From assembly GCA_902590395.1 (NCBI GenBank), contig CACIWQ010000001.1, positions 1-64,000 of the forward strand: DNA of 64,000 nucleotides, written 5' to 3'. This DNA comes from an uncultured Pelagibacteraceae bacterium. Lineage in GTDB: Bacteria; Pseudomonadota; Alphaproteobacteria; Pelagibacterales; Pelagibacteraceae. The notes beneath the pieces are model-generated. The model ran no database searches, was not told where the DNA came from, and saw only the letters and a program-made list of their open reading frames with translations. Positions 1 to 64,000 of this stretch are shown here, in pieces. Each line of letters opens with the position of its first letter. The first letter of the stretch is position 1. The translations under genes and the position numbers were made by a program.

Positions 1-72
1 GGATTAAAAGTCACGAATGAAATAGGTTCTTTTAAAGATTATCCCAAATTAGTATTTATTGTACGAAAATGA
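1..72 (+). CDS. C-terminal end of an unidentified protein (5' part outside window)
   Basis: The first frame is open from base 1 and ends with TGA at 70-72, encoding 23 residues that finish in PKLVFIVRK. A short hydrophobic strand followed by a basic end is often seen at the C-terminus of class I SAM-dependent methyltransferases, but the fragment is too short to assign. It points towards the minus-strand tRNA-Arg, with only 12 bp between them. It could also be a chance open frame; the reading rests on the lack of internal stops and normal-looking composition. Confidence 0.45.
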   Translation, partial: GLKVTNEIGSFKDYPKLVFIVRK

Positions 73-84
73 GTGCTCTAGAAT

Positions 85-161
85 TGGCGCGCCCTGGAGG
101 ATTCGAACCTCCGACCCTCGGTTTAGAAAACCGATGCTCTATCCAACTGAGCTAAGGGCGC
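85..161 (-). tRNA. tRNA-Arg (anticodon TCT)
   Basis: The minus strand folds as a full cloverleaf: acceptor stem GCGCCCT pairing with AGGGCGC, a D arm containing AGCTCAGTTGGATAGAGC, anticodon stem TCGGT/ACCGA with loop TTTCTAA giving anticodon TCT, and a T arm with GGTTCGAATCC. Discriminator G and CCA are encoded (85-88). It decodes AGA, the favoured arginine codon in a genome this AT-rich. The strong terminator of the beta-barrel gene lies just upstream, so the tRNA probably has its own promoter in 162-214. Confidence 0.97.
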
Positions 162-214
162 TTAGATGGACTAGTTAATACTTATTTAACACCTGTTTTG
201 TAATAGAACAAACC

Positions 215-255
215 AAAAAAAAACCCACTCTGTTAAAAACTGAGTGGGTTTTTTT
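215..255 (-). terminator. Rho-independent terminator, probably bidirectional
   Basis: A 9-bp perfect stem (AACCCACTC at 222-230 pairing with GAGTGGGTT at 242-250) encloses an 11-base loop. It has seven A's on the left (T's on the minus strand) and a T run on the right. On the minus strand it sits about 20 bp after the stop of the beta-barrel gene. It is the clearest intrinsic terminator in the window; most other operons here end without one. Confidence 0.92.
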
Positions 256-276
256 GTAATTCTTACTTAATTTAAT

Positions 277-939
277 TTAAAACTTGTAACCTATTGAAAC
301 AGCTCCGTATGCCATTCTAGGTTTAGCTCCTAATTTAGCGTTAGCACTACCACCAACGTTACTCATGTTGATTTGATCGTAAACGCTAACTCCAGCTTCA
401 GTTTTAACATATACACCCCATGGGAATAATGTTTGTGTTCCCACAGATATTGTACCACCTTGTAAATTTCCTGGGTCACCGCAGGCATTGTTACACGAAA
501 CTTTTAAGTCAGCTTCAGAATAACCTAATTTTACAAATGCTGCAGAAGTATCACCAAATGAAATTTGTGGTGCTATGTAAATATTATGATGTCCAGTTAT
601 ATGGAATTTTGTATCTGCCTTATCAGCGGCCTCGTCACCTCTTGATATCTCGGCTCTTCCAAAATTTTCCATGTACCCAACACTAATAAACAGTGAATCT
701 GTTATTGGTATATTATATCCAATCTCAGCACCTGCTAATGGAACAACTTTACCAGCTGTACCTTCAGTATGCTCACCATCTTCACTAGTATGTCTACCAT
801 CCAGAGCTACACCGGCCGATGCTCCCTGAATTGATATGAATGGTCCCGCAAAATCAGCTGAACCAGACCAGGCAGGAGTTGTTGCTATACATGCTAACAT
901 TATGTAAGCACCGTATAACATTGATTTTAATTTCTTCAT
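277..939 (-). CDS. Outer-membrane beta-barrel protein (small OmpA/porin-like barrel)
   Basis: The product is 220 residues with an N-terminal signal peptide: basic MKKLK, a hydrophobic stretch, then a probable cut after the APAWS-like segment near residue 25. The rest alternates short polar loops with amphipathic strands and ends in the aromatic signature IGYKF, typical of proteins inserted by the Bam complex. A loop carries CNNAC, two cysteines that could form a disulfide outside the cell. An ATG 12 bases upstream exists, but GGAGAA sits at the right distance before the ATG at 939, so 939 is preferred. The gene stands alone with its own leader and a strong terminator, suggesting separate and possibly high expression. 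The exact family was not recognised; a porin or an adhesion/structural barrel are both possible. Confidence 0.8.
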   Translation of the reverse strand: MKKLKSMLYGAYIMLACIATTPAWSGSADFAGPFISIQGASAGVALDGRHTSEDGEHTEGTAGKVVPLAGAEIGYNIPITDSLFISVGYMENFGRAEISRGDEAADKADTKFHITGHHNIYIAPQISFGDTSAAFVKLGYSEADLKVSCNNACGDPGNLQGGTISVGTQTLFPWGVYVKTEAGVSVYDQINMSNVGGSANAKLGAKPRMAYGAVSIGYKF

Positions 940-1220
940 AAATTCTCCCATTACTCTTTCAATTTAAAAATATATATTTAAGTTGTAACTATTGCGAATA
1001 TAAAGAAATCACCTATTGAATCCTACCCTTTTTTTCAGAACAAATGCGTCTTGTTGTGCAATACAGCAATTTAAGCCCTAATTCCTTGATTTATATAGTT
1101 AATTTATATGTAACTTTTATGCAACACATTAAAAAAATCAACATTTATAATGTTTATATGGCTGTGGATACAACCTTAGATAAATGTTTCTTTGGCTGGA
1201 TTAATAAAGGCCAAAATTAG
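940..1220. promoter_or_regulatory. Long noncoding stretch between glpK and the beta-barrel gene
   Basis: This 281-bp region is the longest gene-free stretch in the window. On the minus strand it must hold the promoter and 5' leader of the beta-barrel gene. AT-rich blocks such as TTGCATAAAAG and TATATAAAT near 1097-1127 could form promoter elements, but none is a convincing match. A weak stem (TTTGGC/GCCAAA, about 1191-1214) lies just past the glpK stop without a T tract. No ORF, tRNA or familiar riboswitch was found. Confidence 0.5.
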
Positions 1221-2711
1221 CTAGTGAATCAAAGTTTTTTTAATCGCCTTTGACCATCCTATTAACAATTTTTGTCTATCTATCTTTTTTATTTGGGGGC
1301 TGAATTTTTTGTCAATTTTCCACTTTTTTGAAATATCATTTAGTGACTTAAACAATCCAATTTTTAATCCTGCCATGAAAGCTGCTCCTAGCGCTGTAGT
1401 TTCATCAGTTTTTGATCTGTATATCTTAATATTTAATACATCAGACAAGAATTGGGAGAGCCAGTTATTTTTTACCATACCTCCATCAACCTTGATTATT
1501 TTAGGACTTAAACCATCTTTCTCCATCGCCTTAAATAAATCATAACTTTGATAAGCTGTTGACTCTAAAACAGCTCTAATGATTTGTTCTGCTCCAGTGT
1601 CTCTTGTTAACCCACATATTAAGCCTCTAGCTTTTGAATTCCAATAAGGAACTCCTAAACCAACAAAAGCAGGCACTAAATATACCTGGTTGTTACTTTT
1701 TAGTTTACTAGCAACTTTTTCGGTATCGCTCGATATTTTTATCAATTTCATTTTGTCTCTTAACCATTGAACGCCTGCTCCAGCTATAAATATAGAGCCT
1801 TCAAGCGCATAAGTATTTTTGTTTTTTATTCTATAACATATGGTGGTTAACAATCCATTTTTAGAATAAATTTTTCTATAACCGGTATTCATTAATGCAA
1901 AAGCTCCTGTACCATAAGTGCTTTTGATAGATCCTTTTTTAAAACAACATTGGCCTATAGTAGCGGCTTGTTGATCCCCAACAAGACTGTTAATTGGGTA
2001 TGGTTTTCCTGTAATAGATTTATGAGTAAATCCAAAATCATCAGATGAATTTTTGACAACTGGTAAAATATGCTTTGGTATATTTAGAATTTTAAGAATT
2101 TTTTCATCCCACTTATTAGTAGAAATGTTATATAACATTGTTCTACATGCGTTGGTAGCGTCAGTAGCGTGAGTGTTGCCTTTGGTTAATCTCCATAACA
2201 AAAAGGTGTCTATGGTACCAAAAATAAGTCTTCTTTTTTTTAAAAGCTTTTTTGCATTATCAACATTTTCAATTATCCATTTAATTTTAGTCGCCGAAAA
2301 ATAAGGATCTATTAACAAACCTGTGTTTTTTTTTATTAAGTTTTCTCTTTTTTTATTTTTAAATTTTTTACAAAAATCTGTTGTCCTTCTGTCTTGCCAA
2401 ACGATTGCATTATAAACGGTTCTTCCGGTTACTTTATCCCATAATATTGTAGTTTCTCTTTGGTTGGTAATACCTATAGACAAAATATTACCACGTAATT
2501 TTTTGCTTTTTTTAATAACATCTACAAGAACTTTTTTTGTAGTTTTCCATATATCTTCGGGATTATGCTCCACCCATCCGTTTTTTGGAAAATATTGCTT
2601 AAATTCTAATTGAGATTTATAAATAGGCTGACCAGATTCATTGAATAATAAAGCTCTACTTGAAGTGGTGCCTTGATCTATAGCTACGATAAATTTATTT
2701 ATTTTTTTCAA
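1221..2711 (-). CDS. glpK: Glycerol kinase
   Basis: The enzyme phosphorylates glycerol with ATP to sn-glycerol 3-phosphate in the cytoplasm. At 496 residues it has the full family length. It starts with the FGGY-kinase phosphate loop DQGTTSSRA (12-20), has GWVEHNPEDIW near 45-55, GDQQAA near 245, and the C-terminal DGGMVKNNWLSQFLSD block that contributes to the nucleotide site. It is the last gene of a minus-strand run ntrY-ntrX-trkA-trkH-gpsA-glpK, 6 bp after gpsA. No glycerol facilitator is next to it, so the substrate may enter by diffusion or come from phosphodiester breakdown. FGGY kinases differ in substrate, but the overall similarity to GlpK is strong. Confidence 0.93.
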   Translation of the reverse strand: MKKINKFIVAIDQGTTSSRALLFNESGQPIYKSQLEFKQYFPKNGWVEHNPEDIWKTTKKVLVDVIKKSKKLRGNILSIGITNQRETTILWDKVTGRTVYNAIVWQDRRTTDFCKKFKNKKRENLIKKNTGLLIDPYFSATKIKWIIENVDNAKKLLKKRRLIFGTIDTFLLWRLTKGNTHATDATNACRTMLYNISTNKWDEKILKILNIPKHILPVVKNSSDDFGFTHKSITGKPYPINSLVGDQQAATIGQCCFKKGSIKSTYGTGAFALMNTGYRKIYSKNGLLTTICYRIKNKNTYALEGSIFIAGAGVQWLRDKMKLIKISSDTEKVASKLKSNNQVYLVPAFVGLGVPYWNSKARGLICGLTRDTGAEQIIRAVLESTAYQSYDLFKAMEKDGLSPKIIKVDGGMVKNNWLSQFLSDVLNIKIYRSKTDETTALGAAFMAGLKIGLFKSLNDISKKWKIDKKFSPQIKKIDRQKLLIGWSKAIKKTLIH

Positions 2712-2717
2712 TTGATT

Positions 2718-3710
2718 TTATTTAAAATAATTCCACTTAAAATTAAGTGGTTCACCATTACATACTGTATTAATAATACTGATCATTAAAGGAAGTTTTT
2801 TAATATCAAAATCTTTTTTAACCTTTTCTCCTATTTCTAAAGCAAGATCAGCACCTTCTACAGTTTCGTTTGGCATTTTTTCTTTTTTCGCTTCTTTGAA
2901 AGTCATTCCGTTACCTAAATATTTACCCATCTTGCTATTTCTTCCACCATCAACGCTTACTTTTAAATCAGCAATGCCAGCAAGTCCCATTACAGTTTCT
3001 TTTCTTCCTTGAAGTTTTTCTGTAAAAATAACCATTTCATTAATTGATTGATGGGTTAAGGCAGCTGCTGTGTTTGAGGCTATAGCGGAACCTATTGCCA
3101 TTGAAAAAATATTCTTAATTGCGGCACAAACTTCTACACCAATTACATCATCAGTAACTGATATATGGTAATAGTCTGTTGAAACGAGTTTTTTAATTTT
3201 GTTCGCATTCTGAATATTGTCATTGGCAAACACGACGGATGTATGAACTTTTTCAGATAAACCTTTCGCTAAACATGGTCCACCAACTGCAGAAATATTT
3301 GTCTCTGTGATACCTTCTTTTTTTAGTATTCTTTTCATTTTATGAACTAAAACTTCATAATTATTTTTGTTAATAGACATTCCTTTAGTGAGTATTAAAA
3401 TTGGAATATTATTTTTTAATACTTTACTCAATTCTAAGGAAGCCCACTCAATACCTTTTGAGATTACAGCAACAACTATGAGGTCGATTTTTTTACTAGT
3501 AATCTTTTTAAGATTTGCAATTTTAAAAAATTTAACATTTTTTGGAATATCACAATTTAGTGTTGGATGCTTATTCACTGAATTTATTTGATCTATAAAA
3601 TCATTTTCTAAATGTGTTCCAACTATAGACACTTCATGATTGTTGTCTGAACAAGGAAAAGAAAAAGCTGTCCCCATTGACCCTGCTCCTAAAATTAATA
3701 TCTTTGCCAT
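2718..3710 (-). CDS. gpsA: Divergent NAD(P)-dependent glycerol-3-phosphate dehydrogenase
   Basis: The 330-residue protein has the GpsA fold: a nucleotide-binding GAGSMGTAF at 8-16, a central AAIKN with the expected catalytic lysine, and GLAGIADL followed by an RNS/GKYLGNG segment that binds the phosphate substrate. Several positions depart from textbook GpsA: GSMG for GSWG, GPCLAKGL for SGPSFA, and CAAIKN for GALKN. It interconverts G3P and dihydroxyacetone phosphate. Pairing with glpK 6 bp downstream suggests it may run in the oxidative direction, feeding DHAP to triose-phosphate isomerase (encoded at 17522-18283), rather than making phospholipid precursor. That direction is inference. Confidence 0.85.
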   Translation of the reverse strand: MAKILILGAGSMGTAFSFPCSDNNHEVSIVGTHLENDFIDQINSVNKHPTLNCDIPKNVKFFKIANLKKITSKKIDLIVVAVISKGIEWASLELSKVLKNNIPILILTKGMSINKNNYEVLVHKMKRILKKEGITETNISAVGGPCLAKGLSEKVHTSVVFANDNIQNANKIKKLVSTDYYHISVTDDVIGVEVCAAIKNIFSMAIGSAIASNTAAALTHQSINEMVIFTEKLQGRKETVMGLAGIADLKVSVDGGRNSKMGKYLGNGMTFKEAKKEKMPNETVEGADLALEIGEKVKKDFDIKKLPLMISIINTVCNGEPLNFKWNYFK

Positions 3711-3713
3711 AAA

Positions 3714-5135
3714 TTAACTTTTAAAAAAAATCCTATTAATTAGAAATAAAATAGTAATAATTTCAATTTTACCTATAATCATAAAAATAATTAATGAAAC
3801 TTTGGTTAAGCCATTTAAATCAAAAAAACTCAAATTGTCCAACCCATATAGTGATGAAGTTACAGTATTAGTAAGAGTAAGAATCGACAATTTAAATGCG
3901 TTTTCAAAACTTAAACTATCCAAAGCTAATATACTCGATAAAGTAAATAGTGAAATAATGAATAAAATAAATACAAAAAAAGCAATTTTCGAGTCTATGT
4001 CATCTATTTTCGACTCGGTATTAAATAAATTTTTATTAAAAATGTTAATTGGTTTCACCAGTCTATAAATTTCTTGGTAAGAAATTTTAAGCAAAATATA
4101 AAATCTGACATATTTAATTCCTGAAGATGTGGACACTACAGAACCACCAATAATTGTTAGTAATATAAAAAATAAAGAAAATTTTAAATCCGTTGCTTGA
4201 ACTATTATTCCGGATGTTGATAGCGATGATGTAATAGCAAGAATTATATTAGCCATACTTAGATTTGGTGATATAAAAAAAAGGCAAAACAAGATTAGTA
4301 AAAAAATTATAATAGCTAAATGAATGTCCTCTTGATGATTTAATAAAGTAAATTTTTTTGTGAAAATATTAAAAAATAGATAAAAATTAAATATAGGAAA
4401 CAATAACGTAATTGCTAATATTAGGATTTGAGTGTCCTTAGTAACTATATTAATTAAATTATTAGATGTGGTAAATCCTCCTGAAGAAATAATTGTAAAT
4501 GCCAAATTTAATGCATCTAAAAGTCTTATGTCTACTAATGAATATAAAAAAATTACGAAAATTGTTGAAAAAAAATATATTGATAAAATTTTAATAAAAT
4601 TATAATTAAAATTGTTATAAAAATTTCTTCCTAATGTTCCTAGAGGTAGCAGATGTGCTGGTTTTATTTTAATTTGTGTCGAACCTATTGTTCCAATTAC
4701 TGCTATTAAAAAAAACAGTCCCCCTATCCATTGCGAACTCGATCTCCATAATAAAAGTGGTTCGTCTAAATCTTGTAAGTTTTCGATTACAGAAAACCCT
4801 GTTGTTGTTATTCCTGAAACTGATTCAAAGTAAGAATGTAAAAAACTGATGTTATAAATGCTTAAGTAGTAAGGAATACTAATTAGTATAGGAATTATAA
4901 TAAAACTTAAAATAATAAATGCTATTTGATCGGTAAGTGAAATATCTTTTTGGTACTTTTTTCCAATAAAACAAAATAAAAATCCTAGTATTAATGAAAT
5001 TATAAATGTAATTATATAAGAGTTAACATCTAAAACGAAATTAAAATAAATTGAATATAGGATGTTTAAAATAGAAAAAACAGAAACAAATAGCGAATAA
5101 ATCCCTAAAAAAAATAATATGCCTTTATAATTCAT
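3714..5135 (-). CDS. trkH: Potassium uptake protein TrkH, channel subunit
   Basis: This 473-residue, highly hydrophobic inner-membrane protein has about ten membrane segments and the repeated pore-loop motifs of the Trk/Ktr/HKT family. SGITTTGFSV near 105-115 and SSGGFTTSN near 220 are clear filter glycines; two weaker ones are SLSTSGI and TVTSSLYG. It moves K+ under control of TrkA, encoded immediately upstream with a one-base overlap at 5135. The last filter region is less canonical, as is common in this family. The gene belongs to the ntrYX-trkAH operon. Confidence 0.93.
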   Translation of the reverse strand: MNYKGILFFLGIYSLFVSVFSILNILYSIYFNFVLDVNSYIITFIISLILGFLFCFIGKKYQKDISLTDQIAFIILSFIIIPILISIPYYLSIYNISFLHSYFESVSGITTTGFSVIENLQDLDEPLLLWRSSSQWIGGLFFLIAVIGTIGSTQIKIKPAHLLPLGTLGRNFYNNFNYNFIKILSIYFFSTIFVIFLYSLVDIRLLDALNLAFTIISSGGFTTSNNLINIVTKDTQILILAITLLFPIFNFYLFFNIFTKKFTLLNHQEDIHLAIIIFLLILFCLFFISPNLSMANIILAITSSLSTSGIIVQATDLKFSLFFILLTIIGGSVVSTSSGIKYVRFYILLKISYQEIYRLVKPINIFNKNLFNTESKIDDIDSKIAFFVFILFIISLFTLSSILALDSLSFENAFKLSILTLTNTVTSSLYGLDNLSFFDLNGLTKVSLIIFMIIGKIEIITILFLINRIFFKS

Positions 5136-6511
5136 TAGACCAATGAACTTATTCTGAATAAGCTTTCTACCTTTTCTAAATGTTCTCTTTTGCTTAAAAA
5201 AACTACTAAATCTTTTTTTTCAAATTTAAAATCTGATTTAGGTATAATAATATTTTTACCTCTGACTACCGCACCTATTCTAATTTCTTTGGGAAGGTTT
5301 GAATCTTTTATCGACTTACTTATTAGTTCGGAAGTTTCAAGCACTTCAGCTTCAATAAATTCATACTCTCCATCTAATAAGGTATAAACCGTTTCAATAG
5401 TACCCTTGTGCACATGTTTTAATATAGTTGATATGGTCGTTAACCTTGGATCTACAAGATCATCTATTTTTAATGAAGATTGTAATAAATTATAATTTTG
5501 TTTATTTACAATTGCGATAGTCCTTTTATTAGGATTGTTTTTTTCTGCTAGCACACACACCATTATGTTGTCCTCGTCATCGTTGGTAAGAGATAATATA
5601 GTTTCAGCCTCTTCAATATTAGCTTCTTTTAAAACATCTTCATCTAGTCCATCTCCGTTAATAACAATTGTATTATTAAGTTCATTGGCAATAAATTCTG
5701 CTCTATCCTTATTTTTTTCAATTATTTTAACTCTAACTCCTTCAGAATCGTTTTCTAAATTTTTTGCTAAATTAAAACCTATATTTCCACCACCGACTAT
5801 TAGTATTTTTTTGGCAACTTTTTCTTCGTGTCCAAAAGCTGATAAGGTAGTATTAATTTGAGATGCGTTTATAACAACAAAAGCCTTATCATTAATCAGC
5901 ATTTTGTCAGTTTTTTTTAATATCACAAATTTATCTCCCCTAATAACGCCTAGAATATTTGCTCGTAGATCGGGATATCTTTCAGTAAGTTTTTTTAGTT
6001 CAGTGTTTACTAAAGGGCAATTTTTATTTATATCAATTTTCAAAACTTTTATTTTGCCGCCAGCAAAAGGGACACTGTCAAGTGCGCCTGGAGCATCTAA
6101 TTTTCTTTGTAAAGATTTAGCAACTTCTAATTCTGGGGAAATTATTACATCTATTGGAAGATTGGCTTGACCATATAATTTTCCCCATTTTGCCCCTAGA
6201 AACTCTTGCCCCCTTATTCTTGCAATTTTTTTGTTAATTTTAAAAATAGAATATGCTACTTGGCATATGACCATATTTGTCTCGTCGTTTTGGGTCACGG
6301 CTATAATCATATCTGCATCTTCTGCGCCTGCTTTTTCTAAAACTGAAGGGAACGTAGCTCTTCCAACAACACCTTTTACATCCTGAGTTTCATTGATTTT
6401 TTGTATAAATTCACTCGATTGATCAATCACAGTTATAGAATGACCTTGAGCTGATAATTGCTTTGAAATTGAGAAGCCGACTCTTCCAGCTCCACAGATG
6501 ATTATATTCAT
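5135..6511 (-). CDS. trkA: Trk potassium uptake regulatory subunit TrkA
   Basis: The 458-residue cytoplasmic protein contains two tandem RCK units. Each has an NAD-binding Rossmann domain (CGAGRVGFS at 6-14 and VGGGNIGFN near 237) followed by a TrkA-C domain. It gates TrkH in response to nucleotides. It begins directly after ntrX with no spacer, matching the ntrYX-trkA linkage common in alphaproteobacteria, and abuts trkH. The length is normal for the duplicated TrkA form. Confidence 0.96.
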   Translation of the reverse strand: MNIIICGAGRVGFSISKQLSAQGHSITVIDQSSEFIQKINETQDVKGVVGRATFPSVLEKAGAEDADMIIAVTQNDETNMVICQVAYSIFKINKKIARIRGQEFLGAKWGKLYGQANLPIDVIISPELEVAKSLQRKLDAPGALDSVPFAGGKIKVLKIDINKNCPLVNTELKKLTERYPDLRANILGVIRGDKFVILKKTDKMLINDKAFVVINASQINTTLSAFGHEEKVAKKILIVGGGNIGFNLAKNLENDSEGVRVKIIEKNKDRAEFIANELNNTIVINGDGLDEDVLKEANIEEAETILSLTNDDEDNIMVCVLAEKNNPNKRTIAIVNKQNYNLLQSSLKIDDLVDPRLTTISTILKHVHKGTIETVYTLLDGEYEFIEAEVLETSELISKSIKDSNLPKEIRIGAVVRGKNIIIPKSDFKFEKKDLVVFLSKREHLEKVESLFRISSLV

Positions 6512-7876
6512 TTAATTTACGCCTTTAATACCTAAGGTCTTTAGTTTTCTATGGAGTGCAGATCTTTCCATGCCCACAAATTCGGCTGTTTTCGATATGT
6601 TGCCTTTGTGTTTTTTTAGCTGTGAGGTCAAGTAATCTTTTTCAAATTTTTCTCTAGCTTCTTTTAGCGGGTACGTAAGGACATTTTCATAAGAATCTGA
6701 AGATGAATCAACGTTTCTCTGTGCTAAAGCATCTTGAACTAAATTATTAACATTTATCTTTTTTTCATTTATTGAAAGTATAGATATTCGTTCTACTAAA
6801 TTTCTCAACTCTCTAACATTTCCAGGCCAATCATATTTATAAAAAAGATCAAAGTCTGTATCCAATCTTGTTTCACTAATTCCATTTAATTCAGATATTT
6901 TTTTTGAAAAGTAATTTAAAAGTAGAGGTATATCTTCAGTTCTATCTTTTAATGCAGGTAAATAAACTTGGACAACGTTTAGTCTGTGGTATAAGTCCTC
7001 TCTAAAGTTTCCTTTGTCAACTTCATCTCTTATAATCTTGCTTGAAGTACTGATTATTCTAACATTCACATTTATTTCCTTTGATCCATTGACTCTTTTA
7101 AATTTTTGATCAATTAAAACCCTCAAAATTTTTGCTTGTGTTTCTAAAGGAATTTCAGAGACTTCGTCGATCAACAAAGTCCCATTTTTAGCTTTTTCAA
7201 AAAAACCATAATTGATGGTACCGTCGGTATTTTCTGATCCAAAAAGTTCTAATTCATATTTGGCTGGATCCAATAAAGCTCCATTGACAATAATAAATGG
7301 CTTTTCTGACCTTATTGACTTTTTATGAATTTGTCTCGCTACTAACTCTTTTCCTGAACCTGCTGGGCCAACTATAAATACTCTGCTTTCTGCTCCTGCA
7401 AGTTTATTAATTAAATTCTTAACTTTCTCTATTGATTGGCTTTGTCCTATAATTTCATAAGAGTGAAAAAGTTTACCTTCTAAAGCTCGTTTTTCTTTCT
7501 TTAAGTTTATATTTTCTACAGCTCTCATAACAAAGTTTAATAATCTTTCTGCGGAGAATGGTTTTTGCATAAATTCAAATGCTCCTAATTTTAAAGAATC
7601 TATTGCCATCTGAACGTTGGCGTGACCCGATATCATTATTATGGGTACATCTTGGTCAATTTTCTTTAAATGTTTCATTAGTTCAATGCCATCATTGTCA
7701 CCTTTATCTAATTTAACATCTATTATTGCTACATCGGGTGATTTCTTATTAATTTCTGCTAAGGCTTGATCAAAATTTGCAGCTTCTCTTACTTTGTATC
7801 CTTTGTCTTCCAGTATTCCAGAAATTAACTGTCTAATATCTAAATTATCATCAATTATTAGAATCTCATTTATCAT
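6512..7876 (-). CDS. ntrX: Response regulator NtrX (AAA+ domain without the GAFTGA loop)
   Basis: The 454-residue protein is receiver, AAA+ and Fis-type helix-turn-helix in order. The receiver has D9/D10, phosphoacceptor D53 and K105. The AAA+ part has Walker A GPAGSGKE at 170-177, Walker B LIDE at 235-238 and FREDLYHRL. The Fis domain carries ISKTAEFVGMERSALHRKLK. The segment after ELFG (210-213), where sigma-54 activators carry GAFTGA, reads SENTDGTINY, so sigma-54 contact is not expected. It overlaps ntrY by 4 bp. In other alphaproteobacteria NtrYX responds to nitrogen, redox or envelope state; the signal here is unknown. Confidence 0.94.
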   Translation of the reverse strand: MINEILIIDDNLDIRQLISGILEDKGYKVREAANFDQALAEINKKSPDVAIIDVKLDKGDNDGIELMKHLKKIDQDVPIIMISGHANVQMAIDSLKLGAFEFMQKPFSAERLLNFVMRAVENINLKKEKRALEGKLFHSYEIIGQSQSIEKVKNLINKLAGAESRVFIVGPAGSGKELVARQIHKKSIRSEKPFIIVNGALLDPAKYELELFGSENTDGTINYGFFEKAKNGTLLIDEVSEIPLETQAKILRVLIDQKFKRVNGSKEINVNVRIISTSSKIIRDEVDKGNFREDLYHRLNVVQVYLPALKDRTEDIPLLLNYFSKKISELNGISETRLDTDFDLFYKYDWPGNVRELRNLVERISILSINEKKINVNNLVQDALAQRNVDSSSDSYENVLTYPLKEAREKFEKDYLTSQLKKHKGNISKTAEFVGMERSALHRKLKTLGIKGVN

Positions 7877-9654
7877 ATAGCTTTAGGTATAGTGATTTCT
7901 ACTTTCGCCCCTTCTTTTATTGAATTGTATAAAATTGCACTGTTATGATCAGTTATTATTTTGGTAACTATCGCTAATCCCAAACCGGTTCCATTTTTTT
8001 TTGTTGTAAAATAAGGGGTAAGCATTTTCTTTTTATCAACATGTTCAAAGCCCAAACCATTATCTACAATAGTAACGTATATATAATCACTATCACTTGT
8101 AATATCTATGTTAATTTTTCCTTTAAAATCAACAATTTTGCTTCTTTTTTCATTAATAGACTCTACTGAATTTTTTATTAAATTTAAAAAAACTCTATGA
8201 AGTTGTTCTTCGTCTCCATTTATAAAAAAAATATTTTTTGATTTATCAAAAGTAAAAGATGTCTTCGACTCTGACATTTCATGTAAGTTTAATACTCGTA
8301 ATATTAAGTCATTAAGATTAATTTTCTTAAATAAAGGTTTTGGCATTCTTGCAAAATTAGAAAATTCATTAACTAAATGTTCAATATCTTTAATTTGTTT
8401 AGTTATTGTATTTAAATAATTTAAAAAATTTTTACTATCATCACCAATTTTATTTAGATATTTTTCTTTAAGTCGATCAATTGATAATTGAATTGGAGTA
8501 AGTGGATTTTTAATTTCATGAGCTAGTTTTCGTGCGACAGTTTCCCAGGCCTCATGTCTTTCAGATAAAAGCAATTTGTCTTGTTGTTTTTTTAACTTTT
8601 CAATCATTGAGTTAAAATTTGCATTTAATTTTTTGAATTCTTTATCTGAATCAATATCAGGAACTTTAGCATTCAGATCTCCTGAACTTATTTTTTCAGA
8701 AGCGCCAATTAGATTAATAATTGGTCTTGTTAGTCTGGATGAAAAATTTATGGCTATAGTTACTGATAAAAAAAGTAGCAATGAAACAATCAAAACATAA
8801 ATAATTGCAAAAGTAATTTTAATTCCTGTTTTTCGATCCTGTACACTGTAATAAAAACTAATTGCTTCGCTTGTATCCTTAAGTTGCACAATTATCTTTG
8901 GATCCATAAATTTTACAATATAAAGGTACGTATCAATAAAACTATCTAACTTGATCAATGCGGAAGTTCTGTTTTTCACTGGATCAGTTATTCTTACAGG
9001 CTTGCCATCTAAGGATATTGTAAAAGCTTCTTCTGGTGGTGGAACAAATTCTAAAGCAGAATCTATAACATTAGACATAATTATGTTAGCTGCACTATCT
9101 AACAAATAAACTTCATCCAATCTTCTTAGTAATCTTTGGGTAGTTAAGATATTTAAAAATCTTGTTGGATTGTCGTAATATAAACTTGATCTACTGTTAA
9201 TATCTATTACCATTAATAAAATATCTGATTGTATGGCATTTCTAGTTTGCTCTACATAATTTCTTGCTACTTCTTCTGAATTATTTACTACTGTTTTAAT
9301 TTTACTTTCAAAGTATTTTTGAAGCACAACATTAAATAAAAAAAGCGAAAATATGGCTATCAAAATTGAAGGTAGCAATGTAGTAGTGGCAAAAAAGGCT
9401 ACGTATCTTAAGCTCGTCTCTGAACCTATAGCACCTTTTTTTTTCTCTCTTAAAATTTTATAAGTTTTATAAAAAACGACTACAAAAAATATTATTAGTA
9501 AAACTAAATCTACAAAAAGTAATATTTGTAGATTAAAATCATTTAACTCGATAAAACTTTGATTAATAAAAGTAAAAAATGTTAAAACTCCTAGCAATAT
9601 ACAAACTAGTGACATTGCAATTACCCATTTATTATTTTTAATGGTATGAATCAT
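7873..9654 (-). CDS. ntrY: Sensor histidine kinase NtrY (short form)
   Basis: The 593-residue membrane kinase has three N-terminal membrane segments (about 10-110), an extracytoplasmic region to about 275, and a further membrane segment near 280-305. A HAMP domain, the H-box AHEIKNPLTP with H379, and an ATPase domain with NLIKNSVES, DNGLGF and GTGLGLAI follow. Family members are often 700 residues or more and carry a PAS domain between HAMP and the H-box; here a short coiled segment links the two and no PAS is visible. It is the first gene of its operon, divergent from ispDF, and phosphorylates NtrX encoded next to it. Confidence 0.93.
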   Translation of the reverse strand: MIHTIKNNKWVIAMSLVCILLGVLTFFTFINQSFIELNDFNLQILLFVDLVLLIIFFVVVFYKTYKILREKKKGAIGSETSLRYVAFFATTTLLPSILIAIFSLFLFNVVLQKYFESKIKTVVNNSEEVARNYVEQTRNAIQSDILLMVIDINSRSSLYYDNPTRFLNILTTQRLLRRLDEVYLLDSAANIIMSNVIDSALEFVPPPEEAFTISLDGKPVRITDPVKNRTSALIKLDSFIDTYLYIVKFMDPKIIVQLKDTSEAISFYYSVQDRKTGIKITFAIIYVLIVSLLLFLSVTIAINFSSRLTRPIINLIGASEKISSGDLNAKVPDIDSDKEFKKLNANFNSMIEKLKKQQDKLLLSERHEAWETVARKLAHEIKNPLTPIQLSIDRLKEKYLNKIGDDSKNFLNYLNTITKQIKDIEHLVNEFSNFARMPKPLFKKINLNDLILRVLNLHEMSESKTSFTFDKSKNIFFINGDEEQLHRVFLNLIKNSVESINEKRSKIVDFKGKINIDITSDSDYIYVTIVDNGLGFEHVDKKKMLTPYFTTKKNGTGLGLAIVTKIITDHNSAILYNSIKEGAKVEITIPKAI

Positions 9655-9705
9655 TTATTAGATAATAGTTAATATTTAGAATAAATATAACGTAATTTTA
9701 AAAAA
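9655..9705. promoter_or_regulatory. Divergent promoter region for ntrY and ispDF
   Basis: The 51-bp AT-rich spacer lies between the start codons of two oppositely directed operons and must hold both promoters. TATAAC-like and TATATT-like boxes occur on both strands, but no single pair of -35/-10 elements stands out. The short length means the two transcription complexes probably interfere. Confidence 0.5.
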
Positions 9706-10842
9706 ATGAGCTTATTTCTTATAATTTTAGCAGCTGGTGATAGTAAAAGATTCAAATCTAGCACTCCGAAGCCTTTCCATAGAATTAATAATATGACATT
9801 ACTTGAACATTCATTTAATGCCTTTAATAAGTTTATCAAGGTCAAAAAAACTATTGTGGTCTATAACAAAAAACACAAAAAATACTTAGATAAAATTAAG
9901 CTTAAAAATTCAATCAAAACTACTGGTGGTGTTACTAGGCAAGAATCAACTTTTAAAGCTTTAAAATTAATTAAAAAATTTAATTGTAAAAAAGTACTAA
10001 TACATGATGCGGCTAGACCTAATCCTTCAAAAAAGATTATAAATGAAATTATCAAAAAACTTCACAAAAATCATGCAGTAGTACCTATTATAAAAGCAAA
10101 TGACGCGACTAAGCGATTTGATAAAAATTTAATTTTTAAAAATATTAAACGTGAAACTTTAGGTTTTACACAAACACCTCAAGGTTTTAGCTTTAATAAA
10201 CTTTTAGAAAAACATAAAGAAAAAATTGATGAATCTTTTGATGATGATGCTTCTTTGTTCACTATAGATGGAGAAAAAGTCTTAACTATCAAAGGCAATA
10301 AAACAAATATAAAAATTACTGACAAGGAAGATTTAAATATTTTAGAATCTTTAAAAAAAGGAAGAACATATACAGGTATTGGTTTTGATGTTCATAAATT
10401 AGTTAAAAAAAGGAATTTATATTTAGGCGGAATAAAAATACCTTTTGATATGGGTCTTGAAGGTCATTCGGATGCAGATCCAGTGCTTCATGCTATTATC
10501 GATGGCGTACTAGGTGCTTGTAGATTAGGTGACATTGGAAAATTATTTTCAAATAAAAATAAAAAATATAAAAATATTAGATCGACAATCTTGCTTAAAA
10601 AAATAGTAGATCTCATAACAACGAGAGACTACCTAATCAATAATATTGATGTTAATATTATTGCTCAAAAACCAAAAATAAAAAAATATTCGAAAAAAAT
10701 GAAACAGGCTATAAGTAAGATATGTAAAATAAATGCAAATATAATTAATATTAAAGGCAAAACGACAGAAAAACTTGGTCTGATTGGAAAAGGAAAAGCT
10801 ATTGCGTGTGAAGCAATTGTAAATGTAGTAAAATATGATTAA
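9706..10842 (+). CDS. ispDF: Bifunctional IspD/IspF enzyme of the MEP isoprenoid pathway
   Basis: The 378-residue fusion carries 2-C-methylerythritol 4-phosphate cytidylyltransferase (IspD, LAAGDSKRF at 8-16, HDAARP near 102) in the first 220 residues. From about 223 it carries 2-C-methylerythritol 2,4-cyclodiphosphate synthase (IspF, GIGFDVHKL, GHSDADPVLHAIIDG, zinc ligands D and H). The fusion form is typical of alphaproteobacteria. IspC (dxr) of the same pathway is at 32769-33941. It starts a plus-strand operon and overlaps pgpA by 8 bp. Confidence 0.97.
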   Translation: MSLFLIILAAGDSKRFKSSTPKPFHRINNMTLLEHSFNAFNKFIKVKKTIVVYNKKHKKYLDKIKLKNSIKTTGGVTRQESTFKALKLIKKFNCKKVLIHDAARPNPSKKIINEIIKKLHKNHAVVPIIKANDATKRFDKNLIFKNIKRETLGFTQTPQGFSFNKLLEKHKEKIDESFDDDASLFTIDGEKVLTIKGNKTNIKITDKEDLNILESLKKGRTYTGIGFDVHKLVKKRNLYLGGIKIPFDMGLEGHSDADPVLHAIIDGVLGACRLGDIGKLFSNKNKKYKNIRSTILLKKIVDLITTRDYLINNIDVNIIAQKPKIKKYSKKMKQAISKICKINANIINIKGKTTEKLGLIGKGKAIACEAIVNVVKYD

Positions 10843-11326
10843 TAAAATAAATTTTTTATTTGTTACGTTGTTCGGTATTGGTAAAATTAAAAAAATACCT
10901 GGTAGTTTTGCTTCATTAGCTACTATATTATTTTTATTTTTTCTATTTCATATCCTAAACATTTCTCCACATATAATTTTATTTTTAGTGATTGTAATTT
11001 TTTTCATTTCACTTTATGCAATAAATCTCTTTATAAAAAATTTAACTCTTAAAGATCCGAAAGAAGTAGTAATAGATGAATTTATTGGACAATCAATTCC
11101 AATATGCCTTTATGAACTTGCTCACAATACACAAAAAGAAGCTACTCAAACATTAAAATTTTACTTTATAATGTTTGTTCTTTTTAGAATTTTTGACATC
11201 ATTAAACCTTTTCCTGTTAGTTATTACGAAAAAAACTTTAAAAATAGTTTTGGAGTTGTTATGGACGACGTCTGCGCAGGATTATATGTTGTGACTGTTC
11301 TTGTCTTGTATATGGTTTTCGCATGA
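10835..11326 (+). CDS. pgpA: Phosphatidylglycerophosphatase A
   Basis: The 163-residue inner-membrane protein removes the terminal phosphate from phosphatidylglycerophosphate to form phosphatidylglycerol. GIGKIKKIPGSFAS near the N-terminus, the acidic DPKEVVIDEFIGQ motif and the C-terminal GVVMDDVCAG segment match PgpA. Three to four hydrophobic segments are visible. It overlaps ispDF by 8 bp and cinA by 4 bp, so the three genes are likely translated from one message. Confidence 0.92.
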   Translation: MINKINFLFVTLFGIGKIKKIPGSFASLATILFLFFLFHILNISPHIILFLVIVIFFISLYAINLFIKNLTLKDPKEVVIDEFIGQSIPICLYELAHNTQKEATQTLKFYFIMFVLFRIFDIIKPFPVSYYEKNFKNSFGVVMDDVCAGLYVVTVLVLYMVFA

Positions 11327-11796
11327 AAAAAATTTCTCAAAAAGTAATTAAATTATTAAAAAAGAAAAAACTAAAGATCTCAATTGCTGAATCATGCACT
11401 GGTGGAATGTTATCAAATGCTATTACTTCCTTTAGTGGATCATCAAAAGTTTTTAGTCTTGGTTTAGTTACTTATTCTAATGACTCTAAAATTAAAGTTC
11501 TTAAAGTACCCAAAAAAATCATAAGTAAATATGGAGCGGTAAGTGAACAAACTTGTAGGATTATGGCTAAAAATGTCAGCAAAATAGGCAAGACTAATAT
11601 GTCATTATCTATTACTGGAATAGCGGGTCCATCGGGAGGTACAAAGAAAAAACCGGTAGGATTACTCTACATTGGGCTTAAAAAAAATAACAAAATAGAT
11701 GTGAAAAAATACTTATTTAAAAAAAAAGGACGAACTCAAATCCAAAAATCTGCTGTCAATGAATCGCTAAAATTAATATTAAGTTCTTTTAAATAA
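11323..11796 (+). CDS. cinA: CinA C-terminal domain protein, nicotinamide-nucleotide amidase
   Basis: The 157-residue protein corresponds only to the amidase (PncC) domain of CinA. Visible motifs are AESCTGGMLSNAITSFSGSS, SITGIAGPSGGTKKKPVG and VNESLKLI. It deamidates NMN in pyridine nucleotide recycling. The single-domain form next to ispDF and pgpA is usual in alphaproteobacteria. Its last 18 bases overlap the convergent COQ10-like gene, leaving no room for a terminator. Confidence 0.92.
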   Translation: MKKISQKVIKLLKKKKLKISIAESCTGGMLSNAITSFSGSSKVFSLGLVTYSNDSKIKVLKVPKKIISKYGAVSEQTCRIMAKNVSKIGKTNMSLSITGIAGPSGGTKKKPVGLLYIGLKKNNKIDVKKYLFKKKGRTQIQKSAVNESLKLILSSFK

Positions 11797-12228
11797 TTCA
11801 ATAGCTCTTTTTTCAAAAGCCTCTGCAATTTTTTTTAATCCGATATCAAAAGATTTGACCATCAATAAATTTAAAATTTTATTTTTTAATTCAAAGTCGA
11901 CATGAAAATCAACTTCACTATTGTTTCCCTTTTGTATGAAAAACCATCTATTTTCTAAATATTTTAGAGGACCATCCATATTGGTAACGTAAATTGAATC
12001 CGCAGATTTATCATAAGTAACAAAACTTTTATAAGTTTCGTTAAAAAAACTTTTACCAATAGTTAGGTCTGCCGTTATTTCAACTTTATTGCCCATGTCA
12101 TTTTTGTTGTGAATTTTACCATTAATACACCATGGTACAAATTCAGGATATTTTTCAATATCAAGTACCATTTTAATTAAATTTTCTTTTGAACAGGGTA
12201 TTTCTTTTTTTATTGAAGCGGAAGGCAT
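11779..12228 (-). CDS. START-like COQ10/RatA family protein
   Basis: The 149-residue protein matches the polyketide-cyclase/COQ10 branch of START-like folds: an N-terminal [20 protein letters not shown] segment, central strands with [12 protein letters not shown]-like pattern, and a C-terminal amphipathic helix. Members in alphaproteobacteria are thought to bind ubiquinone and assist respiration; RatA in enterobacteria has been described as a toxin of ribosome association. Context beside lipA is conserved in the class. It overlaps lipA by 19 bp and cinA by 18 bp at its ends. The ubiquinone-binding role is the preferred inference. Confidence 0.85.
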
Positions 12229-13148
12229 TGAGATTGTTTTTCTCTCAATTTTTTCATATCATGAAAATCTTTATCGGCATGATACGATGACCTTGTTAAA
12301 GGTGAGGAAGAAACAATTAAAAATCCTTTTGATAAGGCTATTTCTTTAAATTCTTGAAATTCATCCGGATGAACATAACGTTTTAAAGGATAATGTTTTA
12401 CAGTAGGCTGAAGATATTGACCGATAGTTAAAAAATCAACTTTGGCTGATAACAAGTCATCCATTACTTGAATTACTTCGTCTTTGTTCTCTCCAAGACC
12501 CAGCATAATACCTGACTTCGTAAATATTGTTTTATTTATTTCTTTAACAGATTTTAACAAATTTACAGAAGCAAAATATCTAGAGCCGGGTCTTACTTTT
12601 CTATATAAGCTAGGAACAGTTTCTATATTATGATTAAAAACATCTGGATTAGATTCAACAACTTTTTTGTATGATTCACCTTTTCTTAAAAAGTCAGGTG
12701 TTAAAACTTCGATTGTTGTGCTTTTATTAATTTTTCTGACTTCTAATATTACTTTTGCAAAATGTTCAGCTCCTCCATCAGCAAGATCATCTCTGTCTAC
12801 GGAAGTAATAACCACATGTTTTAATTTGAGTTCCTTTGTTGCTTCTGCAATTTTTGATGGTTCTAGGTGATCCAAATAGTTAGGTTTTCCAGTTTTAACG
12901 TTACAAAAAGAGCAAGCTCGTGTACAGATATCTCCCATTATCATAAATGTTGCATGTTTTTTGCTCCAGCATTCAGAAATATTAGGACAATTAGCTTCTT
13001 GGCAAACTGTATAAAGTTTTTTTTTATTAATAATTTCTTTAGTTTGAAAATAATTTTGTGTGTCAATAATCTTTGTTCTAATCCAATTAGGTTTTTTTTT
13101 TATTGGATTTGACGGATTGTTTACTTTTTCAGGATGTCTTATTGTCAT
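12210..13148 (-). CDS. lipA: Lipoyl synthase (radical SAM)
   Basis: The 312-residue enzyme inserts two sulfurs into protein-bound octanoyl groups to make lipoate for 2-oxoacid dehydrogenases and glycine cleavage. The auxiliary cluster cysteines are C49, C54 and C60 ([12 protein letters not shown]); the radical SAM cluster is C75, C79 and C82 (CTRACSFC). The C-terminal [12 protein letters not shown] holds the serine ligand. It sits directly beside ftsB with no spacer. In many relatives pyruvate dehydrogenase genes lie in between; they are absent here. Confidence 0.97.
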
Positions 13149-13451
13149 CTAATCAATTTTATAAATTTTTTCGTTTGTTTTTCCAACTGTAAATTTTTCT
13201 CTATACAAAATCTCTAAATAGTCTAAATCAATTACTTTTGTTAACAGATTGTTTTTATTTTCAATTATTGCAAGCTCTTCAATAAGAGCGCTTTTTTCAT
13301 GTATAAGTTGTTTTTTTATTTTTTGTTTATCGTAATAAGATATTAAACCACGCTCTCCATCCAATAAATTAAGCATAATATAAATACAAAAAAACACTAA
13401 AATGCTAAATAGTAGAATTTTTTTTTGGTTAATTATTTTTATAAATCGCAT
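13149..13451 (-). CDS. ftsB: Cell division protein FtsB / DivIC-like septum initiator
   Basis: The 100-residue bitopic protein has a short basic cytoplasmic N-terminus, one membrane segment (about 12-28) and a leucine/charged coiled coil (about 40-75) that continues into a conserved tail. Such proteins link FtsL and FtsQ at the division site. Location directly after eno is the standard position of ftsB across proteobacteria and supports the call despite low sequence conservation. Confidence 0.85.
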   Translation of the reverse strand: MRFIKIINQKKILLFSILVFFCIYIMLNLLDGERGLISYYDKQKIKKQLIHEKSALIEELAIIENKNNLLTKVIDLDYLEILYREKFTVGKTNEKIYKID

Positions 13452-13456
13452 CTGGT

Positions 13457-14725
13457 TTAAACTTTAGCTATTTTTGCAGAATTTCCAAGTTCCTCTTCAA
13501 TCCTTATTAAACGATTATATTTAGCCACTCTTTCTGACCTAGCTAAAGAGCCTGTTTTAATTTGCGATGAATTTGATGCAACAGCCAAATCAGCTATAAA
13601 AGTATCTTCGGAATCACCTGATCTATGAGAAATAATTGTCTTAAAATTATTTTGGTGTGCAAAATTAATTACATCAAGCGTTTCAGAAAGAGTTCCTATC
13701 TGATTGGGTTTAATTAATATAGCATTTGCAACTTTTTCTTTTATACCTTTCTTCAATCTATCTTTATTTGTTACAAACAAATCATCGCCAACAACTTGCA
13801 CGTTATTATTATTCGACTTTAAAAATTGAAGGAATCCAGCCCATGTTACCCAATCATCTTCTGCAAAAGGATCTTCGATTGATCTTATTGGATATTTTGA
13901 AATTAGTTCTAAATAGTAATCGACTGTTTTTTTTGACTCCTCAAAGGTGGGTGTCTTTACTGAATATTTTCCGTTTTTATAAAGTTCGTTTGACGCAACA
14001 TCTAAACAAATTGAAACATCTTTGCCAGGTTTAAAGCCTGCTTTTTCAATAGATTCTAATATAAATTCAATAGCTTCTTCATTTTTGCTTAAGGAAGGTG
14101 CAAAACCACCTTCGTCACCAACTGTAGTTGAAAGATTTTTATTATTTATAAGAATTTTTAACTTTTGTATTACTAAAAAACATATTTTTATAGCATCTGA
14201 AAAATTTTTTGCGTTTTCAGGTCTAATCATGAATTCTTGTATTCTTAATGAATTGTTTGCGTGCGCTCCACCATTTATAATATTCATCAATGGTATTGGA
14301 AGTTGATTGCTTTGTGATCCTCCTAAATATTTAAATAGTGAAATTTTTTTTGAAATTGCTGCTAATTTACAAACAGTTAATGAAACAGCTAGAATTGTAT
14401 TTGCTCCCAATCTTTTTTTTTGTTTTGTTCCGTCTAAATCAATTAAAGCTTGATCTATTTTTTTTTGATCAAAAATATCAAAGTTAACTATAGATTTAGA
14501 AATGTGATTATTAATATTATCAACAGACTTTAAAACTCCTTTTCCTAAAAATTCTTTGTTTTTAATATCTCGTAATTCAAAAGCTTCATGTGTGCCTGTT
14601 GATGCACCTGATGGAACTATACTTGAAGTATAAGTTCCATCGTCTAAAAAAATTTCAGCTTCTACTGTTGGATTGCCTCTACTATCAAAAACCTGTCGAC
14701 CTCTAATCTTACTGATTTTTGACAT
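13457..14725 (-). CDS. eno: Enolase
   Basis: The 422-residue enzyme interconverts 2-phosphoglycerate and phosphoenolpyruvate. The N-terminal [17 protein letters not shown], the [10 protein letters not shown] loop, NGGAHANNS, the metal ligand region [11 protein letters not shown], the catalytic lysine segment [10 protein letters not shown] and [17 protein letters not shown] are all present. It overlaps kdsA by 17 bp; enolase product PEP is a substrate of KdsA, making the pairing metabolically sensible. Confidence 0.98.
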
Positions 14726-15545
14726 TTTTAATTAATTTATCAATTTCAGATAATTGTTTTAATAAATCAGGCATTTGCGACAACGGAACCATATTAGGCC
14801 CATCTGACGGAGCGTTATCTGGATCCTGATGAGTTTCCATAAAAACTGCTGCGACTCCTACAGCGATGGCAGCTCTAGCAAGATATTCTACAAATTCTCT
14901 TTGACCCCCACTTTTATCTCCCATGCCGCCAGGTTGTTGAACAGAATGCGTTGCATCAAAGACGACAGGATAACCATTCTTTGCCATTATAGGTAATGAC
15001 CTCATATCAGAAACTAAAGTATTATAACCAAAACTTGCTCCTCTTTCTGTTACTAAAATATTTTTATTTCCGGAGTCTTCAATTTTTTTTACAACATTTA
15101 TCATGTCCCATGGTGCTAAGAATTGACCTTTTTTAACATTTACAATTTTTCCAGTTTTAGCTGCAGCAACCAATAGGTCTGTTTGTCGACATAAAAAAGC
15201 TGGTATTTGTAAAATGTCTACGTGCTCAGCGATTGTTTTGCATTGATCTATAGAATGAATATCAGTTAGCACTGGTATCCCTATATTTTTTCTAATCTTA
15301 TCAAAAACCGGTAGAGATTTTTCCAGTCCCGCTCCCCTTTTTCCTTTCAAACTAGTTCTGTTGGCCTTATCAAAAGATGTCTTATAAATGAGTCCTATAT
15401 TCAATTTTTGAGTAATTTCTTTTAGTTTAGAAGCAACATCTAATGCATGTTTCTCGCTTTCTAGCTGACAAGGACCGGCTATTAAAGTAAATGGAAGTGA
15501 ATTTGAAATATTTAATTTACCACATTTTATAATTTTATTTTCCAT
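14709..15545 (-). CDS. kdsA: 3-deoxy-D-manno-octulosonate 8-phosphate synthase
   Basis: The 278-residue enzyme condenses PEP and arabinose 5-phosphate to Kdo 8-phosphate for the lipopolysaccharide core. Motifs are [10 protein letters not shown] near the N-terminus, [31 protein letters not shown] and [11 protein letters not shown]. It overlaps pyrG by one base and eno by 17 bases. Together with the lpx genes further right it indicates a real Kdo-containing LPS. Confidence 0.97.
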
Positions 15546-17170
15546 TAGTTTCTAGCCTTATTCATGTCTGCAGCTTTAATAAAAGATGTAAATAAAGGAT
15601 GTGGAGTAAATGGTCTAGATTTAAATTCAGGGTGAAACTGTACTCCAACAAACCATGGATGATTTTTCAATTCTATTATTTCTGGCAACATACCATCTGG
15701 TGATAAAGCGGAAAAAACTAATCCTTTTTTTTCAAATTGATCTCTGTATTTTATATTTACCTCATATCTATGTCTATGACGTTCTTTAATTTTTTTCATA
15801 GAATATATTTTAGAAATTAAAGAATTATTTTTTAATATTGCTTCGTATAAACCCAATCTCATAGTTCCTCCTAAATTTTTGTCACTTCCCTTTAATATTT
15901 TTTTTCCTTTATGCCATTCTTCTAATAATCCAACAACAGGTGTGCAATTATTTCCAAATTCACTAGTGGATGCATTTTTAATATTTAATAAATTTCTAGC
16001 GGCTTCAATTATTGCCATTTGCATACCAAAACAAATTCCAAAAAAAGGTATATTGTTCAATCTTGCGTATTTTATGGCAGCAATCTTTCCTTCGCTGCCT
16101 CTTTTACCAAAACCACCAGGAATAAGTACTCCAGATACATCTTTTAATAGATCTTTAATATTCTGAATTTTTAAATTCTCAGAATCTATTCTTTTAAGAT
16201 TTACCTTAAGATTGTTTGATATACCTCCATGAATCAATGCTTCGTCGAGAGATTTGTAAGCGTCTTTTAGATTTACATACTTTCCTATAATACCGATATT
16301 TACATTTCCTCTTGCACCCAAAACTTTTGAAGTAATTTTTTTCCATTTTGTTAGATTGGGTTGTTTTTTATTTTTGATACGAAAACAAGATAAAACTCTA
16401 TCATCAAGTTTTTCTTTGTGAAAACTTATTGGAGCTTCATATATAGTCCTGACGTCAATCGTCTCTATAACATTTTCAATTTTAACGTTACAAAATAAGG
16501 ATATCTTTTTTCTTTCGGGTGCAGGAATTTTCTTTTCTGATCTACAAATTATTATATCAGGTTGGATTCCAAGGCTTCTCAGTTCTTTAACTGAGTGTTG
16601 AGTTGGTTTAGTTTTAAGTTCGCCGGAAGCTTTCATATATGGAACTAATGTCAAATGGATAAATAAACTTTTATCTTTTCCAATATCATTTGAAAATTGT
16701 CTTATTGCTTCAAGAAATGGAAGACTTTCAATATCTCCGACTGTGCCTCCTATTTCACATATTACAAAATCTTCTTTTTTTATGTCGTGAGATATAAATT
16801 TTTTTATTCTATCAGTAACGTGAGGGACGACTTGTACTGTACCTCCCAAATAATCACCCTTTCTCTCCTTTTTTATAATATCACTGTAAATTCCACCAGT
16901 TGTGATGTTGTCAGATTTTGTTGCAGAAATTCCAGTAAATCTTTCGTAGTGTCCTATATCTAAATCAGTTTCCGCTCCATCATCAGTAACAAAAACTTCT
17001 CCGTGTTGAAAAGGGTTCATGGTGCCAGGATCAACATTTAAATAAGGATCTAACTTTCTTATTCTAACTTTAAAACCTCTTAACTGAAGTAAAGCAGCCA
17101 GCGAAGCTGATGAGAGTCCTTTCCCTAATGATGAAACCACGCCGCCAGTGACAAATACATATCGCGCCAT
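15545..17170 (-). CDS. pyrG: CTP synthase
   Basis: The 541-residue enzyme aminates UTP to CTP using glutamine. The N-terminal synthetase domain begins [18 protein letters not shown] and includes [20 protein letters not shown]. The C-terminal class I amidotransferase has the nucleophile in [10 protein letters not shown] near residue 380 and its His/Glu in [13 protein letters not shown] 52-bp gap separates it from secG, so a promoter directly upstream is possible: TATAAC lies only about 12 bp before the ATG. Confidence 0.98.
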
Positions 17171-17222
17171 GGAAGTATGTTATAGTAAATTTCTTATGAA
17201 AAATAAAGTTAAATTATTGATC

Positions 17223-17516
17223 TCATTCAGGAATCTGGGGTTCAGATGAATCTTGTTTTTCCTCTACTTCCTCTAAAACCGATGATGTTGGCATTTCTTG
17301 TTTAGATAATATTGTTAATAATATACTAGTAACTATAAAGAGGGTTGCCAATAATGCAGTAGCTTTGGTCAAAAAATTTCCAGCAGATCTTGATGAAATG
17401 TAACTGTCTTGGGATGCACCCAAGCCAAGTGCTCCACCTTCAGACTTTTGAAGTAAAATTGCAATAACTAACATAACTGCAATGACAATATTGAATATTA
17501 AAATTACATTTTCCAT
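17223..17516 (-). CDS. secG: Protein translocase subunit SecG
   Basis: The 97-residue membrane protein has two hydrophobic segments (about 3-21 and 53-73) joined by a cytoplasmic loop with LLQKSEGGALGLGASQD and a serine/glycine stretch typical of SecG, then an acidic tail. It helps SecYE move preproteins. It lies 5 bp after tpiA and before pyrG, the usual alphaproteobacterial order. Confidence 0.93.
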   Translation of the reverse strand: MENVILIFNIVIAVMLVIAILLQKSEGGALGLGASQDSYISSRSAGNFLTKATALLATLFIVTSILLTILSKQEMPTSSVLEEVEEKQDSSEPQIPE

Positions 17517-17521
17517 GTTTG

Positions 17522-18283
17522 CTATTTATAGTAATTTTTTATTATATCAATAAATTTCTTTGAAGATCTTGAAGCGCCTCCTACTAAAAAACCGTCAATA
17601 TCGGATATTGAGGAAAAAGAGCCTATATTTTTGTCGTCAACTGAACCTCCATACAAGGTGACTGGAGCTTTTTTTGTTTTATATATTTTTTTGCATTCTT
17701 GTTTTATAAATTGAAAAATTTTTTTTAGTTCATTTAATTTAGGAATTTTTCCAGTTCCAATTGACCAAACAGGTTCATAAGCAATAATTATTTTGCTTAA
17801 GTTATATTTTTTATTAATTGATTCTTTTATTTGTTTTCTAAGAACTGAAAAAGTCTTTTTTTTTCTTTTTTCTTTAAAAGTTTCCCCAATACAAAACACT
17901 ATATTCATTTTTTGATTTAAGGCAGATTTAATTTTTTTGCTAATCAATCGGTTTGTTTCACCTTTCATTCTATTTTCTGAATGACCTAAAATTATATATT
18001 TGGCACCAATTTTTTTAAGCATATACGCGCTTACTGAACCAGTAAATGGTCCATAATTTTGATGATGGTGACAATTTTGTGCTCCAATAGATATAAACTT
18101 TGTTTTTAACTTTTTAGCAAAAAAATAAATTAATGTGTTGGGTACGCAAAATGCTATTCTATACTTTTTACCCCTATTTTTAAATTTTGAGCAAAAACTG
18201 TTAATGCGATAAATGATTTTTATTGAGCTATAATCGCCAAACATTTTCCAATTACCAATGAAATATTTTAATTTATTTGTCAT
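17522..18283 (-). CDS. tpiA: Triose-phosphate isomerase
   Basis: The 253-residue TIM barrel interconverts DHAP and glyceraldehyde 3-phosphate. GNWKMF holds the catalytic Lys13; GHSENR the histidine near 98; AYEPVWSIGTGK the catalytic glutamate and phosphate loop; and YGGSV the second phosphate grip. The sequence is lysine-rich and somewhat divergent but no key residue is missing. It heads the minus-strand operon and is divergent from the PpiD-like gene. Confidence 0.95.
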   Translation of the reverse strand: MTNKLKYFIGNWKMFGDYSSIKIIYRINSFCSKFKNRGKKYRIAFCVPNTLIYFFAKKLKTKFISIGAQNCHHHQNYGPFTGSVSAYMLKKIGAKYIILGHSENRMKGETNRLISKKIKSALNQKMNIVFCIGETFKEKRKKKTFSVLRKQIKESINKKYNLSKIIIAYEPVWSIGTGKIPKLNELKKIFQFIKQECKKIYKTKKAPVTLYGGSVDDKNIGSFSSISDIDGFLVGGASRSSKKFIDIIKNYYK

Positions 18284-18348
18284 GATATAAATTATAATTT
18301 ATAGAGTATCTGAATATATAACAATAAAATAAATTAGTTGTAATTGAA
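18284..18348. promoter_or_regulatory. Divergent promoter region for tpiA and the ppiD-trp operon
   Basis: The 65-bp AT-rich spacer separates two start codons facing away from each other, so promoters for both operons are expected inside it or in the flanking coding sequence. TATAATTTATAG near 18291 and repeated TATATA sequences give several possible -10 boxes, none clearly best. No trp leader peptide or attenuator is present here or before trpE. Confidence 0.5.
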
Positions 18349-19797
18349 ATGTTAAGTAGAATTAGAAAATTTTCATCCTCGATTTTTGCAAAGATTTTTT
18401 TAATTATCATTGCTATCCCTTTTATATTTTGGGGTATGGGGCCATTATTTACAGGAGGAAATCTCAACGTTATTGCCCAGATAGGAAAAAATAAAATTTC
18501 TACACAAGAGTTTGTAAATTTTTTGAAACAAAATAGAATTGACCAAGAAATAGCAGATTCTAATGCAATAGAAAAATTACTATCTAACTTCATTGGAAAA
18601 AAATTAATTGAAGAAGAAGTTAAAGATTTTAAAATTAAATTATCTGACAAATCGTTGACCAAAATTATAAAAAACGAAGATATTTTTAAGAAAGATAATA
18701 AATTTTCTAGAACAAAATATGAAAAATTTTTAGTTGAAAATAGTTTAGATGCAATTACTTTAGAAAATAATATAGCACTACAAAATAAAGAAGGACAATT
18801 TTTTGATTATATTGGTGGAGGACTAATGCCACCAAAATTTTTAGTGAATATTGCTTTCAACAAAGAAAATCAAAAAAGAAATATTCAAACAATTGATCTA
18901 AATAATATTCTACAGAAAAAATTCAATTTTTCTAATAAAGAAATTAAATCTTTTTATGATGAAAATAAAAATTTATATATTGATACTCAAAAATCAGTAA
19001 AGTTTGTTAATTTAGATCCGCAAAACTTAACCGGTAACGAGGAATATACTGATAAATTCTTTCAAAATATTGACGAGATCGATGATTTAATTGTTGAAGG
19101 TAAAGACTTAAATTTTATAGTAAATAAATTTAATTTGGATACTGTTGAACAAGAAACTTTTAGTAAATCTGATATTGAAAAAAATTCTGCAGATAAAAAT
19201 AAACTTCCTCCTAAGTTAATTAATAGTATTTTTAAAATTGATGAAAGTGATCCGACTATATTACTAGAAATTGAGAATGAATTTTTTGTAGTCGAATTAA
19301 TAAAATCTGAAAATTTTGAGCTAGATATTGCTGATGAATTAGTAAAAAAAGATATTCTATCAAAACTTTCTAATCAAATTAAAAGAAAATTTATCTCAGA
19401 AATTATTAATAAAATAAATAATAATAATTATGAAAAGAAAGATTTTGATAAATTATCAGTAAGTGAAAATGTTAAAATTGAAAAAATTAAAATAGAAAAT
19501 ATAAATGATAATAAATTACTTAAGCAAGAATTAGTTAATCAAATTTATGCTTACGCAGAAAAAAAGGTAATTGTTGTTGCTGATATTGGTTTTAGAGAAA
19601 GCTATTTGATTTATATTGATAAAATTGAAAATATTCCTTTAAATCAAAATCCTGATAATTTTAAAAAATATCTTATATTATCTAAAAAAAATATGGCTAA
19701 TAGAATATATAATACATATGACACTTACCTGAAAAATAAATATAAAATTGACATTAATTACAAAGCTTTAGATAGTATCAACAATGTTTCTAGATGA
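18349..19797 (+). CDS. PpiD/SurA-type periplasmic folding factor (reduced)
   Basis: The 482-residue protein starts with a PpiD-like anchor: basic MLSRIRKF, then one membrane helix (about 13-30) ending FWGMG. A SurA-N-like helical domain follows (about 45-190), with the characteristic ISTQEFVNF and a helix pair. The region 205-330 occupies the place of the parvulin PPIase domain but shows little of its conserved pattern, so catalysis is uncertain. It is shorter than the roughly 630 residues of enterobacterial PpiD. It overlaps trpE by 4 bp (ATGA), a linkage seen in many alphaproteobacteria. Confidence 0.82.
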   Translation: MLSRIRKFSSSIFAKIFLIIIAIPFIFWGMGPLFTGGNLNVIAQIGKNKISTQEFVNFLKQNRIDQEIADSNAIEKLLSNFIGKKLIEEEVKDFKIKLSDKSLTKIIKNEDIFKKDNKFSRTKYEKFLVENSLDAITLENNIALQNKEGQFFDYIGGGLMPPKFLVNIAFNKENQKRNIQTIDLNNILQKKFNFSNKEIKSFYDENKNLYIDTQKSVKFVNLDPQNLTGNEEYTDKFFQNIDEIDDLIVEGKDLNFIVNKFNLDTVEQETFSKSDIEKNSADKNKLPPKLINSIFKIDESDPTILLEIENEFFVVELIKSENFELDIADELVKKDILSKLSNQIKRKFISEIINKINNNNYEKKDFDKLSVSENVKIEKIKIENINDNKLLKQELVNQIYAYAEKKVIVVADIGFRESYLIYIDKIENIPLNQNPDNFKKYLILSKKNMANRIYNTYDTYLKNKYKIDINYKALDSINNVSR

Positions 19798-21257
19798 TTA
19801 TAAACACAAGTTTTAATACTTTTAAACAAAAACATAAAAAAAAGAAAAGTCAAATATTAGCTCATAGTACCAAATGTAATAATAATAATATTTTGGGAAA
19901 TGTAATTGACAATTTTCTTAGTAAAAAAAATAGTTTCATATTTGAATCTGTTGAAAAAAGAAAAATAAAGGGTCGTTACACAATAATTGGTGCAAATCCT
20001 GATAAAATTTGGGATTTTAATAAACAAAAAATTTATCTTGTAGAAAATAATAAAAAAAAAATAATAAATGGAAAACCATATATATTTCTTAAAAAGTTAA
20101 TTAAAAGTTTTAATTTTCCACTTCCAAAAAATCTGCCTCCTTTAAGCTCTCTTTTAGTAGGTTATTTTTCATATGATATAATTCGATATATAGAAAAGTT
20201 ACCTGATAAATGTGATGACGATTTAAAAATACCTGACATAAGAATTATTAGACCCAAAACTCTGATAATCCACGATAATTTGTACAAAAAGGTTTATTTT
20301 ATTATTAATTGTTTTGCTGATGAAAAAATTTCAAATTACTCTAAATATTATCTAAACCAAATTGAAAATATAAAAAACTTAAAAAAATTATTTTTTTCAA
20401 CTAAAATAAAACAAAAAAAAATAATTAAAAAAACAAAAAAGATAAAAGTTTCTTCTAATATAACTAAAAAAAAATTTAAAAGCATGGTAGTTAAAGCTAA
20501 AGAATACATCAAAAAAGGTGATATTTTTCAGGTTGTTTTAAGTCAAAGATTTAAAACTAAACTTACAAAATCTCCTCTAGAAATTTACAAAAAATTGCGA
20601 ATTTCTAACCCATCACCATTTATGTATTTTTTTAATTTCAATGATTTTCAAATTATTGGAAGTAGCCCAGAAATTTTGGTTAGATTAAGAAAAGATAAGA
20701 TTACCATAAGACCTATTGCCGGTACTCGGCCTAGAGGATCTAATTCAAAAAAAGACAGGTTTTATAAAAATCAACTTTTAAATGATAAAAAAGAATTATC
20801 TGAACATCTAATGTTGTTAGATTTAGGCAGAAATGATGTAGGAAAAGTTTCAAAAATTAATACCGTTAGAGTTACTGAAAAATTTAAAGTCGAAAAATAT
20901 TCGCACGTTATGCATATAGTTTCTAATGTCGAGGGTAAATTTAACAAAAAATATGAATTACTAGATACAATGTTAGCGGGGTTTCCAGCGGGAACTGTGT
21001 CTGGCGCACCTAAAATAAGAGCTATGGAAATTATAGATAAACTCGAAAAATCTAAAAGAAAAATGTACGCAGGTGCAATTGGTTATTTTTCTGCAAATCA
21101 AAATTTTGATACATGTATTGCTTTAAGAACTGCACTTATTAAAAACAATAATTTCTATATACAATCTGGTGCTGGAATAGTTGCTGATAGTATTCCTGAA
21201 AACGAATACCTTGAAACAGTAAATAAAGCTAAAGCTTTAATAAACTCGTTAAACTAA
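19794..21257 (+). CDS. trpE: Anthranilate synthase component I
   Basis: The 487-residue enzyme makes anthranilate from chorismate, using ammonia from TrpG. The chorismate-binding half carries IGSSPEILVR, RPIAGTRPRG, LLDLGRNDVGKVS, FPAGTVSGAPK and GAGIVADSIPENEY. The start ATG overlaps the stop of the preceding gene. It is a free-standing TrpE, unlike the TrpE-TrpG fusion of rhizobia. No attenuation leader precedes it, so control by tryptophan may be only by enzyme feedback. Confidence 0.97.
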   Translation: MIINTSFNTFKQKHKKKKSQILAHSTKCNNNNILGNVIDNFLSKKNSFIFESVEKRKIKGRYTIIGANPDKIWDFNKQKIYLVENNKKKIINGKPYIFLKKLIKSFNFPLPKNLPPLSSLLVGYFSYDIIRYIEKLPDKCDDDLKIPDIRIIRPKTLIIHDNLYKKVYFIINCFADEKISNYSKYYLNQIENIKNLKKLFFSTKIKQKKIIKKTKKIKVSSNITKKKFKSMVVKAKEYIKKGDIFQVVLSQRFKTKLTKSPLEIYKKLRISNPSPFMYFFNFNDFQIIGSSPEILVRLRKDKITIRPIAGTRPRGSNSKKDRFYKNQLLNDKKELSEHLMLLDLGRNDVGKVSKINTVRVTEKFKVEKYSHVMHIVSNVEGKFNKKYELLDTMLAGFPAGTVSGAPKIRAMEIIDKLEKSKRKMYAGAIGYFSANQNFDTCIALRTALIKNNNFYIQSGAGIVADSIPENEYLETVNKAKALINSLN

Positions 21258-21262
21258 AAATT

Positions 21263-21829
21263 ATGAAAATATTACTTATAGATAACTATGATAGTTTTAC
21301 TTACAATTTATATCATTATTTATCGTCTCTCAGGTGCAAGGTTGACGTTTTTCGAAATGATAAGATTAATGCCAATGTTATTAAAAAAAATAAATACAAA
21401 AAAATAGTAATATCCCCAGGACCAGGTAATCCTAACCAGGCAGGATCTTGCCTAAAAATAGTTAAGAAATTTTATAAAACTACACCTATTTTAGGTGTAT
21501 GTTTAGGCCACCAAGTTATTGGTCAAGTTTTTGGATCTAAAATTGTTATAGCTAAAAAAATTATGCATGGAAAAACAAGTAAGATTAAACATCATGGAAT
21601 AGGTATTTTTAAAGGTTTAAAAAATAGCATATATGCAACGAGATATCACAGCTTAATCATAGATAGAAAAACTATGGCTAAAGAACTAATTATTACTGCT
21701 GAAACTGAAGATAAAACAGTTATGGGTATTATGCATAAAAAATATAATGTCCATGGAGTTCAATTTCATCCTGAAAGTTTTAAAACTCCAGAGGGTATGA
21801 AAATATTGAAAAATTTTTTAAAATATTAA
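21263..21829 (+). CDS. trpG: Anthranilate synthase component II (glutamine amidotransferase)
   Basis: The 188-residue class I amidotransferase releases ammonia from glutamine for TrpE. It begins LLIDNYDSFTYNL, has the oxyanion region SPGPGNP at 51-57, the nucleophile Cys80 in LGVCLGHQ, and the His/Glu pair in VQFHPESF. It is 5 bp after trpE and 6 bp before trpD. The same subunit can serve p-aminobenzoate synthase in some bacteria. Confidence 0.96.
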   Translation: MKILLIDNYDSFTYNLYHYLSSLRCKVDVFRNDKINANVIKKNKYKKIVISPGPGNPNQAGSCLKIVKKFYKTTPILGVCLGHQVIGQVFGSKIVIAKKIMHGKTSKIKHHGIGIFKGLKNSIYATRYHSLIIDRKTMAKELIITAETEDKTVMGIMHKKYNVHGVQFHPESFKTPEGMKILKNFLKY

Positions 21830-21835
21830 TTAATT

Positions 21836-22840
21836 ATGAGTAATTCAAAAAATCTCATCAATAAAATAGCACAAGGAAAAAATCTTAGTTTTGACGAAAG
21901 CAAGACTATCTTCTTAAATATTATGAGTGGAGAAATAAATGACGATCTTATTCACAATTTTTTAACTAATTTATCTAAAAAGGGGGAAACTTCTGAAGAA
22001 ATAGCTGGTGGAGTTTATGTACTAAGAGAAAAAGCATTAAAAGTAAAAACGTCCGAATATATAATCGATACCTGTGGCACGGGAGGAGATGGAAAAAATA
22101 CACTGAACATTTCTACTGCTTCTTCTCTCCTTTTGGCTAGCATGGGTATAAAAGTTGCGAAACATGGAAACAAAGCTTTGTCATCAAAATGTGGTTCGGC
22201 GGACGTTCTGGAAAGATTAAAAATCAATATAAATTTGCAGCCAGATGGAGTCATTAAAAGTATAGAAAAAAATAATTTTGGATTTATGTTTGCCCCAAAT
22301 TACCATTTAACAATGAAATATGTGGCTCCAATAAGAAAAAAAATTGGTTCAAGGACAATATTTAATTTGCTAGGTCCCTTAAGCAGCCCTGCTAACGTAA
22401 AAAGGCAAGTGGTTGGTGTGTTTGATAAAAAATGGTTACTACCTTTTGCTAACGCATTAAAAAATCTTAATTCTGAACATGCGTGGATTGTACATAGTGA
22501 AGATGGCATGGATGAAATTTCTCCGTTTGCACCAACTAATGTTGTTGAATTAAAAAATAATAAAATTACTGAATTTACATTAGAACCAAAAAATTTAGGA
22601 ATTAAATTTAATGATCCTAATAATTTGCAGGGTAAAGATGCGGATTATAATGCTAGCAAGATAATAGATATATTTAGTGGAAAAAGAAATGAATTTTCAG
22701 AAGCTGTATGTTTAAATGCAGCAGCTGCACTTATGGTCGCCAATAAAGCAAATAATTTTGAAGAAGCGTACAAAAATACAAAAAATCATCTAGAAGCGGG
22801 AAAAGCATTAATTCACTTAAAAAAAATTCAAACTTTTTAA
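21836..22840 (+). CDS. trpD: Anthranilate phosphoribosyltransferase
   Basis: The 334-residue enzyme transfers phosphoribose from PRPP to anthranilate. DTCGTGGDGKNTLNIST is the PRPP-binding loop, KHGNKALSSKCGSADVLE the substrate loop, and FAPNYHLTMKYVAPIRK plus RTIFNLLGPL complete the family pattern. It sits third in trpEGDC; trpF, trpB and trpA are not in the window. Confidence 0.97.
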   Translation: MSNSKNLINKIAQGKNLSFDESKTIFLNIMSGEINDDLIHNFLTNLSKKGETSEEIAGGVYVLREKALKVKTSEYIIDTCGTGGDGKNTLNISTASSLLLASMGIKVAKHGNKALSSKCGSADVLERLKININLQPDGVIKSIEKNNFGFMFAPNYHLTMKYVAPIRKKIGSRTIFNLLGPLSSPANVKRQVVGVFDKKWLLPFANALKNLNSEHAWIVHSEDGMDEISPFAPTNVVELKNNKITEFTLEPKNLGIKFNDPNNLQGKDADYNASKIIDIFSGKRNEFSEAVCLNAAAALMVANKANNFEEAYKNTKNHLEAGKALIHLKKIQTF

Positions 22841-22844
22841 AATA

Positions 22845-23645
22845 ATGAATATTTTAGAAAAAATTACTGAGAAAAAAAAGGAAACATTAAAAAATTATAA
22901 AAAAAAATACTCTACATCTATCTTATTAAATTATATTAAAAAAATAAAAAACTTTTCAAATTTCCAGGAAAAAATATTAAAAAGAACTTCAGAAAAAAAA
23001 ATCTCTATTATTGCTGAAATTAAAAAAGCTAGTCCGTCAGCCGGTATGATTGTAAAAGATTTTGATCATCTAAAAATTGCTAAAGCATACGTAGAAAATG
23101 ATGCTTCCTTTTTATCTGTTTTAACAGAAGAAGATTTCTTTTTGGGTAATCTTGATTTTATAAAAGACATAAAAGATATTTATAATATACCAATATTATG
23201 CAAAGATTTTTTTATTGACACTTACCAAGTTCCATTGGTTAAAAGTTTTGGTGCTGATTGTATATTGGTAATTTTATCAGCCCTAGATATAAAACTTGCT
23301 AAAGATTTATACCAAACAGCAAATGATTTAAATATTTCAACAATAATTGAAGTCCACACTGAAAATGAAGCTGAACAAGCACTATCTTTTGATGATGCTA
23401 TCATTGGTATAAACAATAGAAATTTAAAAACTCTAGAAGTATCATTAAATACATCTATAAAGCTTGCAAAGATTTTAGAAAGTCACAAAAAACCACTTGT
23501 ATGTGAGAGCGGAATAGGTTCTAAAGATAGCGTAAAATTTGTAATCGAAAATACTGGTATTTATAATTTTCTTATCGGAGAATCACTTCTTAAAAGTTTC
23601 AATCCGGGAATGGAACTGAAGAAATATACTCAAATAAAGCTTTAA
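22845..23645 (+). CDS. trpC: Indole-3-glycerol phosphate synthase
   Basis: The 266-residue TIM barrel forms indole-3-glycerol phosphate. IIAEIKKASPSAGMI gives the catalytic lysine, LCKDFFID the second lysine, and IGINNRNLKTLEV and CESGIGS the phosphate and product site. It is monofunctional, not fused to TrpF. A 72-bp gap with the SOS box follows before the chosen lexA start. Confidence 0.97.
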   Translation: MNILEKITEKKKETLKNYKKKYSTSILLNYIKKIKNFSNFQEKILKRTSEKKISIIAEIKKASPSAGMIVKDFDHLKIAKAYVENDASFLSVLTEEDFFLGNLDFIKDIKDIYNIPILCKDFFIDTYQVPLVKSFGADCILVILSALDIKLAKDLYQTANDLNISTIIEVHTENEAEQALSFDDAIIGINNRNLKTLEVSLNTSIKLAKILESHKKPLVCESGIGSKDSVKFVIENTGIYNFLIGESLLKSFNPGMELKKYTQIKL

Positions 23646-23679
23646 AAATAAGCCTTTTAACATCATTGATTTATAATTA

Positions 23680-23694
23680 GAACTTTTATAGAAC
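23680..23694 (+). promoter_or_regulatory. LexA-binding SOS box in the lexA promoter
   Basis: GAAC at 23680-23683 and GAAC at 23691-23694, seven bases apart, form the direct repeat GAAC-N7-GAAC known as the alphaproteobacterial LexA site. It lies 23 bp before the preferred lexA start at 23718. TTGATT at 23666-23671 with TAGAAC at 23689-23694, 17 bp apart, is a possible promoter that the box would cover. Autorepression of lexA is the expected consequence. Confidence 0.85.
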
Positions 23695-23717
23695 ATTAAA
23701 TGTACGATATTTGTTCT

Positions 23718-24395
23718 ATGCTTACAAAAAAACAAAGAAATTTACTAATATTTATTAACAAAAAAATAAGATCTACAGGTGTTTCTCCCTCTTATGAGGA
23801 AATGAAAAACTCCTTAAATTTAAAATCAAAATCAGGAATACACAGGCTTATTTCTGCTTTAGAAGAAAGGGGTTTTGTTAAGAGACTTGCCCATAAAGCT
23901 CGAGCATTAGAGGTTTTAAAATTGCCAGAGACTGCCAGTGCAAATGATATATATAACTCTTTTTCTCCTAGTGTAATAAAAGGCGGATTAGACCAAGCCA
24001 ATAAAAAAAACAGTATGAATGAAGTGCCTATATTAGGTAAAATTGCAGCAGGAACTCCAATAGAAGCTATTCAAAATGAGGTTAGTAAAGTTATTCTGCC
24101 TGAAGCCATAAGTAATAATGGTGAGCATTTTGGTTTAAAAATTAGCGGTGATTCAATGACTGATGCTGGAATTAATGATGGTGATACAGTAATTGTAAAA
24201 AAAACCAATACTGCTGAAAATGGACAAATAGTTGTTGCATTAATAGACGATCACGAAGCGATGTTAAAAAGAATAAGAAAAAAAGGTAAAGTGGTAGCTC
24301 TTGAAAGTGCAAATAAAAGATATGAGACAAAAATTTTCGGTCCTGATCGAGTAAAAGTTCAAGGTGTGCTTGTATCTTTATATAGAAACTTCTAA
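23718..24395 (+). CDS. lexA: SOS repressor LexA
   Basis: From the ATG at 23718 the protein has 225 residues. The N-terminal winged helix begins [13 protein letters not shown] and recognises DNA through [21 protein letters not shown]. The C-terminal S24 peptidase domain has the cleavage pair Ala111-Gly112 (KIAAG), nucleophile Ser146 in GDSMTDAG and Lys184 in MLKRIRKKG, so self-cleavage should work. An in-frame ATG at 23700 exists, but it is 5 bp from the SOS box and would sit at the likely transcription start; MLTKKQ matches the normal family start. gltX follows after 22 bp and may be co-transcribed. Confidence 0.96.
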
Positions 24396-24417
24396 AAAAA
24401 TAGTCTAATAATATTTA

Positions 24418-25812
24418 ATGGATTTAGTAGCAACTAGATTTGCTCCCTCTCCTACGGGACCATTGCACATCGGTGGAATAAGAACAGCTCTATTTAATTG
24501 GTTGTTTTCAAAAAATAACAAAGGCAAGTTTTATTTAAGAATTGAAGATACTGATAAAGATAGGTCAAAAGATATATATAAAAGCCAAATCATCCAGTCG
24601 CTAAAATGGATTGGAATTCAACATGATGATAAGGAATATATTCAATCAGAAAAAATTGTTAAGCATAAAGAAATTGCAAATGAACTACTAAAAAAAGGTT
24701 TCGCATATAAATGTTATTGCACAGAAAATGAAATTGCAGAACAAAAAGCAAAAGCCAAAAAAATGGGAACTCCATTTATTTATAATAGAAAATGTAGAGA
24801 TTCTAAAAATCTTAAAATTACTGAAAATATAAACCCTGTAATAAGATTTAAAAGTAAAATTAGTGGAAACGCTATTGTAAAAGATCTAGTACAAGGAGAG
24901 ATAAATATTTCAAATTCTACTATAGAGGACTTCATTATACTTCGTAAAGACGGAACACCTACATATCAATTGTCTGCGGTTGTAGATGATCATTTAATGA
25001 ATATTTCTCACATTATAAGAGGAGACGATCATAAAATAAATACTTTTAAACAAAAACAAATTTATGAAGCTATGAAATGGAAAATACCAGAATTTGCTCA
25101 CATTCCTTTAATACATAGCTCAGACGGCAAAAAACTCTCAAAAAGAGATAGCACTTCAAATTTATCTGAGTACATTAAAATTGGAATTTTACCTGAGGCT
25201 CTAAGAAATTATTTACTTAGATTGGGATGGTCTCATAAGGACAAGGAGATTTTTTCTCTTGAAGAAAGTATAAAATATTTCAATTTATCAGGAGTAGGAA
25301 AATCTCCTTCAAAATTAGATAAAGTTCGTATTTTATCAATAAATGAACATTACATTAAGAATATGAAGGAAAAAGACCTATACAAAAATTTCAAGGAATA
25401 TTGTCAAATTCATAAAAAAAAGATTGATGGCAATTTGGAAAATAAAATAATGAATTCTATGTATTTTCTTAAAAATAAAGCAAAATGTTTAGAAGATATT
25501 TACAAAAATGCAGAATATATAATAATAAAAGAGCTAAATATAAATCCGGGAGATCATGCCCTAATAGATGATAATTCTAAAAAAATTATTAAAGATTTTA
25601 ATGAAAAAATTAAAGAAAGTAAAAAATTTGATAAAGGGTTTTTAGAAAAGTGTATAAATGACTTAATAGAGAAGCATAAAACTAATTTGAAAGGTGTTGG
25701 GCAGCCTTTAAGAATTATGCTTACCGGATCAAAGTTCGGTCCTGGAATCTACGATATAATACTTTCTTTGGGTAAAGAAGAAGTTGAAAAAAGATTAAAT
25801 AAATTATCTTAA
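24418..25812 (+). CDS. gltX: Glutamyl-tRNA synthetase
   Basis: The 464-residue class I synthetase carries the HIGH-type motif in FAPSPTGPLHIGG and the KMSKS-type motif as KLSKRD near 242-247. CYCTENEI near 100 is the zinc-ribbon region with two of its cysteines. The length matches bacterial GltX. Many alphaproteobacteria have two GltX copies, one able to charge tRNA-Gln as substrate for GatCAB; which type this is cannot be decided here. It follows lexA by 22 bp and overlaps the convergent lpxB by 9 bp. Confidence 0.96.
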   Translation: MDLVATRFAPSPTGPLHIGGIRTALFNWLFSKNNKGKFYLRIEDTDKDRSKDIYKSQIIQSLKWIGIQHDDKEYIQSEKIVKHKEIANELLKKGFAYKCYCTENEIAEQKAKAKKMGTPFIYNRKCRDSKNLKITENINPVIRFKSKISGNAIVKDLVQGEINISNSTIEDFIILRKDGTPTYQLSAVVDDHLMNISHIIRGDDHKINTFKQKQIYEAMKWKIPEFAHIPLIHSSDGKKLSKRDSTSNLSEYIKIGILPEALRNYLLRLGWSHKDKEIFSLEESIKYFNLSGVGKSPSKLDKVRILSINEHYIKNMKEKDLYKNFKEYCQIHKKKIDGNLENKIMNSMYFLKNKAKCLEDIYKNAEYIIIKELNINPGDHALIDDNSKKIIKDFNEKIKESKKFDKGFLEKCINDLIEKHKTNLKGVGQPLRIMLTGSKFGPGIYDIILSLGKEEVEKRLNKLS

Positions 25813-26940
25813 ATAACTGTTCAAAACTGAAGCTGCTTTTTCTGCTGAGGAAGTTTCCGTTTTTATATCTTTTAATATTTTATTACAGCTTAAAATCTGT
25901 TCTTTGCACAGCTCGGGATTTTTAATAAATTTGTCAAATAGTTCGAAGATCGTTTTATAGTTGCATTTAGATTGAAGCAATTCAGGTATAATTTCAAAAT
26001 TAGAGATAATATTAAAAATATTTGCATATTTAATTTTAACTAATCTTTTAATTATAAAAAAATTTAAAAAATTCATTTTATAAATAATTATAGAAGGTAT
26101 TTGAGCATTGGAAATTTCTAAAGATATAGTTCCAGATTTAGCTATCGCAAATATAGAATTAGATAGTATATGATTTTTTATACTTTCATCTGAAACAATT
26201 TTATAATTTTTTAAGTCCGAAGAATCTAAAATTTTTTTTACTTTATCGTTTAATTTTAATGTAGAATGAAAAATATAGTCAAAACTTTTATATTTTTTAT
26301 TAGATAATTTAATAAAATTTATAAGAATTGGCATAAACGTCTTAATTTCACTTAAACGACTTCCTGGAAATATCGATATAATCTTTTTATTTTTATCTAG
26401 CAAGTTGCCTAGATCAATTTTATCTTTGCCCTTAACATCTAAGAGTGGGTGTCCAACAAAAGTCGACGTAATATCATTTTTATCATAATATTTTTTTTCA
26501 AATTTGAACAATAACATCATATGATCAATATACTTCTTAATCTTTTTTAATCTACTTTCTCTCCATAACCAAATTTTCGGTGAAACATAATGTATTGTTT
26601 TAATATTATTATTTTTACTTTTTACCATTTTAGCGACTCTTAAAGTGAAGTCAGGACTATCTACTGAAAATAGAATATCGGGATTAAATTCTAGTATTTT
26701 TTCTACAGTATAATTAATTTTTTTTTTTATCTTAAATAAATTTAAAAACACCTTGGTAAATCCAAGATAAGTAATATCTTCTAATTTGTATATTGATGAG
26801 ACGCCTTTTGATTTAAGATTTTCTCCTCCTACTGATAAATATTTCAAATTGGCATTAATATTTTTAAGCTTTGAAATCGCACTTGCTGCCAATCTATCGC
26901 CGGAAGGTTCGCCTGTTAAAATAAATACTCTCTTTTGCAT
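25804..26940 (-). CDS. lpxB: Lipid-A-disaccharide synthase
   Basis: The 378-residue GT19 enzyme joins UDP-2,3-diacylglucosamine and lipid X to form the lipid A disaccharide at the inner membrane. TGEPSGDRLAA near the N-terminus, SVDSPDFTLR, KIWLWRESR, FVGHPLLD, FPGSRLSEI and AKSGTISLE are family motifs. It closes the minus-strand block of lpxD-fabZ-lpxA-lpxI-lpxB and starts 1 bp after lpxI. Confidence 0.96.
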   Translation of the reverse strand: MQKRVFILTGEPSGDRLAASAISKLKNINANLKYLSVGGENLKSKGVSSIYKLEDITYLGFTKVFLNLFKIKKKINYTVEKILEFNPDILFSVDSPDFTLRVAKMVKSKNNNIKTIHYVSPKIWLWRESRLKKIKKYIDHMMLLFKFEKKYYDKNDITSTFVGHPLLDVKGKDKIDLGNLLDKNKKIISIFPGSRLSEIKTFMPILINFIKLSNKKYKSFDYIFHSTLKLNDKVKKILDSSDLKNYKIVSDESIKNHILSNSIFAIAKSGTISLEISNAQIPSIIIYKMNFLNFFIIKRLVKIKYANIFNIISNFEIIPELLQSKCNYKTIFELFDKFIKNPELCKEQILSCNKILKDIKTETSSAEKAASVLNSYLR

Positions 26941-26941
26941 A

Positions 26942-27754
26942 TTAAATAGCGCAGATAAACATCTTATTTTTGTTAGCCAAATTAATACATTTTATCTTAT
27001 CTAAAAAAATACTTTGATTAGCTTTAACAACTATGCCTTTAAGACCAATCTTGATACATTTTTTTATTGTTTTGATTCCTACGGTAGGTAAATCAACGCG
27101 TAGATCCTGGTCACGTTTTGGAAATTTTAAAAGAATACCATTTTTTCTTTGGGTATTTGATAGCTTCTTAAATACTTTTTGAGATTTATTTAACATAAAA
27201 TCTGTACCTTGGGGGCCTTCTATTGCGATTATGTGACCATTAGAAATAACAATTCCTTGTCCAATATTTCTTCTGCTTAAATCAGTAATTATATTTTTTC
27301 CTTTTATCATGTCCGTTTTGTTTAAAAAATTAGGCTTAATTTTTGTATAGCTTCCTTTTTTTAATAATAATTCTCGATTATAAAAAGTAGAGCTAATAAT
27401 ATTAAAACCTTCTTTATTAAAAATTTTGATCACTTCCTTTATAATTGAAGCATCTCCTTTTTTTGAACCGATAATGATTTTTGGTAAATAATAAAGAGCC
27501 TTCAAATCAAACTTTGTTTTAGAAAAATTTGGTGTTTTAACTTTTCCTGCAAAAATAATTTTTTTACATTTATGAAATTTAAGAATCGATACAGCTCTTC
27601 CAAGTTGACCGATTGATAAAGAGTAAGAATTTGTATTTTTTTTAAATATTTTCTTCTTCGTTATATCTATTATAACAAATTTTTTGTTTAATAATTTTAG
27701 TTTTCTTATAATTAAATCACCCAACTGGGTCTCGCCAAGCACTAAGCCTATCAT
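26942..27754 (-). CDS. lpxI: UDP-2,3-diacylglucosamine pyrophosphatase LpxI
   Basis: The 270-residue protein belongs to the LpxI (DUF1009) family that replaces LpxH in alphaproteobacteria. It hydrolyses UDP-2,3-diacylglucosamine to lipid X and UMP. IGQLGRAVSILK, DLSRRNIGQGIVI, AIEGPQGTDFML, KFPKRDQDLRVDLPTVG and GIVVKANQS match the family. The frame also allows a TTG one codon earlier (27757); the ATG at 27754 is preferred. Its place between lpxA and lpxB completes a full route to the lipid A disaccharide. Confidence 0.93.
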   Translation of the reverse strand: MIGLVLGETQLGDLIIRKLKLLNKKFVIIDITKKKIFKKNTNSYSLSIGQLGRAVSILKFHKCKKIIFAGKVKTPNFSKTKFDLKALYYLPKIIIGSKKGDASIIKEVIKIFNKEGFNIISSTFYNRELLLKKGSYTKIKPNFLNKTDMIKGKNIITDLSRRNIGQGIVISNGHIIAIEGPQGTDFMLNKSQKVFKKLSNTQRKNGILLKFPKRDQDLRVDLPTVGIKTIKKCIKIGLKGIVVKANQSIFLDKIKCINLANKNKMFICAI

Positions 27755-27760
27755 CAATAA

Positions 27761-28546
27761 TCAATTTTCTAATGGTGAACAGATTGGTCTTTTTTTATCT
27801 TTTAAAATAAACTCCGTTACCTCTTTTACTAGCTCGTTATTTTTAAACTCTCCATTAATTTTATTTACATTTTCATGTAAATTTTTTGAAAAAAATATTT
27901 TCTTATACGCTACATCTAGCTCCATTATTGTTTTGTTTTTATAATTATTTCTTCTTAATCCAATTAAATTTATTCCTTTTAAATAATTTCTGTTCCCAAA
28001 GGATAGACCAAAAGGTATTATATCCTTAAGTACTCCCGTCATCCCTCCAACCATGGCCAAACGTCCTATTCTAGTGAATTGCTGAACGGCTGAATTTCCT
28101 CCTATAACAACTGAATCTTCTATAGTTACATGACCTCCTAAGGGAACGTTGTTTGCTATAACAACATTATTTCCAATTTGGCAATCGTGCGCCACATGTG
28201 ATGAGATCATGAATAAACAATTGTTCCCAATCTTTGTAACTGTACCACCCTTTGTTGTTCCAGGATTTATCGTAACATATTCTCTAATCGTATTATTATT
28301 TCCTATAATTAAACTATTTTTTTCTCCCTTAAATTTTAGATCTTGAGGCTGTGTACCTATACTAGCAAACGGAAAAATTTTAGTTCCTTCTCCAATTTTA
28401 GTGTTTCCTTCAATATTAACGTGCGAATGAATTTCTACCCCGCTTCCTATTTCGACATTAGGCCCAATAACTGTGTATGGTCCAATTATAGAATTTTCTG
28501 ATATTTTTGCTTTTTTATCTATAATGCTTGTGGGATGTATTGTCAT
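27761..28546 (-). CDS. lpxA: UDP-N-acetylglucosamine acyltransferase
   Basis: The 261-residue left-handed beta-helix enzyme performs the first step of lipid A synthesis. It has many hexapeptide repeats from residue 3 on, the catalytic histidine in SSHVAHDC near 117-124, and the HTTPAFS-like region is represented by GLSFGNRNYLKGINLIGLRR. The C-terminal helical domain is intact. It abuts fabZ with no spacer. Confidence 0.97.
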   Translation of the reverse strand: MTIHPTSIIDKKAKISENSIIGPYTVIGPNVEIGSGVEIHSHVNIEGNTKIGEGTKIFPFASIGTQPQDLKFKGEKNSLIIGNNNTIREYVTINPGTTKGGTVTKIGNNCLFMISSHVAHDCQIGNNVVIANNVPLGGHVTIEDSVVIGGNSAVQQFTRIGRLAMVGGMTGVLKDIIPFGLSFGNRNYLKGINLIGLRRNNYKNKTIMELDVAYKKIFFSKNLHENVNKINGEFKNNELVKEVTEFILKDKKRPICSPLEN

Positions 28547-29002
28547 TTATTTAGTCCTGTCTACTATTGTAGCTGCCCATTCCGCTTCTGCCATTAATTT
28601 TCCATTTACCTTCGCTACTCCTTTGTATTTCCAAACCCGTCCGTGCGATCTTATTGCTTCAATGTCTAAATGGAGTTCACAATCAGGAATAATTGGGTTT
28701 CTAAAACGTGCTCTATCTACACTCATCAAATAGACTAGTTTATTTTCGGTTTCTTTAGAATCTAGTCCATGAGCAGTTAAAGCTGCTGCCGCTTGTCCAA
28801 ATGCTTCTACAATTAAAACACCTGGCATTACCGGTTGATCAGGAAAGTGACCTTGTACAAAGAAGGATGTTTTTTTAACGTAAACAATAGCTGTTGCAGA
28901 CTTTAACTTTACAATATTAATTAATTTATCAACCAAGAGCATAGGTTCTCTGTGTGGTAATAATTTTTCTATTTCGCTTTTATTAATGGAATTATTTGCC
29001 AT
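28547..29002 (-). CDS. fabZ: 3-hydroxyacyl-ACP dehydratase FabZ
   Basis: The 151-residue hot-dog-fold enzyme dehydrates 3-hydroxyacyl-ACP in fatty acid synthesis. LLPHREPMLLVD is the N-terminal signature, HFPDQPVMPGVL contains the catalytic histidine near 60, and VEAFGQ the glutamate. LpxA and LpxD use the same 3-hydroxyacyl-ACP pool, which explains its constant location between their genes. It overlaps lpxD by 11 bp. Confidence 0.97.
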   Translation of the reverse strand: MANNSINKSEIEKLLPHREPMLLVDKLINIVKLKSATAIVYVKKTSFFVQGHFPDQPVMPGVLIVEAFGQAAAALTAHGLDSKETENKLVYLMSVDRARFRNPIIPDCELHLDIEAIRSHGRVWKYKGVAKVNGKLMAEAEWAATIVDRTK

Positions 29003-29993
29003 ATTTATTTCTTAATTTTACAAAATCTCTAATTGGAACAGCTGGATAACCCATTACCTGTGAATTGTCAGGTATATCTGTAGTAACTCCACTGGCACCA
29101 CCTATTTTGACATTATTTCCTATTCTTAGATGTCCAGCAATACCTGCTTGTCCACCAATTAAAGTGTTATTTCCAATAATTGTACTTCCAGAAATTCCTA
29201 CTTGAGCTGCCATTATACAATTTTCTCCAACTATAACATTGTGAGCTATGTGAATGTGATTATCCAAATAAGTATTTCTCTTTATAACTGTATCAGATAT
29301 CGAGCCACGATCTATAGTACAATTAGAACCAATTTCAACTTCATCTTCTAAGATAACTTTTCCTATTTGGGGAGTTTTTATATTTTTTTTTTGCGTGGGA
29401 ATAAAACCGAAACCCTTAATGCCAATCTTAGCTCCATCTTTAATATTAACATTTTTACCAATTAATGAATTTTTAATTACAACAAATGAGCCTATTATAC
29501 AATTATCTCCGATTTTAACGTTACTTTCAATTATACTATTACTTCCAATGAAAGTTCCTTTACCTATTTTCACATTTTTTCCGATTAAAGTATTTTTTCC
29601 AAAATTTACATGAGAATATTTATTCTTAATTTTTTTATATTCTTGTAAATTTAAATCAGGATAATCTGAATCGGCTTTAGGGTAAAACATTCTAGAAACT
29701 TGATTTACTGCTAACAAAACATTTTTTACATTCAGCTTGATGCATTTATCTGGAAGAAATTTTGAAAGATTTGGAGAAGTAATACACGCTACTGCCTTTG
29801 TTTTAATAGATAAATCCCTGTATTTACCTGAATTTAAAAAAGTCATATCATTTTTTTTTGCATTTATTAGAGATTCTACGCCATAAATCTTAAGATTATT
29901 TATATTAGAATTATTATTTAAACAATTTATTGTTTTTATTATTTCTTTTAGAGGGTATGGGCCCTTTTTTTCAAAAAACTGGTTAGAAACCAT
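28992..29993 (-). CDS. lpxD: UDP-3-O-acylglucosamine N-acyltransferase
   Basis: The 333-residue protein has an N-terminal uridine-binding domain (about 1-100) and a left-handed beta-helix made of hexapeptide repeats (about 110-310). The catalytic histidine is in DNHIHIAHNVIVGEN. It adds the second 3-hydroxyacyl chain in lipid A synthesis. It lies 1 bp after the skp gene. No residue loss was noticed. Confidence 0.97.
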   Translation of the reverse strand: MVSNQFFEKKGPYPLKEIIKTINCLNNNSNINNLKIYGVESLINAKKNDMTFLNSGKYRDLSIKTKAVACITSPNLSKFLPDKCIKLNVKNVLLAVNQVSRMFYPKADSDYPDLNLQEYKKIKNKYSHVNFGKNTLIGKNVKIGKGTFIGSNSIIESNVKIGDNCIIGSFVVIKNSLIGKNVNIKDGAKIGIKGFGFIPTQKKNIKTPQIGKVILEDEVEIGSNCTIDRGSISDTVIKRNTYLDNHIHIAHNVIVGENCIMAAQVGISGSTIIGNNTLIGGQAGIAGHLRIGNNVKIGGASGVTTDIPDNSQVMGYPAVPIRDFVKLRNKYGK

Positions 29994-29994
29994 T

Positions 29995-30519
29995 TTACTT
30001 TAAATTTAAAGAAGGAAGCTCTTTATCTAATTTTTCTGTAATGATGTTTGTTATATCGAGCTTAGATTTTCCGCCAATAATATCTTTTTTATCCATAACA
30101 ACTGCTATATCATTTTCTTGAATATACTGGTCTATAATTGGATTTAATTTTTCTAATAGATCTTGTCTTGCAGAAGCTCTTTGGCTTGCTATCTTATCTA
30201 ATGAAGCTCTTCTTTGAGATTGGTAATCTATTACTTTTTTTCTTAGTGCGTCAGTTTTTTTCTGATACTCCTCTTTCGATAATATTGTCTTTTTTTCCAA
30301 TAAATCTTTTTCCTCTTTTTTCAGAGATTCTTCCTGAGAAATAAATTTCTTTTGATTGTTAGAAAATGACTTTTGAAGAAAATCCTGAGCCCCTTTTCCA
30401 GCCTTGCTATTGTTTAAAATATACTTCATATCTAAATATACTATTTTATCCTGTGCTGAAGCATATGTACTAACCGTTAATAAAAAAGTAACTACAAAAA
30501 TTTTTACTAAATATTTCAT
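29995..30519 (-). CDS. skp: Periplasmic chaperone Skp (OmpH family)
   Basis: The 174-residue protein begins with a cleavable signal peptide (MKYLVKIFVVTFLLTVSTYA, cut near residue 22), then a short beta strand with VYLDMKYILNNSKAGK, and a long charged helical region (about 45-125) forming the chaperone's tentacles. It escorts unfolded barrel proteins through the periplasm to BamA, whose gene overlaps it by one base. Low conservation is normal; context is decisive. Confidence 0.9.
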   Translation of the reverse strand: MKYLVKIFVVTFLLTVSTYASAQDKIVYLDMKYILNNSKAGKGAQDFLQKSFSNNQKKFISQEESLKKEEKDLLEKKTILSKEEYQKKTDALRKKVIDYQSQRRASLDKIASQRASARQDLLEKLNPIIDQYIQENDIAVVMDKKDIIGGKSKLDITNIITEKLDKELPSLNLK

Positions 30520-32762
30520 TAAAAAGAAGTTCCTATTCTAAAGTTAAATGACTCTGTTTCGTCAGTAGTAGCTTTAGACAAATCTTGAGCTAATGTAAAC
30601 GTTAATGGCCCAATTACTGTGAATACATTTGCCGCCAAACCCACTGATGATCTTATTTTATTTGTATCTTCAATAGCATCGCTATAATCAACTGACCAAA
30701 CATTTGCGCTATCTATAAACACGCTAATATCAGTCCTTGTTGCCTCTGGTAGTAAGTTCGGTAACTTGGCTTCAAAACCTACAGCGGTAGAATAATTACC
30801 TCCTACCCAATCACCTCCGTCCTTAGGTCCTACTCTTTGAGTATTAAAACCCCTTAGTCTATTTTGTGGTAAAAACAGTCTATTGGTTAATCTTACATCT
30901 TCATCTACGCCATGTATTGAACGACCATAAAATCTAAGCGCGCCAACAACATCTTCTGAAATTTCATGGTAGCTTGTCAAATTTATTCCATTTAACACTG
31001 ATGAGGAATCTATAAGCAGTGGTATTGATTGTTGGAATTTTGTCCAAGTTCCTTTAGTTGGTTGAAACGGTTGATTTCTTTTATCTATTGTTATTCCATA
31101 GTCAAAATTTATGTTAGAAAAATTTCCGTCCATCTTTTGTATTTCTTTCGAAGCTCCGGCTTGTGAACTAACTTCCTCATAAGTAGCTTCAAGAGATGGT
31201 GAGAAATAAATATTTTCATATTGTTCAAATTGAGTTCCTAAAGATAATCCTGTTTGTGTACTTTCATAACCTGAGCTTGTAGTTCTGTCAGTTGAAGCAA
31301 TATTTAAGGAACCAAAAACTGCATTTCCTGAATGGTTGTAGTTAGGATTGTTTACTGATAAAGCACCGCTTATAGTTTCGACTGATATATCTAGTTTAGA
31401 CTGAAGTTTAATTCCTCTGCCAAGCCAATTGTTTTCATTAACAGACACCATAAAAGAAGTTCCGTCAGTACCAACACCTGCTCCCGCAGCTATTTCGCCA
31501 GTAGCCTTTTCTTCGACGTTTATTTCTAAAACTTTAGAATCTGGTGTTGATCCTTCATTAATTTTTTCCTCTACTTTACCAAAAATTCCTCTTGCTTTAA
31601 GTTTGTTAATTGATTTATTAATAAGAAGTGCACTATACGGATCTCCTTCGTCAACAACTAATTCACCTCTTATTACTGAATCGTTTGTAACATTATTTCC
31701 AACTATATTTATTCTTTCAATTATAAATTTTTTACCTTCAAATATATCAATTAATATTTCTACACCATCATCAACTAAAGTTTCCATAACTCTATGATTA
31801 ACAAACTGTAATTCTTTTTGTTCACTTAACTTGTCAATTTTTTCTAGAATAGAAGTCAATTTGGTTTGAGAATAATTTTCCCCAATAACTTCGTCGAATT
31901 CATCTTCTAGAGACAAAAAGGCAGTTTGATCTAGAGCTTGAGATACTTGTGCGTGGATCTTTCTAAATTTATATTTTTTTCCAGCGTTAATACTATATGT
32001 TAAAATAAAACCTTCGCCCTCTGAATATTCAACATTGCTGGAAGATATATCTACTTCGTAATAGCCTTTATTTTTATAAAAGTTTTTTAACAGCCTCTTA
32101 TCTAACTCAATTCTACTCTTATTTAAATAAATATTTCTGGAAATAAATTTCCAAAATTTTGCCTCTTGTGAAGTTATAACGTTTCTTAATCTATTGTCTC
32201 TAATTTTTTTGTCACCCAAAAAATATATTTTTGCTATTTTTGCTTTTTCTTTCTTATCTATTGTATAAATTAAATTAACTCTATTTTTCTCTAAAACTTC
32301 CTTTTCAACATCTATAGTGACAAAATAAAATCCTAAACTTTTATAAAATTCTCTTATTATATTAACATCAGACTTCACTGAATTACTTATAAATGAACTT
32401 TTTTCCCTCAGGTTAAGCAAGCCTGTTATTGCTTCTCTATACTTATTCGCTTTTTCGCCTTTAAAAATTATTTCATTTATAATCGGATTTTCTTGAACGG
32501 AAATATTTAACTTATTATTGTTTAATTCAACGGATATATTAGAAAAGAAATTCGTCTCATAAAGCTTTTTTATTAGTAAATTTACATCATTTGAATCATA
32601 ATCTTTTCCTATAGATATATCTCCAAAAATAATTATGGTTTCCAATGAAATTCTTTCATTTCCTTGAACTTCGACTTTGCTGACTACTTCAGAGTAAGTG
32701 CTAGAACTGAAAGTATGAAAAAAAAGGATAAATATAATAAGTATTTTTTTAATAGCGCCCAT
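30519..32762 (-). CDS. bamA: Outer-membrane assembly factor BamA
   Basis: The 747-residue precursor has a signal peptide (about 1-24), five POTRA domains (about 25-420) and a C-terminal 16-strand barrel ending in FRIGTSF. The conserved RGF motif of loop 6 appears as NRLRGFN near 640. It inserts beta-barrel proteins such as the one encoded at 277-939. In most relatives rseP sits between dxr and bamA; here only 6 bp separate them. Confidence 0.97.
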   Translation of the reverse strand: MGAIKKILIIFILFFHTFSSSTYSEVVSKVEVQGNERISLETIIIFGDISIGKDYDSNDVNLLIKKLYETNFFSNISVELNNNKLNISVQENPIINEIIFKGEKANKYREAITGLLNLREKSSFISNSVKSDVNIIREFYKSLGFYFVTIDVEKEVLEKNRVNLIYTIDKKEKAKIAKIYFLGDKKIRDNRLRNVITSQEAKFWKFISRNIYLNKSRIELDKRLLKNFYKNKGYYEVDISSSNVEYSEGEGFILTYSINAGKKYKFRKIHAQVSQALDQTAFLSLEDEFDEVIGENYSQTKLTSILEKIDKLSEQKELQFVNHRVMETLVDDGVEILIDIFEGKKFIIERINIVGNNVTNDSVIRGELVVDEGDPYSALLINKSINKLKARGIFGKVEEKINEGSTPDSKVLEINVEEKATGEIAAGAGVGTDGTSFMVSVNENNWLGRGIKLQSKLDISVETISGALSVNNPNYNHSGNAVFGSLNIASTDRTTSSGYESTQTGLSLGTQFEQYENIYFSPSLEATYEEVSSQAGASKEIQKMDGNFSNINFDYGITIDKRNQPFQPTKGTWTKFQQSIPLLIDSSSVLNGINLTSYHEISEDVVGALRFYGRSIHGVDEDVRLTNRLFLPQNRLRGFNTQRVGPKDGGDWVGGNYSTAVGFEAKLPNLLPEATRTDISVFIDSANVWSVDYSDAIEDTNKIRSSVGLAANVFTVIGPLTFTLAQDLSKATTDETESFNFRIGTSF

Positions 32763-32768
32763 ATAATA

Positions 32769-33941
32769 TCATCTTACACACATAGACAGTGTTTTCAATC
32801 TAGCCCAATTATCTACCATCTCCACATCCTTTAATGACCTTGGGTTTCTTTTAGCATATTTCTTGAATTCTTTATCTTTAAAAATCTTATTTATTGTCTT
32901 CACAATGTCTAAAAAACCAATTTTTTTGGCTAAAAATAAGTCAACCAATACTTCATTGGAAGCATTAACTATAGTTGGAGTTAGTCGACCAGAATTTAAA
33001 CACTTGTCAATTAATTTTAATGAAGGGAAACGTTTAGTGTCAACATTTAAAAAAGTCATTTTGTTCAAAGTATTAGTATCAATCATTTTCGTTTTTTTTT
33101 GGTAATTTTCTCCTTTGTAAGAATACAAAGTATTCGAAATAGGTATTTTCATATCTGTATTATATAAAATCATTTTAATTAAGCCGTTTCTAAATCTAAC
33201 TATAGAATGAACATATGATTGTGGATGTATAACAATTCTATATTTTTTTTTATTAAAATTAAATATTTTAGTTGCTTCAATTACTTCAAAAACTTTATTC
33301 ATTAAATTTGCTGAATCGACAGATATTTTTTTTCCCATTTTCCAGTTTGGGTGTTTGGTAGCTTCTTCGGGTTTTACATTAATCATTTTTTTTTTAGGTA
33401 TATTAAGAAAGGGACCTCCAGAAGCTGTAATTATTATTTCATCAATCGCTTCGTTGTTAACATTTTTAGTTAATTCTAAGATCGAAAAATGCTCAGAGTC
33501 GATTGGCAGCATTTTAGTTTTATGTTTTTTTAGATGTTTAGATAGAATTTCCCAACCGCATATGATCGTTTCCTTATTTGCGATCGCTATCGTTTTACTG
33601 AATTTAATAGCATCTACTGTTGGTTGTAACCCAGCTACACCAACTATTGCTGACATAGTATAATCTAACTTTCCCGAAAAAATACTACCTAAATTTGTTT
33701 CTGCAGAAAAGACCTTCGTTTTAGTTTTCTTTAAAGAATTTTTAACTTTAGAATAAAAAGAATTATTTTTAATTAATACATTTTTTACCTTAAATTCTTT
33801 AGCTTGTTGAATGAGTTTTTTGTAATTATTGTTTGCGGTTAATAGTACAACATCAAAGTTCTTTTTATCTTTTTTAATAACCTCTAAAGTAGATTTTCCA
33901 ATAGAGCCAGTAGAACCTAATATTGCAATTTTCTTTTTCAT
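32769..33941 (-). CDS. dxr: 1-deoxy-D-xylulose 5-phosphate reductoisomerase
   Basis: The 390-residue NADPH enzyme makes 2-C-methylerythritol 4-phosphate, the first committed step of the MEP pathway continued by IspDF. ILGSTGSIGKSTLEVI binds NADPH. ANKETI, the DSEHFS metal-binding segment, ITASGGPFLN and HPQSYVHSIVRF are all present. It overlaps cdsA by 4 bp and precedes bamA. Confidence 0.97.
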   Translation of the reverse strand: MKKKIAILGSTGSIGKSTLEVIKKDKKNFDVVLLTANNNYKKLIQQAKEFKVKNVLIKNNSFYSKVKNSLKKTKTKVFSAETNLGSIFSGKLDYTMSAIVGVAGLQPTVDAIKFSKTIAIANKETIICGWEILSKHLKKHKTKMLPIDSEHFSILELTKNVNNEAIDEIIITASGGPFLNIPKKKMINVKPEEATKHPNWKMGKKISVDSANLMNKVFEVIEATKIFNFNKKKYRIVIHPQSYVHSIVRFRNGLIKMILYNTDMKIPISNTLYSYKGENYQKKTKMIDTNTLNKMTFLNVDTKRFPSLKLIDKCLNSGRLTPTIVNASNEVLVDLFLAKKIGFLDIVKTINKIFKDKEFKKYAKRNPRSLKDVEMVDNWARLKTLSMCVR

Positions 33942-34555
33942 GTATTTATAAATAATATTTGTACGAAGAAAGCTAGTATAACCACAAACATTAAACCATC
34001 AATACGATCAAAAATTCCACCATGTCCTGGTAAAATTTTTCCAGTATCTTTAATTTTTTCTATTCTTTTAAAATAAGAAATTGTCAAGTCTCCTCCTTGA
34101 GATACTGTAGAAAAAATTATAGCCCATAAAAATTCGTCTCCTCCTATTGAATAAAAATTATTAAAAACAAAAAAAGAAATAATTGAACATAAATATGACC
34201 CAAAAACTCCGGAAATTGTTTTTTTTGGACTTATTTTGGATAATTTTTTCCATTTAAAGATTTTACCAAAAACATAACCTCCGATATCAGAACTAATCGT
34301 AACAGTAATAGCAAAATAAAGTAGCAAAGAATTATTTTCTCTAAGATAGTAAATGGAGAAAAGAGAAAATATTAATATTAAAGATAAAAATAATATTGAC
34401 TTTATTTTCTTAAACACAGAAAATAATTCACGTGCTCCAACAAAAAGAATAAGGACTAAAAAAAATATTAAAAAATATTCACCTTTTACAACAAAGAAAA
34501 TTGATATGGGTAAAGCCACTAAAGCAGTTAAAATTCTTTTTTGTAAATTGGTCAT
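33938..34555 (-). CDS. cdsA: Phosphatidate cytidylyltransferase (short form)
   Basis: The inner-membrane enzyme makes CDP-diacylglycerol from phosphatidate and CTP. The C-terminal CDS signature is intact: SYFKRIEKIKDTGKILPGHGGIFDRID. About six hydrophobic segments are seen. At 205 residues it is clearly shorter than the usual 260-285, having lost N-terminal or mid-membrane helices. It overlaps dxr and uppS by 4 bp each. The product feeds PgpA-type phospholipid steps encoded elsewhere in the window. Confidence 0.93.
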   Translation of the reverse strand: MTNLQKRILTALVALPISIFFVVKGEYFLIFFLVLILFVGARELFSVFKKIKSILFLSLILIFSLFSIYYLRENNSLLLYFAITVTISSDIGGYVFGKIFKWKKLSKISPKKTISGVFGSYLCSIISFFVFNNFYSIGGDEFLWAIIFSTVSQGGDLTISYFKRIEKIKDTGKILPGHGGIFDRIDGLMFVVILAFFVQILFINT

Positions 34556-35232
34556 ATTTTTCCAAAATTTCTTTTTATAAGATAAAATTTCTTAATTATT
34601 TTATTAAAATCATTCTCATTAAAATCAGGCCAAAGCTTGTCTAGAAAAAAAATTTCTGTATAAGCAAGTTGCCATAACAAAAAATTACTTAATCTTTTTG
34701 TGCCGCCAGTTCTAATTAATATTTCCGGATCTGGTATATTGTTCGTATAAAGCTCTTTTTCAAAATTCGTAGCATTAATTTCCTTGTTTCTTTTTTTAGA
34801 AAGCCTTTTGAATGCACTAATAATCTCTTCTTTTGATCCATAATTCAAAGCAAGGTTCAGAGTAATTTTTCTGTTATTTATTGTTTTTTTTTCAATCATT
34901 CTTACTATTTCTTCAATATCTTTTGGCAAGCCTGTCTTTGAGCCTAAAATATTAACTTTTATACCCTGTTTTATAATTTGATCTATTTTTTTTTTTAAAG
35001 ACTTTCTTATTAAATCAAAGAGAAAATCAACTTCGCTCTCTGGTCTTTTCCAATTCTCTGTTGAAAAAGTGTAAAGTGTTAAATATGGAATTTTATGCTG
35101 TAGAGAAAATTTTATTACAGTTTCAACTGTTTTTATGCCCTTTAAATGTCCATAGTTTCTTGAATCTTTTTTTTTTAAACCCCATCGCCCATTACCATCC
35201 ATGATTATAGCGACATGATTCAATTGATTCAT
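34552..35232 (-). CDS. uppS: Isoprenyl transferase (undecaprenyl diphosphate synthase)
   Basis: The 226-residue cis-prenyltransferase builds the C55 carrier lipid used for peptidoglycan and surface sugars. AIIMDGNGRWG holds the catalytic aspartate; TLYTFSTENWKRP, LALNYGSKEEI and DPEILIRTGGTKRLSNFLLW are conserved substrate-binding blocks. The RLSN motif and downstream QLAYTE complete the family. It overlaps frr and cdsA by 4 bp each. Confidence 0.97.
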   Translation of the reverse strand: MNQLNHVAIIMDGNGRWGLKKKDSRNYGHLKGIKTVETVIKFSLQHKIPYLTLYTFSTENWKRPESEVDFLFDLIRKSLKKKIDQIIKQGIKVNILGSKTGLPKDIEEIVRMIEKKTINNRKITLNLALNYGSKEEIISAFKRLSKKRNKEINATNFEKELYTNNIPDPEILIRTGGTKRLSNFLLWQLAYTEIFFLDKLWPDFNENDFNKIIKKFYLIKRNFGKI

Positions 35233-35789
35233 ACAGTCATTATTTCTTTTTCTTTTTCAGTTAATTTTTTATCTAATTCTGAAATTTGCTTGTCAGTTAA
35301 ATTTTGAATTTTTTTCTCATAATTTTTCAATTCATCTTCTCCAATCTTCTTATCTTTATGATCTTTTTTTAAGCTGTCGTTTGCTTCTCTTCTTATATTT
35401 CTAATGGAAATTTTTGATTTTTCTGCTAGGCCACCCATAATTTTTTTTAGCTCTACTCTTCTTTCTTCTGTTAGACTTGGAATTGGAATCCTCATTAATT
35501 GACCATCTATTTGAGGATTTATTCCTAAACTAGATTTTTTTATAGCAGCATCAATTAATGCAACATTATTTTGGTCCCATACTTGTACAGTAATTAATCT
35601 TGGTTCTGGTGTTGAAATATTCGCAAGTTGATTAATTGACATATTTTGTCCATAAACATTAACTTTAATTATATCTAACATTGCTACATTAGCTCTACCT
35701 GTCCTTAATGAAGCCAAATCCTGACTAAAAACGTCATAAGCTTTTTTCATTTTTAGGTTACAATTTTTTAAAATATCTTCTGAGGACAT
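35229..35789 (-). CDS. frr: Ribosome recycling factor
   Basis: The 186-residue two-domain protein splits post-termination ribosomes with EF-G. LASLRTGRANVAMLDIIKV, the hinge region, LTEERRVELKK and NIRREANDSLKK are family features. In most bacteria pyrH lies between tsf and frr; here frr starts just 5 bp after the tsf stop. Confidence 0.97.
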   Translation of the reverse strand: MSSEDILKNCNLKMKKAYDVFSQDLASLRTGRANVAMLDIIKVNVYGQNMSINQLANISTPEPRLITVQVWDQNNVALIDAAIKKSSLGINPQIDGQLMRIPIPSLTEERRVELKKIMGGLAEKSKISIRNIRREANDSLKKDHKDKKIGEDELKNYEKKIQNLTDKQISELDKKLTEKEKEIMTV

Positions 35790-35794
35790 AGATT

Positions 35795-36664
35795 TTATAT
35801 TCCCTCACCAACTTTAAATCTTATGAATTTTTTTATTTTTATTTTATCTTTTCCTGCGATCTCTTTAACAACATCTTTTACTTTTTTCTTTGGTTCCATA
35901 ATCCATTCTTGGTTTAACAAAGTGTTATCATTAATAAATTTGCTCAACTTTCCTAATGCTATTTTTTCTACAATCTTAGTGTCCTTTCCGCTATTTTTCA
36001 ATTCTTCTGTTATTATTTCTTTTTCTTTTTCTAGTATTTTTTTATCTAAATCATCCTTATCTATTGAAAGTGGATTTGACGCGGCTACATGCATAGCTAA
36101 CTTTTTACCTAAGTCCAAAATTTCATTTTTTTTTTTGGATGTTTCAATACTTAATATAACACCTAATTTTCCAACATTTTGTTTAATGGAAGTGTGTATA
36201 TAAGAAAAATTTATAACTTCTTTTTTATCTATAAAAGCACTTCTTCTTAAAGTTATTTTTTCTCCAATTTTAGATATCAGGTCAATTAAATTGTCTTTAA
36301 CTTTTTTCTGATTTTTCATTTCGGCATCCATAATATCGTCTATATTTCCTAATTTGATTAATGCTAATTTAGATATTTCTTCCGCAAAAGTTATAAATTC
36401 ATTATTTTTTGCAACAAAATCTGTTTCACTATTTAGTTCTATCATTGAAAATCCATTATCTTTTTCAGAAATACACACCAAACCCTCAGCCGCGGTTCTT
36501 GTCATTCTTTTGTTGGCTTTTGCAATACCTTTTTTTCTCAAAAGTTCTATTGATTTTTCTATGTCACCTTTAGTTTCATCAATTGCATTTTTGCAATCTT
36601 TAAATCCTACTCCTGTTATTTCTCTTAATTGTTTAACTTTTTCCAATAGATCCGCTGATGACAT
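35795..36664 (-). CDS. tsf: Elongation factor Ts
   Basis: The 289-residue nucleotide exchange factor for EF-Tu starts with a UBA-like domain (VKQLREITGVGFKDCKNAID) and has the TDFVAKN motif at about 82-88 that contacts EF-Tu, followed by two core subdomains. Size is normal. It follows rpsB by 11 bp and shares its leader, so it should respond to S2 control. Confidence 0.97.
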   Translation of the reverse strand: MSSADLLEKVKQLREITGVGFKDCKNAIDETKGDIEKSIELLRKKGIAKANKRMTRTAAEGLVCISEKDNGFSMIELNSETDFVAKNNEFITFAEEISKLALIKLGNIDDIMDAEMKNQKKVKDNLIDLISKIGEKITLRRSAFIDKKEVINFSYIHTSIKQNVGKLGVILSIETSKKKNEILDLGKKLAMHVAASNPLSIDKDDLDKKILEKEKEIITEELKNSGKDTKIVEKIALGKLSKFINDNTLLNQEWIMEPKKKVKDVVKEIAGKDKIKIKKFIRFKVGEGI

Positions 36665-36675
36665 AATAATTATTT

Positions 36676-37542
36676 TTACTTAATTGCTTTTGACGCTAAT
36701 TTTTTGATTCTTGATATTACTGAAGTAGTTTTTTTTTCTTTTTTTGTTTTTTTATCTTTTGGTTTTGATTCTTTATTTTTAATTTTAGCTTCATCTATAT
36801 TTATCTTTGGTTTTGATGCTTCCTGCTTCTCTTCAGTCGAAGGATCTCTCTTGGAAATATTTTTTTGTGCGTCTAATATAGTTTGCTTCAAAAGATCACA
36901 ATATAGATTTATTGCTCTTCTTGCATCGTCATTACCAGGTATTGGAAAATTAATGTTACTAGGATCTGAATTTGTATCTATTATAGCTACAATTGGAATA
37001 TTAAGTTTTTTAGCCTCTGCTACTGCCAAAGCTTCAACATTTGTATCAATTATAAATATCATATCAGGTACTTTTTTCATGTCTGCTATACCACCTAATG
37101 ATCTTTCTAATTTATCTCGTTGAACACCCATTTTTAAAATTTCTTTTTTTGTGAAACCTGTATCTTCTTTTTTCAAATCTTCTGAAAGTTTTTTATAACG
37201 CTTAATTGAGTTTGATATAGTTTTCCAATTGGTTAACATTCCACCAAGCCATCTATGATTTACATAAAATTGGGAAGTATCTTTAGCTAGTTCGTAAATC
37301 GTGTCAGTAGCTTGTTTCTTTGTCGACACAAGTAATATTTTTCCACCTGATGATATGCACTTATAAACTTCTTGAAGAGCTACATTTACTAACTCTAAGG
37401 TTTGTGTAAGATCAATTATGTGAATTGAATCCTTTGAACCAAAAATGAATTTATTCATTTTTGGATTCCATCTAAAGGTTTTGTGTCCTAAATGAACACC
37501 CGCCTCTAATAACTGCTTTATAGTTACACTTGGTATCTTCAT
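36676..37542 (-). CDS. rpsB: Ribosomal protein S2 with charged C-terminal tail
   Basis: From the ATG at 37542 the protein has 288 residues. The S2 core includes IKQLLEAGVHLGHKTFRWNPKM, VNHRWLGGMLTNWKT and VAIIDTNSDPSNI. The last 60 residues form a lysine/glutamate-rich, probably disordered extension not found in the roughly 240-residue E. coli protein. A longer frame starts at 37566, but ACCGGGA lies 5 bp before the ATG at 37542, where family alignment also begins (MKIPSVTIKQLLE). It is preceded by a foldable leader and followed by tsf. Confidence 0.96.
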   Translation of the reverse strand: MKIPSVTIKQLLEAGVHLGHKTFRWNPKMNKFIFGSKDSIHIIDLTQTLELVNVALQEVYKCISSGGKILLVSTKKQATDTIYELAKDTSQFYVNHRWLGGMLTNWKTISNSIKRYKKLSEDLKKEDTGFTKKEILKMGVQRDKLERSLGGIADMKKVPDMIFIIDTNVEALAVAEAKKLNIPIVAIIDTNSDPSNINFPIPGNDDARRAINLYCDLLKQTILDAQKNISKRDPSTEEKQEASKPKINIDEAKIKNKESKPKDKKTKKEKKTTSVISRIKKLASKAIK

Positions 37543-37610
37543 AATTTCCCGGTTATTCCACCACAATTTTTTCCATTAAAGGACCGGAGGTTTCTCAACC
37601 AACAATTGTG
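37543..37610 (-). ncRNA. Candidate structured leader of rpsB
   Basis: On the minus strand, CACAATT (37610-37604) can pair with AATTGTG (37568-37562). Inside lies the hairpin GGTT-GAGA-AACC (37600-37589), a GNRA tetraloop. CCGGT (37587-37583) is complementary to ACCGG (37553-37549), part of the ribosome-binding site 5 bp before the rpsB ATG. The second pairing would block translation. Ribosomal protein operons are often controlled by such leaders binding their own product; that role here is inference. Confidence 0.5.
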
Positions 37611-37664
37611 TGCGTATTTAAGTGTGAAGTTCTACAATTTTAATAAAAGAAATTCAATATTTAT
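37611..37664 (-). promoter_or_regulatory. Probable rpsB-tsf promoter region
   Basis: The spacer between the dnaE stop and the rpsB leader contains TTGAAT (37656-37651) and TAGAAC (37633-37628) separated by 17 bp, a plausible sigma-70 promoter with a non-ideal -10 box. No terminator is visible after dnaE, so read-through from the long upstream run is also possible. Confidence 0.35.
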
Positions 37665-40600
37665 TTAAACACTAATTTTCTTTATATAATGCTCTTTATT
37701 TAAGTATTTAAGTGTTTCGTAGTTAAATTTTCTTTTATTTTTTAATTCAAATAAATAATCTTTATCATCCTTGTTAAATAAAATTTTTATTGTCGCGTCT
37801 CCTCTTTCTTTTATTGTTTCATTGAGTTCTTTTAAACTTTCAAGAGTATTTATTTCTATATGGACATTGTGATAATTGATCTTTGTAATTTCTTCTAAAC
37901 TTACAATTTTTCTAACATTTATTCTTCTAAAACGATTATCTTTATTTTCTTTATCTTTAATAACAGTAATTAAAAAAGATTTACCTTCCGTTAAGTTTTT
38001 CCTATTAGATTCGAGTATTTCAGAAAAAAGAAAAAGTTCATATACCTTGCTTAAATCACTAAATTTAATTATAGCCATGGAGTTTCCTTTATTAGTTTTT
38101 TTTTCTTTAATTGACATTATTGTTCCTGCTACAAAAGATTCTGAATCTGAGCTTTCTTCGAAATCTTTAAAAGATTTAACTTTATATTGTTTAAGAGCGT
38201 CTACATACGACTTTAGAGGATGGTCAGATATATAAAAACCTACTGACTCAAATTCTTTAGACAATATTTCGTTGTTTGGCCATAATGAAGAATTTTTTTC
38301 ATTAATTAAATAAGAAACTTTTTGGCCTTCATCAGAGAATAAACTTTCTTGATTTAAAAATTTGTTTTCATGTAAAGTTTTTGAATTCTGTATAATATTG
38401 GGTATATTTTCATAAAGAATCTTTCTGTTTTTAAAAATTGAATCAAAAGCTCCAGCCTTAACAAGACCCTCCAACTGTAGTTTATTAATATTTTTTGGAT
38501 TGACCCTATTTATAAAATCACTAATGGATTTAAATTTTCCGTTTTTTTCTCTCTCATTAATTAATTGTGAAATAGCCTCATAACCAACATTTTTTATTGC
38601 TCCTAAAGCATAATATAAAATATTATCTTTGGGTATAAAATCTGCAAAACATTCATTTATGCAGGGCCTTTGAACTTTAATTTGTAGCCTTTTAAGCTCT
38701 TCAAAAAATTCACTTAATTTATCTGTATTTGATAATTCATTAGACATAGATGCTGCAATAAATTCGTTAGGATAATAGGCCTTCAAATAAGCTGTCTGGT
38801 AAGCAATCATTGCATATGCAGTAGCATGACTTTTGTTGAAACCATATTCAGCAAACGGTTCTATCTTTTTAAAAATAAAAACAGCTGTTTCTTTGCTTAT
38901 ACCATTCTTAACTGCTCCATTTACAAATCTCTCTTTTTGCTTTTCTAATTCAGCCCTCTTCTTTTTTCCCATGGCTCTTCTTAAAATATCTGCCTCGCCA
39001 GCTGAAAACCCTGATAATACTTGAGCAATTTTCATTACTTGTTCTTGATAAATAATTACTCCATAAGTGGGCTCTAAAATTTTTTTAAGTTTGGGATGTA
39101 AATAATCTGGTTTTTTTTCTCCGTGTTTACATTGATTGTATATTGGTATGTTGCTCATTGGACCGGGTCGAAATAAAGCAACCAAAGCAATTATGTCTTC
39201 AAATTTTGTTGGTCTCATGTTTACCAAAGCATCTCTCATTCCAGAACTTTCTAACTGAAACAAGCCTACGGTATATCCTGAACTTAATAATTCAAAGATT
39301 TTTGGATCGTCTAATTTAATTTTTCTAATATCTAAATCTTTTTTTTTATCTTTTAAAAGAGATATGGTTTTATCTATAATGGTCAAAGTTTTCAAACCTA
39401 GCAGATCAAACTTTACAAGACCTGCGTTCTCAGCTGAATACATATCAAATTGAGTTGATGGTAAAAGTGAATTCGAAGAAAAATCTTTGTATAGTGGAAC
39501 AAATTCAGCAAAATTCTTTTCAGGAATTACAACACCTGCCGCATGCGTTGCCATATTTCTGTTCAAGCCTTCAAGCTTTTTTGAAATTTCTACTAATTTT
39601 TTTACTCTGGGATCTTTTTCTTCTTCTTTTCTAATTCTTGGTTCTTGAGCTATAGCTTTCTCAAGAGTAAGTGGCCTTGACGGGTCAAATGGTATCATTT
39701 TACACAATGAATCTACGTAGCCATAAGGTATTCCCAAAACTCTACCCACATCTCTAAAGGCCATTCTCGGTTTAAGTTTTCCAAAAGTAATTATATGAGC
39801 AACACCCTTGCCATATTTTTGTTTCAAATATTGAAAAATTTTATCTCTTTTTTCTTCGCAAAAATCTATATCAAAATCTGGCATTGAAATTCTATCAGGA
39901 TTTAAAAATCTTTCAAAAATTAAATCAAATTTAATTGGATCAATATCTGTTATTGAAAGTGACCAAGCGACTAATGAACCAGCTCCCGATCCTCGACCAG
40001 GGCCTACAGGAATATCGTTTTTTTTGGCCCACTTAATATAATCCGAGACTATTAAAAAATAACTAGAGTATTTCATCTTGCAAATAATTTGTAATTCGTG
40101 GTCTAATCTATCAAAATATAATTTTTTATTTTCCTCTTGTTTTTCTTCACCAATATATGGCAAAACATATTCATTTAACTTTTCAATTAAACCTTCTCGT
40201 GATTCATTAATTATTAAATCATCCACATGAGTATCTTTATTTGTTTGTAGACTTGGTAAAACAGGTAGTGAATTCTTTGGTCTATAAGATATCCTTAAAG
40301 GAAAGTTGGCATTATTTTCCAATGCATCCGGAAGATCATGAAAAATTTCATACATTTCTTTTGAATTTTTAAGGTAATGTTCATTTGTATATTTTTTTCT
40401 TTCTTTAATATTTACATAAGTCTTTTCGCCTATGCAAAGATAAGCGTCATGGGCTTCGTGCATTTCTTTATTCATGTAAAAAACTTCTTGTGTTGCTATA
40501 ATAGGTAAATTTAATTTTTCAGCGGCTTGTAATATAAATTTTTCAAATAATTTTTCTCCAATGTCTTTATGTCTTTGGATTTCTAAATATAAGTTATCTT

Positions 40601-41087
40601 TAAAAATTTTTTTAAGATTATTTAGTATTATAAAAATTTCATCCGTTAAATTTTTAGAAAATAGTTTTCCAAAAAGACCGTCGAATGTGCCAGTAAATAA
40701 TATAATGCCTTTATAATTTTCTTCTATATCAGTAATTTTGCAGTGTGGTTCCTCATCATCAACTATATCCAAGAAAGATTTTGAAGAGAGTTTTATTAAG
40801 TTTTTATACCCCTCCAAATCTTTTGCAAATAAAGGAATTTTTCCAATACAGCCTTTATGATTAATATTAATCTGTGTTCCTATAATAGGTTGTGTTTTTG
40901 ATTTTGCTATTGATTCAGAAAATTCCAAAGCTCCGCACAAATTATAAGAGTCGCACAAACCAATTGCTTTTATATCATTGTCCTTACAGTATTTAGCTAA
41001 ATCGGAAGTTCTTAAAGCACCTTCGCAAATAGAATACTGGGAATGAATCTTTAGATGGACAAATTCAGTGTTAACGGCTTCGTTCAT
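37665..41087 (-). CDS. dnaE: DNA polymerase III alpha subunit
   Basis: The 1140-residue replicative polymerase has an N-terminal PHP domain (HLKIHSQYSICEGALR, GLCDSYNLCGALEF), the polymerase palm with GPGRGSGAGSLVAW and catalytic PDFDIDFCE near 400, the fingers, a helix-hairpin-helix, and a C-terminal OB domain (FVAGTIMSIKEKKTNKGNSMAIIKF). The size is typical of DnaE1. It ends a 21-gene minus-strand run and overlaps lolD by 4 bp. Confidence 0.98.
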   Translation of the reverse strand: MNEAVNTEFVHLKIHSQYSICEGALRTSDLAKYCKDNDIKAIGLCDSYNLCGALEFSESIAKSKTQPIIGTQININHKGCIGKIPLFAKDLEGYKNLIKLSSKSFLDIVDDEEPHCKITDIEENYKGIILFTGTFDGLFGKLFSKNLTDEIFIILNNLKKIFKDNLYLEIQRHKDIGEKLFEKFILQAAEKLNLPIIATQEVFYMNKEMHEAHDAYLCIGEKTYVNIKERKKYTNEHYLKNSKEMYEIFHDLPDALENNANFPLRISYRPKNSLPVLPSLQTNKDTHVDDLIINESREGLIEKLNEYVLPYIGEEKQEENKKLYFDRLDHELQIICKMKYSSYFLIVSDYIKWAKKNDIPVGPGRGSGAGSLVAWSLSITDIDPIKFDLIFERFLNPDRISMPDFDIDFCEEKRDKIFQYLKQKYGKGVAHIITFGKLKPRMAFRDVGRVLGIPYGYVDSLCKMIPFDPSRPLTLEKAIAQEPRIRKEEEKDPRVKKLVEISKKLEGLNRNMATHAAGVVIPEKNFAEFVPLYKDFSSNSLLPSTQFDMYSAENAGLVKFDLLGLKTLTIIDKTISLLKDKKKDLDIRKIKLDDPKIFELLSSGYTVGLFQLESSGMRDALVNMRPTKFEDIIALVALFRPGPMSNIPIYNQCKHGEKKPDYLHPKLKKILEPTYGVIIYQEQVMKIAQVLSGFSAGEADILRRAMGKKKRAELEKQKERFVNGAVKNGISKETAVFIFKKIEPFAEYGFNKSHATAYAMIAYQTAYLKAYYPNEFIAASMSNELSNTDKLSEFFEELKRLQIKVQRPCINECFADFIPKDNILYYALGAIKNVGYEAISQLINEREKNGKFKSISDFINRVNPKNINKLQLEGLVKAGAFDSIFKNRKILYENIPNIIQNSKTLHENKFLNQESLFSDEGQKVSYLINEKNSSLWPNNEILSKEFESVGFYISDHPLKSYVDALKQYKVKSFKDFEESSDSESFVAGTIMSIKEKKTNKGNSMAIIKFSDLSKVYELFLFSEILESNRKNLTEGKSFLITVIKDKENKDNRFRRINVRKIVSLEEITKINYHNVHIEINTLESLKELNETIKERGDATIKILFNKDDKDYLFELKNKRKFNYETLKYLNKEHYIKKISV

Positions 41088-41764
41088 TTTTGCTTGGTTA
41101 TATTACCATCTAAAATATTTAACTTATAGTCTGCTCTACTTGATAATTCTCTATTATGAGTTGCATAAAGTATTGTTCGATTTTTGGATTTCAATTTAAT
41201 AAATAATGAAAAAATTTCATTTGCAGTTTTTCTATCTAAACTACCAGTTGGTTCATCAGCCAATATTAAATCGGGTTCTGTAATGACGGCTCTAGCTATT
41301 GCAACTCTTTGTTGTTCACCGCCTGATAATTCGCTTGGAAAATGAAAAAGCCTTTTAGACAAATTTACCAAATTTAAAATTTTAATAGCTTTATTTTTGG
41401 CTTCTTTAAATTCATAACCATTGTTAATTAATGGAATAGTCACATTTTCTAAGGCATTAAAATCGCTTAGTAAATTATTTTGTTGGTAAATTATTGAAAT
41501 TCCTTTTTTTCTTACTAAATCTTTTTGAACATCAGATGACTTAGAAAAATTTTTTTTATCAAAAAATACTTCTCCTGAAGTGGGTTTATCTAGCAGGCCT
41601 ATTATATGTAATAAAGTTGATTTTCCAGAACCAGAAGGTCCGTTAAGTGAAACTAATTCACCTTTATTAATTTTTAAATTAATTTTTTTTAATACAACAA
41701 TATTTTTTTCATTTTCACTAAACTTTTTTGATATATTCAATAATTTTATGATTTCTCTACTCAT
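41084..41764 (-). CDS. lolD: Lipoprotein-releasing ABC transporter ATPase
   Basis: The 226-residue ATPase powers release of outer-membrane lipoproteins from the inner membrane. Walker A is NGPSGSGKSTLL, the signature LSGGEQQRVAIARA, Walker B LILADEPTGSLD, and the H-loop ATHN. It belongs to the MacB/LolD/FtsE group by the QQNNLLSDFNALENV region. It overlaps lolC by 8 bp, fixing its partner. Confidence 0.96.
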   Translation of the reverse strand: MSREIIKLLNISKKFSENEKNIVVLKKINLKINKGELVSLNGPSGSGKSTLLHIIGLLDKPTSGEVFFDKKNFSKSSDVQKDLVRKKGISIIYQQNNLLSDFNALENVTIPLINNGYEFKEAKNKAIKILNLVNLSKRLFHFPSELSGGEQQRVAIARAVITEPDLILADEPTGSLDRKTANEIFSLFIKLKSKNRTILYATHNRELSSRADYKLNILDGNITKQK

Positions 41765-42992
41765 ATTTTAAAGCCTTTACTGGATCTAATCTTGCAGCTG
41801 ACAAAGATGGAAATATTGTAGCTAAAAAAGTTATAAATAAAGAAAATATTGAAATAATAAATATGTTAAACAAGTTTATTTCTGATGGCATCTGACTTAA
41901 AAAATATATTTCTTCAGGAAATAGACGTATATTAAATATAGAAGTGATTAATATTCTAATTTCTTCAATGTAATATGAAAATAAAACTCCGATCGTAACA
42001 CCAGTAACCGTCGCTAAGAAACCTATAGTAAATCCAGTAAGAAAAAATATTTTTAGTATAGATATTTTACTAACACCAATTGTTCTAAGAATTGCTATTT
42101 CTTTTGTTTTATTTTTAACCAGAATTGTTAATCCTGAAATAATATTGAAGGCTGCAACTATTATAATTAAAGTAAGAATTATAAACATAACATTTCTTTC
42201 AACTTTTAATGCCCCAAAAAAAGACTTGTTTAGATCAGCCCATGAATAAACATAATGATCACTAAATAATTCTTGTACATTTTTTTTAACTACTTCAGCT
42301 TTATCTGGATTATTTAAATATATTTCTAAATTAATATCTATGTCGGTGAGTTCAAATAATGAATTTGCATTTTCGAAGGGCATAAAAATTACATTTTGAT
42401 CAAATTCACCTAGTCCAGTACTAAAGACTGATGAAATTATAAATTTTTCTTGAATAGGAAGATTTCCAACAGGAGTTTGCAGATTAGATGTTGACATTAA
42501 TGTTACCTCGTCATCTACAACTAGATCTAAAGATATGGCCAATTCTTTTCCTATAGAAATTGAATTTTTTTTAAATTTACTTAAGGATCCATCTATTAAA
42601 CCATTTTTAATTAAATCAATTTTATCAATATCATTTTGAAAGTAGGAACGAACCATTAAACCAACTGTATTTTCTTTGCTTATTAAAATTGCTTGGCCAT
42701 TAAAGCTAAAATCTACTCTTGATATTTGGTCTTTTAAATCTTCAAGATTATCAAGATCTGCTTTGTCAATTTTTTTTTCATAAGGTTTAACTATAATATG
42801 TGGATTAAAACCTAATATCTTATTGATTAATTCTGTTCTAAAGCCGTTCATAACAGACATGACTATAATTAAAATGGCAACTCCAAGTGCAATTCCAGTA
42901 AAGGAAAAAATAGAAATCACCTTTAAAAAACCTTCTTTCTTCTTGGGTTTCAAATATCTAAAAGCAACTGTCCGTTCTATTTTTGAAATCAA
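41757..42992 (-). CDS. lolC: Lipoprotein-releasing permease LolC/LolE family (TTG start)
   Basis: The 411-residue permease has one N-terminal membrane helix (about 25-48), a large periplasmic domain, and three C-terminal helices (about 265-400). The N-terminal VAFRYLKPKKKEGFLKVISIFSFTG pattern and VMSVMNGFR are LolC/E signatures. The only start that preserves this segment is TTG at 42992, overlapping the proS stop by 4 bp (TTGA). Only one permease gene is present, so a homodimer with LolD is likely. Confidence 0.94.
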   Translation of the reverse strand: MISKIERTVAFRYLKPKKKEGFLKVISIFSFTGIALGVAILIIVMSVMNGFRTELINKILGFNPHIIVKPYEKKIDKADLDNLEDLKDQISRVDFSFNGQAILISKENTVGLMVRSYFQNDIDKIDLIKNGLIDGSLSKFKKNSISIGKELAISLDLVVDDEVTLMSTSNLQTPVGNLPIQEKFIISSVFSTGLGEFDQNVIFMPFENANSLFELTDIDINLEIYLNNPDKAEVVKKNVQELFSDHYVYSWADLNKSFFGALKVERNVMFIILTLIIIVAAFNIISGLTILVKNKTKEIAILRTIGVSKISILKIFFLTGFTIGFLATVTGVTIGVLFSYYIEEIRILITSIFNIRLFPEEIYFLSQMPSEINLFNIFIISIFSLFITFLATIFPSLSAARLDPVKALKYE

Positions 42993-44317
42993 TTTGTGTT
43001 TCTTTTGTTTAGTAATATTTTTTTAATTTCTTCTAAAGTTAATATTTCTGTTTTGCCATTAAGTTCCTTGAACTCATGCTTATCATCGGTAGATTTTGAA
43101 CCTAAAATAATTTGAAATGGAATGCCAATTAGATCAAATTTTTTAAATTTTGCTGATAAATGTTCATCTGTATCATCAAGCAAGACATCGACATTACTTT
43201 TTACTAATGATTTATATATTTTCTCAGCCCTTAAATAATTTGTATTATCGTTTTTTTGTAAAGTCGGAATGATTGCAACTTCATATGGAGCAACTGAGCT
43301 TGGCCATTTCATAATATTATTATTAAATTTAGCCTCAATAATAGCTCCAACCAATCTTGAAACTCCAATCCCGTAAGATCCCATTTTGACATCAACTTTT
43401 TTTCCATCTTGTAGGTCTACAGAGCAATTTAGAGGTTTCGAATATTTATCTCCAAAATAAAAAATATGCCCAACTTCTATTCCCTTGGTTATTAATTGAT
43501 TCTCTTTTTTTACTTTTTTTTCAAAAATTTTTTTATCAAATTTATCGTCCGTAACTGCGTAAAATTCGTCATATTTTTTTCTTAAGTCTTCTATAGAGTT
43601 ATTTTCATTACCATGTTTGCTTATATCTATATTTAAAATTCTTTTATCAGAATAAATTTTGCTTTCCCCGGTTTCGGCTAAAATTATAAATTCATGAGAA
43701 ACGTCTCCTCCAATGGGTCCTGTGTCTGCAGCCATAGGTATTGCTGTAAGTCCCAATCTCTTAAATGTACTTAAGTATGCAAAAAACATTTTGTTATATG
43801 ACTTTTTGGCCTCATCATCATTTAGGTCAAAAGAATAAGCGTCTTTCATAAAAAATTCTTTACACCGCATTACGCCAAACCTGGGTCGTAATTCATCTCT
43901 AAATTTCCATTGGATGTGATACAAAAGTTTGGGTAAAGATTTATATGACTTAATACTGCTTCTAAAAATTTCTGTTATTAATTCTTCGTTTGTGGGTCCG
44001 TATAACATTTCTTTTCCTTGTCGATCTTTTATTCTTAACATTTCTTCTCCATAATCATCATATCTACCGCTTTCCTTCCAAATTTCTGCTGATTGAATTG
44101 TCGGCATTAATAGTTCTTGTGCACCTATTTTATTTTGCTCTTCTCTAACTATTTGCTCTATTTTTTTCATAATTTTAAAACCCATGGGTAACCATGAATA
44201 AATACCTGCTGAAGATTGCCTAATCATACCAGCTCTAAGCATTAGTTGATGAGATTTAACTTTTGCTTCTGAGGGTGTGTCTTTTAATATTGGAATAAAC
44301 AACTTAGATAAATACAT
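42989..44317 (-). CDS. proS: Prolyl-tRNA synthetase (short alphaproteobacterial type)
   Basis: The 442-residue class II synthetase begins YLSKLFIPILKDTPSEAKVKSHQLMLRAGMIRQSSAGIYSWLP-type sequence, has motif 2 around FRDELRPRFGVMRCKEFFMKDAYSF and motif 3 GSYGIGVSRLVGA. It lacks most of the inserted editing domain found in the roughly 570-residue E. coli enzyme, which is normal for alphaproteobacteria. It lies between the RNase J gene and lolC. Confidence 0.96.
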   Translation of the reverse strand: MYLSKLFIPILKDTPSEAKVKSHQLMLRAGMIRQSSAGIYSWLPMGFKIMKKIEQIVREEQNKIGAQELLMPTIQSAEIWKESGRYDDYGEEMLRIKDRQGKEMLYGPTNEELITEIFRSSIKSYKSLPKLLYHIQWKFRDELRPRFGVMRCKEFFMKDAYSFDLNDDEAKKSYNKMFFAYLSTFKRLGLTAIPMAADTGPIGGDVSHEFIILAETGESKIYSDKRILNIDISKHGNENNSIEDLRKKYDEFYAVTDDKFDKKIFEKKVKKENQLITKGIEVGHIFYFGDKYSKPLNCSVDLQDGKKVDVKMGSYGIGVSRLVGAIIEAKFNNNIMKWPSSVAPYEVAIIPTLQKNDNTNYLRAEKIYKSLVKSNVDVLLDDTDEHLSAKFKKFDLIGIPFQIILGSKSTDDKHEFKELNGKTEILTLEEIKKILLNKRNTN

Positions 44318-44327
44318 ATTTTAATTT

Positions 44328-45992
44328 TTAAATTCTTACTAAATTTATGTTTGTATAGGGTCTCTTTCCAGTCTTTTCTTTAACTGTTTTTCTGCAATTA
44401 GTTTTGAGCGCCTCAATCAAATTATGTTCTTGATTAGAATTATGTAAAGAAAAAGTCTTGCAAATACTATGTATTTTATCTTCTAAGTCGAAAACAAAAT
44501 TGCTATTTTCTTCATTATTGGGAATGCCTTTAAAGGAAATAATAGGTTTTTTTACTATAGAACCAATATCATTAATAATAATTGTTATTTCTAAAAAACC
44601 GTTGAGCGATAAATTTTTTCTATCTTTTATTGACTGGGACTCTTCGCCTACACTCACATTACCATCTACATATATTCTACCTGATGGAGCTTTATCAATG
44701 ACCTTTGGTTTTTCTCCTGGGTACAGTTGAACTATATCTCCATTTTCTACCCGCACTGGATATGGAACTTGCATTTCTTTAGCAAAATTTATGTGTTCTA
44801 TCATATGTCTATGTTCACCGTGAACTGGAATTACAGATTGTGGTTTGACCCAATTATACATGTCTTTTAAGTCTTCTCTGTTAGGATGTCCTGAGACATG
44901 TACAAATTCATTTTCTTCAGAGATAACCTCTATACCATTTTTAACTAATTGATTGTGTAATTTATAAAGTTTTTTTTCGTTTCCAGGAATTATTTTTGAT
45001 GAAAAAATAACTACATCTCCAGACTCAACCATCACATCTGGGTGAATATAATTGGAAATACGCATCATGGCTCCATTGGGCTCGCCTTGGCTACCAGTAC
45101 ATAAATAAATAATTTTTTCTCTGGAAATTTTCTTAGCTTCTCTTGGGTCTATTGGTTCAACTAAATTTTTTAAATATCCACACTGCCTTGCTGCCTTATA
45201 AATTCTATGCATAGATCGACCAACTAAGCATATTCTACGTCTAACTTTTTCCGCGCAGTAAAAAATACTTTCCATTCTGGCTACGTTTGATGCAAAAGAT
45301 GTTACTACAATCCTTTTTTGAATATTTTCCATGATTTTTAACAAACTTTTTCTAACATCTGCTTCGGAACCAGCTCTTCCAGGACTAAAAACATTAGTAG
45401 AATCACAAATCATTGCCAAAACTTTATTATCACCAATTTGTTTTAATTTCTTTTCGTTAATAGTTTCCCCTATTAAAGGATTTGGATCACATTTCCAATC
45501 GCCTGTGTGCAATACAGTTCCAGCTGGTGTCTCAATGCTCAAACCATTTGGTTCAAGTATAGAATGCGTTAGAGTGACAAATTCAATTTTGAAAGGTCCT
45601 AGTTTAATATTTCCATTGAGTTCCACGATTTTTAATTTATTTCCTATGTCAATTTTTTTTTCTTTAAACTTTTCTTGAATTAAAACACTTGTAAAAGGTG
45701 TTGCGTAAATGTTGCAAAGTAGTTTTGGCCATATGTGAGCAATTGCACCAATATGATCCTCATGTGCATGGGTTAAAACCAATCCAAGTAGATCTTTTTT
45801 TTTATCAACTATAAAACCAGGATCTGGATAAATTAGATCTATACCAGGAATTGTATCATCTGCGAAAGTTACTCCAATATCGACGATAATCCATTTTTTA
45901 TTTTCAGGATTTCCATAGGCAAATAAATTCATATTCATTCCTATCTCACCTGATCCTCCCAAAGGACAAAAAATAAATTCTTCTTTTTTCAT
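44328..45992 (-). CDS. rnj: Ribonuclease J
   Basis: The 554-residue metallo-beta-lactamase/beta-CASP nuclease has the zinc motif THAHEDHIG near 75-83, HTGDWKCDPNP, DSTNVFSPGRAGSE, the beta-CASP segments TSFASNVARM, GSQGEPNGAM and VSGHPNREDL, and VHGEHRH. It processes and degrades RNA as endonuclease and 5' exonuclease. The order birA-coaX-rnj-proS downstream of nuo is an alphaproteobacterial hallmark. It lies 3 bp after coaX. Confidence 0.96.
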   Translation of the reverse strand: MKKEEFIFCPLGGSGEIGMNMNLFAYGNPENKKWIIVDIGVTFADDTIPGIDLIYPDPGFIVDKKKDLLGLVLTHAHEDHIGAIAHIWPKLLCNIYATPFTSVLIQEKFKEKKIDIGNKLKIVELNGNIKLGPFKIEFVTLTHSILEPNGLSIETPAGTVLHTGDWKCDPNPLIGETINEKKLKQIGDNKVLAMICDSTNVFSPGRAGSEADVRKSLLKIMENIQKRIVVTSFASNVARMESIFYCAEKVRRRICLVGRSMHRIYKAARQCGYLKNLVEPIDPREAKKISREKIIYLCTGSQGEPNGAMMRISNYIHPDVMVESGDVVIFSSKIIPGNEKKLYKLHNQLVKNGIEVISEENEFVHVSGHPNREDLKDMYNWVKPQSVIPVHGEHRHMIEHINFAKEMQVPYPVRVENGDIVQLYPGEKPKVIDKAPSGRIYVDGNVSVGEESQSIKDRKNLSLNGFLEITIIINDIGSIVKKPIISFKGIPNNEENSNFVFDLEDKIHSICKTFSLHNSNQEHNLIEALKTNCRKTVKEKTGKRPYTNINLVRI

Positions 45993-45995
45993 TTA

Positions 45996-46766
45996 TTATA
46001 AATTTTTCTCATTTGCTTTATAAATTTCAATTATACCTTTAATAGTTATATTCTTATCTATCTTAAAAGGTCTAATTATAGAAGTTTTAAATAAATTAGC
46101 ATAACCTCCAGTAAAAATGATTTTATATTTTTTTCGGGTTTCTTTCTCAATTTTTAAAATAATATTATTGATAAGGCCAGAATACCCCCAGTAAAAACCG
46201 GAACGTAAAGCTTCAATTGTATTTTTTCCTATAATTTTATTCAGTTTTTTAAGTGAAAAAGTCGGAATTTGATCAGCTTTATTAACTAAACTTTTTATTG
46301 AAAGATTAACTCCAGGAGCAATTATTCCACCATTGTAAATACCTTTGCTTGTAACAACATCGAAAGTAGTTGCTGTTCCAAAATCTAGAATAATACAATT
46401 TGATTGATATATTTTATAGGCACCGGCAGCATTTGCAATTCTATCGGAACCTACTTGCTTTTTATTTTTAATATTTATCTTAACTATCTTATTAATATTT
46501 TTATTTTTTATTTCTATCAGCTTAATCTTGTAGTATTTTTTAAAAAAAATTTTTAATTTGAACTGATATTTAGGTACGACGCTAGAAAACAATACATTTT
46601 TAGAAATATTTTTTTTAATAATATTTTTAAAAGTTTTCTTTAAAAAATTTTTGGAATTTATTTTTAAACTATCAAAATAAATTATTTTTTTAACTTGGAA
46701 ATCACCTGATTCTACCAAACAAATCTTTGTGCTTGTATTTCCTATATCTCCGACTAAAAATTCCAT
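45996..46766 (-). CDS. coaX: Type III pantothenate kinase
   Basis: The 256-residue ASKHA-fold enzyme phosphorylates pantothenate at the start of CoA synthesis. GDIGNTSTKIC is the phosphate motif, QVGSDRIANAAGAY and LDFGTATTFDVV the pantothenate and metal regions, and NGGIIAPGVN and IIFTGGYA complete the site. The sequence is unusually lysine/isoleucine rich, in line with neighbours. It is 5 bp after birA. Confidence 0.95.
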   Translation of the reverse strand: MEFLVGDIGNTSTKICLVESGDFQVKKIIYFDSLKINSKNFLKKTFKNIIKKNISKNVLFSSVVPKYQFKLKIFFKKYYKIKLIEIKNKNINKIVKINIKNKKQVGSDRIANAAGAYKIYQSNCIILDFGTATTFDVVTSKGIYNGGIIAPGVNLSIKSLVNKADQIPTFSLKKLNKIIGKNTIEALRSGFYWGYSGLINNIILKIEKETRKKYKIIFTGGYANLFKTSIIRPFKIDKNITIKGIIEIYKANEKNL

Positions 46767-46771
46767 TTTTT

Positions 46772-47359
46772 TTATTTCTTGATTGTTATCAATTTGACCT
46801 TTTTTTTATAATACTGAAAACTGTAGGTGTTAAGTTCATTAAAAAATTTTTCATAAGATTTTACTACAGCTTTTATAATTTCATCTAACTTTGGTTTTTT
46901 TTTAGTTTCAGATAAAATATTAGTAGCCTGGTAATGCATTTTCAGATCTGGATTTGAAACTATATTTATACCTATTCCCACAATTAAAAATTTATTATTA
47001 TTTATGTTAACTACTTCTTGAAGAATACCACAAATTTTTTTACCTTCTACTAGCACATCATTTGGCCATTTAAACGTTATATTTTTGTCCGCACAAAAAT
47101 TTTTAATTACACTTGAAATAAGAACTGGGCTAATTATTGCAAATTCATTAAAAGGCGGATAATTTTCTTTTAAAGGAAAAAAAATTGAACCAAACAAATT
47201 TCCCATTTTAGAAATCCATTTTTTTCCTTGCGTGCCTCTTCCTTTTATCTGTTTTTCTGCGTAAACATATCCGTATTCACTTTTTTTATTTTGAATCAAA
47301 TTTACGGCAACATCATTTGTGCTGCCAACCACTTTAAATTTAAAAATTTCAAATTTCAT
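46772..47359 (-). CDS. birA: Biotin--protein ligase, catalytic domain only
   Basis: The 195-residue protein contains the biotin/lipoate ligase fold with GRGTQGKKWIS, FKWPNDVLVEGKKICGILQE and the GIGINIVSNPD segment. It lacks the N-terminal helix-turn-helix that makes E. coli BirA a repressor, and the C-terminal SH3-like part is minimal. It should biotinylate carboxylase subunits without regulating transcription. It overlaps nuoN by one base, a constant neighbourhood in alphaproteobacteria. Confidence 0.94.
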   Translation of the reverse strand: MKFEIFKFKVVGSTNDVAVNLIQNKKSEYGYVYAEKQIKGRGTQGKKWISKMGNLFGSIFFPLKENYPPFNEFAIISPVLISSVIKNFCADKNITFKWPNDVLVEGKKICGILQEVVNINNNKFLIVGIGINIVSNPDLKMHYQATNILSETKKKPKLDEIIKAVVKSYEKFFNELNTYSFQYYKKKVKLITIKK

Positions 47360-48771
47360 TAATAGAGCGATATTGACGAAACTGCTTTAATTAAAATTGA
47401 AGGATATGTAAAATATATCAAAATTAAAATGCTAGAAAATGCTAATGTTAATTTAAGACCAAAATCAAAATTGGTATCAAAAGGTTTCTTTGGTTTATCA
47501 AAATAGATAATTTTTATAATTCTTAGATAATAAAATGCTGACACGACAGTAGTTATAAGTCCAATTAATGCTAGCGTATACATTTGAACTTCAATTACTG
47601 ACATAAATATATAAAATTTAGCAAAAAAACCTGCTAGTGGTGGTATTCCTGCTAGTGAAAAAAGTATAACTAAAAATCCTAATGCTAAAAGAGGATGGTT
47701 TTTAGATAGACCAGATAAGTCATTTATATTTTCATAAAAAACATTTTCTCTTTTCATCATGAAGATGCACCCAAATATTCCTAAATTCATAACCAAATAT
47801 ATAGTTAAATAGATAATTGTACTTTGAATACCTTCGTTAGTTCCGGTTGCTATTCCAGCCAATGCATAACCCATATGACCTATAGAACTATACGCAAGCA
47901 GTCTCTTAATATTATTTTGACCTATTGCAGCTACTGCACCTAAAATCATTGATGCTATTGACAAAAAAACAATTATTGTTTGCCATTGAGTAATCACATT
48001 TATAAAAGGCACATACATAAATCTAATAAAAACTGATAAGGCTGCAATTTTAGGCACCATTGCAAAAAAACTTGTGACTGAAGTTGGGGATCCTTCGTAA
48101 ACATCTGGTGTCCACATATGGAAAGGTACTGCTGAAACCTTAAAAGCTAGTCCAACCATAATAAATACCAGTCCAAAAATACCTCCGGTGTTTGACTCAC
48201 TCAAAATTGATGAAATTATTTCAAAGTTTGTAGATCCGGTAAAACCATAAATTAAAGAACATCCATAAAGTAAAAGACCTGAAGCAAGCGCGCTTAGAAC
48301 AAAATATTTTAAACCTGCTTCTGTAGATCTTTCATCATCTCTTCTAAAAGAAGATAATATATATAAACATAATGATTGTAACTCTAACCCTAAATAAAAA
48401 ATAATTAAATCGTAAGAGCTGATCATTAATAACATACCTAAAGTAGAGGCTAAAATTATTATTGGATATTCAATTTTGTCTATATTGGTATTTTTTATGT
48501 AATCTTTTGATACCACTAAAACAAAAAAACTAAATAATAAAGTAAGAACTTTCATAAAAACTGACAACTTATCAATGATATAACTGTCTCTAAAAATTTT
48601 TATAGTTTCGTCGGGTTGATTCAAAACAAGTATGATTGCAAATAATAAACTTGTAATCGTTAGTAAATTTACCATTCTGAAACTTTTTTTGACAAATACT
48701 CCTATCATTAGAAGTATCATTATTACTGAGGATAAAAATATTTCTGGAAGAATATACGATATTAATTGCAT
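47359..48771 (-). CDS. nuoN: NADH-quinone oxidoreductase subunit N
   Basis: The 470-residue antiporter-like membrane subunit of complex I has about 14 helices. FKVSAVPFHMWTPDVYEGSPTSVT contains the conserved proton-path lysine and histidine region, and NIKRLLAYSSIGHMGYALAG the second half-channel. It is the last nuo gene in transcription order and abuts nuoM without a spacer. Confidence 0.97.
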   Translation of the reverse strand: MQLISYILPEIFLSSVIMILLMIGVFVKKSFRMVNLLTITSLLFAIILVLNQPDETIKIFRDSYIIDKLSVFMKVLTLLFSFFVLVVSKDYIKNTNIDKIEYPIIILASTLGMLLMISSYDLIIFYLGLELQSLCLYILSSFRRDDERSTEAGLKYFVLSALASGLLLYGCSLIYGFTGSTNFEIISSILSESNTGGIFGLVFIMVGLAFKVSAVPFHMWTPDVYEGSPTSVTSFFAMVPKIAALSVFIRFMYVPFINVITQWQTIIVFLSIASMILGAVAAIGQNNIKRLLAYSSIGHMGYALAGIATGTNEGIQSTIIYLTIYLVMNLGIFGCIFMMKRENVFYENINDLSGLSKNHPLLALGFLVILFSLAGIPPLAGFFAKFYIFMSVIEVQMYTLALIGLITTVVSAFYYLRIIKIIYFDKPKKPFDTNFDFGLKLTLAFSSILILIYFTYPSILIKAVSSISLY

Positions 48772-50274
48772 TTAATTATTTGTTTTTGTTAAATTTAAAT
48801 TTATATCTGTTTCATATTTATCAATTAAATTATTAATTGAAACATCAACTGTATTAAGTAGAGGTTCTGGATAAATTCCTAAAAAAATTGTTAAAAAAGC
48901 TAATGAGGCAAAAATATAAATTTCTGTTCTGTTTAAATCTAGCATTGTTTTTATTTCATTGCTGCCGATTCGCCCGAAGACTACTCTCCGATAAAGCCAG
49001 AGCATGTAAGCAGCAACTAAAATAATTCCGAAACTAGCTAAAACAGCTACCAAAATATTTTTTTGAAAAACTCCTACTAAAATCAAAAACTCTCCAACAA
49101 AACCGCTTGTGCCAGGAAGTCCTAAAGCGGCCAAAACAAAAATCATAAAAACTAACGCGTACTTTGGCATAACGTTTACTAGACCTCCATAAGATGAAAT
49201 CATGCGTGATTGATATCTGTCATATACTACACCCACGCATAAAAAAAGTGCCGCTGATATTAGACCATGACTTATCATTTGAATTATGCTCCCTTCCAAA
49301 CCCTGTTTGGTCAAAGAGAAAATACCTATTGTAACGAAACCCATGTGTGCAACTGAAGAATAAGCTATTAGTTTTTTCATATCATCCTGCATAAGAGCCA
49401 CCAAAGATGTATAAATTATCGCAATAACACTGAGCGTAAAAATTAATGGGGTAAAATAATCTGAAGCTATAGGAAACAAACCTAGTGAAAATCGAATGAA
49501 ACCATATCCTGCCATTTTTAAAAGTATTGCCGCCAAAATAACGGATCCTGCGGTGGGAGCTTCAACATGGGCATCTGGTAACCAAGTGTGGAAAGGCCAC
49601 ATTGGAAGTTTGACAGCAAAAGAACTGAAAAATGCCAACCATAACAAGTATTGGTATTCTTGTGCTATTTTTATATTGAGTAATTTAATTACGTCTGTTG
49701 TGCCAGTAATCCAATAGATAGATATTATTGCTACAAGCATTAATACTGAACCTAAAAGCGTAAATAAAAAAAATTTAAAAGCCGAATAAACTCTTTTTGG
49801 ACCGCCCCAGATACCAATTATTAAAAACATTGGAATAAGACCTCCCTCAAAAAATAGATAAAAAATTACTAAATCAAGAGAGCAAAAAACGCCAAGCATT
49901 AAGGTTTCCATTACCAAGATTGCTATAAAAAAATCTTTAATTTTAAATTTAATGCTGTTAATTCCCGAAAAAATACAAATAGGAGCTATAAAAGTTGTTA
50001 AAAGTATAAATAAAATTGAAATACCATCTACACCTAACTTGAAATTAATAAATCCATTAATCCAGTTTTTTTCTTCAATAAATTGAAATGTTGAAACTGA
50101 AGAATCAAATGAATACCAAAGGAATAAAGAAAGAAAGAAATTAGCTATGGAAGAAAAAACTGCCACATATTTAGAGTTTTTCTCAATACTTTTTTGACTT
50201 CCTTTTGTGAGAAAAATAAACAGTGCTCCAATAAGAGGAATAAAAATAATTGCAGAAAGAATAGGAAAGTTCAT
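48772..50274 (-). CDS. nuoM: NADH-quinone oxidoreductase subunit M
   Basis: The 500-residue antiporter-like subunit carries KLPMWPFHTWLPDAHVEAPTAGSV and DDMKKLIAYSSVAHMGFVTIG, plus the glutamate in VMETLMLGVFCSLDLV used in proton pumping. About 14 membrane helices are visible. It abuts nuoL and nuoN with no intergenic base. Confidence 0.98.
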   Translation of the reverse strand: MNFPILSAIIFIPLIGALFIFLTKGSQKSIEKNSKYVAVFSSIANFFLSLFLWYSFDSSVSTFQFIEEKNWINGFINFKLGVDGISILFILLTTFIAPICIFSGINSIKFKIKDFFIAILVMETLMLGVFCSLDLVIFYLFFEGGLIPMFLIIGIWGGPKRVYSAFKFFLFTLLGSVLMLVAIISIYWITGTTDVIKLLNIKIAQEYQYLLWLAFFSSFAVKLPMWPFHTWLPDAHVEAPTAGSVILAAILLKMAGYGFIRFSLGLFPIASDYFTPLIFTLSVIAIIYTSLVALMQDDMKKLIAYSSVAHMGFVTIGIFSLTKQGLEGSIIQMISHGLISAALFLCVGVVYDRYQSRMISSYGGLVNVMPKYALVFMIFVLAALGLPGTSGFVGEFLILVGVFQKNILVAVLASFGIILVAAYMLWLYRRVVFGRIGSNEIKTMLDLNRTEIYIFASLAFLTIFLGIYPEPLLNTVDVSINNLIDKYETDINLNLTKTNN

Positions 50275-52182
50275 TTAGTATAAAATTAAATAAGTTAATA
50301 ATATGGACAAACCTACTAACATTACAAAGGCGTAATGATAAAGATATCCGCTTTGAAAATTTACTACTTTATTAGACAAAATTTTAACAATTCTAGAAAT
50401 GCCATCAGGCCCATACTTATCTATTGTGTTAACATCTCCCCTTTGCCAAAAAAATAACCCAATTTTTTTAGTAGGTTCAACAAATATAAAATTATATAAC
50501 TCATCAAAATACCATTTATTCAATAAAAAATTATAAAAAAATTTATTTTTTAAAACTAAATTTTTTAAAATTTTATTATCTTTTGCGAATAAATAATATG
50601 CTGCTGGAATAGTCGCGGTTACTATGAATGGTGTCATAAAAATTATCCACTGAGGTGGGTGGAGGTATTTAATTGGTTCTAAAAATAAAATTGAACCTTC
50701 CCAGAAATTTGTTTCATTCCCAATAAATAATTTTTTAAACACCACGCCGGAAATAATTGCACCAAAAGCTAAAATGGCTGATGGAATTAACATGATTAAA
50801 GCAGAATCATGAATTGTACTTAAATTATTTTTTTTATTATTAAATTTTCCATGAAAAGTTTTAAATATTAATCTCCATGAATAAATTGCGGTTAGAAAAG
50901 CCGTAAAAATTCCTACAAAAACTGCACAATAGCCAACTGCACTTCCTTTCAAATAAGCAAACTCTATAATTGCATCTTTTGAATAAAAACCTGATAAAAA
51001 AGGGAAGCCTGTTAAAGCTAACGTTCCTATTATCATCAAAGCGTATGTGTAAGGAATTTTTTTCCATACTCCCCCCATTAGATTGATGTCTTGTTCTTCT
51101 CTAAAGGAATGTATTACGCATCCCGCTCCAAGAAATAAAAGCGCCTTAAAAAAAGCATGAGTAAACAAATGAAAAATAGCTACATGATATGCGCCAATTC
51201 CAGCAGCAAAAAACATATAGCCTAATTGACTGCAAGTTGAATATGCAATGATTTTTTTAATATCGTTTTGTACAAGCGCAACTGTAGCTGCAAAAAATGC
51301 TGTTGCCATACCAACAATAGCAACTATATTTAACGCTAATTGAGAGTACTCAAATATTGGCGAACATCTTACAACTAGAAAAACTCCTGCGGTTACCATA
51401 GTTGCGGCGTGAATTAGTGCTGAAACTGGTGTTGGCCCTTCCATAGCATCAGGTAGCCAAGTATGTAATAGGATTTGTGCTGATTTTCCCATTGAACCAA
51501 TAAAAAGTAATATACAGACCAAATTTATTAAATTAAATTCTGCTCCCATAAAATTAACTGTTTGCATTATTAATTCAGGGGTTTTCTGGAAAACTTCGCT
51601 ATAATTAACTGTTCCGTAATAAAAGAAAATTAAAAAAATACCAATTGCAAATCCAAAATCTCCAACTCTATTTACTATAAAAGCTTTAATAGCAGCAGAA
51701 TTTGCTGACATTTTTTTGTACCAAAAACCAATTAACAGGTAAGAACATAGTCCTACACCCTCCCATCCAAAAAATAATTGAAGAAAATTATCAGCAGTAA
51801 CAAGTGTGAGCATAGCAAAAGTGAACAAGGATAAATACGCCATAAAACGCGGTTTATGCGGATCGTTATTCATATATCCAATTGAATAAAAATGTATTAT
51901 TGAAGATATTAAAGTTACCACAACCAGCATAACTGATGTTAATGAATCAATTTTAACAGACCAGTTAACTACAAAATTTCCAGAACTTATCCAATTAAAT
52001 ATTAATTTATTACTTGAGTAATCATGTGATAGTACTTTATAAAAAATTGATATAGATAAAATTGCGGCAACTGCTACTAAAGTGCTGGCTAAAATTTGTG
52101 TGTATTTATCTCCTATTCTTTTTCCAAAAAAACCAGAAATCAAAGATCCAACCAAAGGTAAAAAGACAATTGCGTATTCCAT
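50275..52182 (-). CDS. nuoL: NADH-quinone oxidoreductase subunit L
   Basis: The 635-residue subunit has the antiporter core (GKSAQILLHTWLPDAMEGPTPVSALIHAATMV; NDIKKIIAYSTCSQLGYMFFA) and the C-terminal lateral-helix extension (about 510-635) that clamps the membrane arm. It is the distal proton pump of complex I. It sits 1 bp after nuoK. Confidence 0.98.
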   Translation of the reverse strand: MEYAIVFLPLVGSLISGFFGKRIGDKYTQILASTLVAVAAILSISIFYKVLSHDYSSNKLIFNWISSGNFVVNWSVKIDSLTSVMLVVVTLISSIIHFYSIGYMNNDPHKPRFMAYLSLFTFAMLTLVTADNFLQLFFGWEGVGLCSYLLIGFWYKKMSANSAAIKAFIVNRVGDFGFAIGIFLIFFYYGTVNYSEVFQKTPELIMQTVNFMGAEFNLINLVCILLFIGSMGKSAQILLHTWLPDAMEGPTPVSALIHAATMVTAGVFLVVRCSPIFEYSQLALNIVAIVGMATAFFAATVALVQNDIKKIIAYSTCSQLGYMFFAAGIGAYHVAIFHLFTHAFFKALLFLGAGCVIHSFREEQDINLMGGVWKKIPYTYALMIIGTLALTGFPFLSGFYSKDAIIEFAYLKGSAVGYCAVFVGIFTAFLTAIYSWRLIFKTFHGKFNNKKNNLSTIHDSALIMLIPSAILAFGAIISGVVFKKLFIGNETNFWEGSILFLEPIKYLHPPQWIIFMTPFIVTATIPAAYYLFAKDNKILKNLVLKNKFFYNFLLNKWYFDELYNFIFVEPTKKIGLFFWQRGDVNTIDKYGPDGISRIVKILSNKVVNFQSGYLYHYAFVMLVGLSILLTYLILY

Positions 52183-52183
52183 G

Positions 52184-52495
52184 CTAGCCTTTCAAAGAAC
52201 TAATTTGTTCAACATGAATTGAACCTTTGTTTTTATAATAAACTACTATTATAGCTAACCCCACAGCTGCTTCTGCTGCAGCCACTGTTAATATAAACAT
52301 GGTAAATACTTGGCCAACCAAATCTTGTAAATAAATAGAAAAAGACACCAGGTTAATATTTACTGCCAATAAAATTAACTCAATCGACATTAAAATAATA
52401 ATAATATTTTTTCTATTTAGAAAAACTCCAACTACTCCAATAGTAAAAATAATTGCTGCTAAAGTTAAATAATGACCTAGGCCTATATCATTCAT
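52184..52495 (-). CDS. nuoK: NADH-quinone oxidoreductase subunit K
   Basis: From the ATG at 52495 the subunit has 103 residues and three membrane helices. It carries the conserved glutamates in [11 protein letters not shown] and [10 protein letters not shown] that belong to the proton path. A longer frame starts at 52516, but GGAGAAGGAG ends 9 bp before 52495 and family members start with MNDIGLGHY-like sequence. The start overlaps the nuoJ stop by 8 bp. Confidence 0.97.
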
Positions 52496-53120
52496 CGATT
52501 TTAACTCCTTCTCCACTTTTTACTTCGACTAATGAAACTGCGCTCTCTTTTTCTCTTTTAATTTGATCAAAATAATTTTGTCTTTTTACATTTTCTTTTT
52601 TTTTGAAAGTAAGAGTTATTGCGCCTATCATAGATACAAGAAGTATCATCCCTGATATTTGAAATAGATGAATATAATCTGTATATAAAATATTTCCAAG
52701 TGCATGTGTATTGCTAACACTTAAGTCTAATTCAGATGATGAAAAAGGAGCAAAATTACTTTTATATTTCCAACCTCCAACTGCTACTAATAGTTCTAGA
52801 AAAATAATTATACCTACAACAGAACCTACTGATATATTATTTATGAGGCCTTTTTTAATAGAACGTTTTGTGATTTGTTCAGTAACATTCAGCATCATTA
52901 CAACAAAAAGAAATAAAACTGCCACTGCTCCTACATAAACTATAAGCATTATCATGCCTAAAAACTCAGCGCCTATCATAATAAATAAAATTGATACACT
53001 TATAAAAACCAAAATTAAAAAAAAGACAGAGTAAACTGTATTTCTTGAAACCGTGACCATAACGGCTGAAAAAACTGTTATAGTTGAAAAAAAGTAGAAA
53101 AATAATGAATGGGCTAACAT
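52488..53120 (-). CDS. nuoJ: NADH-quinone oxidoreductase subunit J
   Basis: The 210-residue subunit has five membrane helices including [28 protein letters not shown], whose pi-bulge helix couples quinone chemistry to pumping. A charged cytoplasmic tail ends VKIDE, the codons of which contain the nuoK ribosome-binding site and start. It abuts nuoI without a gap. Confidence 0.97.
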
Positions 53121-53606
53121 TTACCTAAAAGGAGAGTCTGCTTTAATATTTTCGGCCAAAGCAGTTTCCCACTTATCTCCATTTTCTAAAAGTTTTTGTT
53201 TGTTATAATAAAGCTCTTCCCTTGTCTCTGTAGCAAACTCAAAGTTTGGGCCCTGGACGATTGCGTCAACAGGACACGATTCCTCACATAAACCACAATA
53301 AATACACTTAAGCATATCTATATCGTACCTTGTTGTTTTTCTGCTTCCGTCTTTTCTAATTTCAGATTCTATTGTAATGGCTTGAGCCGGGCACACAGCT
53401 TCGCAAAGTTTGCATGCTATACATCTTTCCTCACCATTAGGATATCTTCTTAGAGCATGCTCTCCTCTAAATCTTGGGCTTATTTTACCTTTTTCGAAAG
53501 GATAATTGATGGTTTTTTTGGATTTAAAAATTTGCTTAATAGCAATTAATAAACCGCTAATGAAATCTGCCATGAATATTGTCTTGATTATTCTATTAAT
53601 TTTCAT
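53121..53606 (-). CDS. nuoI: NADH-quinone oxidoreductase subunit I (2 x 4Fe-4S)
   Basis: The 161-residue ferredoxin-like subunit has an N-terminal amphipathic helix and two cluster motifs, [12 protein letters not shown] and [12 protein letters not shown], that carry clusters N6a and N6b towards quinone. [16 protein letters not shown] is the conserved lead-in. It lies 4 bp after nuoH. Confidence 0.98.
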
Positions 53607-53610
53607 TCTC

Positions 53611-54612
53611 TCATCCTGATTTTGGCAACATATCTAAAAAAAATAAAAAACTTGCTGTTAAGACGACCCAGATTAGAGACAGTGGAAGAAATATTTTCCA
53701 ACCCAATCTCATTAATTGATCAAAACGGTATCTAGGAACAATAGCCTTAACCAAAGAAAAAAGTATGAACAGTCCCAATATTTTAAATATCATCCAAAAA
53801 ACTCCTGGTAATATATTAAACGGGTAAATATCAATTGGACTTAGCCAACCTCCCAAAAAAAGAACCGAACCCAATGCACACAAAAGTAAAATATTTGCAT
53901 ATTCACCAAGCCAAAACATGGCATACATCATTCCTGAATATTCGGTTTGATAACCGGCTACTAATTCAGACTCAGCTTCAGGTAAGTCGAAAGGTGGCCT
54001 GTTTGTTTCGGCTAAGGATGATATAAAAAATATTACAAACATTGGAAAGAGAGGGAAAATAAACCATACATTTTCTTGAGCTAATATTATTTTATTTAAA
54101 TTTAAGGAACCCACACAAAGCAGTACGTTTATAATAATTACTCCAATTGAAACCTCATAGGACACCATTTGAGCAGCTGATCTTATAGCTCCTAGAAATG
54201 GATATTTTGAATTGGAAGCCCAGCCACCCATTATAATTCCGTAAACACTTAAAGATGAAATAGCAAATAAGTAAAGTATGCCTACATTTATATTTGCTAA
54301 TACCAACTTATTGCTAAATGGAATAACAGCCCAAGCTATTAAAGAAAGTGTAAGAGTTATTATTGGTGCTAAAATAAATATAGTTTTGTTCGCGCTTGCA
54401 GGTATAATTATTTCCTTAAAAATATATTTTAATGCATCAGCCAGAGTTTGAAAAAGCCCAAATGGACCAACAACATTGGGTCCTTTTCTTTTTTGGACAA
54501 AGGCCCAAACTCTTCTGTCGAGCCATACTATTAGTGCAACAGATACTAATATAGGTAGTAGTAAAAAAATTATTTTATAAAACTCATTAAAAAAAGAACT
54601 TAAATATGTCAT
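53611..54612 (-). CDS. nuoH: NADH-quinone oxidoreductase subunit H
   Basis: The 333-residue membrane subunit forms part of the quinone chamber. [28 protein letters not shown] and [28 protein letters not shown], with its functional glutamates, are conserved. Eight helices are visible. Its start overlaps the nuoG stop by one base. Confidence 0.98.
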
Positions 54613-56651
54613 TAACTAGCTTTCTCAATTCCTGTAAATAAAAATTTCTTAGATATTTGCCTACATTCGTTCATTACATGTGATGATCTTGCTATTGAGT
54701 TAGTGTAATAATAATCAACAGGTTTAATTAAAATATTTTCATCCACAAAATCAATATTATTTATTTTATTAATATTATTGGTGATCTTTTGATTAATGTG
54801 ATTATTTATAGAATCTCTTAATATTTTAACATTGTTATAACCTATTGGCTTACCCATCTTATTAGCAAGGTCTTTAAAAATAACCCAGTCTTCTCTAGCG
54901 TCACCAGGTGGGTATGAAGCTTTGTAAGCTTTTTGAATTTTTCCTTCTAAATTAACAAATAGCCCATTTTTTTCTGTATATGCAGCTCCAGGTAAAATTA
55001 TGTCAGCAATCTCCGCACCTTTATCTCCGTGACTTCCTTGATAGACAATAAACTTATCTTTTTTGTCAAAGTTAATATTGTCTACTCCTAACAAGTAAAT
55101 AAATTTAAACTCGTCATTATCCATTTTTTCAAAAAAGGAAAAATTATTGTTATCGTTTATAGAATATACACCAAGATCAATGGCACCTACTCTTGAGGCG
55201 TGTTGATTAAGAACGTTTAATCCATTCCAGTCTTTTCTAATAAAATTATTGTTAAATAAAAAGTTTTTTATAGTTTCAAAAATATACTGTCCGGATTTAC
55301 TAGATAAAGCTGAATTTCCAATTATAACCAATGGTTTTTTAGATTTTTTTATTTTCTCAGAAATCTCATGAGCGCCATTTACTATATCTTTTATTATTGA
55401 AGTGTTAGACCCTAATTTTTTATATGGATAAGTTAAATCTCCAGGATCTCCTACAGAGTAAATTTTAATTTTATTTTTTATATAAGCCTTTCTAATTCTT
55501 GCATTTAGTATTGTTGCTTCTAGTCTAGGATTTGCTCCAATCAAAAGAATAGTGTCTGCTTCTTCAATTCCGTTTATTTTTGAATTAAATATATAATTCA
55601 TTCTTTCAGTAGGATTAATGTAAGTTCTGTCTTCGCGACATTCTAAATTTGTTGAACCTAAACTTTTTTCGAAAAAATTTTTAAAACTATAAATCATTTC
55701 TAAATCAGCTAGGTCTCCAACCATGCCGGCAATCTCGTAAGGTTTGAACGATTTTAATTTATTTATTAATAATTTTAATGCTAGATCCCATGATGTTTTT
55801 TGTAGTCTTCCATTTTCTCGAGTATACGGAGTATCTAATCTTTGCTTTAAAAGACCGTCACATGCATACCTGGTTTTATCAGATATCCATTCTTCGTTTA
55901 TATCTTCATTAATTCTAGGTAAAATTCTTTTGACCTCCCATCCGTAAGTATCTACTCGAATATTAGATCCAACTGCATCCATAACATCTATCGTTTCAGT
56001 TTTTTTTAAATCCCATGGTCTTGCTTCAAAAGCATATGGTTTTGAAGTAAGTGCACCAACAGGACATAAATCAATTACGTTTGCTGACAATTCTGATTCC
56101 ATTGATTTCTCTAAATAGGTTGTAATTTCCATATCTTCTCCTCTTCCTATAGCACCCAACTCAGGTATGCCTGCTACTTCAGTTGCAAATCTGATACATC
56201 TTGTGCAATGAATACATCTTGTCATCTGTGTTTTTATCAATGGACCCATATATTTTTCTTTAACCTGTCTTTTGTTCTCTGTGTATCTTGAATTATCAAG
56301 TCCATAAAAAAGAGATTGATCTTGTAAGTCGCATTCTCCACCTTGATCGCATACAGGACAGTCGAGTGGATGGTTTGCCAATAAAAATTCCATTACACCT
56401 CTTCTAGCTTTTTCTACAAAAGGTGTGTTTGTTTTAATTTTCATTCCCTCTGTTGCTGGCATAGCACATGAAGCAATCGGTTTATTTGATTTTTCCAATT
56501 CAACCAAACACATTCTACAATTACCAGCTATTGAAAGTCTTTCGTGATAACAAAATCTTGGTATTTCTGCTCCAGCTAGCTCGCAGGCCTGGAGGACAGT
56601 CATGCCATTTTCAAAATCAATTTCTTTGTTGTTAACTGTAATTTTAGGCAT
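54612..56651 (-). CDS. nuoG: NADH-quinone oxidoreductase subunit G
   Basis: From the ATG at 56651 the protein has 679 residues. The N-terminal domain binds a 2Fe-2S cluster ([15 protein letters not shown] and CAMPA), a His-ligated 4Fe-4S ([18 protein letters not shown]) and another 4Fe-4S ([10 protein letters not shown] with CPVGALTSK). A molybdopterin-oxidoreductase-like domain without cofactor follows. The frame could start at 56678, but GGAGAAGG lies just before 56651 and [14 protein letters not shown] is the usual N-terminus. It overlaps nuoF by 8 bp. Confidence 0.97.
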
Positions 56652-57975
56652 TGTCCTTCTCCAAAAGATGTTGGTCAATAAGATAAGGAATATTAGATTT
56701 TTTCTTTATCAAGGGCTCTTCGTGGCTCCGTTTTTCTATTTCTTTTCTAAAATGGCGGAGTAATCCTTGTACTGGCCAAGACGCTCCCTCGCCAAATGCA
56801 CAAATTGTATGTCCTTCTATTTGTTTGGTCACATCGTACAAAAGATCAATTTCTTTATAGTTTGCCTCTCCTTTACTCATTCTTTCAAGCATTCTCCACA
56901 TCCAACCGCAACCTTCTCTGCATGGAGTGCATTGTCCACAACTTTCGTGTTTATAAAATTTTGCTATTCTCGATATACACTTAATTATATCTTCGTCTTT
57001 ATTAATAACTATTATTCCTGCAGTTCCTAACCCGCTTTTTGCTTTTATTAATGAATCAAAGTCCATTGTAATTGTTTCACAAATATTTTTAGGCAACAAA
57101 GGCATGGATGAACCTCCTGGTATTACCGCTTGCAGATTATTCCAGCCTCCGATAACGCCACCTGCATGTTTTTCTATTAATTCTTTTAAAGGAATTCCCA
57201 TTTCTTCTTCTACATTACATGGATTATTAACACTCCCAGAAATACAAAAGATTTTAGTTCCAGTATTTTTTGGCTTTCCTAAAGATGCAAACCATTTAGA
57301 TCCTCTTCTTAGGATAGTAGGAACTACCGCTATTGTTTCTACATTATTTACTATGGTAGGACATCCATAAAGGCCTACAAGCGCCGGAAAAGGAGGTTTA
57401 AGTCTTGGAAGACCTTTTTTTCCCTCCAAACTTTCTAACAATGCTGTTTCCTCGCCACATATGTATGCACCGGCTCCATAATGTAAATAAATATCGAAAT
57501 CCCAATCTGATCCACAGGCATTTTTTCCTAAAAAATTTTTTTTGTAGGCTTGATTTATTGCTTCTTGAAGACGCTGTCCTTCTCTAAAATATTCTCCTCT
57601 AATGTAAATATAGCAAGTATGTGCACTTATTGCATATGCAGATATTAAGCATCCTTCGATTAACTTTTGAGGTTCAAATCTTAATATATCTCTATCCTTG
57701 CAAGTTCCTGGTTCAGATTCATCCGCATTTATAACTAAATAATGTGGTCTTGAACCTACTTTTTTCGGCGCAAAAGATAACTTCATTCCTGTAGGAAAAC
57801 CTGCTCCACCCCTTCCCCTCAATTGTGATTCTTTTATTTCGTTAATTATCCATTCTTTACCTTTATTTATTAAATTTTTAGTTTCTGACCAATCTCCTCT
57901 TTCAACAGCCTTGTCAATTTCCCATCCAAAATCGTTATATAAGTTTTTAAAAATTCTATCCTCGTCTTTAAGCAT
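56644..57975 (-). CDS. nuoF: NADH-quinone oxidoreductase subunit F (NADH/FMN binding)
   Basis: The 443-residue subunit oxidises [21 protein letters not shown] is the NADH-binding glycine loop, [20 protein letters not shown] the FMN site, and [15 protein letters not shown] with a distal CAFG cysteine the 4Fe-4S cluster N3. The length fits alphaproteobacterial NuoF. It overlaps nuoE by 8 bp. Confidence 0.98.
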
Positions 57976-58576
57976 TTTTTATTCCTATTAATGTAGTTTT
58001 TCCTTTTTCGGGAGCAGCATTTTTTCTTTCTTTTGCAGATCCAGGTGTGGGAAATTTATCTTCTAATAAATCTTTTATTATTTTAATTGATTTGCTTTCA
58101 TCTAAATCTTCATAATAATCTTGATTTATTTGCATAACTGGGCCATTAACACAAGCGCCTAAGCATTCAACTTCTGTCCAAGAACAAAGCTTATTTTCTG
58201 ACAATTGATTCTGGTCTTTAGAAATAAGTTTTTCACATGCGCTTACAATTTTTTTAGATCCTCTTATCATGCAAGGAGTGGTCGTACACACTTGTATAAA
58301 ATATTTTCCTACAGGTGATAGGTTTAACATTGAATAAAAAGTTGCAACTTCATAAACTTGTATGTAGGGCACATTTAACAATTTTGCGACATAACTTATT
58401 GCTACTAAAGGAATCCAATTATTATTTTGTTTTTGCACAAGGTATAATAAGGATAGAACGGCACTTGCCTTTCTATTTTGTGGGTATTTTTTTATTTCTT
58501 TTTCCGCTTCTTTATAATTTTCTTCAGAAAATTCAAAAGACTTCGGTTGATTTTCAGATATTTTTTTTATGCTCAT
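57968..58576 (-). CDS. nuoE: NADH-quinone oxidoreductase subunit E
   Basis: The 202-residue thioredoxin-fold subunit binds 2Fe-2S cluster N1a through CTTTPC and [27 protein letters not shown] is conserved. An alanine/lysine-rich tail follows residue 170, as in other alphaproteobacteria. It overlaps nuoD by 4 bp and nuoF by 8 bp. Confidence 0.97.
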
Positions 58577-59748
58577 CTATCCACTTCTCCAAAAACAATA
58601 TCTAATGACCCTAAAACTGCTGGCACATCTGCTAGCATATGCCCTTTTAACAGATAATCCATTGCTTGCAGGTGTGAAAAACCCGGAGCTCTAATTTTGC
58701 ATTTATAGGGTCTGCTGCTTCCGTCAGCTATAAGGTAAACTCCAAATTCTCCTTTTGGTGCTTCTACAGCTGTGTAGATTTCTCCTTCTGGAACTCTAAA
58801 ACCTTCTGAAAATAACTTAAAATGGTGAATTAATGCTTCCATAGAATTTTTTAAATCTTTTCTTTTTGGTGGTGTAACTTTTCCATCTGTAGATTTAACT
58901 GGTCCTGAAGGCATTTTTTTTATGCAATCTTTTATTATATTTATGCTTTCTCTCATTTCTTCCATCCTACAAAGATATCTATCGTAGCAGTCACCATTTT
59001 TTCCAACAGGAATTTTAAAGTTAAAATCTTGGTAACACTCATAAGGTTGCGATTTTCTTAAATCCCATGGAACGCCTGAACCTCTTAACATCACTCCTGA
59101 AAAGCTATGTTCTAAAGCTTCTTGTTTAGTAACGATGCCAATATCTACATTTCTCTGCTTAAAAATTCTATTGTCTGTTAAAAGAGTCTCCAGATCATCT
59201 ATTATTTTTGGAAAAGTTTCGCAAAATGAAAAAATATCTTCTAATAATTTTACTGGTAAATCTTTATGAACACCTCCTGGTCTAAAATAATTAGCATGTA
59301 ATCTTGAGCCAGATGCTCTTTCATAAAAGGTCATCAATGTTTCTCTTTCTTCAAATCCCCAAAGAGAAGGGGTTAAAGCTCCAACATCTAATGCTTGGGT
59401 TGTTACGTTTAAAAGATGACTTAATAATCTTCCAATTTCACAGAATAATACTCTTATATACTGTCCTCTAATAGGCACCTCTATATTTAAAAGTTTTTCA
59501 ACAGCCAAAGCGAAGGCATGCTCTTGGTTCATCGGAGCTACATAATCTAATCGATCAAAATAAGGTAATGCTTGTGTGTAAGTCTTATGCTCTATAAGTT
59601 TTTCTGTTCCCCTATGCAAAAGTCCAATATGAGGATCAATTTTTTCTACTACTTCACCATCCAATTCTAATATTAATCTTAGAACTCCATGAGCTGCTGG
59701 ATGCTGAGGTCCAAAATTTAAATTCATAGTTTTTGTTTGTTTTGGCAT
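58573..59748 (-). CDS. nuoD: NADH-quinone oxidoreductase subunit D
   Basis: The 391-residue quinone-site subunit begins [17 protein letters not shown], whose histidine lines the quinone pocket. It also has [31 protein letters not shown] and ends in the conserved DIVFGEVDR. It is separate from nuoC, unlike the E. coli fusion. One base overlaps nuoC. Confidence 0.98.
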
Positions 59749-60359
59749 TATTTATTTTCGGATTCTTTCTTTTTTTCTTCTTCTTTAATATACTTGGTTC
59801 CTTCCCAAGGACTTTCTGAATCAAATTTTCTATATTCTTGTTCCAGTTTAACAGGTTCATAAATTACTTTTTTTTTATCTTCGTCATATCTGACCTCTGA
59901 GTGTCCAGTTAAAGGAAAATCTTTTCTAAGTGGATAACCTTTAAACCCATAATCAGTTAAGATTCTTTTTAGATTTGGATGATCTTTAAAAGATATGCCG
60001 TACATATCAAAAACTTCTCGTTCCATCCAGTTTGCTGAAGGAAATATTTTTATTATTGATGGTACATCATTTTTTTCATCAATATCCATATTTATAATAA
60101 TTCTTAAATTATTTTCGTGACTAAGAAGTAAATAAACTATTTTAAATCTTTTATTTTTTTCTGGATAGTCAACAGCTGTTATATCGATTAATTGTTTAAA
60201 TCTGCACTTATTATTTGTTTTCAAATACAAAATTGTAGAATATAAATCTTCTAAACTAATTTGGATAACTAGTTGGCCAAAATTAATTTTGGACATTTTT
60301 ATTGCCGTTGTTAAACCTGAGTTAACTGTTCTTTCCAAATCTTCAACAGTTATCGACAT
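59748..60359 (-). CDS. nuoC: NADH-quinone oxidoreductase subunit C
   Basis: The 203-residue 30-kDa subunit has the family signature near [46 protein letters not shown] charged tail ends [11 protein letters not shown]. It helps place NuoD on NuoB. It starts 3 bp after nuoB. Confidence 0.97.
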
Positions 60360-60362
60360 TTT

Positions 60363-60887
60363 TTATCTTTCTAAATTACCTTCTCTTCTAATTTTTTTTT
60401 GAAGTTGTAAAATTCCATAAAGCAAAGCTTCAGCTGAGGGTGGGCATCCCGGTACATAAATATCGACTGGAACAATTCTATCGCATCCTCTGACGACTGA
60501 ATATGAATAATGATAATAACCGCCACCATTAGCGCAGCTACCCATGGAAATTACATATCTTGGTTCTGGCATTTGATCATAAACTTTCCTAAGTGGCTGG
60601 GCCATTTTATTAGTTAAGGTTCCAGCTACAATCATAACATCAGATTGTCTTGGTGAGGCTCTTGGGGCAGCACCAAATCTTTCCAAATCATATCTCGGCA
60701 TTGAAGTTTGCATCATTTCAACTGCACAACATGCTAATCCAAATGTCATCCAGTGGAGAGAGCCGGTTCTTGCCCAGTTAATTAAATTTTCCGAAGAAGT
60801 AGTAACAAAACCTTTTTCACTAAAATCTTTAGCAATTTTTTTAAACTCTTGAGGAATTTTTTCTTCTTTTTTTTGTAAATCAATCAT
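60363..60887 (-). CDS. nuoB: NADH-quinone oxidoreductase subunit B (cluster N2)
   Basis: The 174-residue subunit carries terminal cluster N2. The tandem cysteines in [10 protein letters not shown], with [35 protein letters not shown] supplying the rest, are all present. [22 protein letters not shown] is conserved. It lies 1 bp after nuoA. Confidence 0.98.
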
Positions 60888-60888
60888 T

Positions 60889-61257
60889 TTAATCCCAGTC
60901 TAATGCACCCTTTTTCCACTCATATATAAATCCTATGGTAAGTATAAATAAAAACAACATCATGGACCAAAAACCCAACGCTCCAATATTTCCTAAAGAT
61001 ACAGCCCAAGGAAATAGAAAAGCTATTTCTAAATCAAATATGATAAATAAAATTGCAACTAAATAAAACCTAACATCAAATTCCATTCTAGAATCGCTAA
61101 ATGCTTCAAATCCACACTCATAAGCTGAAAGTTTTTCAGGATCAGGTTTTTTCGGCGATAATATGAAATTTAAAACTACAAAGCCTACGCTGACACCTAG
61201 CGCGATGAAAATAAAAATTAATATAGATAAGTAGTCCTTTAAAAAATCAATTAACAT
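60889..61257 (-). CDS. nuoA: NADH-quinone oxidoreductase subunit A
   Basis: The 122-residue membrane subunit has three helices and the conserved [44 protein letters not shown] segment, whose loop cysteine and acidic residues sit near the quinone channel. It is the first gene of the nuoA-N operon and of a run extending without a spacer above 10 bp down to dnaE. Confidence 0.98.
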
Positions 61258-61436
61258 ATTTTATAGGTTAATTTATATACCACTTGTTTTAACACAAATA
61301 GATGTCAGATTGTCTGTAATTATAATGTTACATGGGGTTAAATATGTGCAAAATTTATTGTGCCTGTTGTTAAACAAACACAAATATTCAACTTTTACTT
61401 TCCTATAAAATATATATATTGGCTTTTAATATACGA
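61258..61436. promoter_or_regulatory. Region between nuoA and tRNA-Asp holding the nuo promoter
   Basis: Noncoding DNA separates the divergent nuo operon and tRNA-Asp. On the minus strand a perfect TATAAT lies at 61324-61319, about 62 bp before the nuoA ATG, but no good -35 hexamer is 16-18 bp upstream (TTGCAC is 21 bp away). Plus-strand TA-rich blocks around 61411-61433 may serve the tRNA. No ORF or known RNA was recognised. Confidence 0.4.
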
Positions 61437-61472
61437 GATTTGGTGACAGCAAATTTAAGAGCTCACCAAATC
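61437..61472 (+). repeat. Perfect 10-bp inverted repeat upstream of tRNA-Asp
   Basis: GATTTGGTGA (61437-61446) and TCACCAAATC (61463-61472) are exact reverse complements with a 16-base loop. The repeat ends 16 bp before the tRNA. A shorter outer pair, TTGGC (61419-61423) and GCCAA (61476-61480), could enclose it. No T tract follows, so it is not a typical terminator on the plus strand. It may be an RNA processing hairpin in the tRNA leader or a protein-binding site. Confidence 0.8.
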
Positions 61473-61488
61473 GGTGCCAAAATTGCCT

Positions 61489-61565
61489 GGGGGTGTAGCT
61501 CAGTTGGTTAGAGCGCCTGCCTGTCACGCAGGAGGTCGCGGGTTCGAGTCCCGTCACTCCCGCCA
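61489..61565 (+). tRNA. tRNA-Asp (anticodon GTC)
   Basis: Acceptor GGGGGTG pairs with CACTCCC (one G-T pair), D arm TAGCTCAGTTGGTTAGAG, anticodon stem CCTGC/GCAGG with loop CTGTCAC giving GTC, T arm GGTTCGAGTCC, discriminator G and encoded CCA (61563-61565). The next gene's ribosome-binding site starts 6 bp after it, so tRNA and acyltransferase may be on one transcript. Confidence 0.97.
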
Positions 61566-61579
61566 TGTAATTGAGGAAT

Positions 61580-62449
61580 ATGAAAATAAAAAAATACATA
61601 GAAGAAAAACTTGATTCTTATAATCGAATAGCTGTTTGGGGATCTGGTGAAATGGGAAAACAGGCTATTCGCGAATGGTTACCAAAACATAAAATTAAAA
61701 GTGTTATAGACTCGAATTCAAAAAAAATTGGTGAGAATTTTGAAACTTTTAAAATTATTGCTCCTCAAGATTTAGAATTTAATCAAATAGATTGTGTTAT
61801 TGTTTGTACTACCGCATATAATGAAGTGCTAGAAATTTTATCAAATAAAGAAAAAAAAATAAAATATTTTTACGTTCTAGAGCTCTTCCCAGGGAGTGAA
61901 GATACTAATAATGAAATTGAAAATCTCCTTGTTGATATAGCTGTTGCTAAAAATACTAACTGGTTTAAGTTTTTTATAGAACGTCCACAAATATTAATAA
62001 ATATTTTCTATAGAATTACTAAATCTTGTATGAATAAAACCTTTTTAATCCCAGTTTTTTGGATTATGAAAATTTTTTATACAATAATTTGTATATTTTT
62101 TTCTGTCGATCTGCCAACATCAGTAAAAATAGGGCCTGGTTTTGTTTTGGTCCATCTAGGTAATGTAGTTTTCCATCGTGGTACAAAAATTGGAGATTTT
62201 GTTACTATATACCAAAATGTTACAATTGGCTCAAACGATACTGGCAATGTTCCAATTTTAAAAAACTTTGTGACTTTGTTTCACGATTCTTCAGTAATAG
62301 GAAATTCTGAAATTAAATCACATTGCCGTGTAGGAGCTAAATCTTTAGCTATAGATTTAAAAACTGAAGAAGCCAGCACCATTTATGGTATTCCAGCAAA
62401 GGTTCAAAGAACTTTTAATTGGTACAAGAATAGGCAAAGTAAAAGTTGA
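61580..62449 (+). CDS. Rossmann-like domain fused to a CysE-type hexapeptide acyltransferase
   Basis: From the ATG at 61580 the protein has 289 residues. Residues about 17-110 form a Rossmann-like fold (VWGSGEMGKQAIREWL, VIDSNSKKIGENF, CVIVCTT) of the kind seen in NeuD and sugar methyltransferase C-domains. A hydrophobic linker (about 135-175) leads to a left-handed beta-helix (about 178-285) with IGPGFVLVHLGNVVFHRG and YQNVTIGS, close to serine and colanic-acid acetyltransferases. TGAGGA before 61580 sets the start; TTG at 61571 is less likely. It probably acetylates a sugar or nucleotide sugar for a surface polysaccharide. The next gene overlaps by 4 bp. Confidence 0.78.
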   Translation: MKIKKYIEEKLDSYNRIAVWGSGEMGKQAIREWLPKHKIKSVIDSNSKKIGENFETFKIIAPQDLEFNQIDCVIVCTTAYNEVLEILSNKEKKIKYFYVLELFPGSEDTNNEIENLLVDIAVAKNTNWFKFFIERPQILINIFYRITKSCMNKTFLIPVFWIMKIFYTIICIFFSVDLPTSVKIGPGFVLVHLGNVVFHRGTKIGDFVTIYQNVTIGSNDTGNVPILKNFVTLFHDSSVIGNSEIKSHCRVGAKSLAIDLKTEEASTIYGIPAKVQRTFNWYKNRQSKS

Positions 62450-63333
62450 AAAATAAATCTGAAATAACTTTTGTAATAGTTTCTCTTAAAGCCATAAAAG
62501 GTATTAAAAACTGTTTAAACAATATTGGAAAAAATTATAAAGTGATTATCGCAGAAAATTCCAATAGTGCAGATATAAAAAATGATATAGAAAATAGTTT
62601 TTCTAATGCTAAATGCATTCTTTTGGGAAAAAATTTTGGTTATGGTACTGCAGCAAATGTTGGTATTTCAAATGTTGAAACTAGATTTGCATTTTTAATT
62701 AATGCTGACATAGAAATTTATGAGAATCAAATAATTAATTTAGAAAATAAATTAAATGAATTAAAAAACGATTTTTCGATTGTAACTCCTTTTTATGACG
62801 ATTTTAAAGATTTTATTGAAAATAATAAATTTGATAAATTGTCTAATCTTAATCAAAAAATTCTACTTAAAAATAATACTGAACAAGTAACGTTAGCAAA
62901 AGGCAGTTCTATGCTTTTTAATTTATCCAAATTCGAAAAAAAAATATTTGATGAAAATTTTTTTTTCTTCTTTGAAGAAATAGATGTTTGTAAAAAAATT
63001 ATCGGTAAAAGAGAAAAAATTCTTTTAATCAACAATATAAAAATAAATCATTCAGGAAATAAAGGTGTTGAAAATATAGATTCTCATGAAATATTAAATT
63101 TTAGAAATTGGCATTATTATTGGTCTTCTTTTTATTACCACAAGAAACATTATGGTTTCTTTAGCTCCTTAAAGATTCATGTGAGACGATTAATTAAATA
63201 TTATTTACTCAAAAATTATTACATTATTTTTAATAAAAAAAAAGCTGACGTTTATAAGTATAGATTCAATGGTTTATTAAAGTCTATGTTAGGAAAAAAA
63301 TCTTCAAGTGGTCCAAATTATGGTGGGCGCTGA
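62446..63333 (+). CDS. Family 2 glycosyltransferase (rhamnosyltransferase-like), TTG start
   Basis: The 295-residue GT-A protein starts with TTG overlapping the preceding stop (TTGA). EITFVIVSLKA opens the nucleotide fold, NFGYGTAANVGI and FLINADIEI form the sugar-nucleotide and DXD-like metal site near 65-90, and FFFFEEIDVCKKI matches the ED motif of WbbL/RfbN-type rhamnosyltransferases. A basic C-terminal part could touch the membrane. The last codons, GGR and stop, lie within the opposing tRNA-Val gene (63321-63396), so the true end may have been created by a junction with the tRNA. It likely builds O-antigen or another glycan. Confidence 0.85.
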   Translation: MKNKSEITFVIVSLKAIKGIKNCLNNIGKNYKVIIAENSNSADIKNDIENSFSNAKCILLGKNFGYGTAANVGISNVETRFAFLINADIEIYENQIINLENKLNELKNDFSIVTPFYDDFKDFIENNKFDKLSNLNQKILLKNNTEQVTLAKGSSMLFNLSKFEKKIFDENFFFFFEEIDVCKKIIGKREKILLINNIKINHSGNKGVENIDSHEILNFRNWHYYWSSFYYHKKHYGFFSSLKIHVRRLIKYYLLKNYYIIFNKKKADVYKYRFNGLLKSMLGKKSSSGPNYGGR

Positions 63334-63396
63334 AGGACTCGAACCTACGACCCTCTCGGTGTAAACGAGATGCTCTACCAACTGAGCTAAGCGCCC
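63321..63396 (-). tRNA. tRNA-Val (anticodon TAC)
   Basis: On the minus strand the acceptor GGGCGCT pairs with AGCGCCC, followed by D arm TAGCTCAGTTGGTAGAG, anticodon stem TCTCG/CGAGA with loop TTTACAC giving TAC, T arm GGTTCGAGTCC, discriminator A and encoded CCA (63321-63323). Its 3' 13 bases are shared with the end of the convergent glycosyltransferase gene. Confidence 0.97.
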
Positions 63397-63399
63397 CAA

Positions 63400-63417
63400 A
63401 AACTTTTTAAACTTTTT
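63400..63417. repeat. Two tandem copies of a 9-bp unit next to tRNA-Val
   Basis: AAACTTTTT is present twice in direct succession, 3 bp upstream of the tRNA-Val 5' end on the minus strand. In DNA this AT-rich such a repeat can arise by slippage and may have no role. Confidence 0.5.
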
Positions 63418-63442
63418 ACAGTACAGCACTGATAAAGTAAAA

Positions 63443-64000
63443 TTAAATCTCTAGGTCTTTAATGCTTATAAATTTATTCGCTAAATTACTATTTTTCTTT
63501 TTAATTTCATCAAAAAAATTCCAGGCTAAAACTAGTGCATAGTCAAATTTTTGTTTTACTCCATTTTTCGAAATTATAGGAATTTTCATTCCAGGAAGAA
63601 ATTTTCCATGTTTAAGCTTGTTGTCTTCGACTATACATTCTATCTCGTTTGAAATTTCATAAAAATTTAATGCAGTTGTTGCTTTTGCAGGCGATCCGTA
63701 TCCAATTAATTTTTTTCCATTTAATTTTAGCTTTTCAATATTTCTTTTTACATTCTTTTTAATTGTATAAATTTTTTCTCCAAATTTTTTATATGTATCG
63801 TACTGCTTTAAACCATACTTTTCCTCTTCCTTTAATAAAACTTTTACACTTTGTTCCTCTTTAGAATTTCTATCTTTTTTTAAGTAGATTCGTAAAGATC
63901 CTCCATGAGTGTTTATTCTTTCGACCCTAATTATTTTTGCATTAAATTGGGTAAAAAAATTAACTAATGAAGTTAAAGACCAGTAGTTGTAATGTTCATG
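63443..64000 (-). CDS. C-terminal part of a sugar C-methyltransferase-type protein (cut by window edge)
   Basis: The minus-strand frame is open from base 64000 to a TAA at 63445-63443, giving 185 residues without a start in the window. It begins HEHYNYWSLTSL and has THGGSLRIYLKKD, then IGYGSPAKATTALNFY, CIVEDN and FDYALVLAWNFFDEI. This is the pattern of the C-terminal domain (PF08484-type) of class I methyltransferases that act on deoxysugar nucleotides, such as those in antibiotic and O-antigen clusters. The missing part should hold the SAM-binding domain. tRNA-Val follows on the same strand after 46 bp. Confidence 0.8.
   Translation of the reverse strand, partial: HEHYNYWSLTSLVNFFTQFNAKIIRVERINTHGGSLRIYLKKDRNSKEEQSVKVLLKEEEKYGLKQYDTYKKFGEKIYTIKKNVKRNIEKLKLNGKKLIGYGSPAKATTALNFYEISNEIECIVEDNKLKHGKFLPGMKIPIISKNGVKQKFDYALVLAWNFFDEIKKKNSNLANKFISIKDLEI

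Follow-up and report, generated by a model that had tools for sequence, protein, structure and literature searches.

A probable phage-derived leader ahead of tRNA-Asp in a SAR11 genome, with a hairpin loop complementary to the tRNA-Asp anticodon loop

The sequence ahead of tRNA-Asp in the window (the whole 64,000-nucleotide stretch analyzed here, from a bacterium of the SAR11 group, which is among the most abundant in the ocean) is probably a tRNA 5' leader taken over from the attachment site (attP) of a temperate SAR11 phage, with a hairpin that would act by kissing the tRNA. From the sequence evidence, we put the probability of this reading at about 0.6. Integration would bring a phage leader and its promoter to drive expression of the host tRNA-Asp, and both would remain after the prophage was lost. 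Less certainly, the hairpin, called H1 here, would work as RNA, its loop GUGACAG kissing the anticodon loop CUGUCAC of a tRNA-Asp that is either free in trans (feedback) or attached in cis (folding, processing). Such pairing may couple the output of tRNA-Asp to its level or folding. A 10-bp inverted repeat that had drawn attention to the site, called H2 here, would be the alternative state.

The window belongs to a 0.93-Mb assembly that is 73% complete and is assigned to SAR11 on its gene content and on the match to Pelagibacter phage HTVC028P. The gene order at the site is nuoA (minus strand, 61257-60889), the repeat, tRNA-Asp (GTC; plus strand, 61489-61565), a hexapeptide-transferase-like gene, a family-2 glycosyltransferase gene, and tRNA-Val (minus strand), which places the repeat between divergent units, as the original prediction had stated. 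Its description of the repeat was also accurate. An inverted-repeat search returned plus-strand arms at 61437-61446 (GATTTGGTGA) and 61463-61472 (TCACCAAATC) that are 100% complementary across a 16-nt spacer (61437-61472; -12.0 kcal/mol), and the right arm ends 16 nt before the tRNA. TTGGC at 61419-61423 and GCCAA at 61476-61480 form the outer 5-bp pair, GGTG is present at 61473-61476, and the importance given to competing folds was judged right. No T run follows 61472 and no plus-strand terminator was found by scan, in agreement with the claim that the absence of a U tract speaks against an ordinary terminator; a simple terminator is rejected as the identity of the repeat. A described RNA family is rejected too, since an Rfam scan of 61200-61700 to E=10 returned only the tRNA and chance matches. 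What failed was the expectation that close relatives with the same gene order would keep the repeat ahead of tRNA-Asp, as it is absent from 14 congener loci. The lack of the repeat in congeners leaves the site unrefuted, since the leader was acquired and is common to other genera and to phages. The repeat exists as described, but the conserved element is a different, shorter hairpin, H1.

The 14 congener loci have tRNA-Val immediately ahead of tRNA-Asp, both in the same orientation, and no leader; nuoA follows this tandem in 11 of them (by eye). The tandem was also found in 19 of 20 further representatives from genera g3, g6, g8, g9, g10, g11, and g12, the other one (G048) ending at a contig end. 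The arrangement in the window, with tRNA-Asp flipped and preceded by a leader, is thus derived. Positions 61258-61330 (minus strand; right limit approximate) resemble by eye the congener region upstream of nuoA. Between 61258 and 63396, tRNA-Asp and the two sugar genes are inverted relative to the tRNA-Val and nuoA of congeners, and the glycosyltransferase frame (62446-63333) terminates within tRNA-Val. For the first sugar gene, a comparison with 22 other genomes of the genus gave no match at E<=1e-10. A minus-strand glycosyltransferase-like frame also lies between tRNA-Val and tRNA-Asp in G195 (L448, 3468-4922), and this locus looks like an island hot spot.

The leader (61387-61486, plus strand) is a homologue of the left (P) arm of attP in temperate SAR11 phages. 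A sequence-only profile, R1, built from 11 phage arms with the window excluded, matched the window at 34.7 bits (E=3.4e-9 over 25 sources), and 15 congener loci gave no match at E<1. The window site was the only R1 match in its own genome (E=2.4e-8). Among 317 family genomes, R1 matched 13, strongly only in G184, G112, G073, and the window; the matches in the other nine were weak (E of 2.7e-4 to 0.01). These nine are G041, G020, G022, G314, G021, G308, G130, G177, and G115, of which the first four were inspected: G041 has a leader ahead of tRNA-Asp, G020 shows no leader, and the matched loci of G020, G022, and G314 carry no tRNA. A search of 247 family genomes showed the leader beside tRNA-Asp in other genera, and in hosts from several genera it stands ahead of a complete tRNA-Asp. 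In G073 and G112, a broken, displaced 5' half of an older tRNA-Asp lies between tRNA-Val and the leader, which is the mark of insertion inside a tRNA-Asp gene.

The phages carry, in this order, the leader, the 5' half of tRNA-Asp, and a tyrosine integrase gene. A pattern scan of IMG/VR returned 11 contigs with the leader and the 5' half, all of which diverge from tRNA-Asp at or just past the anticodon loop CTGTCAC; the part that phages carry corresponds to 61489-61527 in the window. A second pattern gave 21 matches, with the 5' half only in 19, a complete tRNA-Asp in L103, and one false positive, L105, which was dropped, leaving the attP anatomy in 20 of 21. In all 13 phages examined, the integrase frame begins 251 to 318 nt downstream of the tRNA start, and Pfam Phage_integrase was confirmed for L064 and L065. 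The invariant columns of ten aligned integrases include the expected Arg, Lys, His, and Tyr, which we take to be the catalytic residues. With a fragment of the target tRNA beside the integrase gene, these phages belong to the class whose att sites carry a 5' tDNA fragment.

GCACCA repeats flank the tRNA half, mostly at -27 to -14 on the left and at +152 to +206 on the right. There are one to three copies right of the core in 20 of 20 phages (L105 dropped), and totals per phage are 3 to 7 against shuffle means of 0.04 to 0.11, two left copies being demanded by the search pattern itself. An inverted TGGTGC lies between -108 and -140 in 16 of the 20. These repeats are read as putative arm-type integrase sites. 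Where phages have GCACCA, the window has two decayed positions (61463-61479, plus strand), TCACCA at -26 and GTGCCA at -15 (the second by eye); a search for TCACCAA arms gave 0 matches. A candidate leader promoter (TTTACT, about 17 nt, and an AT-rich box; 61394-61420, plus strand) was placed by eye and from the R1 alignment and resembles by eye the promoter regions of phages and of host tRNA-Val, and a consensus promoter scan returned none on the plus strand at these positions.

A scar of phage origin is the most likely account of the window. No displaced tRNA half was found at 61258-61488 or 61566-63320, and no integrase match was found in its own genome (G000), which is incomplete and was searched without a positive control; the site is therefore called an old scar rather than an intact att pair. 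The genes next to the leader in G184 and G343 look phage-like when compared by eye with L064; both sequences reach a contig end, and the pieces examined contain no integrase. At the G343 junction (L446/L447), the tRNA-Asp stem halves ATCGC and GCAGG pair poorly by eye, possibly a natural case of a phage tRNA having to compensate.

H1, which the original prediction did not describe, is nested in the repeat at 61437-61455 (plus strand), with the stem GATTTG (61437-61442)/CAAATT (61450-61455) around the loop GTGACAG (61443-61449). This loop is complementary at 7/7 positions to CUGUCAC, the anticodon loop of tRNA-Asp, and the computed energy of the loop/anticodon-loop duplex is -9.0 kcal/mol. H1 and H2 share their 5' strand and are mutually exclusive; alone, H1 reaches -2.7 kcal/mol versus -12.0 for H2, which makes H2 the stronger in the window. 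Because H2 excludes H1 and is stronger alone, formation of H1 in the window would need the tRNA or transcription timing.

The stems around this loop include CGAG/CTCG (L191), GTA/TAC (L193), TTGTG/CACAA (L081), AAGTG/CGCTT (L062), GAGC/GTTC with a mismatch beside the loop (L059), ATTTG/CAAAT (window), and TTGTG/CATAA and TTATG/CGTAA (genus g5). Across 29 selected stem-loops, the stem differs in sequence yet remains paired, and the loop hardly varies. Kinship among these rows makes shuffles overstate independence, and the pattern used for searching often included the loop. In this set, 86.8% of 174 cells were paired versus 58.8% after shuffling, 49 cells had changed on both sides versus 20.3, and covariation was 0.808 versus 0.292, with 0 of 500 shuffles reaching each value and slid controls at 0.246 or less. 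This set adds complete-tRNA leaders and more attP to one of 22 stem-loops, for which the corresponding values were 84.1% versus 59.5%, 33 versus 13.2, and 0.728 versus 0.273. One measure gave no signal in the 29 rows, the number of pairs with any two-sided change (6 versus 5.3; 208 of 500 shuffles). The alignments (A2, A4, and A5, of 17, 22, and 29 sequences) hold hand-picked distinct representatives; RNAalifold predicted four of the H1 pairs on A4, and G195 is misaligned in A2, which counts against H2.

Among 20 tRNA-Asp rows, GTGACAG stands at about -47, exact in 14 and with one change in 3; it is absent in L199 and L208, and the upstream sequence of L184 is too short. The attP of L101, L102, and L104 has GTGACAA, a 6/7 complement. 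The loop is kept while the arm motif varies (GCACCA, GCATCA, TACACCA, GTACCA, TTCACGA; motifs by eye). GTGACAG is rejected as an integrase arm site on account of this constancy, and derivation from the tRNA anticodon arm by inversion is rejected because the stems are unlike CCTGC/GCAGG. The stem is free to vary, the loop is fixed, the tRNA matches it, and the hairpin sits in the leader of that very tRNA; from these features we infer RNA-RNA kissing. The complementarity of the loop may point to a mode of tRNA sensing not described before.

The hairpin could instead be a DNA element of integration, with the host copies as relics. It would then be either a second core-type site in inverted orientation, with the 7-bp GTGACAG flanked by inverted repeats, or a single strand folded into a site that integrase or excisionase binds. 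Its place in attP, with the inferred arm sites on one side and the core on the other, fits this account, as does a loop that is an inverted copy of the crossover region. However, the inverted repeats have no sequence in common between phages, unlike protein sites, no such hairpin was seen in tRNA-Asn or tRNA-Met phages, and the hairpin also stands ahead of complete tRNA-Asp genes that do not serve as attachment sites. Five such phage-encoded genes were found, in L061 (with L064 and L067), L101, L102, L104, and the G184 prophage. Their tRNA-Asp sequence differs, and each has a GTGACAG hairpin with another stem, of 7 or 8 pairs, 37 to 48 nt upstream. In the G184 prophage, the anticodon loop of this tRNA is TTGTCGA, to which the leader loop is only a partial complement. 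A complete tRNA-Asp of their own is an additional feature of L061, L101, L102, L104, L075 (15480-15556), and the G184 prophage. L103, L208, and L210 have a complete tRNA-Asp between the repeat arms and the integrase, without the GTGACAG hairpin.

Host genomes also speak against a DNA element. GTGACA precedes tRNA-Asp in 20 of 397 family genomes (9 in g5, 3 in g7, 3 in g4, 2 in g9, 2 in g3, and the window); per genomes with a tRNA-Asp match, this amounts to 9/9 in g5, 3/3 in g7, 2/5 in g9, and 1/16 in g1. Within the genus of the window, where 16 genomes have a tRNA-Asp-region match, only the window has it. In g5, g7, and g9, the hairpin and its loop persist although the tandem arm repeats have been lost or have decayed, which is hard to explain if the host copies are relics. 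Given this persistence, an integration element is unlikely. Across 240 genomes of the class, only the window and one match in G757, taken for chance, were found, and a reversed control pattern gave 7 matches in 6 of these genomes.

On viral contigs, a stem was present at 17 of 18 GTGACAG sites before tRNA-Asp versus 7 of 52 others (P=7e-10), many of the 18 being known beforehand and their total set by eye (4 by automatic label). The viral count comprises 95 GTGACAG loci, including L069, which is absent from the 80 listed of 96 stretches. A CTGTCAC control showed a stem in 9 of 57, and several of these nine are, by eye, genuine tRNA-Asp anticodon arms. In the complete genome G026 (33 tRNAs in 59 pieces), an exact complement of the anticodon loop lies within 150 nt upstream only for tRNA-Asp, in a hairpin with 6/6 stem pairs. 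L364 carries a GTGACAG loop in a perfect 10-bp stem (GACCACTTGC/GCAAGTGGTC) 42 nt before a tRNA-like stretch; this stem-loop may be an antisense tRNA-Asp arm.

An RNA hairpin could also serve in another role, its complementarity not being regulatory. It might be a decoy or shield against nucleases that attack the tRNA-Asp anticodon, or a spacer or processing signal. Anticodon nucleases are known phage defenses, and the presence of the hairpin in phages suits a decoy or shield; a spacer would leave the fixed loop unexplained. We regard such roles as improbable.

It is very doubtful that the function resides in H2 itself, as an attenuator or a leader hairpin. Its pairing holds in 56 of 63 cells in nine chosen host leaders, against 44.2 (sd 2.6) under a crude mutation null, and at least six T follow H2 in 7 of 9 g5 leaders (by eye), as in an attenuator. 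Against this, the window has no such T run and H2 covariation is weak (0.238 versus 0.176, with pairing at 89.1% versus 86.2% shuffled). Moreover, its 3' strand overlaps the arm-type repeat in phages, the right arm coinciding in position with the first of two tandem arm-type integrase sites of attP. A search of viral contigs for the exact 10-bp repeat gave 0 matches. Taken alone, the 10-bp repeat is only moderately unusual, because perfect 10-bp inverted repeats with 3- to 30-nt loops begin at 21 positions in the 64-kb window, 4 of them (two sites, one of which is H2) with at least four G/C per arm, and the RNA fold at the site has a modest z of -2.33, with 3 of 200 shuffles folding equally well. 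Chance and shared descent without function is scarcely credible for H1; the alignment rows are related, but 49 two-sided changes against 20.3, much lower slid controls, and copies at another kind of locus all oppose it.

Kissing of H1 with tRNA-Asp would resemble two known RNA systems. In T-box riboswitches, a leader RNA recognizes a tRNA via its anticodon and forms mutually exclusive hairpins. The leader described here shares the exclusive hairpins and a possible recognition of the anticodon, but it lies ahead of a tRNA gene and its 19-nt hairpin complements the whole loop; no T-box family match was found in the Rfam scan (61200-61700, to E=10). RNA I and RNA II of ColE1-type plasmids kiss through fully complementary 7-nt loops. 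Two fully complementary 7-nt loops are also present here, as read from sequence, but the proposed partner is a tRNA anticodon loop. No report of an anti-anticodon hairpin in a tRNA leader was found in the literature searched, which left out most subscription papers; judged by that literature, the hairpin is rated as a new class and the attachment-site type as already known.

A further proposal, which we hold tentatively and at somewhat less than even odds, is that this is a tRNA gene read by its own product. Leaders spread by marine temperate phages, and retained by SAR11 once the phage has been lost, would offer an exact complement to the anticodon loop and set tRNA-Asp synthesis by kissing and by a switch between H1 and a competing hairpin, the latter terminator-like in most of genus g5. 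If so, a tRNA-sensing leader would control a tRNA gene, and phages would have a means of bringing an essential tRNA under their control at a suitable dose. Should the pairing prove real, it would be a new RNA mode of recognizing a specific tRNA and would explain how a phage replaces a host tRNA promoter without harm to the host. The H1 element is small enough for in vitro testing. Whatever its function, temperate SAR11 phages with 5'-half att sites in tRNA-Asp, tRNA-Asn, and tRNA-Met, and the scars of the tRNA-Asp group in host genomes, are described here.

Islands with a 5' tDNA fragment are a minority class in Islander, 159 of 3919 (PMC4383910). The SAR11 sites share with this class the crossover at the anticodon loop, the tRNA 5' half in attP, two-sided tandem repeats, an adjacent integrase, and, in G073 and G112, the displaced half. 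They differ in that the window has no prophage or displaced half, has its unit in flipped orientation, and carries an anti-anticodon hairpin, for which no description in this class was found in the literature searched. In tRNA-dependent lysogeny of actinobacteriophages, the target tRNA is not rebuilt (PMC10865867). In contrast, attP here holds the whole 5' half to the anticodon loop and these phages fall outside that system, with the G343 junction (ATCGC/GCAGG, by eye) as a possible exception. Pelagiphage HTVC028P (MW273921) has a related integrase (32.6% identity) and a tRNA-Asn 5' half in attP with repeats around it; it differs in its tRNA, and no anti-anticodon hairpin was seen. A tRNA-Leu fragment in an HTVC019P-like phage is reported in PMC3861242.

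Relatives of the integrase numbered 52, and 42 have a tRNA 5' half upstream, assigned by eye to tRNA-Asp (27), tRNA-Asn (8), and tRNA-Met (CAT; 7). Seven of the remaining 10 have less than 140 nt of upstream sequence, and three have at least 600 nt and no half. The HTVC028P tRNA-Asn half is exact in 7 of 21 relatives. A nucleotide search of named phages matched tRNA-like stretches, and GTGACA is absent from the 200 nt upstream of each of two cyanophage tRNA-Asp genes. Seven tRNA-Asn rows have TTTACAG or TTGACAG at about -47, one base off the complement and at shuffle level (0.22 to 0.27); taken together with 17 nt and TAAAAM, this site resembles the -35 box of a promoter. A tRNA-Met row has no such site. 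On these tRNA-Asn and tRNA-Met rows, a general rule by which each tRNA target would come with its own anticodon loop in inverted form is rejected.

Some phages have GATCGC in place of GCCTGC in the tRNA-Asp anticodon stem. The same variant is present in 145 of 297 genomes of the order, all in g3, and also in g6 and g11 representatives and in G062 (g5). Since GATCGC is found in both phages and host genomes, the phage tRNA-Asp halves, compared in this way, match tRNA variants present in hosts. The attP of L100 (HTVC028P, 2500-2620), L198, and L213 contains 5' halves of tRNA-Asn or tRNA-Met, and the tRNA-Asn phage group has an inverted TTCACTA pair upstream.
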